Shown: one piece after another, positions 1 through 64,000 of the stretch | How the letters are laid out: every line of letters starts with the position of its first letter | How positions within the stretch are numbered: position 1 is the stretch's first letter | Notes under the pieces: generated by a model | Told to the model about the DNA's origin: nothing | The model's database searches: none | The model's input: only the letters and a program-made list of their open reading frames with translations | Position numbers and translations under genes: made by a program | NCBI GenBank assembly: GCA_020080175.1 | Contig: JAGHQL010000022.1 | Coordinates: forward strand, 124,001-188,000 | DNA from: Glutinoglossum americanum | Taxonomy: Eukaryota > Ascomycota > Geoglossomycetes > Geoglossales > Geoglossaceae | Direction: 5' to 3' | DNA: 64,000 nucleotides

Positions 1-2072
1 CAAAACAGTACATGTCAGTACGCTATAAATCGTGAAATTTATACCACGTAACATGCAGAGGTGCCCCATTAGTCCGTACTGCTCAAGAATTGCCTCCTGG
101 AGCCTGCACATCCTTTTTGCTGCTGTGTACGCAGCAGACATCTGCTGTTTCCACTCGCCATCGACCCCATACGAGGCAGAGAGTGCGAGCTGGGGCCGCC
201 GAAGCATGATGATGGCCAAATTGAAGTATGCATGAAGATTACCAGCGTAGTGAGACGGAATCCAAGGAGTGGAGCCACCTGCTGGATAAGTAACTCGCAT
301 GTCCGCTGGCAGTTCGTCTTGCCATGCATCGAGGTATGCGTCAATCTTCACAAACTCGGGGTCTATAGCAAAATCCTTGAGTCCCCTTTTCCTGGACTCC
401 AGCGAGACAGCACCCATTCGGCGGATTCTCATGATTATCTTGGCAAATAGCGCAAAGTTCCGATAGATCAGTGACTCGCCATCATCGAGGCCCTGAACTG
501 GGTCACTAGCCTCACAATCTACAGTCTCTACATCAACATTCATATCATATCGGCCTATGCAATGTTAACGGATTGCTTCGATAATAAAGATACACAGCAG
601 TTATACCTTGAGGACCGCCAATCATGAGCTCCAGAATAAACAGTGCCCGCCACACCTGAGTCTTAGCCACGCATTCATGGGTTGTTGATCCACACATCTT
701 GCCTGCTTGATGCAATGCATAGTGCTCATGTAACCCCAGATCCTTCGCCATAGTAACAAGCTTGACGATGGTCATCCATGATCTATAGTAGTACCCTCGC
801 TTCGGAGCAGACTCTCGGGCCTTGAGGATCAACAACATCGCTTGTATAGTGCTTAAGCGTGGGACATCATTGAAGCAATCCTCGTGTTCTACTTGCGTTA
901 GTAGAGGGCGCAAAAAAGTGCAGTTGGGGATAAGCAGGACAACCGCTAGGAACTTACTTCCAGCAATATATAGCCATTTTGTCCCTTGAGATGGGTCGTT
1001 TGACATTCTGCCGGCGCAACTGAAGATACCTTCCAGAATGAGCGGCGAAATGGAGACTCTTTTTGTACGCCACTGTTGGTAGAAGTAGGACTTGTTAATA
1101 ACTGGAATATAAGGGTGGATGTCCGTGAAGAATATATCAAAAAACTGTATGGCTTGCTCTTCTGATGGCATGAGCTCAGGTGGTATTCGGACCGCGAGAT
1201 CGGGTCCAGGTGGGGTTAGAGATATAGTATGTTTGTAATCTTCGAATTCCTCAAAAGCTGGGGTTTCCGCTAGTGTCTTCTTCTGTTCGTAAATATAAGG
1301 AGCTACGCAAACAGTCAGTCACGCGTACTTCATAGGGAATAGGGCAAGGAATATAGGAACCCGTACCAAGGCCAGTTTCGTCGATTGCAAGCTGTCCCAA
1401 CGCGTCACTAAGGTTCGTTGAATTATAGTGCTCAGTCCGCCATAACTCTGTGGGGTCATTGGGGGATAAGGCTTGCGGGGATGGCGTAGGGAATACCGCG
1501 GACTCCGAGTAGTGTACATCCGGTATTGTCGCACCGGAAAGACTGATACTAGAGTACTGCAAGGGTATCCTATGGTGTTGAAGATGCGGTTGGCTAACAA
1601 AAGGCGGCGTTTGATATACTGCAACACTGGCATCATAGGAGACCTGAGAAAGGTGCTCACTGTCGAGCTTGCCTTCTACGGCAAGCTGATCAAGGATTGA
1701 AGTGTGCTGATATTCGTCCTCACCACTGCCGCTTGACCTATCGAATTCGAGCGACTTTTCCAATTCTGAGTTTTGGTTCTGCTGTGCAAACTCTCTGTCG
1801 TAGTGTGCCATGGGCGGCACACAGTGCAATTTCAGCCGTATACACGCTGAGCATGGCCAGGTATCAGTAGTCGCCGCGTCACATTTGATCTTCCGCCGTC
1901 GACAACCTTCGCACGCTCGCATCACTGGACACCCGTAAGCATCTTTCAGAGGATTCTTCTGGATAGTATAAACCACACCTTTAAGTCGCTTGTGGCGGTT
2001 GTGCTCATCGACGAAAACATAGTCTAACTCAGACTCCGTCAGCCTTACGAAATCCCTCTTGCGGTATACCCC
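1..2072 (-). CDS. Zn2Cys6 transcription factor with fungal-specific TF domain, 3' end cut by window edge
   Basis: This is a sequence-specific regulator expected in the nucleus. Exons read as complement(<1..554, 607..891, 958..1269, 1307..1924, 1979..about 2072), and all internal phases fit. The zinc cluster (about 1830-1920) has the spacing C-x2-C-x6-C-x9-C-x2-C-x6-C and sits right after an intron. The exon before it encodes a conserved-looking lead-in (RKRDFVRLTESELDYVF) joined as RLK-VMRACEG. The downstream exons carry the fungal-specific TF homology region (FFDIFFTDIHPYIPVINKSYF), a GLHEHYALHQ-type middle, and the motif LRGINFTIYSVLTCTVL at the window edge. The C-terminus lies outside the window. 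An in-frame TGA just upstream of 2072 implies one more 5' exon, which I could not place. The donor at 1978 (GTGTGG) is weak. I do not recognise the target pathway, so no gene name is given. Confidence 0.85.
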
Positions 2073-4384
2073 TCAAAAGAAACACAAACGGAACGGGGTT
2101 TGGACTGTTGGTTTCATACTTTTCTGGTTCTCTCGGGGTCCGGGATTTTGGGGTGCGAAAGTAAAGTTCTGCATTTGTGCAGTCTGCGGGAGTATGCGCC
2201 TTCCACTGGAATCCGTCATTCGAACTGGAAATATCAATGCGTCTTGTAGGAAAATACCAGCTTAAAAATGGGGAAATTCGATAGATGATGAACACCCGCA
2301 AGGGTGCCACCGTGATATGAGTAAGTTAAATCAGATGTTATGTTATCTATTTCGGCTGCCTCCGAAAAGGAGATTTGTGGACCTATCTCTCTCCCAGGGC
2401 CCCTGGTATGGGCTTATCCAGGGATGATGTGATGCGAGACAAGACAAGGGGGCTATAGCGATGTGGGCAGAGAGTTGAGATGCAACATGAGTAGGTTAAC
2501 GACGATCCGTCAAAGCTTTGGACTGAACCGCGGTTGTTCCTGGGCTGAAACCGTGCAGATGAATGAGGCGATGGGATATATCCTAAGGGATCAAGCAAGC
2601 AGAGTCTCGTCGCCAGTCGTCACCAGTCAAGGTCTCTCGGTAGGGTGGCCAAACAGGGAGTTGGCGTGGTGCATAGGTACAATGCTCAGAAATAGATTTG
2701 ACCCTGCATTAAGTGATTCTCAGTCTAGTGAATCAGACTGTTGATAGCTGTGTTCCAGGTGTTTTATAATTCCAGGAAGTATTGGATGTAGGTACAAAGG
2801 CCGAAACAGTGATGCTTCTGGTGGCAAGCCAGCTCAAAAACTGAATCGGGAAGCCACAATGCGGCGTTAGAGTGCGGGAGATGCACGGGAGATGATTTTC
2901 TCACATGCATCATCGACGTGCGGATGGCCTTTGGGCTCATATTCGTGGCTACCTAGTCAAGGTGGTGCGCAGTTGGGTGCGGACAACCCATCGCGCGGGG
3001 TTATGCCGAGGGTCTTAGAGCTAGTGACAAAACGATACATCTGAAGGGTAGGGTCTGTACGCATTGTCGACATGAATATTCTCATAGTAGCCACCAGTCT
3101 GGGCACGCGGGGAAAGAGACCTTGCCCCAGCAAGCTAAAAAGTAAGCAGAGACGAGTTGCAGATGCGCTGTCAGAGGACCTTCCGCTTCTGCAAAAGTGC
3201 AATGTGGGTCAAAGAGCAAACGCCGCCGCCAGCTCTGCAGTTCGCTTCTAGGAGAGTTGACGGGGGTGGGTTTCTGAGGAAGGGTGAGTTGGGTTATCAC
3301 AGCTTTTTCTACTATGTGAGTGGTTACCAGGGGTGGTGGTAGCGCAGGTGTGAGTTTTATCCGTACGTTGGCGCAGCGTGTAAGGATTAGTGCTAGCAGC
3401 GAGGAACCTGCTTAAAGCCCCCGCTACTGTTTCCTGGCAACTTCCGTTCATCGCAACGTTCGTGCAGGAGGTCATCGGTGAGAAAATAGTGCACTACGTA
3501 TCCAACCAAGTATGAGGTTTGCCTCCCAATCCAATGGAATGCACTACCGAGAAAGTGTTCCGTGGAAAGGTAAGCAGTGACGACGCGCTAGAATCGCACA
3601 CTCAGAAAGTGGCACAGATCTCTACCATTGGAACTTGCCATGTAAAGAGCTAACAGGTAGCATGCTTGACTCAGCAGGATTAACGAGAAGAAATAATTGC
3701 AAGATGATGTCTTACGGCGAGTCCGGATTATAACGGTTGGCAGGGCTAACCTAACGTCACTTTGTGCACGAACCCCTGTTTTTAAAAAAAAAAAAAACTG
3801 CTGCGGAAGCCAACCCGCCGGTAAGGGAACAAGGAAGAGGCGCTTGGTTGCCGTCACTTTGCTTCTGCTTTCCCAGGTTCTGTCTCTCTGAAGATCTTGA
3901 TGAACGGACTATAATCAAAAGCAATGGTAAGGCCCCTCGCAGCCCTTCAGCCGACTTTTCGCCCCTGTCCGAAGATCTTGGCAATATCAAATGCTAGATC
4001 CTTTTTTCCCTGTCTCTCTCATGCATCTCCAAGCCTGGCAGACGTGGGGGAGGAACCATGGTCGGCAGAGACCTTGCAACAACAGAAAGGGGCTGTGGAA
4101 GAGGCTGTGGAGGAGGCTGTGAGGAGCTGTAATTCCATTATGAGCAAACACTTGCATGTTCTCATTTTCTTTTAATATTATTTCGTTCATGCAAAATCCT
4201 TGGAGTTGGGTCCAGTGTCCTTTAGCGAGAGCCCATAAGTGTCCAATACGAAGTACCACTTGCTGATGCCTAACACAAACACCAGATGATCCATTCGAGC
4301 CCATAATTCGCTTCTGATTTCGAACAACGTCCTACCCCGGAGAACACGCATACGGTCTATCCTCCTTCCAATTTGGATCCTACC
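2073..4384. other. Intergenic, about 2.3 kb
   Basis: This stretch lies between the start of the minus-strand regulator and the start of CIA2, so it should hold both promoters and the unplaced 5' exon of the regulator. All open frames here are short and show no family resemblance. A 14-nt A tract starts near 3784. I see no transposon, tRNA or CRISPR-like structure. Confidence 0.6.
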
Positions 4385-5309
4385 ATGTCGGCCGACCCGT
4401 TAAACGCAAATCCAACTATTCTAAGTGCATCGGACCTCCCGACCCGTCGCCGCCGACCCTCATCTCACACTAACATCGGTGCTTTTTCTGCCGTCTTTTC
4501 CAAAGGCATCAATGTGTCGAGTCCTTCAAGTGATCCCTTTGCAACATCTCCGATATCACTCTCAGACTCGGATAGCGAGGACGATGCTATAATTGATCGT
4601 ATTGATGAGCAAGAAATTTACGGTACGCTACTAGCCCCACCGAGCTCGTCGCCGGCTTTTTTCGTTCTCCATTGCTCGTGAGATGAGTTTTTCTGTCGTT
4701 GGAGATGCCTCGGCTCTCACATTGTGGACCGTGCGCTGCGACATTCTCCCTTTGGGGTTTTCTATCCCTCGTGGCGAATATTTATTTTTTGCCTCACCTT
4801 GCTTAAGGTTAGCAGTTGCCTGTATTGGGTTTCCCCAGTCTTTGCGCGGCATTGTGGGACATCGGCAAAGGCTATGCTGTGATCCATTAAAATGCCTCAA
4901 ACCGCCCTGTGAGTTCTCTCGCTTACTGCTGCCCTTCCGCCACGCAGATCTTATTTCCTCTATCTCCGATCCTGAACATCCCCTGAGCCTTGGAGAGCTG
5001 GCTGTGGTGAACCTTCCCGATATTGACGTTCGCGATGCGCCTACTGCACCCTTCTCCACAGTGCTTGTCCAGATAACCCCCACCATCACTCACTGCAGCC
5101 TTGCAACTGTTATCGGACTTGGAGTGCGCGTACGGCTAGAACAGGCGCTGCCTCCGCGATTTAGGGTAGATGTCCGTATCAAGGAAGGGACGCACTCGAC
5201 CGCTGATCAGGTGAACAAGCAGCTGAACGACAAGGAGCGTGTTGCAGCGGCCCTGGAAAATGGGACACTGATGGGTGTACTGAATAAGATGCTAGAAACC
5301 TGCAGATGA
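4385..5309 (+). CDS. CIA2: MIP18/DUF59-family cytosolic Fe-S assembly targeting factor (CIA2)
   Basis: Fungal CIA2 proteins act in the cytosolic iron-sulfur assembly targeting complex, which hands Fe-S clusters to nuclear and cytosolic client enzymes. Exons are 4385..4622 and 4948..5309, giving 199 aa. The split Asp codon rebuilds EIYDLISSISDPEHPLSLG. The N-terminal 70 residues are Ser/Pro-rich and low in complexity. The C-terminal two thirds is the DUF59 fold, with LAVVNLPDIDV, then PTITHCSLATVIGLGVRVRL (carrying the family's conserved Cys), then RIKEGTHSTADQVNKQLNDK. The ATG at 4385 has a good context (taccATGt). The 325-nt intron is longer than the neighbours' introns, but its ends are GT and CAG and the join is in phase. 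Family assignment is secure. Confidence 0.95.
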
Positions 5310-6484
5310 ATAAGGCAGACGCATGGAAGGTCCAGCGAACGACCTCGGGTTTAACCTATTCCGGATGTAGTTGCATGGGCTTTACAAGAAAATGACCTTA
5401 TGCCAAAGACATTTCAATCTTCATAATCCATTACGAGATATTTAGATGTATAGACAATCAGGATAACCATGCCCGGGGGTGGCAATGATCACATTCCGCC
5501 CGGGGACTTGTTTATCACCTCGAATCAAACAGAGTTATTCACAGCTGTTTTTATATTGTGTCTTAGATCTCTCTCACGTGTTGAGTAATCCGCATCCGTG
5601 TTCCGCCCCTCTCGCCGACTAGGCGTGCATCCTGCGGGGCTACCCATTCCTCCGTGCGTGCGGGGGAACTAAAAAAGTCCCTAGTTTTCCAGAATTTCAA
5701 TCGCCGTCTTCTGCTTCTAAAGGTCTGGAACCCCGAACCACCAACCAACTCCGCCCAAAACCATCCCGACTGCAGATCCGCGGTACCTAAACGAATCCCC
5801 GACCTGCATTTGCGCGCTATGACTTCAGTCCGACCCCTCCCCGGCGCTGCGCATGCGTCATCGGCTTTTTTACTTTCTTAACCATTCAAATTTCGACAAT
5901 AGAAATTCCTGTGCTTGCATGATGGAGGAGATAAGCCCAAGCCACATGCAGCCAGTGCTCCATAGTTTTTGGTGGTGGTTGGTCCCGCCCGCCATCCACA
6001 CCACTTCCGGGGTGCCATGGTGCGAACTGGGAGGGTCATTTATCTCTCCGAAGCTAGTATGTGGCTAACAAACTCCCATCTATAGTTTAAGCTGGCCCTA
6101 TCGTATCCCATTCCTAACCACTTACTTTTTCTTTTTTCCTTTTTGCCCCTGTCGATGGCATTTGCCCTGACATCATCCCTGCATTGTGATAACTGCGAGA
6201 TTCTGCAGAGCTTGTGCACGGGCTTAGGCGGCTGGTTAACATCTGTTTAGGGAATTTATTCCCGCAATGCGCTGCAAAAGTGGCGCATAGATCTCTCGAC
6301 CTTCACAGACCTTACCGCGATAAGAAAAAAAATACCTCCCGGTGTCTAGATGCATCTCCTGTCTCAGTTTGGAAAATGCACGGCAAGAGCCGTCTAACTC
6401 ATAGTTGCATAGATACTATCATACATGCCTTAGCTTCAGGGGACCTCTGCGGATTGTACCGAGGTCTCTTTTGCCCCGCCATGG
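5310..6484. other. Intergenic between convergent CIA2 and SNU114
   Basis: About 1.2 kb between two 3' ends. It should contain both polyadenylation regions. One CACGTG lies near 5576. I find no gene, repeat or RNA that I can support. Confidence 0.6.
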
Positions 6485-9400
6485 TTACTGTCCATCCAGG
6501 AGCCCACTCTCTGCTAGACTCTTGAATAACTCTGGCTCCAAGAACTTGCTGATAGTCACGTCCTCACTCAGCCCCTTCCTTCGGCGGGTCTTGAGGACAA
6601 AATCCCTAGCTGTTGCCTGTGCCGATGCAGGCTCAAGAGGACGTAATTTTATCTCCTTGTCGAGGGGATCGCCCGGTACAATAGACCAGCGATCAAATAC
6701 GAGCGATACAGTCGACTGTCCCTGAGTGTGAATCTGGAGAGCATGTGTCAAAAGAGGCAATGCAAAGCGGCACGTGAAACAATGGGAAGCTGAGAATCCA
6801 AACAACGATGTAATAATCCGTTTGGCGCACCCACCGTCCCACTATGCATCGGGGACAATAAAAAGCGAGGAATGACTTACTCGGACGTCCGTCTCAAAGC
6901 CGAAAGAATCAATCACTGGTATTAGACCCTTGACAAGATAGAGAGCTAGCCGATTTAAAACAGAGTTCACGAGTATTAGCGGGGTTGCATCTTGTATATA
7001 AACGATATGCAAGGTACGCGGGTACTTACGTGTACCAGCTATTGGACCATCAGAGAGGACATGGCCCCTGCGCCGGGCTAAAACAGTGTAGAGAGAGGAA
7101 ACTGAATCGGCAGGGCCAGTCATTATGCACGAGTACACGGGCTCCATAAGTCTAGGCGAGGCCATCAGAAACGAGGAGTAGCAAGCCCTTCGAGCCGTCG
7201 GGATTATTTGACCCCCACCCCTAAAGATGGCTTCTGAGGCGAGGGTAACGTCCATTATCTTGAATTTAGTGTTTCTTATGGCTATCATCCGCAATAAGCC
7301 GTTAGCTCCAAAAGTAAATCCAAAGGCGTAAATACATTTCCGGGGAGTGGGATTGGAGGCAGATGTACTCACGTTCCTCGCATAGCGGTCCTTCCCTAGT
7401 TCCCCAAGAGAACCCTTGCCGGATGGTGTCACGAATAGTTCCGAGTAATTTCTTGTCAACCTGCATAAGCACGTCAGCAACCGCATCGTCCTGCGATTTT
7501 AATGCCTTCTCCTTAGACCAACCTCCGAAGGCAGTGTGTCATCTTGTAAGATGTTTGGGCCCATATCGTCGGGGCCAAAGGCCCAGATGCTTCTCGACGC
7601 TAACAGGTCCCATCCATAGTTTTCTTCGAAAAACTTCCCAACTTTCCGGATTGGATCCTTGATGCTAACTTTACTATTTTCAATATCTTCCGCGATCCCG
7701 GGGTCTAGCGGCTCAGCGACCATCGTAATTTTGTTCTTTTTGTTTGGCGTCATTGCATAGCACTTGATCGCTGAGGTCTCCACTACTGTCTCGCAGAATC
7801 TGGTCACTGGGTCAGACACCTTCAATTCCATCTCAGAGTAGAGTCTCCGGAGGTCATGTAACACGCAGTCCATGTGGAGTTCGCCTGTCCCAAGGATAAC
7901 GTGCTCTCCTGACTCCTCAACTTTTGTGACGACGAGTGGATAGCTCTTGTTTATTTTTCGGAGCCCATCCAACATTTTAGGCAGTTCCGAAGGGTTAATA
8001 GGCTCCACTGCCACCTTAAACACCGACTCAGTAAAGTGCTTGATCGGCCGGAAGATATATGCATCTTCGTTATCCTCGAGCTGCGGTGGCACTAATGTAG
8101 CTGTTTTGACAATAGAGTTATCAACTCCTCCAAGTAATACCCAATTACCTGCAGGTACACCGCTTGTTGGAACGTTGTATCTAGTCTCAGCAATCCAAGT
8201 GTCAGAGATTGTCGAGTTAGTCATATCTTCTTCGTCATCTAGAGTATAACCCTCCCCAAGGACCCTGACTTGTTGGCCAGGCCGCACTGTACCACTCATT
8301 ACCCGACCAAACGAATAGAAACCAGAAGCATCGCTAGTGTTAAAGAGCTTTGAGACGTGAACTACAAGTGGACCATCCTGGTTGCAACTTTCCATTGCTG
8401 CCGCAATCTTAGTGTCCAGCGGCCCTGTGTAGTAATTTTCGAGCATTTTCTTGGCTCCTTCCAGTGGTGAAGGGATATGCTCGACAATCATATCGACAAA
8501 GCCTGTCGCTGTACCGAAGAATTGCTCACATACTAACCTTAGTAGGACTTTGGCATCAGTCTTGTACTGCGATGGTTTGAGCGATATCCCAAGGGTCGCA
8601 AGGGTTCCTTTGAGATCTTCCGGGCTTTCACTAAGCGTATGAGAGTAAAGCTTATAGATAGGCTCCAGAACAAAGTTGACGAAACTTCGCTTCGATTTCT
8701 CCTCGATGCCTTTCCGAGTAAATTTTCTGCACTTAGGGTTGAAGAAAATATCACCCCATAACCGGGCAGCAAAATCTGCTGCATTGACCCCTGGATAGCT
8801 ATCTGCATACATTCTCGCAAATGATGGGAGGCTGAAGCACCATCCCATACTGCTACACGCGAATGCCACGTTCCCCTTTTCAGGACTCAACCGTCTCTTC
8901 TCTCCTTGACCCGGAAGAGTATTTTCTATGACGGTATTGACTTCCTCAATCACGTGCTTGAGTTTGAAATACGCGTCCGTTGGTGGTAACTTCAGTTCCA
9001 GTATCAGCCGATCCATCTTGTTGATCACCAGCGTAAGTGGCAAGTCCTCCAGGACGGCATATCTGATGATCTGTTCCGTATTGACCTGGACTCCCTCCAC
9101 TACATCCACTACCAGGACAACCCCATCCACGAGTCGTAGTGAGGAGGCTACTTCATCCACGAAATTGACATGACCCGGGGTGTCTAAAATATTGAGCAGA
9201 TGTGATTTACCTTTCGAGCTTTGAAGAACCAAGCTCATAGGTGCCGTCTTAATCGATATCCCTCGTTCTTGTTCCAAAATATGCACGTCAGTGTAACGCA
9301 GCTGCTCATCCCGCTTCTTTCCATTTTTCTTCTCAAGTCGATCGCTGATATCATGTGTCTCCATAACTAGCATATCCATAAACGCTGTTTTGCCATGATG

Positions 9401-9939
9401 TAGGTGACCTACTAAAGCAACATTTCGTATTTGCTCCGGATAGTTCATAAGATCGGTCATAAATCCTCTAGAAAAGCGTACGGGAGGCAAATCCGCCTCT
9501 TGGATGGTGAATTTCTTCTTTTGGACTGGTGCGATAATTGGCTGAGATAGTGGTTGCGCATCTTCTTCCTGTACCAAAGTCTCGACACCTGGCCCGTATA
9601 CCTGCTGGGCAGTAGGGTAATATTGCTTATCTTCGTGGAGAATGACAGCATTCGAAGGTCCCTCATCTACGAGGATGCGTTATTTCATGCCTCAAAAGCA
9701 GTACATGAGCAAAACTTACCATCAACTTCCATCAATTGTTGATCATTATCGTCTGCATCCCCTTCTTCTTCATCATGGACATAGGCCTCTGCTCCAGCAT
9801 CACCACGATCTGATTCCTCCGATTCCTCTGCTTCTCCAATGAAGTTACCGAACCTAGAGTCAGTTAGCCTCTGAAAATTACAGCACGTAATAAATGCGTC
9901 CCCTTAATTGGCTACTTACTCATCGTACAGATCGTCCAT
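6485..9939 (-). CDS. SNU114: U5 snRNP GTPase Snu114 (EFTUD2 orthologue)
   Basis: Snu114 is the EF-2-like GTPase of the U5 snRNP that controls spliceosome activation and disassembly with Brr2 and Prp8. Seven exons: complement(6485..6733, 6881..6945, 7030..7281, 7373..7460, 7523..9666, 9720..9853, 9920..9939), 983 aa, close to the human protein's length. The N-terminus [17 protein letters not shown] is the family's acidic start and is split over exons 1 and 2. GTPase motifs are [12 protein letters not shown] (G1), DTPGHVNF (G3) and NKMDR (G4). The C-terminal EF-2-like domains IV-V include [16 protein letters not shown] and end with [15 protein letters not shown]. The donor at 7522 is GTTGGT, which is unusual, but the resulting join (LPSE-VDKKLL) matches the family. 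The gene is divergent from the thiolase gene across about 307 bp. Confidence 0.97.
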
Positions 9940-10246
9940 AACGTCAAAGTCTTAAATCTTAAAAATATAACAAGGTCGAGGACGTGGGCGCCTCTATTAG
10001 TATTCGTTGACAACCCAAGTTTAAGCCTCGAATTGGAGTCACGTGCAAATGAACATTCATTTTTTTGGGGGCACCTGTTGCTGCCCCTGGGTTAAGGGCC
10101 TGGAACTTGGTGGCTTGGGACCCTCGTATAGCAGTTAGAGTGGCACCACTCGCCTTGAAACATAAGGAGGGCTCTTAAACCAGTATATCTCCGGAGATCC
10201 AGGCCAATTGATTCAATATTGTCTGTTATAATCTAGAAAACCAAAG
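9940..10246. promoter_or_regulatory. Divergent promoter SNU114 / acetyl-CoA acetyltransferase
   Basis: These 307 bp separate two divergent start codons and must hold both promoters. A palindromic CACGTG lies at 10040-10045, preceded by GT to give GTCACGTG. This is a typical bHLH/Cbf1-type E-box. Its function is inferred only. Confidence 0.5.
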
Positions 10247-11679
<1,433 letters not shown>

Positions 11680-12023
11680 TTGATAGCAGCTTACCTCGTG
11701 GCAGGCTGGGTTACTGGGCAGAAACCGAATAAAAGAAAGGGCCATCTTCCACGAGTATTAGTCGGGCCAGAGTGAATAAAAACGAAGATATGGAGAAATA
11801 GTAGAAACATAGGGTACTAGCATTAGAAGTTTAGTAAATTGAGGAGTTCTAGACTAGTGGGATCCTGCGAAACTTTTTTCATTTTTCGTCGTCACTTTTT
11901 AGCAGGTCAGCGCATCATCCAAGCCGGAGGGCCATCTTTCTTATTATGCGAACCTGACATTCTCCATATTAGTCTGAGGGTGTTCGAATTTAGCATGACT
12001 GAAGCTGGAGTTGTGCAATGGTC
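11680..12023. other. Convergent 3' region, thiolase / SmG
   Basis: These 344 bp lie between two 3' ends. I see nothing beyond the expected transcript ends. Confidence 0.5.
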
Positions 12024-12508
12024 TCATTGTCTGGGACCACCCCCTCCGCCGCCACCCCTATCCCCACCACCGATACGTTCTAAGGCTTCTAGCATCACAA
12101 CAGAGTTTCCACGTATAACCTAATACCCAAACCGGGACATTCAGCGCACACTTTCCATAGAGTCAGAAATACCGACTAGGGGCGAATGGGGTGCATACCA
12201 CCATCCCGATCTTGACCTTCTCTCCCCCAGCTTTCTCTTCAACCGCATCATCGAGCACAATATTCAAGAAGACCTAGATCAGCCAATAGTTAGCAACCGC
12301 AGATTGGCAGGCCACACTTCCAGAGCGAAGGAGAGCCCACGTCATAGCCCCGCAGCACACCAATGACCTTTCTACTGCCATTCAGCTGCACGAATAACCG
12401 CTTGTCGAGGTACTATCTTTCGGTGTTAATGTTTTGGACTTGATCGCAGCAGCTCTCTAAAAGACAAGGACAACGTACCTTTTTTAGTTCAGGCTGTGCT
12501 TGAGGCAT
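12024..12508 (-). CDS. SMX2: Small nuclear ribonucleoprotein SmG
   Basis: SmG is one of the seven Sm-ring proteins bound to U1, U2, U4 and U5 snRNAs. The gene is easy to miss because it has four tiny exons: complement(12024..12119, 12199..12273, 12341..12412, 12479..12508), 90 aa. All joins are in phase. The Sm1 motif reads KRLFVQLNGSRKVIGVLRGYD and the Sm2 motif reads GMVVIRGNSVVMLEAL, as expected for SmG. A 15-residue glycine/arginine tail (GGGDRGGGGGGGPRQ) follows the Sm fold and is absent from the short human protein. It lies head-to-head with the NTR2-like gene, only 179 bp between start codons. Confidence 0.95.
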
Positions 12509-12687
12509 CTTGACGAATGTGAGCTTTGAGGGGCTCACAAGATAGCTTGGTGTTCAAAGTTATGAGCTGCGACGTTTCGTAGAGGATTGCGGCTTACCCG
12601 GATTTATTACACGTGATCCAGCGACCACAACATCTACAACCTTGGATAAGGTCTCGAATATTTAAAGTCACTAAGTATATGAGGAGG
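12509..12687. promoter_or_regulatory. Compact divergent promoter SmG / NTR2-like
   Basis: About 180 bp serve two splicing-related genes transcribed in opposite directions. A CACGTG E-box sits at 12610-12615, roughly midway. Co-regulation is inferred from the shared spacer. Confidence 0.5.
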
Positions 12688-14090
12688 ATGAAGTCGTCTT
12701 TTGTCGCTAGGCGCAAAGGACGCAGAATAGGGCAAGAGGAATCTGATGAAGACCGTCCACGGACTGCTTCGGATTCTGATTCGAGAGGAGAACAAGGTAT
12801 GGTTGAGCTGAACATTGTTTTCTATCCAGCATATTCGGCCAGAAGCTTATTTGATGACCCTTCCTTACAGAAAACTAACTGACGTTTCTACCAGAAAGTC
12901 CTTCTATTGCAAAGAAACGGAATATCACAGTTCCGGGCACCAATAAACCTAAAAAGAAATCGGGACTACGCCTGTCGTTTGGTCCGGGCGAGAATGTTGC
13001 GGACGATGAGAGCGAAGATGCCTCATTAGAAGTCTTTGTGCCAAAGAAATCGAGTTTAAGCAGGGCAGCAATTGAGAAAAACGCTGCACGGAAGTCTCTT
13101 CCGCATTCACTATCTGCGGATCGACTACCCGTTAGGGTGGGGATTGCAGATGATCGGCCGAGCTATTCGAAAGACTACCTGAATGAGTTAAAAACTTCAA
13201 CACCTTCAACGCCTAAGGACCTTAGATCCTTATCCGTATCTACGGACGAAGAAGAAGACAGTCACGACACACTAAATGTCCTCGAAAAATTTGGAGTCAG
13301 AGGAGATATTGCCGAGGGTTCAGTAATACCTAGTGAGGCAGAGATAAGGGAAAAGAAAGAACGGCGAGCAAGGCTAGCGAAAGAGAGGGAGTTTATCTCA
13401 CTAAACCACGACGACGGGAACAATGAAATATCACTACGATCACGAAAAAAAAAGGAGTCTCGGCTAGTAAGGGAGGATGAAAATCTGGGTGAGGGCTTTG
13501 AAGAATTCGTCGAAGACGGCGGAATCTCCCTTGGAAAGAAGGCCGAGCGCGAACGGAGCCGTCGGCGACGAGCAGAGATGGAGGAACTGATCCACGAAGC
13601 AGAAAATAGTTCTGCTGACGAGACCGACGACTCCGAGATCGAGCGAAAAGCCGAGTACGAAGCCGCCCAAACTCGCGCCGGCGCATACGCATCGACTAAA
13701 TACACCACCATTCACCCACCCCGTCCCAGAACCCCCCCTAAAATCACTCCACTCCCTAGCCTCCCTGCCACCCTCTCCCGTCTCCAATCCCGCCACAACA
13801 GCATGGAAACCGCCAAAACCACAAAGCTCGGAAAACTAGAAGACTTCCTGCACCAGAAATCCGAGATCCTGTCGCGCGAAGCGGAGATACAGAAACTGAT
13901 TAAGGAGGCGGGTGATAACTATGAGAAGCTGAGGAAGGAGGCCGGACTGGGTGGTGGTGATGCTGGTGGGATGGATGCCGGTGGGCTTAGTGAGGCGATT
14001 GCGATGGCGATGCCGGGCCACTTTGTTGGAAGGAGAGGGTTGGAGAGTTGGGGGAATTCGCCGATTGCGCCGGCTGGGAGGGAGGAGTAG
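12688..14090 (+). CDS. NTR2: NTR2-domain (nineteen complex-related) spliceosome disassembly factor
   Basis: In yeast Ntr2 works with Ntr1 and the helicase Prp43 to release the intron lariat and dismantle the spliceosome. Exons 12688..12796 and 12895..14090 give 434 aa. A second ATG at 12679 would add three residues. The N-terminus MKSSFVARRKGRRIG, followed by SGLRLSFGPGENVADD, is typical of the fungal family. The middle is highly charged with runs of Arg/Lys/Glu (for example EIREKKERRARLAKERE) and includes DRPSYSKDYLNELKTSTP. The C-terminal third has a Pro-rich stretch and then a coiled-coil-like helix (KLGKLEDFLHQKSEILSRE). The tail is Gly/Met-rich. The acceptor at 12894 was preferred over a nearer AG because it restores the frame. 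Confidence 0.85.
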
Positions 14091-14821
14091 ATGAATGGGT
14101 GGCATGGTGTGCATTTGAGGCGTTTTTAAGGGGTTAGTAATGTGGTTTAATAGGGGGGGTCTGTTTGTACCTGTAAATCGAATTTGGGGTTAGGCGGATA
14201 GAGAGGGAGTCTTCTATCATCGGTGCTTCGGCAATTCTAGAGTATGCCGTCAATGTTGGGATAATAGAGTGCGAAGCTCACTTTCTTTGGATCCGTGAAG
14301 ATGTTAGAACGAGAGGCTGATAAATATACCGGTGCCTGGAAACCTTGTGGTAAATGCGGCGAAGATATATCTGCTTGTGTGATAGCGATGACAGTGCAAG
14401 CGTTAGAATATCGGATAGAGGGACAATAGACCAAACCAGGTGCTAGGAGTTTTATTTGCTTATTTGCTACCTAGAGACACCTAATATCTCGCCAACACTG
14501 AAAAGCGGGCCTTCCCTTTTGACATCTCCAAAAGCCTCACCATACTTTTGGTATGTTTATTATTCTTGTTATATACACGAGGATATTTCAACCCATAGCC
14601 AAGAGTAGCCACAGTGGAATAAGCTTTTACATCTATTTATTTTAGCCCTCCCAACAATTCTCTTTGGTATCTTCCCCTATACTCGTGGATACCTCTGATG
14701 GGGGATTCCAACGTCCAATCGAAGCTACAATCGCAGGCATTTATCTGGCCTGGCTCCCGCACACGCGAATTAGAGGGGGAACCACGAAGAAAACCTCTGC
14801 GTCGATCGCCATGCCACAAGT
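14091..14821. other. Convergent 3' region, NTR2-like / dynamitin
   Basis: About 730 bp between two stop codons. No supported gene, RNA or repeat was found. Confidence 0.5.
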
Positions 14822-16383
14822 CTACCGATTTAACTTCTCCATCCTAGCCTCCAGCTCCTTAACCCACCCCTCAATAACCATCATATTCCCGCCCATGACC
14901 TTCTCCCCTTCCACAACCGCGGTTTCCACCTTTTCCAATCCTTCCCTCCAGCGTTGTATTTCAGCGGTCATATCCTCCTGTCGTTTTTCCACCCTCTCCA
15001 AGCCCTCACTCGCAGTCGCTGCGTCCGCATGGATCGCCCGCAGGGATCGTAGGCGGTCCAATACAGTAGGCAACATTGGGGAGAGCGACTCGATTGTCGC
15101 GAGCGTGCCGTATAAAGCGTTGATCTTGGCGATCTGCTCTGGGTCCTCGAGAGTGGATAGCTCGCCGTTCATGCCGGCTACCGCGGACGGGGGAGGATCA
15201 TCGCTGCGGTCACGGTTCTTGAGAGCGTCCTGAGCGGCTTTGGCAGCCTTGCGGGCGTCGGCTAGTTTTTCCGCCTCCTGGGTCAGTTGTCTCACTCGCC
15301 GACTGATTCCATCGAGAGAGGGCGCGGAGGATTCAGAAAGAACAGCGACTTGTCTTGCCAGGTTGTCAAGGGTGGGAAGGATCGCAGGGGAGACTTTAGA
15401 GAAGTCAGGATGAGCTGTGATGGCAGAGTTTATGCCAAGGGCTTTTTCAAGTTGGGTTAACCGTTTGTCAAAGTCCGCGGCTTTGGCTAGGGCGTGTGTT
15501 TGTTGATACGATGGAGCATAGGTGACTGTGTAGGTTGTAGGAGGAAGAGACTTCATGTTCTAGTTAGACGATGATCTTTCTTAGAAAGGATATATTAAAG
15601 GGCAAACCTACTCTCCGCTTATCTTCAGAAGTGGTTGGCGTCAAGCCTTCAGCCCTCAAGCTCGTACTCAACTTCTGCGCAAGCTGCGCCTCTGCACCTG
15701 CACCTGTCCCGCTCCTTGACGTATGTAGGTGGCTCAGGACATCACTGAGCGCACTCAGTTTGCTCTCCTCTACGAGGGGCCCATCTCTTCCTTCCTTGTT
15801 CGGCGCGGCTTTCTTCTGCGCCTCTCTCCTCCCAACCTCCTCCCTTACCTCCTCAATCTCTCTCCTCAACCGCGCTAGCTTCCTTTCTAAACTCTCATCC
15901 TCTTCATCGCTGAAATCTCCCAGTTCTTCCATCCCATCCTTCCCTTTCTTTCGCCGTCTGCTAGATACCCGGTAGGACTTCCTCTTCCCACTCACTCGAT
16001 CCGAGAAATCGACATCACGGGCATCAACCTGAGCTGGGGAGAAGAGTGTGCGTGCCTGGTCAGGATGTAGGCGTCCGTGATTGATTGGTGTGTCTTCATC
16101 ATCTTCTGCATCTTTGTAGGAGGAAGCTTGTGAGGCGGAACGGGCAGTGGAGGTCTACCAGAACTCGTCAGCAGACAATTTATACGTGGCCTAGTTTCCG
16201 TATGAAGGGTGCCCTGACTAGAAGAGTAGAAACATCGTCGGTCAATTCGGGAGTCTCATATATATCTGGTGCTGAATCCTAAGTTCGCATCAGCAGCCGT
16301 TAACATTGATTTGGATTTATGCCATTGAAAGTTTGTGGACATACAAGATCTGGCAAAGCTGCATACTTCCTGTTTAAAGCCAT
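14822..16383 (-). CDS. JNM1: Dynactin subunit 2 (dynamitin, p50)
   Basis: Dynamitin joins the dynactin shoulder to the Arp1 filament and is needed for dynein-driven nuclear and organelle movement. Exons: complement(14822..15559, 15612..16154, 16219..16278, 16345..16383), 459 aa. The N-terminus MALNRKYAALPDL-DSAPDIYETPELTDD is the family's short conserved peptide, split by the first intron. It is followed by LHPDQARTLFSPAQVDARDV and a basic KRKSYR segment. The rest is rich in heptad-like coiled coil (EESLERKLARLRREIEEV type near the middle; TAEIQRWREGLEKVETAV near the end). The first and second exons (39 and 60 nt) are inferred from phase and sequence match. Confidence in identity is high. Confidence 0.92.
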
Positions 16384-16691
16384 TTCCCTGGATCAAATTT
16401 GGTGGACAAAGGTGGCAGCTTGGTGAGACACACGGATGTTGGACTCGGGGTGCGAAGGGACGCAAATTATATGGCACGTGACACATACCCCTATCCTCAT
16501 AGAGAGCAGAGCAGTTCAACATAAGAACATTGTCTATTACGCATTTACTGGTAGAGCGAGGCACACCTAGCCTTCATGAGCATGTCTCATTTAAATCCTA
16601 CGGTTAGAGCGGCTCTATATAAAACGCCCTACTACTCCAAATACCCACAAGAAAATGTATTAACAGAGTCCAACTTTCCGTCCCAGATATT
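16384..16691. promoter_or_regulatory. Region between MPH1 stop and dynamitin start
   Basis: About 308 bp upstream of the dynamitin start codon, which also contains the MPH1 3' end region. A CACGTG lies at 16475-16480 in the context GGCACGTGAC. Its regulatory role is inferred. Confidence 0.4.
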
Positions 16692-19600
16692 TCACAGCCC
16701 ATCGCCGTCATCACCGCTATCTTGCACGACTGTTCGCTTACCCTTTCTCTGGCCTCCTTGCCGCGGCTGTGGTATATTCTCAGCTGAGGTTCTTTCTGCT
16801 AATATATCCCTGGGCGACTTGAACCTTTTCCCGACTAACGTGGATACATCCGGAAGGTCATCTTCCGAGTCAGAATCCCGGTATAGACTTCTTTCTGGTG
16901 GGTCGTAGAATGATTTTCTAAAAAACTCTGGTGGTGGTAATGAAGAAGCTGAGGAACGTTGGCGCGTCACATCATCTTCACTTTCATCGTCGTCAACAAT
17001 GAAACTGTCCATGTCCTCATCACCATCGTCATCTACTCCCCCCATGGAAGCATTAGTGTCGATAGATTGAAGGCGTGGCCTATGTGGAAAGGAGCTGGTG
17101 GTTGACTGTTTCCTTTTCTGTGATCTGATGGTAGCTCTTTTAGAGAGGTTCTCTTCTAGTATTGGAGGCTTCAAGGCATCTTCCTGATCTTCCGGATGTA
17201 GGTTCCGCTCTAGGCTAGCAAGCCTTGCATCATCAATATCGTGCATCGCCGCCAGCGCCCTCACTATCTGGACAGTCTTTTGTCCATGTTTAATGTATTT
17301 CGTATAGCCAAGAGAGCGTTGGTTCGCCGGCCAGGCACACAACCTGAGATCTACATCCAAGTCGCCTCTTCTGACATGCGAATATGTTCGCTCGTGTTTG
17401 CTCTCCTCTTCCGGGCTGAGCAACACATCTTCCGTCGAGGGAATATCATCGATTTCGTCCTCGGAGGCTTCGCTAAATTGACGTGTAATACCCTCACCCT
17501 CTCCATCAACCCCTGGTAAACGGGATGCTTTAACAAATCCCGTCTCTACTCCATCTGGCATGAAAAATCGCTTTGGCGGCCTCTTCGGAGGCTTTCCCCT
17601 TCGTTTCTTCCGTCCAGGCAGTTCGGGCTGAGAATTTTCCAGCGGAATCTCAATGACTCTTTTATCAACCACTGGTTGAATATCTCTAGGTACTATTCGC
17701 CGCGAAATCTCCTCGTGATAGTTGAATTTATCACCTCTAGCAATCATTTCCTGCATCTTCTCGTAGCAATCATTGGCTTTAGTATATGAATCATATTCTT
17801 TCCCTCGCATCAGTAGGAGAGTGATATTCCCATCGCGTTTGCGGCCCGTCCGTCCCATTCGCTGCAACATTCGGATAGGTGACGAGGACGAGTCATAACA
17901 CACAATCAGATCTATCTCCCCAATATCGAGGCCTTCTTCACCAATGCTAGTTGCTACAATGGTATTGAAAACTCCTTTTCGAAATTTTGATATAGTTTCG
18001 AGCTGGTCCTTTTGGCTCATCCCAACGGAGCCACCCTTGCTCGTGGACTGGCCATTAAAGATAGTTGGCCGGACCATCGGCTCATGTCTTTTCAAGATGC
18101 GGACAACTTCCTCTGCGCTATCTCTGAAGTGCACGAAGACCATAACTCGTGTCTCAGATGAAGGTGCACGGCCCGCGGAACTTTGGCCAGCTCCAGAATC
18201 CGCAAAATGTCTAAGCACAACCCCAACGAGGTACTCGAGCTTTGGGTGTCCCACGAACGCTGGGTCACTGACGAGTTCCTGGGCTTTATCCATCAGCTTC
18301 TGGAAGTTAGGATCCTCAACGACCTGTCTCCGAGTTTTTCCTCCCTTCTTCCCCTGATTTTCTACCTCGGCTCGGAATCCCAAAAGATTATGATAAAAGG
18401 GAATGATGCCGTGAAATTGTAAGAGGGCAATCGGGTGCGCAAGCTGGCTCAAAAGGCTGAACAGGGCATGCATCATAACCTTCAGAATCTGATTCGCATT
18501 CTGGCCGGCTCCAGAAGCAAACCACTTCCTTCTGGCTTCTAAAAGCCCAAATGTTGTTAATAGTTGAGGATCTTTCACCCAATGCGCGTTTTGTTGGTTA
18601 AGCTTGTTTAAAAGGGGTTGTAGGACTTTCGCGTAGAGGTCCATCAACATTGTTAGCTCTTTCGAAGGATTCAGGGCAATCAGCTCCACCTTGCGACGGT
18701 GGACATAAGTTCTGATGTCAAGCGACTCCTCAGTCCGAATCTCCACTCTTGCAAGGTCCAAGCCATCGATGACCTCCTGCACTTTCTCCACAGAAGCCCC
18801 TGGAGTAGCTGTCAGTGCCAGAATCCGGAAGCTCTGGTTGAACCTTCTGATGAACTTCACCACCTCGACGTAAGCATATGCACCAGTTGCCCGGTGCGCT
18901 TCATCCACGACTAGACACACAATCTTCTTTGGGTCACAAATTCCAGTCTTAAGGTCATTGATCAGTGTCTGTGGCGTCAAGAAGACGACCCTTTTATCCC
19001 TCCACTCTTCGGCGCGATAACCGGGAGGGATTTCTCCAGTAAGCATAGCGGTCTGGGATCTTGGTATTCCCACTATCCCAAAGCATGCATCTACTTGTTG
19101 CGCAACCAGAGGTTTTGTTGGGGCCACAAAAATAATCTGGGAGTCTATAGTCCAACGGAACCAATTAAGCATTATTGTAGCCGCGATGAACGTTTTCCCC
19201 AGACCCGTCGGCAACGCCACTAGTAAATTGTGGAAGAGCCCTTTCTGGACAATGTTGAACTGATAGTCCCGAATAGTGCCTAAATTTGTCGGGAACACCC
19301 AAGTTTCCATGGCCTTTGTGTCCAACTTGTGGTGAGTTGGAGGTTCCTGGGAATTGGCTGGGGGCCAATTGCGACGGTTGCTGGCTAGGGACTGTGAACC
19401 TGGGCCTTCCGCTCTACCACCAAATAACGTCATTTGACGAAACCCACCGCGAGAAGCAAAACGATGCTGCGACGAAAAAGGCTGCGAGGAAGAGATATGA
19501 ACCACATCCTTCCCTTTGTTCTCATTCAAAGGTGAAGATGAAAAAGCGTCGGAAGGAAGGTTCTCAAGTTCCGCGATGGCATCTGCAGTCGCATCGCGCC

Positions 19601-19976
19601 CCCGAGTCGTTTGAGGTCCCCTGGATCGTCTCCCTTGGCTAGAAATTGTAGGGCGAGAGGGTAGGTTAAAGGCATCATCTTCGCCAGACAACAGCAAATC
19701 TCCATGACGAACGAAACCGTCTTCTGATCCTCGTAATCGAATGGGATGCGGCGCTGGGTCAAACGCATCGTCGTCGTCGTCATCATCATCATCGGTTAGA
19801 GCCTGCCTACCCGAGTCCCTCTCATCCACAGCACGGTGGCCTGGACGATTGAGTCGCCTTCGTTTATTTCCACGGGGGGATGTAATTTGATCGACGCGTC
19901 GCCGCTCGATTTGCGTCGCAGCCAGTATCATGTCCTCATCATCGACATCCCCATAATCTTCATCGAACTCATCCAT
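16692..19976 (-). CDS. MPH1: ATP-dependent DNA helicase MPH1 (FANCM orthologue)
   Basis: MPH1 is a 3'-5' DEAH helicase that unwinds D-loops and remodels stalled replication forks. It is a single exon of 1094 aa starting at the ATG at 19976 (MDEFDEDYGDVDDEDMILAA). The frame stays open slightly upstream but without an ATG. Helicase motifs in order are FHNLLVALPTGLGKTF (Walker A), IFVAPTKPLVAQQ (Ia), VVDEAHRATG (DEAH box), ILALTATPG (III), VMVFVHFRDSAEEV (IV), ATSIGEEGLDIGEIDL (V) and MLQRMGRTGRKRDG (VI). The N-terminal 220 residues are acidic and disordered, with poly-Asp. The C-terminal tail is acidic and ends with a basic RKGKRTVV stretch. Length and layout match the fungal family. Confidence 0.97.
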   Translation of the reverse strand: MDEFDEDYGDVDDEDMILAATQIERRRVDQITSPRGNKRRRLNRPGHRAVDERDSGRQALTDDDDDDDDDAFDPAPHPIRLRGSEDGFVRHGDLLLSGEDDAFNLPSRPTISSQGRRSRGPQTTRGRDATADAIAELENLPSDAFSSSPLNENKGKDVVHISSSQPFSSQHRFASRGGFRQMTLFGGRAEGPGSQSLASNRRNWPPANSQEPPTHHKLDTKAMETWVFPTNLGTIRDYQFNIVQKGLFHNLLVALPTGLGKTFIAATIMLNWFRWTIDSQIIFVAPTKPLVAQQVDACFGIVGIPRSQTAMLTGEIPPGYRAEEWRDKRVVFLTPQTLINDLKTGICDPKKIVCLVVDEAHRATGAYAYVEVVKFIRRFNQSFRILALTATPGASVEKVQEVIDGLDLARVEIRTEESLDIRTYVHRRKVELIALNPSKELTMLMDLYAKVLQPLLNKLNQQNAHWVKDPQLLTTFGLLEARRKWFASGAGQNANQILKVMMHALFSLLSQLAHPIALLQFHGIIPFYHNLLGFRAEVENQGKKGGKTRRQVVEDPNFQKLMDKAQELVSDPAFVGHPKLEYLVGVVLRHFADSGAGQSSAGRAPSSETRVMVFVHFRDSAEEVVRILKRHEPMVRPTIFNGQSTSKGGSVGMSQKDQLETISKFRKGVFNTIVATSIGEEGLDIGEIDLIVCYDSSSSPIRMLQRMGRTGRKRDGNITLLLMRGKEYDSYTKANDCYEKMQEMIARGDKFNYHEEISRRIVPRDIQPVVDKRVIEIPLENSQPELPGRKKRRGKPPKRPPKRFFMPDGVETGFVKASRLPGVDGEGEGITRQFSEASEDEIDDIPSTEDVLLSPEEESKHERTYSHVRRGDLDVDLRLCAWPANQRSLGYTKYIKHGQKTVQIVRALAAMHDIDDARLASLERNLHPEDQEDALKPPILEENLSKRATIRSQKRKQSTTSSFPHRPRLQSIDTNASMGGVDDDGDEDMDSFIVDDDESEDDVTRQRSSASSLPPPEFFRKSFYDPPERSLYRDSDSEDDLPDVSTLVGKRFKSPRDILAERTSAENIPQPRQGGQRKGKRTVVQDSGDDGDGL

Positions 19977-20917
19977 CCTCAACACGGATCCCCTCAACGC
20001 GGTCTCAACAATGTTTTAGCAGTTGGCGTCGTGCGGAGGCGAAAGTCACGTACCCTCGTACCCCAGTCATCAACCCAAGACGACGCGACTGGGCAGGGGT
20101 TGGTGTAAATTATCAACAATGCAGCGGCGCTAGAAAAGCAAATTGCCACTGGAATTTCCGCGGCAAATGTCTGAGGACCGATCGATCCGATTCTGGTCTA
20201 TTTAGTCTAGCCGAACATCGTCAAACGAACATGAACTGGCGCCTGTGCTGCATGAGCCGGATCATCATTGGCCACTGGGTACCCCATTGGCCGTGTTCTA
20301 TTTACCCAGTTCCTTGCCAGAATTAGCGAAAGTGGGACAGTCCATTTTGAAATCCGTAGCAGAGCAATACCGCAAATCTAACATACAGCTTTACCACTTT
20401 GTATGACCTCCACGAGCAGCAATTACAGCTTGCACACGCTCAGGCATGCTTCTAATATAGTGCAAATAATCCTCCAACCGCAAGGCCTCCCATTCCTCCC
20501 GAATTGCTGTCTCCATAGCTTCTAAAGTACTTGGCCGGTCTTACCCTTGTACAGCCGAACCGCAGAGCACCATACTATTTACCACTGTGTAATGTGCACG
20601 TTCCGTCAGAAACCTGCTAGCGGCCCATCTGCATCCTGCACCCCTGACATCCCTGACACCACTAAATTCAATGTTCCCTCCCCTTTATAAACGCTTTCCC
20701 CGTGTTCTCTTTCCAAGGTTTTCCCTTTCCTGCCGCCCCCCATTATTGTACCCAGTAATCAAATTCTGTCCCGTGTTATTTTACCGCTCAACTCTCGTTA
20801 ACCTTCGACTCTTCCTGTTTACTCTCGCTCAATTTACATCCGTTTAATCATAATCTTCATCGTCAATCACTCGAGCAGCTTTTGATTCATACATATCACC
20901 AACACCAATCTAGCAAA
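19977..20917. promoter_or_regulatory. Divergent region MPH1 / secreted protein, with a transposon relic
   Basis: About 940 bp separate two divergent genes. The left part should be the MPH1 promoter. The middle holds a Tc1/mariner scrap (listed separately). The right 300 bp before 20918 are strongly pyrimidine-rich (CTTTCC and CCCCTTTA runs), typical of a fungal core promoter and 5' UTR. Confidence 0.5.
20391..20540 (-). mobile_element. Tc1/mariner transposase C-terminal fragment (relic)
   Basis: On the minus strand 49 codons read through to a TAA at 20391, ending in RSMPERVQAVIAARGGHTKW. This is the hallmark C-terminus of Tc1-like transposases. Before it comes DRPSTLEAMETAIREEWEAL, also typical of the last helix region. 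Upstream the frame is lost quickly, and no catalytic DDE/DDD core is found. I could not identify terminal inverted repeats. It is a dead fragment of a DNA transposon lying between the MPH1 promoter and the secreted-protein gene. Confidence 0.8.
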
Positions 20918-21592
20918 ATGAAGGTCTCTGGTACCGTTATTCTCTCTGGCCTTTTGGCCGTCGCCGTCCAGGCTGTTCCTCAGGCTACCGAAACTTCTGC
21001 TGCTCCGGTTCCGACCCACACCCCGACTCCTCAGGAGATATGCTTGGGGAAGTGCAGCCCAAGTGATGTCGATTGCCAGGCTGCTTGCATCACTGTGCCG
21101 GCTCCCAACCAATCTGTAAGTCCCTATCTGTCGTATCATATCTAAAAGTGTCTAATGCCATACGTCAGATGGCCAACGAGACCCATGACTGCGCTGCCAA
21201 GTGTAACCAGGGTAATGGCAGTCCCTCTGATACTGAAGCCTACTCCAACTGCGTTCAGGGCTGTATCAGCTCTTACTTTTACTCCACTGGGGGATCCGCG
21301 GCAACTGCTAAGCCTAACGCCTCTGGTTCCGCATCTGCTGGTTCTGCAGCTGCTACTGGTACTGGTACTGGTGCTGCTACTGGTAAGATCTTGGTTGCAC
21401 ATGGCCACCCCTTCACGTGCTAACAAACGCACAGGTACCGGTAAGGGATCTGTTGCCACTGGCTCCAACTCGGGCTCTGCTTCCGCCACCGGCACGGAAT
21501 CTGCCAAGGCCACGGGTGCTGCCAACAGCATGCAAGTCGGTGCCTCGTTTGCTGGTGTTGCCGGTATCATGGCAGCTATCTTCGCTTTGTAA
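20918..21592 (+). CDS. Small Cys-rich, Ser/Thr/Gly/Ala-rich secreted protein, probably GPI-anchored
   Basis: Three exons, 20918..21115, 21169..21382 and 21435..21592, give 189 aa. The N-terminus MKVSGTVILSGLLAVAVQA is a clear signal peptide. Two similar four-Cys blocks follow: CLGKCSPSDVDCQAAC in exon 1 and the exon 2 block beginning CAAKC and ending NCVQGC. A linker rich in Gly, Ser, Thr and Ala follows (TGTGTGAATG repeats), likely O-glycosylated. The C-terminus is a hydrophobic stretch (VGASFAGVAGIMAAIFAL) with no basic residues after it, as in GPI-anchor signals. I do not recognise a named family. A cell-surface role is inferred from these features only. Confidence 0.85.
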
Positions 21593-21862
21593 ATGGATTG
21601 CAATTGCAGGTGTGTGTGGCGGGTGTGATGGATGGTCTAGAGCCTTCACGAGACGATGGGTTTGCTCACGATCGGAAAGGAGCTGATGTACCTGCAAATT
21701 TATGTTTCTTGAAGTGCTTTAATTGAACTAAGCTTGGCCAATTGATGCAATTCCCCGTCCTAGATAACCGTCGACAGTTGATGCTCTCGAGACTCTGAAT
21801 CATGAGTTGCCTACGAGGGTAGGTCTCGGCAGCTGGAGGTTAATCCACTCACTGTAGGGACG

Positions 21863-22835
21863 TTAGACTTTCCAAGGCAATCCTAGCTTCCTCATCTCTA
21901 CTGCAAGCTGAAACAAATAATCCAGACTGCTATTTATCAGCGCTTTACATGCCTCAATGCCATCCTGGGATGCCCACCTCTCAGCTTGCGTCTTTGCCTT
22001 GGCCACATCGTCACCCCAGACATAACTATTTTGTTAATCAGCAAATCCCACACAGTCGAGCTACTAACGGAGGCAACTAAACAAAACTCATACATTCCAT
22101 GTCTCCTCACCAATATCGCATAAGTATCCGGATATTTCTCCATGGCCGCCTCCAAACTCTCTGTTAAATCCTCTTCACTATTACAAATAGATCAACCCAA
22201 CCCTTTAGCGGGACAACCAAAGGCTCACTCACTGCGCAGTATTCTCAATAATCGGTACCCGCAAAGTGTCAAAATACCCAAGATTCCCTACTTTTCCTTT
22301 GCCTTTTGGAATCCCCTTAATCTGCTCAATGTTACTGATTTCGAAACACCCGTCGAGCCCTTTTTCCTGTTCAACAAGGAGAGTCACCAGCACGGCCCAT
22401 TGTGAATGGGTATGGATGCACGCGCCGGCGCCACGGTCAAATGCGGCGAGGAAGAGTGGGGTGCAGGCTGAAGGTTTCAAGGATGTCGGGCGGCGAAGGT
22501 AAGTCCTTGTGTTGTAATCTAATACAAAAATATCGTGGGGATTGAGAAGCTCTTTCTGAACACCAGATGGGGCGATGAATATATGACCACTACCGCTACG
22601 TATTAGTTCCTACCATGCGCGAAAAAGGCACAGGACTTGCTCTTTACGAATACTGGTACCACCGCCTGTACCAGTGACCTGGGAGTAGCATGGACCTCTC
22701 AGTAGTTATCAGATTTAGTAGGGTTTGTTTGCGTACCCATCCCAGCGTGTAGAATTTGCGACATAGTTCACAGATCAGATTTGCTGGGTGGTTGGGATCA
22801 TCTGCAGTGACAAGTCCATCTGGATTTTCTGCCAT
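21863..22835 (-). CDS. MDE1: Methylthioribulose-1-phosphate dehydratase (MtnB/Mde1)
   Basis: This enzyme dehydrates methylthioribulose-1-phosphate in the methionine salvage pathway and belongs to the class II aldolase/adducin fold. Exons: complement(21863..22025, 22094..22177, 22233..22595, 22641..22678, 22737..22835), 248 aa. The sequence gives [25 protein letters not shown], then [12 protein letters not shown], the metal-binding [12 protein letters not shown], and a C-terminal [16 protein letters not shown] with [21 protein letters not shown]. All are as in the family. The intron between the second and third exons (45 nt) starts with GCAAGT rather than GT. This GC-AG splice is the only join I found that keeps the conserved SIRKDGSGHIF. 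The start ATG at 22835 is chosen because no in-frame ATG lies upstream. Confidence 0.95.
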
Positions 22836-23383
22836 GGCGAATGGTAGTGAGAAACTGCCTAGATGGGTTCGAAACCGCAATCACCGATGATGTTTCCATC
22901 GGGTAAAACGGTTTTTATTTTTAGAGAAGCAATTATACGTTAAGCTCAGGAGCCTCAAGATCTTCTGTGGGGCTAACCCGCGTGGTTGGTAGGTTCCAAT
23001 TCGCTCAACGTTCTCTAGATATCACCTGTGGGATATACCCTAGACAATTGCAAGATATGCACCATCCTCACTAGCCTCTTTTGTGTCATTAAGTTTCAAC
23101 TTTAGTGAGGAAAGCCAAAGTTTCTAGAACCATCCTTACCGGTGCTGCATTGGAGTTTTTTCTGCGGCGAAGAGTCGCTAACCCTGATTGGCGCATCTGA
23201 ACTTTGACCTCCACCGTGTCCTTTTCCGCCGTGCATCTCCTTCAAAAGCAGACGGACACCTCCACAACCGAGAATCTCCCCATCTCTCTTCAGCATCACC
23301 GCGAACCCCCTCATTTCTTCTACTAGCACGGCGCTGATTGTCTTTCCCTTTATCTAAGCTGCTGTGTCAAACAGTCGCCCAAG
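22836..23383. promoter_or_regulatory. Divergent promoter MDE1 / calnexin
   Basis: About 550 bp between divergent start codons. A pyrimidine-rich stretch (23200-23370) precedes the calnexin ATG. I could not identify an unfolded-protein response element with confidence. Confidence 0.45.
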
Positions 23384-25338
23384 ATGCGGTTCAATGCCGT
23401 CTTCGCTTCTGTGCTGTTCTCCAGTACTCTGTATGGTGGCGTCTGTGCAGATGATCTCGAGGATGTTCTAGAGGATACACCTTCGCCTGTAGCTAAATCT
23501 GCTACATCATCTAGTTCAGCTATTGAACATCCGACGTTCACTGTAGGTGTCATACAACCGCAATTGATTTATCCCATGCGAGTAGGGAGCATTCGCTAAT
23601 ACACCCTCTACAGCCTGTTACTATCAAAGCCCCATTCCTTGAACAGTTCACAGATGGCTGGGATTCGCGATGGATACCGTCGCATGCGAAGAAAGAAAAC
23701 GACAAGACTGGCGATGAGGAGTGGACATACATTGGAAACTGGGCTGTGGAGGAGCCAACGGTATTCAAAGCCATTGAGGGTGATAAGGGTCTTGTCGTGA
23801 AGGACAAGGCCGCACATCACGCCATATCAGCCAAGTTCCCAAAGAAGATTGACAGCAAGGGAAAGACTTTAGTTGTGCAGTATGAAGTCAAGCTTCAAAG
23901 TAAGTGTTCATTCCTCATCTAAGTTTGGCAAGGGCCACTTGCGCTAAGATCATACCTTTATAGATGGGTTGGAGTGCGGTGGTGCCTATTTAAAACTCCT
24001 CAGGGAGAACAAGGCTCTTCATCAAGAAGAGTTTTCTAATGCTTCCCCTTATGTCATTATGTTCGGTCCCGATAAGTGTGGCAGCGCCAATAAGGTATGC
24101 GTGATCCCGGATGTCGAGCCATGAGCACCACTAATTGAGAGGCAGGTTCATTTTATCTTCCAGCACAAGAACCCGAAGACCAGTGAATACGAAGAGAAGC
24201 ACTTGAAGAGTCCTCCTTCCGCTCGGATCGTCAAGACTACAACCTTGTATACCTTGATTGTTAGGCCCGACCAAACCTTTGAAATCAAGATTGACGGCAC
24301 CAGCGCCAAGAATGGCACTCTTCTGGAGGATTTTACGCCTCCCGTTAACCCTGAGAAGGAGATCTCCGACCCCAAAGACACGAAGCCAGATGACTGGGTT
24401 GATGTCTCCCGCATCCCTGATCCAGAAGCGACAAAGCCTGAAGACTGGGATGAGAGTGCACCTTATGAAATCGTCGATGAGGAGGCTACAAAGCCTGATG
24501 ACTGGTTGGATGATGAGCCAACTGCGGTCCCTGACCCTGAGGCCCAAAAACCAGAAGATTGGGATGACGAGGAAGATGGAGACTGGATCCCTCCAACCGT
24601 TAATAACCCTAAGTGCGATGAAGCCTCTGGCTGCGGGAAATGGGAACCACCAACCAAGAAAAATCCAGCATACAAGGGTAAATGGACCGCACCACTCATC
24701 GACAACCCAGCATATAAGGGCCCATGGGAACCGAGAAAGATTCCCAACCCCGGATACTTTGAGGACAAAACGCCGGCCAATTTTGAACCTATGGGGGCCG
24801 TAAGTCTCATCAAACATTGAATAAGGCGAAACTTGTAACTGACGAAAGAATCTAGGTTGGTTTCGAAATTTGGACTATGCAGAATGACATTCTCTTCGAC
24901 AACATTTACATCGGTCACTCGATTGAAGATGCAGAGAACCTCAAGGCCCTGACATTCGATATCAAGCAACCAATCGAGAAGTTGGAAGCAGCGGAAGCTA
25001 CACCACCAGAGCCGGAGAAACCCAAATCCCCATCCGACCTCAAGTTCTTGGACGACCCTGTCTACTACGTGCGTGAGAAGGTCGATCTCTTCCTCACGAT
25101 TGCGAAGAACGACCCTATTCAGGCCATCAAGTTCGTCCCGGAAGTCGCTGGTGGAGCTTTTGCAATTCTCTTTACGGTCATTGCTCTTGTAGTTGGCACC
25201 ATGGTTTCTGGGGGTTCCCCCCCGCAGGAGAAAAAGGTGACTGATAAGGCGAAGGAGGTTGCGGCGGGCGCGAAGGCCACTGAGGCAAAAAAGGATGCCC
25301 CAGAGGCAACGAAGAGAACTAGCAAAAAGGCAGACTGA
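23384..25338 (+). CDS. Calnexin, ER membrane lectin chaperone
   Basis: Calnexin binds monoglucosylated N-glycans and helps glycoproteins fold in the ER. Exons 23384..23542, 23614..23899, 23964..24094, 24146..24799 and 24856..25338 give 570 aa. A signal peptide ([20 protein letters not shown]) is followed by the lectin domain with [11 protein letters not shown] and [11 protein letters not shown]. The P-domain arm has four type 1 repeats around KPDDW/KPEDW (24390-24590), then type 2 repeats such as [17 protein letters not shown]. The lectin fold resumes with [21 protein letters not shown] single membrane helix ([20 protein letters not shown]) lies near the C-terminus, followed by a Lys/Ala-rich cytosolic tail ending in TKRTSKKAD. 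The whole matches fungal calnexins in length and order. Confidence 0.97.
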
Positions 25339-25748
25339 GCATTTACAGAGTGAATAGCTGGATAACTAGTAAAATAGGGATTGCGATGATCACAGCTTTA
25401 CGAGATCTATACCAGCTACGACCGTTTCTTCATGGGTCATTCTGGTTTGGTGAAGACGTGTACTCTAGTATCAAAATAACTTCCGACTGGCATTGAATGA
25501 AACTGTCTAAAACAAGACTCTGGGCTTTTTAATTCTCACTTACATAATGTAAATATGTACCCGGTGACGTTTTCCAAATTCAATTGCCGGGATAAGCCGA
25601 TGGTAAACGATCCAGAGAACTTCCAAAATCATCGTTAGTACATAAAGTCAGTGGCCTAAAGTAAGACGGGGGCGGGAGTGCATAACTCCGTTGGAGCACA
25701 ACCGGCTCCGAATCAATTGGAGCTTTCATCTGCTCTTACCATCACATC
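25339..25748. promoter_or_regulatory. Calnexin 3' end and dehydrogenase promoter
   Basis: 410 bp between two genes in tandem on the plus strand. I see no distinct element that can be named. Confidence 0.4.
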
Positions 25749-27612
25749 ATGGTGGTTCGCCATATGCTTACTAGAATCATTCCCCGAATACTAGCCCGTC
25801 CCGCCCTAGCCTCGCGACCCGTACCACGGCCACTCGGTATGCCTTCACCCATCGACACCACAAAGGTCGCCGCACGCCGCCTTCATGCCACGGCTCAGCA
25901 TCTCCTGCCGGCCAGTGTGAGCGCCACTGCCCAGCAGTATCCAACCACACATGAGAAGATTGAATCACCGAGAGATACACCACACTTCCTTGACAATGAG
26001 TTCATCTCCTCGAAGGCCTCTCAATGGATAGACCTCCATGACCCAGCTACCAACAATCTCGTTACCCGCGTCCCGCAGAGCACGGAGGCAGAGTTGAAGG
26101 CGGCGGTAGAGAGCGCGAAGAAAGCGTTCCCTGGGTGGAAATCAATAAGCATAATGACAAGGCAACAGGTGATGTTCAAGTTCGTATCGCTAATCCGGGA
26201 AAACTGGGACCGATTGGCTGCGAGCATTACACTGGAGCAAGGAAAGACATTTGCGGATGCGAAAGGCGATGTTTTGCGGGGCCTGCAGGTTGCGGAGGCA
26301 GCATGTGGAATTACTACGCAGATAACTGGCGAGGTTCTGGAGGTTGCGAAGGATATGGAAACGAGGAGTTATAGGGAGCCATTGGGTGTTGTGGCTGCCA
26401 TCTGCCCATTCAGTAGGTTTATCAGTCTATTCTATATGCGACATCATCCGTAAGTTGGTTCTAACAAGCCTCGATAGACTTTCCGGCCATGATTCCCCTA
26501 TGGTCGATCCCAATTGCCACGGTGACAGGCAATTGTCTTATTCTCAAACCCTCAGAGCGAGATCCAGGGGCCGCCATGATCCTTGCTGAATTGGCTAAAC
26601 AGGCTGGCCTCCCGCCAGGCGTACTGAACATTGTCCATGGCTCCGCTAAAACCGTGGATTTCATCCTCGACGAGCCGGCGATCAAAGCCATCAGTTTCGT
26701 TGGCAGTAACCGCGCTGGTGAATATATTTACGCTCGGGGCTCTGCGAATGGGAAGCGTGTGCAAGCCAATCTCGGGGCAAAGAACCACGCTGCGGTGCTA
26801 CCCGACTGTAACAAGAACCATGCCCTCAATGCAATTGTTGGTGCCGCTTTTGGTGCCGCGGGGCAGAGGTGTATGGCTCTCAGCGCCCTTGTCATGGTGG
26901 GTGAGGCCGAAGCGTGGCTGCCAGAGATTGCGGAACGTGCGAAGCACCTGAATGTGAATGGAGGGTTCGAGGAAGGTGCTGACTTAGGACCGGTCATCTC
27001 GCCCCAAAGTAAGGAGAGGATTGAGGCACTGATCCAGAGTGCAGAGGATGAAGGAGCAACAATTCTGCTTGATGGGAGAGGATACAAGCCCGAGAAGTAT
27101 CCGAATGGCAATTTCGTAAGCCCCAACCCCCAACACAGATCCTCCTGTCCATCACTAAGCAGCTCCGAAATTATCACTAACGCCCTTCCTCCCAGGTCGG
27201 CCCCACTATAATCACAAACGTAAAGCCCCACATGGAATGCTACGCCACCGAAATCTTCGGCCCCGTCCTCGTCTGCCTCTCAACCCCCACCCTCGACGAA
27301 GCCATCGACCTCATAAACACCAACCCCTATGGCAACGGCGTAGCGATCTTCACGGGCTCCGGCGCAACAGCAGGGCGTTTTCAGCGCGACATTGAGGCTG
27401 GCCAGGTGGGGATCAACGTCCCAATCCCAGTACCTCTACCCATGTTCAGCTTCACGGGCAACAAGGCTAGCATTGCGGGAGGCGGGGGGAATTATTTTTA
27501 CGGGGAGGCTGGGGTGAGGTTTTATACGCAGGTTAAAACTGTGACTAGTTTGTGGAGAAGCGAGGATGCGGTGTTGAGGAGGGCGAGTGTGAATATGCCG
27601 ACGAATTCATAG
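25749..27612 (+). CDS. Methylmalonate-semialdehyde dehydrogenase (CoA-acylating), mitochondrial
   Basis: This enzyme converts (methyl)malonate semialdehyde to propionyl-CoA or acetyl-CoA in valine and pyrimidine catabolism. Three exons, 25749..26412, 26478..27115 and 27196..27612, give 572 aa. The first 50 residues are Arg-rich without acidic residues ([20 protein letters not shown]), a good mitochondrial presequence. The ALDH core follows: [61 protein letters not shown], and the catalytic-Cys region [11 protein letters not shown]. The [13 protein letters not shown] segment is characteristic of the MMSDH subfamily rather than of ordinary aldehyde dehydrogenases. The exon 1-2 join rebuilds the Asn of PFNFPAM. 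The 3' end meets the GT90 gene after only 194 bp. Confidence 0.93.
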
Positions 27613-27806
27613 CGGGAGAGGGTAGAGGGATTGTCAATATGTGCTTCATTTCGCCTGCATTATGGGTGGGATATTCTATTTTCTCTTTCTTACCCCGCAG
27701 TCCCCAACATTGCCGTATTAAATAGGTTTTCCGGGGCTCCCAAAGTATTCACGCAGGGAACGATCCTCTTTTTTTCTACGTTCCAAACAAAAACCTAGAA
27801 ATACAA

Positions 27807-30800
27807 TCACATCTGGAACCCAATCTCATCCCTTCGATCATCCGTCAACCTCCCCCACTCTAGACATAGCCTAAAGAAGTAAATCAACTTGTCCTCTTCC
27901 CTAGTCACCTCATCCGCCCACTCCCTCCCCGCTTCCGCAATAGACTCGGCCTCGCGTTCATGTGCCGCTAGCCGTACAGGCCTGCCATTCATGTCCGTGG
28001 TATCAATGCCTTGGAAGTACGCGAGTGTGCTGTGGAGCGCATGCAACCGGCTGTCCAGTGGCACAAAATGTAGCCAAGGAGAGATTCGAGAATCGTACCA
28101 TTCACGGAAGATGCCCATTCTAAAAGGAAGGGAGCCGCTTTTGAGAAACGGCAGGAAATGGCCGAAGAGGCCGTCATCTATGTCGAGGAGGTAACGGGAC
28201 TGCCAATGCTGTTGGAACGGGATGCGCTTCGACGAGATATTGAAACTTTTTTTCTGATCAACACAGTCTGGGCCGACACAAAGGGCGAAACTACGGTCGA
28301 ATGCCACGTCTAGAGATAGGGATGAATGCAGATTGGCGTGTGCGAGCTGGCGGTAGGTGTACTTGCCATCCGGAGTATCTGCAAGGACAATAGCGTAGTC
28401 ATCAATAGATTTGCCGTCGTTAGCAAGATAAGCAAAGCGCTGTGGGGTCATCCCCTTCCAGTTGCCGGAAACGGAGATGCCTTCAACGGCCTGACCGCGC
28501 CAGAAAAGTGAGTTTGCCTTTTCCCGAAAGGGCGGATCTGGATGTTCAGTACTAGGCGAATATGTTGGGGCATACTCTTCGGCGCCATCATACAACCAGC
28601 CACCCGGATAGCTGTGGTTTGATGTTAGCAACAAGAAAGTCGAGAAGGCAAGAAGAGTGAAACAGGATATGGAAACTTACAGGATGTCGTTGAAACCATG
28701 TAACTTTCTCTGGCTAAAAACAGGCATCAATCGGTGTGTTCCCTTAAACCGCCAGGGAAGCATATATTGGCCATGTAGATTAGCGAGATCGGGCTGATGG
28801 CATACGTCCGCAGCCAGCGTCCAATTATGCATAAAGCCTCCTAGGGAGTGGGGCTGTATACAAGAGAGACAGAGTTTGTGCTTGTCCCAAACTCGATTAG
28901 TCAAGGCTCTCGAGCCCGGCGAACACCCCACTGTACCATAACTCAGGAAAGTTTCCTTCAGAGAAGGTCTATCAAAAATCGCTCCTTGAACCGACTCTGC
29001 GGCTGCTGTCTCCCATCCCCCGGCGCGGTCAACACTCCAATGCACATCCTTGCCCCACTCCAGCGTTCCGGCATTTCGTCCAAATTCTCGCATCTTCTCA
29101 ACTTCTGACCAAGGGACTGCAACCCGACAGTCATTATTCAAGTTGATCGCTAAATCCATGTCGGGCAGCAGGCTTGAAAACCCGTTGACCATGTCCGCAA
29201 CATCTCTAAGCATCGGATAATACGGATGGGAAATGTTTTCGCTCGGCCATGCCGAGCCATTCCGGATTCTAATAGCAGCAATATCGTTCGACGGGTCTGA
29301 AACCAACTCCCAAGTCCGACGGCGCAGTTCTGCCGGCGGCAAGGACCAAAAGGGGAGAAGGTCGTTGTGAATGGAGTCATAGTCGCTAATCACAACAGAA
29401 GAACGGGCTGTCGCGAAGTCATACCAGACGTCAAAGCCACTGCAAAGCAGTCAGACAAATTCCAACTACGGAATAGTTTAACTCACGGCGGGGGATGGCG
29501 GTCGTATCTCCTGCGGTACTCGTTCACCGCCCCATTAAGGCTGCGGACTGCCGAGGCTTCCTTTAACCGTAGGTCGTGTTCTTGCTTTGCTCCTCGTATT
29601 AGCGTATCAATTGGATGGTCGCTAATGGTACTACTTCGTGTCACTTCCAGGATATTCCTAAGCATGAACATAGTAACAAAGAGACCGGAAACCCATAGTG
29701 GCAACTTATAAGATGCTTTAGCGAGAGTGTGTGGGGCAGTTCTTGATTGCTCCGGGGAAGCTTCAGATCGGAAAAACAGGGCTGTGCCACAGAACAATAG
29801 ACATAGTGAAAAGAATGTTGTTAGAGGAGATGAGGGTATGAAGGAGAAGATATTAGTTAGGGTTGATGCCAGCCCAGGCAAGTATGTGAATATGAGGAAA
29901 CCAGTCATCGTTAGCCTCATAGGCCCTATTTCATCCAACTAACAGAGCATATCAGCAATAATTGTGAGGGCAAGGAGGAGGGAATATATACCGATAGCAC
30001 AGCAAATACGAATGTACAAACCAATAGAATGATCTGTCCCCCAAAGTTCCACAGAAATGTTGCATCAACTGCTAATATCCCGTGACCGTGCTTTGGCCCC
30101 AAAAAGGAGACGGCAGCCCCCACCATGAACAAGAGCCCTGCAGAAACCTACAACTGTCAGAAAAGGGGAGACTGCTGCGGCCACGAGAGAACAGAGCAAA
30201 TAGCCGCCCCAAATGGCACTGACGTACAATGAATATATGGCCGACTGTTTCAAGCTGCCTTCCACTTTCTTTTCGCCGACCATCTTTGGTACCAAGAATA
30301 TTGCCTAGATTACCAATGACCATAGCATTGCCAAATAACGCCGCAAGCTGATAGAAAAAACCTGAGTTCAAGTACGAATACCGTTCTTCATTTGTGCAAA
30401 TGTAGGTCGATGCTATCCCCAAATCTGCATACGCAGCTAGATACCCACCTAGACTTACGAGCAAGGACGGAAATAAGTATCCGAAGCTGCTTCGTCTGTT
30501 ATATCTGGATGCTCCCCCCAGCGAACCAGCATTGTCCATGCTGAAAAGACGGCGCGGCCCTCGCCAGCTGTCCCGCCAGTCATTCAGTGCAACAACGAAG
30601 GGTATGAAAGGCTTGTTCCAGTCAGTACCAAATCTGTGGCGTAAACAAATACAGGAGTTGTACACACCGCAACCCGGAAAAGAGAGCATTGAGCATATCT
30701 CAATACTCTGCGAGTTAATTCAGCCTGAACAGCAATAAGGATCGTAGTAGCTACAAAAAGTTGATTCTTGTGCCGTTGACTGCGGTTAGGCTCACGGCCC

Positions 30801-31003
30801 TGGACAGCGTAAAGAGGAGAAAAATCCCCGAACGGTATTGACTTGTAGTCTCGAGATGAAGGCTCTACGAGGAATCTTAGGGATGCTCTGTTGAGGCCAA
30901 TTATCGCGAGGCCCGCCAAAAATAAAACGAGTGTGGATATAAAATCGATGTGATCTGGATTATGCATTAATTGATGGTGATATCGGTAAAAACAATGGCT
31001 CAT
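27807..31003 (-). CDS. Membrane-anchored GT90 (CAP10-like) glycosyltransferase
   Basis: GT90/CAP10 enzymes transfer sugars such as xylose or glucose in the secretory pathway. Six exons: complement(27807..28611, 28681..29439, 29487..29938, 29992..30137, 30224..30633, 30666..31003), 969 aa. The first 450 residues contain many hydrophobic segments (for example FISTLVLFLAGLAIIGL; FIPFVVALNDW; FLWNFGGQIILLVCTFVFAV; TYLPGLASTLTNIFSFI), so the protein has a polytopic membrane part. After RRRYDRHPPPGFDVWYDFA comes the catalytic CAP10 domain, with SDYDSIHNDLLPFWSL, WGKDVHWSVD, NSLFWRGQAVEGIS, FQQHWQSRYLLDIDDGLFG and SGSLPFRMGIFREWYDSRI. What first looks like two frameshifts near 30100-30300 is explained by one ordinary intron with donor GTCAGT and acceptor TTTCTGCAG. 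The substrate is unknown. Confidence 0.9.
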
Positions 31004-31574
31004 GTGTTACACAGACCTAACCCGATAGACGTATCTAAGGTGAGGGAGATAACGGATGCTCCTAGGATAAAACAACTGCATTCCATATGTTAATAATGGC
31101 ACAAACAGAGCATATGCAACGTGATGGAAGGGAATGTGAACCCTAGCACAGCTAGCTTGAATTTATGCCCTTCGCCCTACATATTTCCATTAGCGAATGG
31201 GGAATGAGGCCAAGTATATCATGGCTTCGCATCGTGGCTAACATACCCAATGATCGGATAACTCATCCGGACACGCCATGCCAGTTGTCAGACTTCTCCA
31301 CAATGTCCATCGCTGAGGCATTTAGCCATCTCCGTCATACGCTCCTTTTCAGAAGAGCTTGTACCTGTATGCGGCTTCTGGCCGATTAGATCCGAAACTG
31401 CATCAAACGTCCCTGCCAAGACGCTAAAAACCGGTCGTTGCAGAGCCTCAACACCTAGATTTTACTCGGTAAATTCCGTTCAGAGATGTCTTATCACTTG
31501 TTCGCTGTTAGAACGAAGGTAGCCCCTGTAATTGAGTCAGTATCCAATTGTTCGACAGGGGAAAGCTGACCAAA
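31004..31574. promoter_or_regulatory. Divergent promoter GT90 / KRE33
   Basis: 571 bp between divergent starts. Short open frames here are not conserved-looking. No named element was identified. Confidence 0.4.
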
Positions 31575-34500
31575 ATGGTTCGCAAAGCTGTGTATGTAGT
31601 CCTCTGAATTGTAATTTGATGTCCAGCAAAACCGCAGCTAACATCCGGCTTTAGTGATTCCCGGATCCCAGCGTTGATACGAAATGGAATACTGGTATAT
31701 TGTTCTGTTAGATGGCACCCATAGAGAAGGCTGACAGTACGCTCAGGAAAAGAAAAGAACGTTTTTCGTGGTAGTCGGGGACCGGGCGAAGGATGTTATT
31801 GTTCATTTGCACTATATCATGTCGAGTGTGGATGTTAAACAAAACAAGTCAGTGCTCTGGGCATACAAGCACAAACTGTTGGGCTTTACCAGGTATCGGC
31901 TTCTGAAATGCCTCAGGTTTCTAGGATAAGCTAATCGTAGTATGAAGCCACCGCAAGAAGCGGGAAAACAAGATCAAGAAAGAGATCAAACGAGGCATTC
32001 GTGATCCAAACACTGAAGACCCCTTCGAGCTCTTCGTCTCACTCCACAATATCCGTTATGTTTATTACAAGGAAACTGATAGGATTCTCGGAAACACTTA
32101 CGGCATGTGTGTGCTTCAAGATTTTGAAGCCATCACGCCTAATTTATTGGCTCGGACCATAGAAACGGTAGAAGGTGGAGGACTAGTACTCTTACTATTA
32201 AAGGGCATGAAGAGTCTAAAGCAACTGTATACGCTTTCGATGGATGTCCACTCCAGGTATCGAACAGAAGCACACGACGATGTTATTGCACGCTTCAACG
32301 AGCGATTCATCCTTTCTCTAGGCAGCTGTGACTCATGCCTTGTAGTGGATGATGAGCTCAATGTGCTTCCCATATCAGGGGGTAAGAACACTAAGCCATT
32401 ACCGCCTCCAGACCCTGAGGGGGAGGACAAGTCAGAGTCGAGAAAGGAGCTTGACAACATCAAGGAGAGCCTGGCCGGTTCACAACCTGTGGGCTCGCTC
32501 ATCACGCTGGCACGGACGATTGACCAAGCAAAGGCATTATTAACATTTGTGGATGCCATCTCCGAAAAGACGCTCCGAAGCACAGTCGCACTCACCGCTG
32601 CGAGGGGACGCGGTAAATCAGCTGCTCTGGGCGTGGCTGTTGCTGCGGCTATCGCTCATGGTTATAGTAACATCTTCATTACATCTCCTAGCCCTGAAAA
32701 TCTCAAGACACTCTTCGAGTTCATCTTCAAAGGCTTCGATTCTCTAAACTACCTTGATCACGTCGATTACACCATAATCCAATCTACTAATCCAGACTTC
32801 AACAAGGCAATCGTAAGGGTTAATGTGCATCGGCAGCATCGGCAGACTATCCAATATGTCCAACCGCAAGATGCGCACGTCTTAGGCCAAGCTGAGTTAC
32901 TAGTCATCGACGAAGCTGCCGCTATCCCCTTACCGTTGGTTAGAAAACTAATGGGACCATACTTGGTGTTCATGGCATCCACAATTAATGGGTATGAGGG
33001 CACCGGACGTTCACTCTCCCTGAAATTGATACAGCAACTTCGGGAGCAGTCGGGAGGCGGTAGAAAGGTCGGGGCGGACGAGGGCGGCGTGGTTGACCGA
33101 TCAACCGGAAAGTCAGCAAAGGACGGCCTAGATAATCACTCAGGAGGTCGTTCCTTGCGGGAGATCACCCTATCCGAGCCGATTAGATATGCAACAGGTG
33201 ACGCGGTAGAAAAATGGCTCAACAAGCTCCTATGCCTTGACGCCACATTAGCACGTTCAAAGCTCAGTGTTCAGGGGTGTCCACATCCATCGCAATGCCA
33301 ATTACTCCACGTCAACCGAGATACATTGTTCTCATTCCACCCTGTCTCCGAGAAGTTCCTACAACAAATGATGGCACTTTACGTAGCAAGTCACTACAAA
33401 AACTCTCCCAACGATCTGCAACTAATGAGTGATGCTCCCGCACACCAACTGTTCGTTCTAGTACCACCTGTGGACGACGACAGCTCTCGGCTACCCGAGC
33501 CCCTATGTGTCATCCAGGTCGCGCTCGAAGGACAGATTAGCAAACAGAGTGTACTTAACGGCCTCAGCAGAGGACAACGGGCTACCGGAGATCTGATACC
33601 GTGGCTCGTCAGCCAGCAATTCCAGGATGAAGATTTCGCCGGCTTATCAGGGGCAAGGGTAGTAAGGATAGCGACGAATCCGGACTATGCCAACATGGGA
33701 TACGGCTCAAGATCACTACAGTTGCTGGTAGATTTCTTTGATGGGAAATTTGCCAACCTAGCAGAGGACGACACGGCGGTCGCCGAGGAGATCGTCAGAG
33801 TGACGGATGAGGAGCTAGAAAACTCCACCCTTCTCGAGGACAACGTGAAAGTTCGGGACATCCGAGCTATGCCGCCTCTATTTTCCAAACTTTCTGAATG
33901 CAAACCCGACCATCTAGACTACATTGGCGTCAGCTATAGCCTAACAGCTCCACTCCACCGGTTTTGGAAACGTGCTAACTTCGTCCCCGTTTATCTACGC
34001 CAAACCCCTAACGACCTTACTGGCGAGCATACCTGTGTTATGCTCCGTACGCTAGTAGCGCACCAGAATGCCTGGCTCTGTGCCTTTGCAAAGGACTTCC
34101 ACCGACGTTTCCTTTCCCTCTTATCCTATCAATTCAGCAAATTCCCCTCCGTACTCGCCCTCAGCATCGATGAGTCCACCACCAATGGCGCAAAGCTCGA
34201 TATATCAAATCCACTACTCCCCCTCACCAAATCCGAACTAGACACGCTCCTCTCTCCCTTCGACCTCAAGCGCCTTGAGTCCTACGCCAACAATATGCTC
34301 GACTACCACGTCATTCTCGATCTCGTTCCCACGATCGCAGCTCTCTATTTCTCCGGCAGACTTAAACTTCACATCCACCTTTCTGGCGTGCAAGCGTCGG
34401 TCTTACTCGCGATCGGCCTACAACGGAAATCCATGGACGATATCGAGAAGGAACTCTCTCTCCCTGCATCCCAGGTCATGGCCATGTTCGTGAAGATTGT

Positions 34501-35049
34501 CCGAAAAGTCGCGAATTTCTTCCGCGAGCTTCTCTCGAATGCGATCATTTCATCATCGGAGGCTTTGGAGGCGCCGCAGACATCTAGGGCTAATGCGAGC
34601 GGGGTGCATGACGACGAGGTAATCGACGAGCGGTTTGAGCCCTTGGCGCAGCCCCTAGATGAGGACCTGGAGGAAGGTGGAGATGAAGCTTTAAGGCAGC
34701 TCAGGGAGAAACAGAGAGAACTAATCAACGCTTTGCCCCTCGAGCAGTAAGCGCCCCTTCCCTTTCCTGTCCCCAATCGCACCCCGCAAACCTAACACCC
34801 TAACCCTAATCTAGATACGAAATCGCCGTGGGCCCCGCCGCCTGGGAGGAAGCAGAACGCCAGATCAAGGCCGCGCAGAATGGCGGTGGGAAGAGTATGA
34901 CCGTTAGCGTGAAGAAGGCGGTGGGTGAGGGGAAGAGGAAGAAGGGCGAGACCGTCGAGGAGGTTTGGGAGGAGGAGATTGGAGGGGAGCAAGAAGGGAG
35001 GAAGGGGAAGAAGGCGAGGAAGGGAGGGGGAAGAAAGGGCGGGAGATGA
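31575..35049 (+). CDS. KRE33: RNA cytidine acetyltransferase Kre33/NAT10
   Basis: Kre33 makes N4-acetylcytidine in 18S rRNA and in tRNA and helps assemble the small ribosomal subunit in the nucleolus. Exons 31575..31591, 31655..31694, 31747..31892, 31948..34746 and 34815..35049 give 1078 aa. The first exon is only 17 nt. The joins rebuild MVRKAVDSRIPALIRNGIL-EKKRTFFVVVGDRAKD and GFTSHRKKREN. The helicase-like part has the Walker A loop AARGRGKSAALGVA and VIDEAAAIPL. The GNAT acetyltransferase domain has VRIATNPDYANMGYGSRSLQ. The tRNA-binding region follows, and the tail (exon 5) is Lys/Gly/Glu-rich (GRKGKKARKGGGRKGGR), as expected for a nucleolar protein. Identity is secure. Confidence 0.97.
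34796..34812 (+). repeat. Telomere-like CCCTAA pair inside last KRE33 intron
   Basis: The intron reads CACCCTAACCCTAATC before its TAG acceptor. These are two copies of the vertebrate/fungal telomere-type unit. A single AAACCCTAA also occurs near 35211. It is probably chance or a short-lived repeat. Confidence 0.5.
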
Positions 35050-35504
35050 GGCGTCTAGGAGGCTCTCCAGCGGACGGACGGGAATTCACGCTGTGGAGAT
35101 GCATATGTATATACGTATGTATGTGCGTATATCGTATATATGCATGACTTCACTCACGACGCGCGGAGCTCCCTCTAATACACGCACCCTCCCTAGCCAC
35201 TCCTAGCTAAACCCTAACCGCCTCAATAGACCTCCCTTTGTGTATCCAAAACATCAGATGAACAAAGACCACGAATAAATTCCTGCTTTTTTTTAAAAAA
35301 AAAAAAAAAGGTCTCCGCGGTTTTTCCGTCTCCCGTGGGGTGCGATGTTTTTTTTTTTCCACCATTTTTCTTTTTTTTCTTTTTTTTTTTTTTTGGCTTC
35401 CCCGTCGCTACATACATACAAAGCACACGACACGTACGTTTTTATCATTTATTATTTTTTTTTTTAGGGTGGGGCTGTTGGTTGGGGTTTTCTAGATTTT
35501 TCTT

Positions 35505-35537
<33 letters not shown>

Positions 35538-36420
35538 GATGCGCTCGGACTGCTTTTGTATGTACGTACGTACGCGGGCGCAATCTTCTAGGCTAAAATA
35601 AATGCTGAGGTGCGATGATATGCGTTTTTTTTTTTGTTTTTTTTCCCTTTATCCCACGTTTTTCTTTGTCTCGGCGTGGGTCGATCGGCGCTAACCCGCG
35701 TTCGGCGTTTCGTTCGTTGGGTTTAGCTGGCCTGAGCTTTGCCGAGGGGAGATGGGCTGGCTTTGTTGTGTGCTCGTCTCTACGGCTTTTTACCCGGGGG
35801 GATGGGATAGGGTGAAATGGAATGGAATGGGCTCTTTTACGGGGTATCCGTCTAGGAGTTCTTTATTGTTTTCCTCTTGTCCCAAGTGATGAATCAAGAT
35901 TTCGATTTTCTGGTCAAATTTCCCCCCCCCGCGACGATCACCATTCGGTTTTCCCAAATTTCATTCCTCGGACTCCGCCTGGAAGCTCGATTGGGCAGTT
36001 GCTTTTATTCATACTCCCGATCGCGAGAGAGAGAACAAATAAGGTTCCGAGACTTTGGTGGGTAATTTTGGACGAAGAAGCATCGTTGACTTGGCCAAGT
36101 TCATCTGCCGTCCCTGCTGCGTACGACTATCATTCTTCGTCGTTGCAACGTTGGCTACCGGACCGCTGCTTACATACTTTGTAGTGCCATTTACCCTGCC
36201 GTCCGTCCGTCCGTTCGGCTGCTTCTTTCGTTCGGGTTTGTGCACGGCGAGCTGCACAGGAGGAGTACTGCACGACCAGGTGTTCGCCGCGCCGCTGCGG
36301 GTTTGATTGATTCGAGCGTGCGTAAGTTATGTAATCTTATAAATCTTATCTTTTCTTTACCCTTGGAGACGTTCGCATTGGCAGTGGTTCAATGTCACTT
36401 GTCACTATCTACCTATCGTT

Positions 36421-36441
36421 CCGTACCCCGTACCCCGTACC
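36421..36441 (+). repeat. Tandem repeat, 3 x 7 bp (CCGTACC)
   Basis: Three perfect head-to-tail copies of CCGTACC in the long spacer upstream of the TOS1-like gene. Confidence 0.9.
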
Positions 36442-36757
36442 CCATGTAGAAAATACGAACAGCACTCGACCTACGTGGGCGAATCCGCATCTCTCAAATC
36501 GGCCGGCGGGAGTCGAAACATTGGCATTTTGCTGGGCAGGCAGACTGCCACTATAGGAGCACCTGCCCTTCCTCCGTACTTTATTAGATTAAGTTTACGA
36601 GACAACATTCCTCATCTTCCCCCCCTGCCATGTTCGATGGCTGCGTTGATTGGCGCATCCCCCGTTCCTGGAGATTGTTCGTTTGGCTGGCGCTAATCCG
36701 AGTCTGTCCAGAGATTCTTTTTTTCTGGTTCGGCTTGGCTCGTTGGCTGCCAAACAT

Positions 36758-36797
36758 CTGCCAATCTCTGCCAATCTCTGCCAATCTCTGCCAATCT
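36758..36797 (+). repeat. Tandem repeat, 4 x 10 bp (CTGCCAATCT)
   Basis: Four perfect copies of CTGCCAATCT. Each contains CCAAT, so the array presents four CCAAT-box cores about 330 bp upstream of the TOS1-like start codon. Confidence 0.9.
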
Positions 36798-37128
36798 GGG
36801 CCCTCGGCAAATTCCTCAGGTACGCCATAAACTAAACATATCTGCATTCAGCTTTCCTGCCCGCCCTCCTTCCCTCTTTCCTTCTTTCCCTCTTTTCACC
36901 TCCAACCTCTTGACACCTCGTGTGTTCTTCCGTATCGTCGCTCTTTATTGACTTTTGGACATTTTACTGGTCCAACGACATTCTTTTCTTCGCGCGTGTC
37001 TTAGTCCGGCTTCATTCACTTGTTTACACCCCGTTTGTCTAGAGCCGCTGCGAATTCATTGTCAATCGCGCTCACACCTATCCCCATTGCAAAGCGTTCA
37101 GATCCATCTGCAACAGAGTGTTAAAGCA

Positions 37129-38599
37129 ATGCGTCAATTTCTCGCTGCTGGTGCCGTGATTGCGGCCAGCATTCCTGTTGTCTTGGGAAAAACTTCGCAA
37201 GAGCTTTGTGCTGGCTCTTCTCAGCAGATCGGGGGTAATTATTACTGCAAAGCCGTCAGTGCCATCACATACACGGGCGTCGGATCCTCTGGGAGTTACA
37301 ATGCAGTGACCTCGATGGACCCAACCACTGGCCAGTGTGCCTCAACTCCAAGGAGCTACAGCGGGCAATTGGCTCCTCTCTGCGATGAAGTATGTGCATT
37401 TGGATTCACCTCGATGGGGGGGGGTGTGTACCCTTACTGACATTAGTCGTGCTTAGGTTGCGATGCACATCCGTGGTCCGGTACATCTCAAACAGTTTGC
37501 GGTTTACTACCAGAACCCATCGAGCAGCAGCAAGAGGAAGCGACATGGTCATCAACACCTCCACAAACGAGGGGGGGAGGTTCAAGAGAAGCGTGATTAT
37601 ATCACTGCCACTATCAATGGCGAGGTTGTCAGCTGGCCAAATCCTAACTCACCAGGGTCCCCGCAAACAGCTGCCGCAGCAGCAGCCAGTTCCATCCCAG
37701 CACAGGGGAATTCCATATCGCCTGGCGACTCGACTGGTGATTGGCTCCGTGCTGGATACTATAACGCTGCGTCTGCGACATTGGCCAACTTGACCTTCCT
37801 GAACAACATGGGTGGTCAGGGATCTGGAACATTCGACTAGTAGGTCAACCCCATATTCCTCATTTTGCTTGGCGGTTTTATGGTTGGGCGACGAAGCTAA
37901 CCGTTGGATAGCGTATTTGGAAATTCGCTCTCCTATGCCACTTCCGACTGTAAGAAAGGTGCCTCGTCCCCGCAGATTCTTGCGGACGCCGTCATTCCTT
38001 CGAACACCGAATATTCAATCTGGTCGGGCGCTCCTTGTTCTGGTGGGAGCTGTGGCTACTCTAGACCAGGAACTGTTCCTATGCGTAGGTTTAATACGTA
38101 AACCTCTATATCCCGAACCGTCATAGGCTGACATATTTGTGTAGATGGTTTCAGGGGTGGCTCGAAGGTCTTTTTGATGGAGTTCTCCATGCCTAGCGAC
38201 TCTGGTGCTTCGGGCATGAATGCAGACATGCCCGCAATCTGGATGTTGAACGCACAGATTGGGCGGACGCTTCAATATGGCAAGCCTGAATGCTCATGCT
38301 GGACGACTGGATGTGGTGAATTCGATCTGTTCGAGGTTCTCGATGCTGGTAACAATCGCTGCAAATCGACACTCCACATGGGATCCCACAGTGCTGGTGA
38401 CTCCAACTATTTCCAACGGCCCACTGGGGATTGCATTAAGGCTGCTGTTCTCTTCGATGGTCCATCCAACAGCGTCAGCATCCAGGTGCTCGACCCTAGC
38501 ACAGCCATCTCTGGCAGCCTCACCAACGCTCAGGTCGCTGCTATGTGGAAGCAGTTTGCGCTAGACTCAGATAAGATCTCTGTTTTCCAGATGCCCTAA
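37129..38599 (+). CDS. TOS1: TOS1-family secreted cell wall protein (DUF2403/DUF2401)
   Basis: TOS1-type proteins are abundant secreted fungal wall proteins thought to bind or process beta-glucan. Exons 37129..37389, 37457..37839, 37912..38084 and 38145..38599 give 423 aa. A signal peptide (MRQFLAAGAVIAASIPVVLG) is followed by the N-terminal domain with NYYCKAVSAITYTGVGSSGS. A linker contains basic sites (SSSSKRKRHGHQHLHKR and VQEKRDYITATING) that look like Kex2 cleavage sites. The C-terminal domain holds GDWLRAGYYNAASATLANLT, YSIWSGAPCSGGSCG, FLMEFSMPSDSGASGMNADM, CSCWTTGCGEFDLFEVLD and STLHMG. The small third exon (173 nt) was placed from phase and from the Tyr and His codons it rebuilds. 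No GPI signal is seen at the C-terminus (KISVFQMP). Confidence 0.9.
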
Positions 38600-39959
38600 T
38601 GGAAACGAACTCGTATCAGATTTCCGGATGACATGATTGCTTGCGTGTTGATCTCATTTGCCCAATTTCGAATGATGGCGGGAGGTGTTGCTGCTTGCTC
38701 TAATGAGATAGACCCCAATGGCATCAAGATGGACCTTTTCCTCTTTTCCGCACACGTCAACCCTATACCCTTGCTCCGTTGATGACCCAGCTTTGCTTTC
38801 GCAACCGTCAATGCCCATGGCGAGCGGCGCTCACTGTTGGTTTTGCCTTACATATCACGTTTTGCCCATTAGCGAGCAGTGCTCAGCTTTCTCCTGCAAG
38901 TTCCAGCGAGGATTGGCACCAGCGATGTGTGGCGGGTCACCCACAAAACGAAGTTATCAGGAGGGTTTCAAGTGGAGTGAGAGGAGAATTGCATTTGGAT
39001 AGGCACTAAACCTCTAGACATCCTTTTACCTGTATACTAAGCACATTTATGTTATTATTTTTTATTATTACTTTTCTTCGACCTCCAATTTCTCATGCTG
39101 CTTTTCCTCGGGGAGTTTATCTGAAATGGATCTCAAGCAAAATGGCAAGTCCGGCAAAAAGATACAAGATGCGGCCTCGAACGTGAGAACAACAGTGACA
39201 ATAAAGCAGTGGCCCTCCGTCTTTTGTTCTTCAAAGCTAGATGTTTGTTCGGCTGTGCACACCATCAGTTTAATAATATCGTTAGTTACATGGGGGTATA
39301 ATATGTTTGTATGCATGTACGTATGTACGGCATGACCTTGGAGAAGACAAGATATGCCTCTGATCCACTTCCTTGGTAGGAATATCCCCATTCCTTGTCA
39401 AATTTCGTTCCATGGCGACCGCCGCGCCGGCTGGGTCATTGTGCCGAGGTTGCCGTTGTAGGATCTCCGAGACTCCAAGGATGTTCACGAGCCAGCGTTG
39501 CCGCCCCATGAGAGCGAGGTGGAGAAGGATTCCAGGTTTAATAGTTAGTGCTTTTGGCGTTGGCCTAGTTCCTCCGCACTCGAACCGAAACCGAACCACG
39601 CGCCGTATCCTTCTTTCCCTCTCTTCAAAGTTCGTGAAGGGATCGATAGAACGAAAGAGTTTCGTCGTCCAGAAGAAGGGGAATTTGTTTGCCAGCGGGC
39701 AAGTCCGAAAGCTTAAAGGATCACGGGACTTTTTTGCTTTTGGGGGGCTTTCTTCGTTACCTTCGCCTCTTTGATTTGCCCGCCGCGAAAACGGGAAAAC
39801 CAAACAGAACGATAATAAACGTCATTACGTGCGAAGTGTTCGGGCCGCGCGAGACGAACGACGAATATAATAGAAGAGGGTAGTTTTCGAGAGAGAAAGC
39901 ACGAGGTTGACGAGGAGAATATAGAGATTGGTTGTTTGTAGTATCGATTAAGTGAAGGG
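38600..39959. other. Intergenic, TOS1-like to PEX13
   Basis: About 1.36 kb. Open frames of 107-173 codons exist on both strands around 39280-39800, but none has a recognisable domain. The last 100 bp are purine-rich, ending at the PEX13 ATG. Confidence 0.5.
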
Positions 39960-41479
39960 ATGGCTTCGTCCGTGTCGCCGCCGAAACCGTGGGAAAGAGG
40001 TGCGGGCTTGGGTCATGGTGAGTGTTGAGATTCGGGGGTTTTTTTTGGTATAGTTGTCGCGTAGGGGGAGGCATTGAACTGATTGTACGTGGTATTGCAG
40101 GTCTCTCATCAACGCCAGCACCTACATCTTCAACCACAATGACCTCATTACCAGCAGCAGCGACCACATCCTCATCTTCCTCCTCCACCGCCACCCCTCC
40201 AGCCCTCCCTCAAAGACCTGCTACTCTGTCCTCGGTCGTAAACCGCACCGCTTCCAACTACTCCCCCTACGCCGCCTCCCGCTTCGGTGCTAATACCTAC
40301 GGCATGGGTGGCCTCGGCACAACGATGGGCACCTACGGCAGCGCCTACTCATCACCCTACTCGCGCTTCGGTGGGTACGGTGGAAGCATGTACGGTGGGA
40401 TGGGTGGCTATGGCGGGATGTACGGCGGGATGGGTATGGGCGGCATGCCACCCGGGATGGACCCCAACGATCCGAATAGCTTGACAAATAGCTTCAGTCA
40501 GAGCACGCAGGCTACGTTTCAGATTATCGATAGTATCGTTGGGGCCTTTGGGGGGTTTGCGCAGATGTTGGAGAGCACATTTATGGCGACGCATAGTTCG
40601 TTTTTCGGTAAGTTTTTTTCGTCTTTTCTTATGTTTACCTCTACCCTACTGCACTAGGATTGTCTGTAATACTTCTATTGGCGTCATCAACCTAATGCAG
40701 AGATGAAAGCTAACATACCCCACAAAGCTGTAATATCTGTCGCCGAACAATTCTCCAACCTCCGCAACACCCTCGGCTCCCTCCTCGGAATCTTCACCCT
40801 CCTCCGCTGGGCCCGCACTCTTCTCGCCAAGATAACAGGCCGCCCACTCCCGGCCTCCACTACAGACCTAACCCCCTCCGCCTTTGCAGCGTTTGAAGGG
40901 CGCGCTCCGGACGGCTCCTCCTCCGCCCCTCGCCCCTCCAAAAAACCCTTCCTAGTCTTCATGCTCGCCGTCTTCGGCCTGCCATACCTGATGAGGAAAT
41001 TCATCAAAGCTCTCGCCCGGACCCAGGAGGAGGAAGAAGCGAGAAGGAGGCTCCTGGGACCCGGCGACGAAGCGCTATCCCTTCAACAACAGCAACAACT
41101 CGACCCTAGCAAACTAGACTTCTGTCGCGTGCTGTTCGATTTCACGCCGGAGGCGGGGATCTCTGGCATCGACCTCGCGGTCAAGAAGGGGGACCTGGTG
41201 GCCGTGCTGTCGAAATCCGATCCCACGGGCATGCCGTCGGAGTGGTGGCGCTGCAGGGCCAGAGACGGCGGGGTGGGGTACTTGCCGTGCACGTATCTGG
41301 AGGGCATACAGAGGGGCGGCGGCGGTGGCGTCGCCGGGGTCAAGCAGATTACGAGCGGCAGCCGGACGGGGAGTCGGACGGTGAGCTTGGTGGGTGAGGA
41401 GAAGCCGGTTCCGCACGTGGCGGGGAAGGTGGGGGATGTGTCTGTGGAGAGCTTCCAGAAGAGTGGATTCTATTCGTGA
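39960..41479 (+). CDS. PEX13: Peroxisomal docking protein Pex13
   Basis: Pex13 sits in the peroxisome membrane and, with Pex14, receives cargo-loaded Pex5. Exons 39960..40017, 40101..40607 and 40701..41479 give 447 aa. It begins MASSVSPPKPWERGAGLG, the usual PKPWE start. Then come a Ser/Thr/Pro linker and a Gly/Tyr/Met-rich segment (YGGSMYGGMGGYGGMYGG) as in other Pex13 proteins. The membrane-embedded region follows (STQATFQIIDSIVGAFGGFA; KKPFLVFMLAVFGLPYLMRK). The C-terminal SH3 domain reads CRVLFDFTPEAGISGIDLAV...WWRCRARDGGVGYLPCTYLE. The tail ends ESFQKSGFYS. Confidence 0.95.
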
Positions 41480-42140
41480 AGGGGGTTGGGGTGGGAGTTC
41501 GCTTTTTCTTGCTTATCCTATTATGTTTTTTTTTTTTTCTTTTTGTAAATATCGCTCTTTTCCTCCAGTTATTAGCCATTCCCTTTTGCTGGGGCTTGCT
41601 TTTGGGCCGCGCCGGATTGGGAAAAAAAAGGGAGGGAGTTTTTGTCGTATTCAATTGAGCCAAATTATCCTTTTCTCCCTTTTTCTCCTTCCCTTTTTCC
41701 CGCCTTGCTATTTTTTTTTTTATAGGTTAACCGATTTACCCGCCTTATTGCTATCTCTAAGATCTCGTTCCTCCCCCCCCCCCCTTCTCCTTTTTCCGGG
41801 AATGTCATACGCGCCTAACTAACTGACTGGGCTATGATTCCCTGGGGGGTTTCCCTTTTAGGCTGATGGGTTGGCTGACTGTATGTAGCTTTTTCTGTCA
41901 TTGTCTTGGCTAGGGTGCTATATTGCTAAAGCGAAGGATCTCTTCTTTTTTTTTCCCTACCTACTTCCGCTAGGATGGGACATCAATTCCTCTTTTCCTT
42001 TCCTTTTTATTCCTTTAAATAAAGAGAATAAATGTCTATTGGGTGATGCGTTGTTCCCCCCCCCAGGACCACCAACTCGAGTTGTTCGGGTTCTTGGTTG
42101 GTGGTGGGCTCTGCTCTGCTTACCCCAGAATGGATATCCG
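41480..42140. other. Convergent 3' region PEX13 / DUF7721-type gene
   Basis: About 660 bp, very T- and C-tract-rich (for example near 41526, 41709 and 41774). No gene found. Confidence 0.5.
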
Positions 42141-42962
42141 CTATAGAAATTTTCCCAACAGACCGCCCGGGCCGCCTCCTCCGCCACTTGCGCTTTTCGT
42201 GTAGAGTTTGTATGCCATCTGCGCGGCCTGGCTGATTGCATCTTGTTTGTTGGCTGATGGGGACTGTCCGTGACGTGAGTGTTAGCTTAAGCTCCCATGT
42301 GTATATTCCATATATAGATATCAACCCGGCCGCCTAACGCCCCTAGGCACTAGTCTGGTTTGCTTTGTTTTGCTAGGGTGACGTACTACTTTCCCAGCGT
42401 GGCTCTGCTCGTCGAATAGTTTACCCGCTTGAGCCATTGCTAGGCCGATGAATTCGGATTGGCTGTTGGACTTACCGCCGCCTTCGCCGTGGGAGGTGAA
42501 CGTCTTCAAAGCGTTCATGGCCGCCGCCATGCCGAGGGTGGGTGCTGCATGCTGTTCCGTTTGTTGCGATCCTTGCTGGTTATAGACCGTCTGATGAGCG
42601 GAGACGAACGCGCTTTCATCCACAGAGTGAGGTGATCCCGAATGCTGCTTTTGGATTTGGCCGAGGTGATGTAGGGCTGTCGTGAAGAGGCAAGGAGGGG
42701 TGGATGAGGAGGAGTGATGTTGGGCGTGGTGAAGGGCGGTTTGGTCGTGCGAGGATTCTTCTTCTTGGTACTGTTGGGCTTGGGGCGGAGGCGGTTCGTC
42801 TGCGAAGGTGTTACTGGGGTTGTAGTAGGAGCTGCTTTCGCCGGTATGGGGAGTTTTTTTGTAGTCGTCGTTCCCCCTGTCGCCGGAATGGTGGTGGCGG
42901 CCTTCAGCGTAGTGTCGTCCGCTGCCACCACTTCGGTGATCCCCGTCGTCGCGATGGGACAT
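42141..42962 (-). CDS. DUF7721-type small His/Gln/Gly-rich protein
   Basis: Exons complement(42141..42253, 42383..42962) give 230 aa. The first 110 residues are low complexity, rich in His, Ser, Asp and Gln. The second half has the conserved core I associate with this fungal family: LFTTALHHLGQIQKQHSG, VSAHQTVYNQQ, LGMAAAMNALKTFTSHGEGG, SEFIGLAMAQAGKLFDEQ. After the intron come NKQDAISQAAQMAYKLYTKS and a Gly-rich end (GGGGGPGGLLGKFL). The intron donor GTCACC is weak but is the join that keeps frame and the family pattern. Function is unknown. No signal peptide or membrane segment is seen. Confidence 0.8.
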
Positions 42963-44963
42963 TGAGGTTTAATCTCGTTGTTTTGTTTTTCTAGTGAATA
43001 GGCTGACTCGCGAGGCGGTGGAGGGGTGGAGGCTCGATAGTGTGGTGGAGTCGTGATGGAGGAGCTGATTTGATGACATAAGGCGGGGCACGTCCCTACA
43101 TCTGATAGTGAAGATTCTGTATAGCCAAGCTCGACTATATTGGTGCACCTAACCACCTAATGCGAACGTTAAAGATTATATAAACCGCTTCACAGTATCC
43201 TGGCAGTCTAGTGTAGTGGCTCAACTTATTTAATTAGCCCGGTTACCTATCTATGACTGCCTATAGCCCGCACACACTAGGCGGAGGAAGACCATCTTCA
43301 TTGGGCCACTAGAGGTGTGCTACACCCCGACTTCATAACCTTCCATCTCAAGTGGTTGGTCAGACTGGGCTTCGGGACCTGCAGATCCTGTCGGACTACA
43401 CGCCGCGACTACGAGAGGTTTCGTTATGCATGGATCCGTCTACCACGGCCTGTGTGCGCGAGCGTATCCGGAATCGCATTCCTGGGACAATTGCTTAGAT
43501 GGAGATGGTGTCTACGAAGAGAGTCGCGAAAAAGAGCCTTAACTACCATTTAGTGGAGTGGTCGCCTAACCAAAGCCTACGCAAGCTGTCCGAAGACATT
43601 TGGTGCGAGCCTGCGTACAACGGTGAACGCCTAGTAGAAAATAGCTTAGAGCCTTTTTTTTTTTGGTCGCATAGCCACTTGCAGACAGATTCATTGGTTC
43701 ATCCGATGGAATGCCCGTTAGACTGTGGCTCGCAAGATATGTAGAGACCCGCTGCTGTCATTCATCCGAACTGTATACGTCATTTCTGGTATGGAGGGTG
43801 TTGCAAACGCACATGGGACATGAGACGACTTTGTCGGATCCACAACAATCGTTGCTTACGACGCGCACAGAGCATTTTATTTCAATCGCAAATGGAATTG
43901 GAAGTAGAAAGTCCGAATGAGAATACGATTGAGTTATCAAGCACCACGTTTCAGGCGTGGTTGGGGTTGCCGGTACATGTAGCACCTCTGAGAGCTATGT
44001 ATCTCCTCCCACCCCGTCTAAGTATCCTATGAGATCTGTCGGATCCCTCAAAACAATCCCTTTCGTACGCGATCCCCGGTGGACTGGCTTTAATCGAACG
44101 AATTGTGCGTCTTCCATATGACCCTTCAATGACCCATTTGGTCTGCGTGGCTTGTCATCTGGATGTTGATCGTTTCCTATCGCAAGGAGAGGAGGAAAGG
44201 AGAAGGTTTTGCAACCAGACCCCCCGCAACTATTCGGTGCGGGTGGTTTCGTGGCAACCGTCTACTTGAGTAGAGATAAGCCGACAGCTTTTTTTTTCTC
44301 TTCTTTTTCTTTTTCCTCTTCCTCTCCCCTCCTCCTCGCGTGGTTCCGTAGATGGTTGTCGTCGTTGGGCATTGGTCTCGGGTGATACGACTTTTTCCCG
44401 CTAGAAAAAAAGCATCAGCGGGATTTCGTTATTTGCGTGAGTCGGCTTGGCAGACGAACCTCTGCAGTGGCGTGACGCCACTGCTTTGCTGATCAACTAA
44501 CTAATCTTCCAGAGGCATCCAAAGCCAGAAGTAATTTTGGGCCACTGTATCGGGGCCCTGAGGCATTTTTCTAATTCGATTAGGTGGAGGTCGAGGACAT
44601 ATTTTCTGTCGCTCCCCCTTGACCCCTTGACGGGCCTAAACTATAATTCCCACTAGGAGAGCCTCGTGCCTGGAAGAGTTCGACTGTTCGACAGGTCGAG
44701 CCCATACTTCGGTACTAGAGTATACGGTGTGTGCAAGCGACAAGTTTATCGCTGATCTGCAAACCGGGCCCTTTATCTGTTGACTGCTGCACTACACGTC
44801 CACTTGACGCCGACACTGACGCGACGCTGTTGGCGTAAGATTGAAGGTGCGACTCGGCACTCCGTGCGTGTTGATCCGAAATCGAATCAGTTGTGGTTTC
44901 TTCGGTCGATCTTCGTCGTATCTGTCCCTCCGGGGTCCGAGACAAGCCGAATCTGGCGTGGTT
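42963..44963. other. Long spacer upstream of the histidine kinase
   Basis: About 2 kb between divergent genes. No supported coding region; the short frames on both strands show no domain. A pol-III A-box-like string occurs near 43209, but no matching B-box follows. The stretch 44280-44340 is a pyrimidine tract. It may hold a long 5' leader or enhancers for the kinase gene. Confidence 0.5.
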
Positions 44964-47900
44964 ATGACAGGCACTGACATACAGCCGGCAGGGGCCAAGA
45001 GGCTCTCGTCGGTGTACAATAATGCTGCTGACATCTTGTCTGTCACTTCTCGTTCCATGACGCGATCTACGAGTCCTCCGCCATACCTATCCATGAGAAA
45101 TAAAGATATATCACGTTCAATACAGGATGGCAGGAGAGGCTCTCTCTTTGTCAACGTCGGTGGCGTGTCGAGTCTCGCGGAGGTAGCTCTCAGCGCGTTG
45201 CAGTATCTTCCTACTCCAGTGTTGGTACTCTCTTCGCTGAAGACTGTTGTACTGGGCAATGAGGCCATGGGGAGGCTCCTTGGACTGGACCTTGCAGGTG
45301 TCCTTGACAGCGTGGGACTAGGAGATAGTGGTGAGCCGGTGGCAGTGACAGACGTCCTTCGAGGGCAGACTTTGGCGCAGATTGGGATAGACATGTTGCA
45401 AGATGGACGGCCCGTCTGGGTCAGTTGGGAGCGGTTTCTCGATAACCTCGCCGAGGAGATGGATAAGAACGGTCCTGCTATGGCCGACGGGCGTGAGGAC
45501 CAAACCGATCCCTTCTTTCAGGGTGGGGATACATCACCGGGGGAAGCCTCAGAGGAGAGTCATATAGACAAATCAGACCCGGACGTCAAGTCTTCGAGAT
45601 CGGAGCTCGGCAGCCACAAATCCACCGTCCATGATGCAGTCATCGATGTGGTACTATCGTCCCAGTACGCCCATGGTGATGGTTCTGGTACTACCTCCAA
45701 AACGTCATCCTCAGACAATCAAGTCCAGGCAAAGATGATTGTGTCTATCTGGACGCTCGGATATCAACGATACTATACCCTCACTTTCACGAATGCGGCA
45801 CCCGACTCTCTACCTAACGCTCATCCGCAGTCCCGGACTGTGACTAGGACTCCGAACAGCATATCGATCTCCCCACCCGCATCCGCTTCTCCGAGCCACA
45901 GCCATTGCTCACATTGTACACCTCCACCTCTATTAACTAACAAACCTTTGACGCCTGCTTCCCTCTCTACCTCACCTTTTCCGCCGATGGGAGCACCAGC
46001 CCGATCGAATCTGTCGTCAACCCCGTCAATTCTGCAGAAGGTCATACGCATGAAAGATGCCATCCTTGAAACTATGGAACTTCCGGTCTTCGCCATGTGG
46101 AAGGACGGGAGCCTGGCGATCCCCAACCAGGCTGGGAGACGGCTACTGCAACAGGGCAAAGACCCTTTGACAAAGCATGGCTATGATCTCATCTCGCGGT
46201 TCCGTATGTGGTCTGAGGATTTTGAGCGCGAGCTTGAACCAGAGGAATTCCCCATAGTCGAGATCTGCCGAACGCAGAAGCCTTTCGCAAGCCGGATAGT
46301 GGGTATGAAGGACCCTATAAGTGAAAGAAACATTACTTATGACGTCAGTGGAAAGGGCATTCTGGATGAGGGTACTGGAGAGTTCTTGGCGGGGCTCATT
46401 TGGATGCGAGATGTGACGGAGTACAAGGATCGCATAGCTACCCAACGGGAGGAGAACGAAGAGCGGTTTAAGACTATTTGCGACTGCATGCCGCAGTTAC
46501 TGTGGACCACGAGGCCTGATGGCCACCACGACTATTTTTCTAAGCGATGGTACGAGTACACCGGCCTCACGGAAGAGGAATCGCTTGGGAATGGCTGGAA
46601 ACGGCCGTTCCATTTTGACGATGTCAAGATTGCTGAGGAGAAGTGGGTTCGCTCGGTTGCGACTGGAGAAGACTACACAACGGAGTATCGGTGTAAACGC
46701 CATGACGGTGTTTGGCGTTGGATGCTCGGCCGGGCTCTTCCTCTTAGGGATCGGAAAACTGGCGAAGTTCTCAAGTGGTATGGGACTTGTACGGACATCC
46801 ACGACGTCGTCGAGGCTAGGATTGCTGCAAGGCGCACACGGGAGCAGCTTCTCAACGTCATAGCTCATGCTCAGGTTACGCTATGGGCGGTCGATCGGCG
46901 CCGAAGGCTAACCCTATTAGAAGGACGAATGATTTGGAACGTTAATGATGTGATAGACGGCTCTCGCTCAGAGGCGTATCTGGGAAAGAACATATATGAG
47001 GTGTTCGGTCACACCGACCTCCTGAACCCGCCTGATTTTTTGAAACCGATTGAAGATATCATGAAAGGGAGGCGAGCGGAGGACTTAGAGGAGCACATGA
47101 TTGATGGGCGATGGTACCGGACGCGATATGTGCCAATCCTAGGAAAGAAGATTGGAGAGCGCATAGACGAATCCAAGATCGACGGGGTCATTGGCGTGAG
47201 TGTGGACGTCACGGAATTGAAAGATAGGGAGAGGGAACTACAGTCACAGGGCAACGAAAACACAAGGCTCTTGGCGAACGAAGCTGCGGCTAAAGAGGCC
47301 AGTAGGCTGAAGAGTCAGTTCCTAGCAAACGTGAGAGCTATCCCTCCATTTTTGCAGATGCACCACTCTAACACGAACATCAGATGTCTCACGAAATCAG
47401 GACACCTATCGCTGGTGTCATTGGTATGGCAGAGCTATTGCTTGATACTAAACTTGACTACGACCAACAGGAATGCGCGGAGAACATCCAGAGGTCTGCC
47501 AATGCACTCTTGACGGTGATCAACGATATTTTAGACTTTTCCAAAGTGGAATCCGGAAGGTTGGATATCGAGGAGGTGCAATTCAGCCTGCCTGTTGTGA
47601 TCCGCGATGTCAGCAAGATGTTGGGCTTCGCTGCCGAGCGAAAGAGTTTAGCTTTCGAGAGCGACGTCCAGATTGGGATAGACAAGGAACAAATTGTTAT
47701 CGGCGACCCTGGCCGGGTTCGCCAGATTTTGACGAATCTGCTCACCAACAGCATCAAGTTTACCAGTGATGGCGGCGTTAGGCTTGCGGTGATGGTGCAG
47801 AGCGAGGATAGCGAAACAATTGAAGTCAAGTTTGTCATTGAGGACACCGGAATCGGTATTGAGGATGATGTGCGGAAGCGGCTATTCAAACCCTTTAGTC

Positions 47901-49347
47901 AAGCGGACTCCTCTACAGCCCGAAGGTTTGGAGGGACAGGGCTTGGGTTGACTATCTGTAAAAACGTAAGTTTGCTTCTCTCAAGACTCACACGTTTCCA
48001 GATGCTAAGGTTACCGACAGCTCGTCGAGCTGATGAACGGCACGATCAACTTGGAATCAACACTGGGCATAGGAACGAGAGCATCCTTCTCCATTCCCTT
48101 TCATAAGCCGCAGTTTCACAACGGCACCACTTCTCTGGTTGACATTTCCTGCCTGCCCGATAGGCTACAATCAGAAATGTCCGTCTCATGCAACAGCTCA
48201 GACCTCGAGCCTTCGGGGGTTGGGACTCCGCCAGAGACCCCAGCGAACACATTGGGACAGGAGACATCTGCCAACGGTTCAACACCGGCCCAGGCCTTTG
48301 GGGGCGGCAGGAGCTCTCGCGGGCTATCGAGCGTAGATAATGACCTGGGCTTGCCGTTTGCGGAGCGCGGGAAGATCCATATTCTCGTGGTCGAGGATAA
48401 GTACGTCTCCCGGATATCGAAGTGTGGAGTGGGGGCTTTTAATGCTAACGCTTTACAGCCCTATCAATCAACAAATCGCCTTGAAGACCATCAAGAAGCT
48501 GCACTTCTCTGTTTCTGCGGTCTGGAATGGAAAGGAGGCCCTCGACTACCTTTTGAGGTCACAGTCCCCTGGATATATCCGTCCTGATGTAATTTTGATG
48601 GATGTGCAAATGCCTGTCATCGATGGCTACCGAGCAACCCACCTCATCCGGAACATTCCCCCCTATTCGACGTTGCCAGAGCTTCGGAAGATTCCGATTG
48701 TCGCAATGACTGCCTCGGCTATCCAAGGGGATAGGGAGAAATGCAGGAAAGCCGGGATGGATGACTACTTGTCTAAACCTGTCAAGGGGAAGATACTGGA
48801 GAAAATGCTTGTCAAGTGGGTATTGGAGAAGAAGAAGGGAGACGCCGGAAAAAGCCATAGCATAAGGTCACACGGTTCGTCGTTCGACACTGAACCAGAC
48901 GGGCCAACGCTATCGGAGGTCGGAATCGACGCCGACGAACGCACACACCAACAAAACGACGAATCGCTGATGATGAAAATGGCAGCGCGCAGCGGTATAT
49001 CGAGGGTGATCGTACCTGATGCGGCCCTTGGTCTGCGGAGAGTTGAGACGGAGGACATGGCAACCCTACTGCGTGACGACAAGCTACTCGCTGCTGCAGC
49101 GTTCGACGTACACGATACGCCCAACAGAACCCTCATGACGCATTCAAGCAATCCGGTTCCGCCTACGCAACAATCCCTCGCAGCGCTAACGGAAGAGAAC
49201 ATCGAGAAGCTCCACGAGCAGAACGAGAGTATAAACGAGGCTGAGCGCACGCCAGGGGCGACATCCTTGACGGTTAGTGGGCATCCCTCTACGGAATCGT
49301 TTGTGAGTTTGAGACCGCGGCTAGCGCCTGGGCATCACAGCGAGTAG
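44964..49347 (+). CDS. PAS-containing hybrid histidine kinase
   Basis: Hybrid sensor kinases pass phosphate from His to Asp within one protein and feed the Ypd1-type relay. Exons 44964..47330, 47384..47965, 48021..48400 and 48459..49347 give 1405 aa. The N-terminal 350 residues are mostly unique, with Ser/Pro-rich linkers. Two PAS/PAC-like units follow (around PVFAMWKDGSLAIPNQ and CDCMPQLLWTTRPDGHHDYF with KWYGTCTDIHDVVEAR). The dimerisation box is FLANMSHEIRTPIAGV (phosphorylated His). The ATPase has GRVRQILTNLLTNSIKF (N box), DTGIGIEDD (G1) and FGGTGLGLTIC (G2). The receiver domain has ILVVEDNPINQQ, DVILMDVQMPVIDGY (phosphorylated Asp) and YLSKPVKGKI. No membrane helices are seen, so a cytosolic sensor is inferred. 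The ATG at 44964 is the first in frame. Confidence 0.93.
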
Positions 49348-50922
49348 TTGGAGGGGTGGGGGAGATGGAGGGCAGTCTACCACCGCCGTCACGGTGTCGG
49401 TGAATCAACAAGGCAAGAAATTAGACAGCTATTAGATAGTACAGGGGAGTTTATTTTATTTGGGTGTTTCTCTCTTTCCGCTAAGGTGTTTGATTTTATT
49501 TCCGTAGGGCGTTTCTTAGCTTCACCTTCCCATCTCTCCTTTCTCTTTGATTTAGACTCGGAGTGGAAAGCTGGGGCATGAGCATGATCACGAGCATGAG
49601 TGGCGTCTTGAACCAAACTTTCATTTTTCTACGCATTGCAAGAAACCCATAAAGGCATGTATATATGCGTACCGGAGCATTCAGCATCCTCTCTTTCTTT
49701 TTCTTTTTTTCTTCTTATTTCTCGGAGGGGGAAGGCGGTGGCGTCACAAAGGTTCTACAAGGGGGGAGGTGTTGATCAACAGTGAAACTTTTTTTTTTTT
49801 TTGAATAAATGAATGAATAACGATTTTTTTTTTTCCCTCTTTTTTTTCCCGTTCCGATCCCAGGAATTCTCTATGAAAAAAAAAACCCCTCCAACTAACT
49901 CCGTTTGAGGGTTAGCGCGCAAAGTCCGCTCGGTTGGGTGGTTTCTGGGTATTCAACCCCCCCCCCCCTAACCCGGGTAAAGCTCACGAAGCAGCGCGTG
50001 GCTGATGCAGTCCAGCGTGGGGGGTCCTCCCCCCTCGCTTCCACGAAAGAAAGAAAAAAAAATTTTTTTTCTTCCTTTACGAAAAAAAATTTTTTTTTTT
50101 TTTCGCTTTCGCTTAAAGGGGGTGGAGGATGCGTGGGGTGCCCGCTAGGGCCCCAGCACTCTCTTCTCCCCTCTCCCCTCCCCTCTCGAACCGGCGGAGG
50201 CATCCGGCGAAAGCTTTGGTTGGGTTTGGGGTTGGCTCATGCGACGAGGGAGAGAAGGGAGGGGGGGGAGGGGGGGGTGTACGAGAATTGTTTTTTTTTT
50301 TTTAAAAAATATTTTTTGGATTCGGGAATTAGATGTATGTATATATTCTGTACAGCGGGGATGATGATGATGGTGGTGGTGGTGGTGGTCGCTTCGATTT
50401 GGGGGGAATAATAAAGTTTCTTCTGTTTTTTGTTTTTTGTTTTTTGTCTTTCCTCCCGGGAGAGTAACAGAGTATGTACGAGGGAGAGGGCAAGAGGGAG
50501 AAAAGAAGAGAAAAAAAAGCTTGAAGCTTGAAGCTGAATATTTTGTCTGTCTGTCTGGTGTAGTAAGGTAATAATAGTAATAGTAATAGTAGTAGTAGAA
50601 TTTCGCCCAATCCGTCCCTTATAAAAAAAAAAGACCACATTATGCCCACCATTCCAATATGACACTGTAATAGGGCGCGCGCCCTGACTTACGATTAAAA
50701 AGAATTAAAAAAAAAAAAACTCCTGCCCCCGACCTCTTCGCTGAAGACTGGTGGAGCAGAGGGAAAAAGGCGCGGTTGGGGGGGGGGTCCGCTAGATGGT
50801 GAGACTTAAGCCCCAAATGGAAAGGAAAAAAAAAAAAAGACTCCAGGATGGAGTAGGAGTCTCCTGAACTGTTGAAAGTAAGATCCCACTCCCCCACCAA
50901 AAAAAGGGACGCAATGAACTTC
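49348..50922. repeat. Convergent spacer full of homopolymers and simple repeats
   Basis: About 1.6 kb between two 3' ends. It includes A/T tracts (49789-49802, 50058-50103, 50290-50315), a run of C near 49961, (GTTTTTT)x3 at 50425-50445, a GATGATGGTGG array near 50360-50390 and an AATAGT/AGT array near 50567-50600. No gene is supported. Confidence 0.7.
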
Positions 50923-53561
50923 CTAAGAGTCATCAAATTGCTCCCCCCTAGTCAGTCCCCCCGCTGCGTCCTCGCAATCCTCCCCACCACCACGCCCCCC
51001 CATCCACGCCCTCGCCTCACCGCCAGGCCCCGCCCCGGTCCCTGCCCCTGCCCCTGCCCCTGCTCCCGAAAAGCTAAACCGATCTTCTCCACCCCCGCCT
51101 CCGCCAACAGGAGGAAACCCGCCTGAAGCTGGAATCATATACGCTTCATAGCCGCCCGAGCCACTCGATGTTGACGTTGAAGGGGACGCCAGGCCCGAAA
51201 TGTTGGACTGGTGATCGGCGGGGAATTGGTCCATGGACTCTCCAGAGTAAATTTCCGAGTCGTTGTGATTGAGTTGTCTCGGGTAGGTGAATGTCGAATC
51301 GCTTGAGCCGTGGGGGGGCTGGGGCGCGTCGGCCATTAATTGGTCCTGGGAGTGTTGGGGCTGGGCGTAATTGCTCCCCTGTGCCGTTCTCGCCTGAGAT
51401 TCTGCCTCGGGCCCCCCGTTGGCGTAACCACGTTTGTTCCCGACTTCCGCCGAGAAAAGCGGTTCCTTGTCTCCCAGCCCCCGAAGCAGACCGGTTGAAG
51501 CATCTAGCATACCAACCGCAAACTCCATGAACTCCGCTCCCTTGCTGCTGACTCTCAAAGTCCATCTATACTCTCCTAACCGAGATTTGTAAAACTCCGC
51601 TTCTTCCTTCCCCGGTGCTGTCGCCCATAAAAGACTGCCAAACGTACCGATAAGCGCGAAATTCACTTTTGATGCGAAATACCAAAATGATTGGAGATGC
51701 TCCGGTTTTAGCCGGTTGACAAAGTCCATGGCGGAAATGAGGCGTGTCTTTGCTGCCGAGCGGCAAATGTGCAAAAGGTATGGATCTGTAGTTGCTGGAT
51801 TAAGTGAACGGACGATGCGGCGATGAAGAGTAATTTCCGTAGCAAAGTAGGCGAGATGGAGGTACCCTGATACGCAAAGCGTAAGTTTTGCACAGCATCG
51901 GAACTAAGGGGCCCGGGGTGATTTACCGGTCGATGATAACTTCCTGATCTTCGTACTATCCATCCTCAAGCAGCCCGGCAGTCTTGCGAACCATTCCTTT
52001 AGCTTTATCTGAACCGGCTTCGCCTTTTCCAGTATCAGGCGCGTGCCATCTTTGCCCTCATTCTCAATCTCTTGAATCGCCTTGATTGTGTAAAATGTCT
52101 CTAAAACCTCTGATAAGATCTCCGTGAGCGTAATCATCTGGCTGAATAGCATCATTCCCTTTTCCACCTCTGTGCTGCCCTCCTCGTCGTCTTCGTCCGC
52201 CGCGTTTTCGGGAAAGTCTTCTTTGACCACAGGTCTGACTGCCCAATTCGATCGAACGATATGAGAAGGGCGTCCGTGTGTCAGAGCTCCCCATTTGTCC
52301 TGCATGAACAATGCCCACGCCAGACGTTTCCTTAAGCCTCGCTCCCAATCGGGGATCTTCCACTTGGAGCAATCCAGATGCAGCCCTAGTTCCTGACCGA
52401 TAGCCACTAGCTGTGCCGTCAACGCCCAAGAATCGCCCTCTGGTCGCTGCAGAAGCAATAATCCAGCTTGGACGGTTGAGAGCTTCGGTCTGTGGATCAC
52501 GTCATTGATAGTCTTCAGCGCCAATCTCTCCAGCTCCTTCACGTCAGGTTTTGGCAGACTGGCCAAGTCACTGCTGTAGGACCACCAATTAAGTACTAGG
52601 ATGTACACAGCTGCCAGCAATGGAGGAGAAAATTCCCGGTGTGTCCTATTATATTTTTCTAGGTAAACCTTTTTATGTAGTATTGGAAAACTTGGATGGA
52701 CAATTCGAAAGTACAGGTTTATCAATGCCTGGCCGTGTGGGGCCACGACGCTTTCGATGGCATCAAGATCCGCCATCTCGTCACCATGGTTCTGGGAACC
52801 CTGATCCGGCAGCATAAGGAAAGTGTCGAGATCGCTCACCCGCCGTAGTGCTCCACGTGATAGTGAGTACTCATCTTTCCGGTCGAAGGGAGACAGGTTT
52901 ATCAGGCATGGTTCGAACTCGTTGGTAGAGCCGACATGCGAACTGTGACGGTGATTTTGGAGGCCTAGAGTCTTCTTAAGAAGAGATGGACCCTTAAGGT
53001 TTGCGTAATCGTCGACGGGAGCATTGGTTCTGATGTTTGGCGCGGAAGAGCCAGTGTTTTGCGAAGGCCTTCTAGAGTGCTCCGTGTCTGGAGATCTACA
53101 ACCGAGAAGACGTTAGGAAAATATCCCATTGCCCAAAAAAAAAAAACAAAAACAAAAGCGAAGGCAGTCGGTTTTCTTGCATACCTCCTCTTTGAGGTGT
53201 CCTCTTCCCTCCCGTCACTGTTCAACCTCCTCTTACGCGGCTGCGGGCTCTGTACAAATGTACACTCCTGCTTATGAAACTCACACAAGACGCAAACCTC
53301 CGCTCCTTCGTGTATGACACACCTGCTCTTCCTCCTTCGGCAGGCATCGCAAGGACGATCTCTTCTGGTACGGGTGTTGGCAGGCTCCGTAGGTCCCTGC
53401 TGTGTCGTAGTACTTGGTGAGGCCATCACCGGGGTTACTTTGGGCTTTATCAAGGTATCTCGTGCTGATGTTTGCGGCCTCTCCGAACGGGACTGCGCAG
53501 CAGCGATTGGTATTGGGATAGGGCGAGAGATAGAGGTGTGTGCGGCCATTGCGGTTGTCAT
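50923..53561 (-). CDS. Zn2Cys6 regulator resembling TamA/Dal81
   Basis: TamA (Aspergillus) and Dal81 (yeast) are co-activators of nitrogen-catabolic genes such as those for GABA, urea and allantoin use. Exons complement(50923..51866, 51927..53095, 53185..53561) give 829 aa. The zinc cluster near residue 70 has spacing C-x2-C-x6-C-x8-C-x2-C-x6-C (RPCDACRRRKSRC, then CVLCEFHKQEC), followed by a basic PRKRR. The fungal-specific TF domain includes LGLQNHRHSSHVG, FRIVHPSFPILHKKVYLEKY, LQRPEGDSWALTAQLVAIGQ, GLHLDCSKWKIPDWERGLRK and KWGALTHGRPSHI, which I recall from TamA-like proteins. The C-terminal 250 residues are disordered with a Gly/Ala repeat (SGAGAGAGAGTGAG). The orthology call is from memory of the family and needs a search. 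The next genes are a permease and an amide hydrolase, which fits a nitrogen role. Confidence 0.85.
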
Positions 53562-54716
53562 ATTGCCCTTGGCAGAGCTGAATTGTGTCCCGGGTAGCTA
53601 AGCAACTGTGGCTGGAGAGTCAATGATAACATGGGAGGCTTGCTACAGGGTCTATCGACAGAACAGGACGGTATTCCACGTCCCCGGGGGACCAGTGCGC
53701 AGTCGTTGGGCTCGAGTGCCTTGCCCTTGACCTTGTCGTTGGGAAGATAAAGCAGAATGACTGCCGTATCACGGGTAGCCTTCGGAGCTGGGATCGATTA
53801 TCCGCAGAGCACGGATGGCTCAAGCTGCGGGATAGCCTCGCGCCAAATTTGGGGAGACGAGACACGAGTGATTGCGCGCGGGAGATTTAGATGCTCGATC
53901 CGATCCCGCGGGTTCGCTGTGATCGAATCAAACCAGCTCCGCTCAAGACGCAGGCAGAGCGTACAGATCTAACGCGAGCAGCACTGCAGTTGTTATCGCA
54001 GGTGCGGTGGCATAGAGGATGAAGCAAGCACAGAGGCAGGGCCAAAGCTGCCCAGGGACAGGAGGCATCAACGAATTTGCGGCGACTACCACCAGAGGCG
54101 GTATACGCGGTACACGGTGCGCCTTCTGCACACATTCGCGTGGGGAGTGACATCCGTCCATGTCCGGATCTGACATCTGACATTTCCAGGACGTAAGATA
54201 AATTCAATAGAGTTCCCTTTCCGGAACGTCTCTGGGTGTTTGGGCTCGGTTGACGTAGCAGGGAGCAGCTGCGGGAGCGGGCCTTGATAGGCTCGCTGCG
54301 TGAGATTCAGTGCCACAGATAAGGCAAGAGATAACGCTGGGGCCCTGCCCAATCAAGGCGCCCGATGAGGCGGACCACCAGCGAATCTCGACATAACGCC
54401 GACGCTGGGCTGATAACTGCTCAGCTACGGACTCGGAGTCTGTGGGGTTCGTTAGGTAATGTCCGCGAGATGCATAATCTACGACTGGTTAAATTTACGG
54501 CATGAATTACCCAATTTCCGCGAGGGAGTGCGTCACGTGTGGCGCGCGTCACCCAAACTGGACTGGGCGTGGAGCGTGGTCAAAATACCTTCGCGATACA
54601 TGATTGCAAGATTCCACACGAGATCAGCCTAAGGAAGACATGACAATCATCTGGTAAACGACGGTGCCAGTAACGGAAGGAGATGCTCCAAGCGTTCGCC
54701 TGCAAACCCGAGTTTC
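53562..54716. promoter_or_regulatory. Promoter region of the TamA/Dal81-like gene
   Basis: About 1.15 kb between the permease stop and the regulator start, both on the minus strand. A CACGTG with TCACGTGT context lies at 54535. No gene is supported; short open frames on both strands lack domains. Confidence 0.4.
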
Positions 54717-57089
54717 TTACACAGGGCTGACTTCCTTTGTCGACCCGATGGCCTCGCTCTTCTCGTAGCCAACCACGTCGCCGGCCTCCTCCTCGGGTGA
54801 AATGTCGCCTTTCTGCGGCGGATACACTGCTACATCCACCATAGCGCTGGTCGGTGGAGAGATATACTTGCAAATAACGTAGTAGCTGAGCAACGCGACG
54901 GTGAACCCGAAAAACCACGCAAAGGTGTAGATCTAAGGAAGTTATTGGTATCACTGTATGCAGCGTCCCGATCGCAAGGGCTCGAGGAATGCTCACCTTC
55001 CAGGCGCCGCTGATTGCGAGATCGTTCTTGATTGATTTGGCGAATCCGGGAAGAACTGGGATGAAGCCGAGGAAGAATGATGTAAAGGCCCTCCAATTGA
55101 AGCCGTAATCGTACCAATAGATTCCGTGGTCCTTGTACAGCTCGTGGACATTGAGCTTCTGCTTCTTGATCAAGTAATAATCGGAGACCATCGTCCCCGC
55201 AAGGGGCCCCATGAGGCATGAATAACCCGACAAAAACGATAGAAGGCCCGAGGCATTCTTGATGATGTTCCAGGGGGTCGACACGACGCAGAAGACGCTG
55301 ATAATCAACGTGGCACGATAAATATTGATATACTTCGGGTACATGCCGCTAATGTCGTTACTGAACGGATAGGTTCCTTTATTCGTTATTAGTAAATAAA
55401 TGCAGTTTCTATAATTGCGGGAATAAATCTTTGCCAGACATACCCGCAGCGACCTGATTGCCAATGGTTGCGAGCATGAAGCTAAGTGCCGTGAAAAACT
55501 TCGCAGCCCTTGAATCAAAGTTTTCAAGGACAGCAGGCATGTACCATTGGAACTCGCCCCAGATTTGTAGATGAGCTGAACAGACAAAAATTGGAGTCAG
55601 GGCCCCAAGGGTGCCAATAACAGGCAATGCAAGGAACTGATGGTACCCAGCGAATTGGTCCCTAGAAAAGCGACCAAAGTCCTAACGTTTCCGAATTAGC
55701 ATAGCCCCATGACCCGGCAAGGCAATGGCGTCAATGGGTGAGAAGGGAGGCTTACGGGCATGTTGACGGCCAACGAGGAAAAGAGCCCAATCATCACATT
55801 CAAACCTGTTAAGGCGCTGTATGCAGTATTCATGTAACTGCTCGTGAGTTTCACAGGGCCTTTTACCAATGGTCCGCCGCCATGCGTAACAATAGCGGCC
55901 CAAAGGAATAGGGCCAAGAATGTTGGTGGGACAACGATAGCTTTCACGAAGAAAAGGATTCGGAGCTTCTTGATCGGCATGAGAGCTAGAATGGTCTGGA
56001 CAATCCAGTAGAGGAAGAAGCAGAGCAAGCCAGCAGCTGTTGTTTTGAATGTAGTTGTCAGCATGCAATTCCTGATTAATACCCTGCAGATGCGTGGTAA
56101 ACCAAAGGGGAAAAAAGGGGGAAACAACGAAAAGATGATGTAGGTAATGCTCTGGCTTCGGAAAGCGCCCAAGTCCGGTGAACCAGATTGTCAAAGGGAT
56201 AAAGGGTGGCAGTGAAGAGGGGTGAAATAGGAGGACATACAAGTGATGTTTGCATTTTCCGGTAGGTGATTTGGAAATCTTTTGAAGCTAGGCCAGATTG
56301 CCTCGAGGCAGCATTTCAGAAAATCCCCGGCTTGGACGCACAAAATAGCAGTCCACCTTCAGACAAGTCAGCAGTCGAATGGCGTACTAGATGCAATAGG
56401 GAACGAACATCATAGCGACAAAAGCTCTGAGTTACATCACTATCGTTAGCCACAGCCACCCGGAGGCGTAGGAGAGCAGATATAAAGGGGTCTAACCTGA
56501 TACAGATCATCGGATAAGAGCCTGTTCGATGTTATAGTAGTGAGCCTTCGTGCTAGGAGATACCATAGTCGCCAACATATCGGCTTACCAAACATCCCAA
56601 ACACGCTTCTAACGATAACAGGGTACGGAATGTTGTACGTCGCTCCCATCTACGATTGCATGTCAGTGGATGTGCCTGCGGTCTCTAGGGCAGCATATGA
56701 CCTACTTTACCAGTTAAAGTGATAACAACACTACAGATGAGGAACCCGAAGAAGACAATTGGGATTGTCTGTCTAGCGGTGAAGCCGAGGGATATGACCG
56801 CAGAAACAGTGCTGGCCAAGGGAGGGGCAAGCATGTCGGAGCACCAATAAGCCCAGAAGTCAAGCGGACCCCAGATTCGAAGCTCGACGGGGACAGGATC
56901 CAAGTCTAGTAACCGACCAAGTTAGAGACCGAGCTTCCAATTGGGATCACGTAGATGGAAAAAGAAGTAGTGCATACCCTTGTTGGACCATCTCGGAGAG
57001 TTCTGATAGATCCCAGCTTTGAATGGCACTCGCAAGTGCAAGTGAGGCCTGATCCTCTCCTTGAGGCGGTTTGGGGAGAGGAAAGACAT
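54717..57089 (-). CDS. NCS1-family (Fur-type) permease for nucleobase-like substrates
   Basis: NCS1 permeases import uracil, allantoin, uric acid, cytosine or related small ring or amide compounds with protons. Ten exons: complement(54717..54932, 54997..55376, 55444..55681, 55756..56036, 56241..56356, 56409..56426, 56497..56521, 56589..56649, 56706..56905, 56978..57089), 548 aa. The start is MSFLSPNRLKERIRPHL, then NKDLDPVPVELRIWGPLDFW (first membrane helix), GATYNIPYPVIVRSVFG, CIRAFVAMMWTAILCVQAGD, AIWPSFKRFPNHLPENANIT, AGLLCFFLYWIVQTILALM, SSYMNTAYSALTGLNVMIG, FTALSFMLATIGNQVAAG, FLSGYSCLMGPLAGTMVSDY and IYWYDYGFNWRAF. Two exons are only 25 and 18 nt, and the introns either side of the 18-nt exon have weak donors (GTTAGA, GTTCGT). 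All phases fit, and the protein has the family's normal length and about 12 helices. The substrate cannot be read from the sequence. Confidence 0.92.
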
Positions 57090-58109
57090 GGTGTCCTCAG
57101 TTGACCGGATTTAACGGGTAGATCTCGTGTATTTCTCCGCTGGAAGTTCTGGAAGGCAGGGATAGAACAGGGTTTTTCCGCGAGAATGGCCATTCCAGCC
57201 TGGTCCTCGGGATGTTTAAGTATTCGACGTTCCTGAAATCTCTGCATTGCACAAATAGTAAAAAAGAAAACAAAAAAAATGCAAGATTGTATCCAGTCCA
57301 CCGGACGGGGTACGCTGATATGGCCGTTGGGCCTAGGGCCCAAGATAGGTGTGGGGTTGTGACGGGTCCTGACGATCGTTTCCGCCTTCAAGACGAGCTC
57401 TGATTGAGTGATTGAGTCGGGCAAGAGGTCTTGTGCCGAACGCCCACGGGCCTCCAGGCCCTATTCCTTCGAGACACGCATGCATTTACTAAGTGGCGTA
57501 ACAGCTATTTCTTCGATAAGAGACGTGGTTGTCCAGTAGTCGCGGGACTTGGCCGACTCGTCCAGGCATAGTCGAACGCCTATCGAAGAAAAGAGGTGGT
57601 CCAAGCTCCATCCCAGCGCTAAGGTTCCGAAGCTCTACCAAGCTTCCCCCACAATAACTCTATTTGAGTGGTTCGCCGACGGCGCGTCGCCCCGTCCCCA
57701 TGGATATCTTCTGGCCCCCCTCACCGCTCGATACGGGTATATCTCAATCACGCACAGTCGATCGATATCCCTCAGCCCGTCTACCCAATCCAAGGATCTT
57801 AATTGCGCACTACGTAACCCGGGTCGAATTGCTACTCGTCCCTCGAAACCCTTGATTGCATGTTATGTACAGATGAACACCACCCCACCATCCATTGTCA
57901 GGTAAGCCAGCGGAGATCTGGAGACCATAATTTTTTATTTTGCTCTCTGTCCAAGTGCTTGTCCGTCTGTCGTGATTTATTTACCCGGGTTCCGCCGACA
58001 TTATAAAGTTGCTGTAATCTCTCTGGCTTCTTCATCTCTTGACGATCGCTGAGATTGCAAAGCCCTGGAGATTCCTTAAGGCGTAGGAGCCAATTCAGAT
58101 ATTGCCAAC
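57090..58109. promoter_or_regulatory. Divergent promoter permease / fused amide hydrolase
   Basis: About 1 kb between two divergent genes whose products could act in one pathway. No gene is supported inside it. Binding sites for nitrogen regulators (GATA-type) were not mapped systematically. Confidence 0.45.
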
Positions 58110-60957
58110 ATGGGTTTTAACTCCTTGCCCGAGGCGGTTACAGTCGACGCAAAGCCGTATGCCTTCACCTTCCCTCCGAGGCATACGGCCCTGCTCACCA
58201 TTGACATGCAGCGAGACTTTCTTCTTCCTAAGGGGTTTGGTGATATACAGGGAGGAGATCTCACTGCTGTCCAAGCTTCCATAGAACCTACAAAGCAATT
58301 GCTGGACCTTTTCCGCAGTGCTGGTATGCATGTTTTCCACACGCGCGAGGGCCACGTACCTGACCTCTCCGATTGCCCCTCTTCGAAGCTCGTGCGCCAA
58401 GCCGCGTGCCCAGACAACAAACAACATGGACTAGTGATAGGAGACAAAGGCGATATGGGCCGTCTGCTGGTTCGTGGCGAATATGGACACGATTTTGTCG
58501 ACGAGCTACAGCCAGTCCCGGGGGAGGTGGTAATTGACAAGCCGGGGAAGGGAGCGTTTTGGAACACTAGGTTGATGGAGAGGCTAAAGGCAAGGGGAAT
58601 TACACATTTGGTAGTCTCTGGTGTCACTACAGGTGCCTGGCCTCGAAGCGTGAGCGTTTAATGAGACGGTTCTTGTAGTTGACTTGATATACAGAGTGCT
58701 GTTTCGCGACGTCAATCCGTGAAGCCAACGATCGAGGCTTCGAATGCTGTAAGTGCATGATCCACCCGGAGAATTGAAAAAAAAAAAAAAAAAAGAAAGA
58801 AAAAAGAAAAATATGAAGCCCAAGTCCCCTATGCACACTCTCGCCGAAGCAGGCATCTCTTCTTAAGATTCGTTAGGGTGGTCGTTCAATGTTTTCCTGT
58901 AGTTTCTCTTGACCCCGCTTGACAAACACCAGAAGCCCTCCCAAAACTCTACAATATTGTGGGCGCTGGGTGGCCTTTGGATTCCTTCACGGACCATCTT
59001 CGATCGACCCAAGATTGATTGCGGGAGATTGAGAGGTCAACACATGGATCTCATTAACCGTTTTCTTCGTTGGGGAGCACCAACGCCAATATTAATTAAT
59101 GCCACTGCCGCTCCCGGCTTGTGTTTTCTCTAATCTTGTCCTCTATATGACCGAATACTCATTTCTTCCATGCAGGCGGAATCACGGAGGCCACGGCAGG
59201 TTACAACTCGGCATTCAAAACTTCATCCCTCGATATGATCCACTGGTCCCAAGGCCTGTTCGGTTTTGTGTCTGGTCTTCAGCCTCTTGCCGACGCCTTG
59301 TCCCCATACCTATCGAGCGGTAGTGCGCCCGGTGGTACTCCTCCGCAAACTCCACCCTTGTGGGATGGAAACCTCGACATTTCCGCTCTTGCCGCTGCGT
59401 ACCGCAGTGGTCTGTCGCCTGTGACCGTTGTCGACGCCCTATATGGAACAATTGAAGCGTACAAGGAGGTCGACCCTGCAGTGTGGATCTATCTAGCTCC
59501 TAAAGATATAATTCTTGCGGCGGCTAAGGAACTGATGACCAGATTTCCGGACAAAGAGAAACTGCCACCTCTATATGGCGTGCCTTTTAGTGTCAAGGAT
59601 AGCATAGACATTGCCGGTGTCTCGACTACTACAGCATGTCCGCCGCTGGCCTATATACCGTCGAAGTCCGCTGCAGTGTACGAGAAGGTGATCGAACAGG
59701 GTGCTCTCTTCATTGGCAAGACAAACCTGGACCAGTTAGCTACTGGATTGTCGGGATGCCGCTCACCATACGGTATCCCACGGTCTGTCTATAACAAAGA
59801 TTACATTTCCGGTGGCTCCTCAAGCGGGAATGCTGTCAGTGTTGGCGCTGGTCTTGTATCTTTTTCCCTCGCCACGGATACCGCTGGATCAGGAAGAGTG
59901 CCAGCAGCTCTCAATGGCGTTGTAGGCTACAAGCCGACGAGAGGAACCGTATCTTTCCAAGGAGTTACTCCTGCATGTCTTTCACTAGACTGCTGCTCAT
60001 TCATTTCTCGCAATGTTGAAGATGCGCGGAAAGTGTGGGAAGCCTGCGAAGGATACGATCCGAATGACCGATACTCAAAATCCACACCTCCCACCCTACG
60101 GCATGTGAACTCCCTAGGTTCCCAAGCAAAGTCGTTCAATTTCGGGATTCCTCCCCCTGAAGCGCTTGCGGTATGCGCCCCGGTGTACCGCAGTATGTTC
60201 AATGATGCGGTCAAAACATTACAGAGCATTGGAGGTAACTTGATTTACGTTGATTGGACACCTTTTGAAAAGGCGGGCAAACTGCTTTACGACGGTACCT
60301 TTGTTTCGGAGCGTTTGGCCGGTCTACCTGATGGATGGATGGAGTCCAACAAGGACCACTTGCATCCTGTCATCCGGGAGCTTTTCGAGGGAGTTGTGAA
60401 TAGAAACAGCACTGCAGTGCAGGCGTATCGAGATCTGCAGGCCAAGGCACTGTAAGCACCACACTTTTTTTCCTGCGGTATTCTTCTCCCCCGCCCTCCA
60501 AACAGCTCGAGTCGCTAACCCGTCCTTCTGCAGGTACACCCGCCAAGCAGAGGAAATCTTCGACCTCGGCCCCTCCGGAATAACTGTCCTCCTTGTCCCC
60601 TCAACCCCAACCCACTGGACCGTCTCCGAAGTCCTTGGCGACCCCATCACCAAGAACTCCGCCCTAGGGGAATTCACACACTTTGGTAACGTCCTAGACC
60701 TGGCCGGCATCTCCGTCCCCGCAGGAACCTATCCCGTGTCGAAACTCGCAAAGGCACCGTCGTATGCCGACCAGACACCGGTCTTGGGGTCGACGCCGGA
60801 TGCGGATTCCGGCAACGAGTCGGGGGAGGAGGAAGGGGGAAAGTTGCCGTTTGGCGTTACGCTCTTGGGGGGGAGTAGGACGGACGCGGAGGTGTTGGAG
60901 GTTGCGAGGAGGTTTGAGGGGGCGGTTAAGGCGAAGGGGAAGAAGAAGGGGGTATGA
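58110..60957 (+). CDS. Fusion: isochorismatase-like cysteine hydrolase (biuret-hydrolase type) plus allophanate-hydrolase amidase
   Basis: Exons 58110..58632, 58695..58748, 59176..60451 and 60534..60957 give 758 aa in one frame. Residues 1-230 are a cysteine hydrolase with triad D32 (TIDMQRDF), K144 (DKPGKGAF) and C177 (VTTECCFAT). It also has HTREGHVPDLSDCP and IGDKGDMGRLLVRGE, patterns I associate with biuret hydrolases, which cut biuret to allophanate and ammonia. From about residue 270 an amidase-signature domain of allophanate-hydrolase type follows. It has PLYGVPFSVKDSIDIAG (Lys), IGKTNLDQLATGLSGCRSPY, ISGGSSSGNAVSVGAGLVSF (cis-Ser), TDTAGSGRVPAALNGVVGYK (nucleophilic Ser), TPACLSLDCCSF and LPFGVTLLGGSRTDAEV. 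The usual allophanate-hydrolase C-terminal domain is absent. The second intron is 427 nt, far longer than its neighbours. It falls where the cysteine hydrolase fold normally has a few more residues, so a missed mini-exon is possible. The biuret assignment is inference; ureidoacrylate-like or other amides are alternatives. Confidence 0.85.
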
Positions 60958-62226
60958 GGAGGTATTTTGGAGGAGAAGGGGAGAGAGCGGGTAGCGAGGG
61001 GAACGTACTTTTTATTTTTTTTATTATTTTTTTTTTTGGCATGGTCTTTCAACTATCTAGGCTTCTTCTCTCTTTCTCTCCTTTCGAAAGTGTGCGTAGA
61101 AGAAGTCTTGTCCACCACCGCCTAGCCTTACGCGCACCACCCATTCAACCAAACACACTCTCACTCTCTCTCTCCTCACCCAATCTCCCCACCTCCGCCC
61201 CCCCCCTCTTTTATATTTCATCTATCCATCCATCCATCTTTTCATTGTCCATACATTTTTACACCCCAACCGCAACTCCCCCCCCCAAAAAAAAAAAAAA
61301 CTACTCTTTTTTTTTTCCCACCCGCATGGCAAGGGAATGCACATCGTGCCACCAACAAACAACAACCCACAACCCCCCATAGCACATCACATCACACCGT
61401 TACATCGCTCCGGGGTTACCACGCAACGTACTCCCCGTCCGTCCCCCCCCTCCCCCCTTCCCCAAAACTAAAAAAAGTCCCCGTCGCATGTGCGATAAAC
61501 CCCCCCCCGACCTCCGTCCCGCCGGCGGCTATCCGCTCCCCGCGCTCTCGGGAAAGGGGGGGTTCCCCTTCGCCGACGGGGGGGCGAGGAGCGAAAATGA
61601 AAATGAAAAAAAAAAACACTTTTTTTTTTTTTTTTTTCCTTTCTTCGCTTCCGGGGGCTAGTTTACGGGGTTTTGGCTGGGGTTCAGGGTCTGGGACTTT
61701 TTTTTTTTTTTGGCGAGTTTGAAGTGGGGGCTGATTATTGGGGGGGGGATCTGGATTGCTGACTTTGTTTGCTCGTCTCGGATAAGGGGGGGGTTTTCTA
61801 CTCTACTCTACACGTGCCGCGCGTCTCCGAGTTTTAAATTTAAAAGCTTTTTTTATTTATTTATTTTTAGATTAAATTAAAACAAAAAGAATTAAATTGC
61901 TTTGGTTTCAATTTAAAAAAAAAACACGCCTTTGAACCGGGGTCGAGTACGGAAGAGATGATGAATTTTTGGCGTGAAAATCCCATGATATTTACAATCA
62001 TACAAATAGCCCTCCACAAAAGGGTAATGGCGGAGGAAGTCGCAAGACAGCTGCGTGGAGCTGGGTAATTGAGAAAAGAAAATAAATAAATAAATAGAAA
62101 ACTAGGACAACAAGCTCCAAATCGGCGCCGGGTCCATAAGGCGCGTCGATCGAGCACGAATGAACGCATCTATGACACAGGAAAGACGCGGTAGAAAGGT
62201 TGTGTGAAGGAGCTGCAAGGCCAGGA
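60958..62226. repeat. Convergent spacer with long homopolymers
   Basis: About 1.27 kb between two 3' ends. Long runs of T, A, C and G occur (61007-61037, 61286-61316, 61618-61637, 61699-61711, 61739-61749). No gene is supported. A CACGTG lies near 61811. Confidence 0.6.
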
Positions 62227-64000
62227 CTAAACCTTCTCGTCGCTGTGATCGCTGTCTTCGGTGCGTTCCGCGCGCTCGGCGTGCTGAAGGTCGCCGGCGC
62301 CAGCAGCCATACTCTTCCTGCGGAGCACAGCCTGTTCGACCTCGGCGAGGGAAGCCTTCCGATGCTGAGCGAGCTCCTCCTCGATCTCGCGGAAGCTGAC
62401 GCTGGGGACGAAGTCGTTGGATTTCCAAGCCTTGCTGACCTTCTCGTAGAGCTCGTCGACCTGCTCGAGGGTGAGGCCCTTCGTCTCGTAGATGAAGAAG
62501 TAGACGAAGGCGATGCAGATGAAGCAGCAGGAGCCCCAGATGAAGAAAACTTTGACCCCAAGGTTGGCATTGCCGGCGCCGGGAGAGACTAGGTATGGTG
62601 TCGAGTAGGCGATGGCCCAGTTGAGGAGCCAGTTGGTCGCCGTGGTCATCGAGAGCGCCTTTGCACGCACCTTAAGGGGGAACAATTCACCGGTGACGAT
62701 CCTGCAACGCGTTAGCCGGTTTGGGGGATTCAGCTAGGTACGTGAAGTATGCTTACCAAGCGACTGGCCCCCACGAGCAGGCGAAGAAGAAGATGTAGAT
62801 GCACACAAACGCAATCAACACCTTATTCGCCACCGTCGAGCTGGTCGTCACGCCCACAATGGAGACGATGTATTGGCAGATGCACATTCCAATAGCGCCA
62901 AACAGGAGTAGGCGGCGACGTCCCCACTTCTCGACCATATATAAACCGGGGAATGTGGAGCACACATTGACAACGTTTGTAATCATCGATATGACAAACG
63001 GATTGTGGATACCTGAGTTCTGGAAGAACTGCGTTCCGTAATAGAAGATAAAGTTGACGCCGGTAAGCTGCTGCAGAGCCTGCAGGGCGCAACCGGTCAA
63101 TTGACGCTTGCCGAGAGTGCCTCTGAAGCAGTCAATGTAGCTAGCCTGACCGATAGACATCTCAAAGTCGTGGTTGGCTTTGATTTCAGCAAGTTCCTCG
63201 AGCAACGATGGATCGTCGACGGGTAATCTCCGTAGGCGAGATAAAGCCTTAGCAGCCTCATCCATCCTGCCCGTCTTGATCAAGTAGCGAGGTGTTTCTG
63301 GCAGGAGCAGCATTCCAACGATCAAGACTAGCGCCCACGCAAACTGCACAGCGACGGGGATACGATAGGACCCGGTGTCATTGCGGTCCTTAGTCGCATT
63401 GTTGACAACGGCGGCAATGAGCAGCCCAAGAGTGATTGCCAACTGGTAACAGCCTACAATTGTCCCACGGATCCACTTTGGTGACGATTCAGACTGGTAC
63501 AGTGGTACTGAAGCGAGGCATTATTATTAAGATTATTGCGTCCAGTGGTAGAGTGGAGAACTTGACCTACCAAGAGCAGAGACCAAACCGACACCATATC
63601 CGGCAAAGAATCTACCGGCGACGAAGAGAGGGATTGAGGTGGAAGCGGTCTGAAGGATGACACCAAAGATGAAGACTATAGATGATGCGACGAGACCTAA
63701 CCGACGTCCGAACCAGTCTCCGAATGGCGACGCGGTAAGAGCGCCAAAGAAGGTCCCAGCGGAAAGGATAGACACGATCAACGAACTCTGAGACGAGTTG
63801 ATGTCGGGTTTGTGGTCTTTAGGGTTGACGTAGCCAGTGGAGAACTGCTTGCGCCAGTATGGCATGGCAATAATGCCACCAATTGTTCCAGTGTCATATC
63901 TGCATTGGAGCTATCGTGAGTATAGGCGAACCAAAGCCGGGGGAAAGCAGACAACTCACCCAAAGAGAATACCCCCAAAGGCAACAAAAAGACCAATGAG
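62227..64000 (-). CDS. MFS sugar (monosaccharide) transporter, 5' end beyond window
   Basis: Members of this family move hexoses or related sugars across the plasma membrane with protons or by facilitation. Exons complement(62227..62701, 62757..63507, 63571..63899, 63960..>64000). All phases fit, and the N-terminus lies outside. Visible motifs are LFVAFGGILFG-YDTGTIGG (helix 1), FGDWFGRRLGL (A-motif loop), GRFFAGYGVGLVSALVPLYQ, LPETPRYLIKTGRMDEA, LQALQQLTGVNFIFYYGTQF, VEKWGRRRLLLFGA, IVTGELFPLKVRAKALSM and FIYETKGLTLEQVDEL. The cytosolic tail is long and charged (ending ERTEDSDHSDEKV). The subfamily (high-affinity glucose or other) cannot be settled here. Confidence 0.93.

Follow-up and report, generated by a model that had tools for sequence, protein, structure and literature searches.

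A fungal fusion of a triuret/biuret hydrolase-family domain with an allophanate hydrolase-type amidase, most likely a two-step scavenger of ureide nitrogen

The triuret hydrolase TrtA and the biuret hydrolase BiuH are members of one family and are told apart by a small set of residues. According to the accessible part of PMC7948467, these are Phe35 in TrtA (Tyr in BiuH), Asn41 (Tyr), Ala134 (Ser), Glu160 (Asp), Tyr187 (Thr), and Ile205 (Val), together with the position of one glutamine, Gln202 in TrtA and Gln215 in BiuH. Single changes in TrtA leave little activity (<10% for N41Y and <5% for Q202E, in the same text). In BiuH, Gln215 comes from the neighbouring subunit and biuret use depends on it: replacing it by Ala lowers the kcat/KM on biuret of 149742 per M per s to 357, and replacing it by Glu lowers it to 115 (available portions of PMC5806882). 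How the position of one Gln sets the use of biuret or of triuret is a question that PMC7948467, as far as it is accessible, leaves open; it also states that such genes occur in some fungi. We found no description of a fusion of such a hydrolase with an amidase in the open-access literature searched, which lacks some key papers.

We analysed a stretch of 64,000 nucleotides of the genome of Glutinoglossum americanum (contig JAGHQL010000022.1, positions 124,001 to 188,000), hereafter the window. Between positions 58110 and 60957 of its forward strand, the window holds one predicted gene of four exons, which gives 758 codons and a stop. The raw reading frame starting at 58110 is not open, and the exons join into one frame across three GT-AG introns. 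Exon 1 (58110–58632) encodes the isochorismatase-like domain with D32, F37, F43, G49, E80, K144, and K147. It is followed by an intron of 62 nt (58633–58694) and by exon 2 (58695–58748), only 54 nt long, which encodes the catalytic Cys177 (about residues 175–193). Intron 2 (58749–59175, 427 nt) precedes exon 3 (59176–60451), which covers the end of the hydrolase domain with its WSQGL gate (W216–L220), the linker, and most of the amidase (K333, S407, S431, Y564, and R572). After intron 3 (60452–60533, 82 nt), exon 4 (60534–60957) encodes the end of the amidase domain and the stop codon, without an AH_C domain. All these features lie on the forward strand. The splice model rests on homology: the three junctions fall in a gap-free alignment with the Geoglossum simile homologue P0001, to which 155/174, 16/18, 369/425, and 102/141 residues of exons 1 to 4 are identical, and they also match in the homologue P0002. 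The original prediction of a single gene in one phase-consistent frame is thus upheld, including its start and stop. We reject a reading as two separate genes on the single joined frame and the presence of the fusion in all 120 homologues listed.

Intron 2 includes a long A-rich run and is far longer than the other two. The 54-nt stretch of exon 2, with its catalytic Cys, is absent from the gene model of the Trichoglossum hirsutum protein P0004, and there is no protein from the window's own species among the 120 homologues listed. Gene callers may miss or break the fusion gene.

The predicted protein matches the Pfam profiles PF00857 (isochorismatase-like, residues 26–215, 120.7 bits) and PF01425 (amidase, residues 285–739, 248.1 bits), both with cut-offs of 27. 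The search for homologues in 5.8 billion proteins resulted in 7999 scored candidates, 7824 of them with E <= 0.001, of which the best 120 are listed; all 120 have both domains, with identities of 62–87%. The catalytic residues named by the original prediction are conserved among them: the triad D32, K144, and C177 is found in 118, 120, and 119 of the 120, the exceptions being gaps at these positions, and the Lys/Ser/Ser set of the amidase (K333, S407, S431) in every one. We take S407 to be the cis-Ser and S431 the nucleophile, in the order Lys/cis-Ser/Ser. The AlphaFold2 model of P0001, which is 85% identical to the window protein, has a mean pLDDT of 80.2 and a low-confidence stretch between the domains (242–252). 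The listed homologues are from ascomycetes, except those of Hygrophoropsis (P0023) and Leucogyrophana (P0063), which are basidiomycetes. Their source names include “amidase signature enzyme”, “allophanate hydrolase”, “glutamyl-tRNA amidotransferase subunit A”, or “hypothetical protein”. Hence, the fusion is an established and common fungal protein, yet only generic names are found among the matches listed, and it is no peculiarity of the G. americanum genome. The fusions of P0023 and P0063 nest within the ascomycete ones, beside the window protein and that of Geoglossum (fork at 91/71 in the amidase tree), and a transfer between fungi is possible.

The first half had been described as biuret-hydrolase-like, a label that fits it poorly. 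Its nearest solved structure is TrtA (214 bits), followed by the biuret hydrolases (184 and 181) and RutB (99). TrtA is also the first such structure in the Foldseek list (row 50, TM 0.87 by target length); a second list of structural relatives, at least a fifth of whose rows span residues 258–752, hardly tests the N-domain. The NCBIfam equivalog of BiuH (NF050097) gives 221.5 bits, below its cut-off of 370. In a tree of 145 sequences, the fusions form one clade (100/100) on a branch of 0.97 changes per column, outside the BiuH clade and close to proteobacterial TrtA sequences with weak support (67/90); here L086_7995 is a TrtA-type sequence, though labelled BiuH by the score cut. In a tree of 43 chosen sequences, the fusions share one side with TrtA (100/100), opposite BiuH and a fungal standalone family. 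The phylogeny proposed as a check of the first half thus places it outside BiuH in the best trees and with TrtA sequences of the same family, yet the AU test does not reject its union with BiuH rather than TrtA (p 0.103). Descent from TrtA is favoured by these analyses but not proven.

We scored the discriminating residues in the 120 listed fusions and in 119 hydrolase sequences of bacterial loci (the best 80 of 578 confirmed loci from a search of the genomes of 84,980 species). The bacterial sequences split cleanly into two types. The 80 with N41 have F35 (80), Q202 (80), I205 (79), E160 (75, His in 5), and Y187 (76, Phe in 4), and the 39 with Y41 all have Y, D, T, Q, and V at positions 35, 160, 187, 202, and 205. 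The fusions are TrtA-like at F35 (120/120), E160 (119/120), and Y187 (119/120), and mixed at position 134 (34 A, 80 S, 6 T). They depart from TrtA at position 41 (114 G, 3 A, 2 S, 1 D; G49 in the window protein), at Q202, which is Ser in all 120 (S217), and at I205, which is Leu in all 120 (L220). Position 203 is Gln in 110 and Glu in 10 (Q218 in the window protein); as the alignment of the gate is gap-free, the Gln stands one residue further, replacing Gly203. The second-shell residues of BiuH (Tyr47, Tyr53, Asp173, Thr, and Val218), a pattern present in 39/39 bacterial BiuH-type sequences, are F, G, E, Y, and L in the fusions. We reject an identification as BiuH from the likeness of motifs on the gate residues and the best trees, with the proviso of the AU test given above. 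Because the gate residues depart from TrtA too, a TrtA-type first half may have respecialised to biuret. Five bacterial TrtA-type sequences (L036, L049, L062, L073, and L083) have His for Glu at position 160 and a Gln just before the gate Gln, and branch on the BiuH side; these might have a further specificity.

The second half is in good agreement with the allophanate hydrolases, as judged by sequence. It falls in their clade, apart from other amidases, with 100/100 support (61 sequences), and the models of allophanate hydrolases give 454 and 420 bits, against 148 and 142 for those of AtzE. The lower of the first two scores, from TIGR02713, covers positions 2–381 of the 563 of the profile and is below its full-length cut-off of 511. 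An AtzE-like carboxybiuret hydrolase is disfavoured by these scores, and the low-scoring amidases of the bacterial loci (nine, named “otherAS” by score) branch apart in the amidase tree. The motif LLYxGxxVxER carries Y564 (in 119/120 listed homologues) and R572 (120/120), which we take to be the substrate Tyr and Arg of allophanate hydrolases; the replacements between them (T567, F568, and S570) are specific to the clade. The C-terminal AH_C domain is absent from the fusion protein in the Pfam search and was not found in the search of the genome. The claim of an allophanate hydrolase amidase is thus well founded in clade and catalytic set, with the usual C-terminal domain missing.

Twelve loci of Actinomycetota among the best 80 of 578 have a single TrtA-type hydrolase close to an allophanate hydrolase-type amidase that lacks the long C-terminal tail (L012, L026, L027, L035, L045, L055, L071, L075, L079, L089, L030, and L032; in the last two the amidase domain starts some way downstream). 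Two residues of the fungal amidases recur in these paired amidases: Ser335 (120/121 fungal sequences) in 11/12 and Ala425 (117/121) in 10/12. Neither occurs in the three other short amidases (L020, L029, and L085, the last cut by the end of the locus) or in 16 amidases that are long or serve as references. Whether the fungal and paired amidases are sisters is not settled by the amidase tree. A close relative of BiuH was not found in 10 of the 12 genomes with pairs, the completeness of which is not given, and has 79–82% identity in the other two. That such a relative was mostly not found alongside the pairs calls into question a constant need for the three enzymes together. Among 18 open frames of four pair loci, several of them probably spurious, Pfam identified regulators of the GntR type next to two of the pairs, with no other feature in common. 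The literature searches, which were aimed at other subjects, gave no characterisation of these pairs.

A BiuH-clade gene separate from the fusion was found in the G. americanum genome (L001/L115; contig C79 of G000, about 9,650–10,550, minus strand). Its product is 48% identical to RhdBiuH over 215 residues and scores 217 bits with 6xjm and 160 with TrtA, and eight chosen homologues sit inside the BiuH side of the 43-sequence tree. In its family, the Gln215 position is Glu in 118 of the 120 homologues listed, many of them partial (47 gaps at D24). The sequences therefore indicate that the species carries both hydrolase lineages, each with an altered gate. We would guess that the C79 enzyme acts on something other than biuret, possibly a cationic compound like guanylurea. 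The G. americanum record P0241 (FGG08_001294) has start residues of another kind and is named for a Fido domain, where Pfam finds only PF00857; the catalytic Asp lies in an upstream stretch that is missing from it but readable at 2315–2216 (minus) of L001, and the record is likely a wrong gene model. A further open frame of this genome (L003, contig C309 of G000, 39,397–40,176 and on) combines an isochorismatase domain with a 2OG-Fe(II) oxygenase domain (PF13532).

The fusion gene is separated by about 1.0 kb (57090–58109) from a divergent gene for an NCS1-family permease (54717–57089, minus strand; limits approximate and exon structure partly resolved), one open frame of which matches PF02133 with 94 bits. 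The next gene on that side encodes a fungal transcription factor (50926–53112, minus strand), with PF04082 in the open frame 51907–53112 and a possible continuation, without Pfam match, in 50926–51903; downstream of the fusion there is a sugar transporter on the opposite strand. Because the NCS1 matches found in the genome search are on three contigs, including the window's, the probability that the fusion and permease genes are adjacent by chance is small (estimated at <0.2%, assuming some 7000–9000 genes). This hints at a unit for import and degradation. Upstream HGATAR sites, the nitrogen-control GATA sites, show no excess (3 within 1 kb, compared with a density of 2.7 per kb across the window). 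In the bacterial data, none of the 80 loci matches the two NCS1 pieces of the window or four bacterial NCS1 queries; the tblastn searches with the latter recovered the loci of the queries and, in one case of four, the gene of the window. No NCS1 match was found near the 12 pairs, although the contig of one of them (in G005) is just 5 kb long. In the pair genomes, two BiuH genes were found, both actinobacterial; they lie about 120 bp (L124, contig C25 of G002) and 230 bp (L125, contig C178 of G006) from an NCS1-family gene of another type than the window's, which is a possible biuret carrier. The 80 loci lend no support to a general partnership of the hydrolase family with NCS1 permeases, though each of the two BiuH genes adjoins an NCS1 gene. 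A search for cyanuric acid hydrolase, as a source of biuret, gave no match in the genome, but its control gave no match anywhere either.

Taken together, the sequence data suggest that the fusion is most likely a two-step scavenger of ureide nitrogen. We tentatively favour, at somewhat below an even chance, a bifunctional enzyme in which the N-domain, with biuret as the likeliest substrate, works through an independently remodelled gate and hands allophanate to the amidase. The substrate would be brought in by the neighbouring NCS1 permease; we infer this import, as we do the activity, the substrate, and the order of the steps. In the N-domain, probably of TrtA descent, Cys177 activated by Lys144 and Asp32 would take ammonia off a terminal carbamoyl group. 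The gate would have been remodelled by the changes of N41 to Gly, of Q202 to Ser with the Gln moved to the next residue, and of I205 to Leu. The C-terminal amidase (Lys333, Ser407, and Ser431) would then deaminate the carboxylated compound thus formed, in the simplest case allophanate. What is left would decay to CO2 and ammonia, with no need of the second domain that other allophanate hydrolases have. The two halves may also channel the intermediate, as the original prediction suggests. Consecutive steps of one route, as originally predicted, are possible, but the first half lacks the second-shell residues and the Gln of BiuH and groups with TrtA in the best trees. Several observations speak against biuret. 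F35, E160, and Y187 stay TrtA-like, as does the sequence as a whole in its grouping, and the TrtA gate is retained in the Actinomycetota partners of short amidases. At the position where the change of Gln to Ala is so costly for BiuH, the fusion has Ser. With a separate BiuH-clade gene in the genome, the role of biuret enzyme does not have to fall to the fusion. The adjacency of the permease weighs little, given the other type of the BiuH-linked NCS1 genes and the lack of NCS1 hits in the 80 loci and near the 12 pairs.

Since both lineages occur in one fungus, a relay from triuret through biuret to allophanate by two proteins is a serious rival, albeit one we regard as unlikely. The fusion would then join steps one and three: a true triuret hydrolase making carboxybiuret, and then biuret, the C79 enzyme making allophanate, and the fused amidase finishing the work. 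The nearest structure, the favoured clade, the three TrtA-like residues, and the fungal standalone family are consistent with this, as is the fact that bacteria can carry TrtA, BiuH, and AtzF together (accessible part of PMC7948467), with both hydrolase types in 39 of the best 80 of 578 loci. Yet N41, Q202, and I205 are all replaced, in a protein family where N41Y or Q202E nearly abolishes the activity of TrtA, and the Glu of the fungal standalone family corresponds to the change that cripples BiuH on biuret. A gate that binds some other ureide, for instance from purine or pyrimidine breakdown via the permease, with the carbamoyl or carboxyl product going on to the amidase, would match the long fungal branch and the invariant Ser and Leu, unlike either bacterial type. 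The clade-specific residues between Y564 and R572 would fit as well, and cytosine, purines, uracil, thiamine, and allantoin are mentioned in the Pfam description of the permeases. Other members of the hydrolase family act on guanylurea (seen in the accessible part of PMC9800807) and, for RutB, on ureidoacrylate. We nevertheless regard this third specificity, too, as unlikely, as the amidase keeps the core of allophanate hydrolases with its Tyr and Arg, which favours allophanate. The loss of the specificity Gln and the Arg that replaces the substrate-binding Lys (K132) in 3/120 sequences could also mean that the amidase works alone, next to an N-domain left over as an inactive or regulatory piece. 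This is highly improbable: the triad and the oxyanion-hole Thr persist in 118–120 of the 120, which is unexpected for a dead domain.

Activity of the proposed two-step enzyme on biuret or triuret would let fungi use these fertilizer impurities with a single protein; triuret is also a product of uric acid oxidation. The fusion clade is in any case a natural experiment on the gate Gln, as the Gln and two of its spatial neighbours are changed across the whole clade. It is unlikely, in our estimation, that a one-residue shift of this Gln has made a third specificity in the BiuH/TrtA family and, with a trimmed allophanate hydrolase and a linked NCS1 carrier, a one-protein ureide pathway beyond those known.

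Among the known systems, TrtA of Herbaspirillum sp. BH-1 (6xix, 6xje, and 6xj4; PMC7948467, accessible part) resembles the fusion in the triad and in the states of F35, E72, K132, E160, and Y187. It is a separate small dimer in bacteria, whereas the fusion is one protein with the amidase, and its N41, Q202, and I205 correspond to G49, S217, and L220. BiuH (6azo, 6azq, and 6xjm; PMC5806882, available portions) shares with the fusion the family, the triad, and the residues at the positions of Phe41 and Lys145; its Tyr47, Tyr53, Asp173, Gln215, and Val218 are unmatched, and the fusion is outside its clade in the best trees. With the allophanate hydrolases AtzF (4cp8), those of Granulibacter (4gyr and 4gys), and that of K. 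lactis (4iss), the fusion has in common the amidase domain, the Lys/Ser/Ser and Tyr/Arg sets, and the clade. These carry AH_C and no cysteine hydrolase in front; the fusion is the reverse, with its own T567, F568, and S570, and it shares S335 and A425 only with the short paired amidases, not with the AtzF-type references. Urea amidolyase (DUR1,2; 5i8i) likewise combines several domains and includes an allophanate hydrolase step, with a biotin-dependent urea carboxylase as the partner. The search of the G. americanum genome gave no match to its CT_C_D and AH_C domains. The Actinomycetota pairs are two proteins that keep the TrtA gate, whereas the fungal fusion is a single protein in which the gate is altered.
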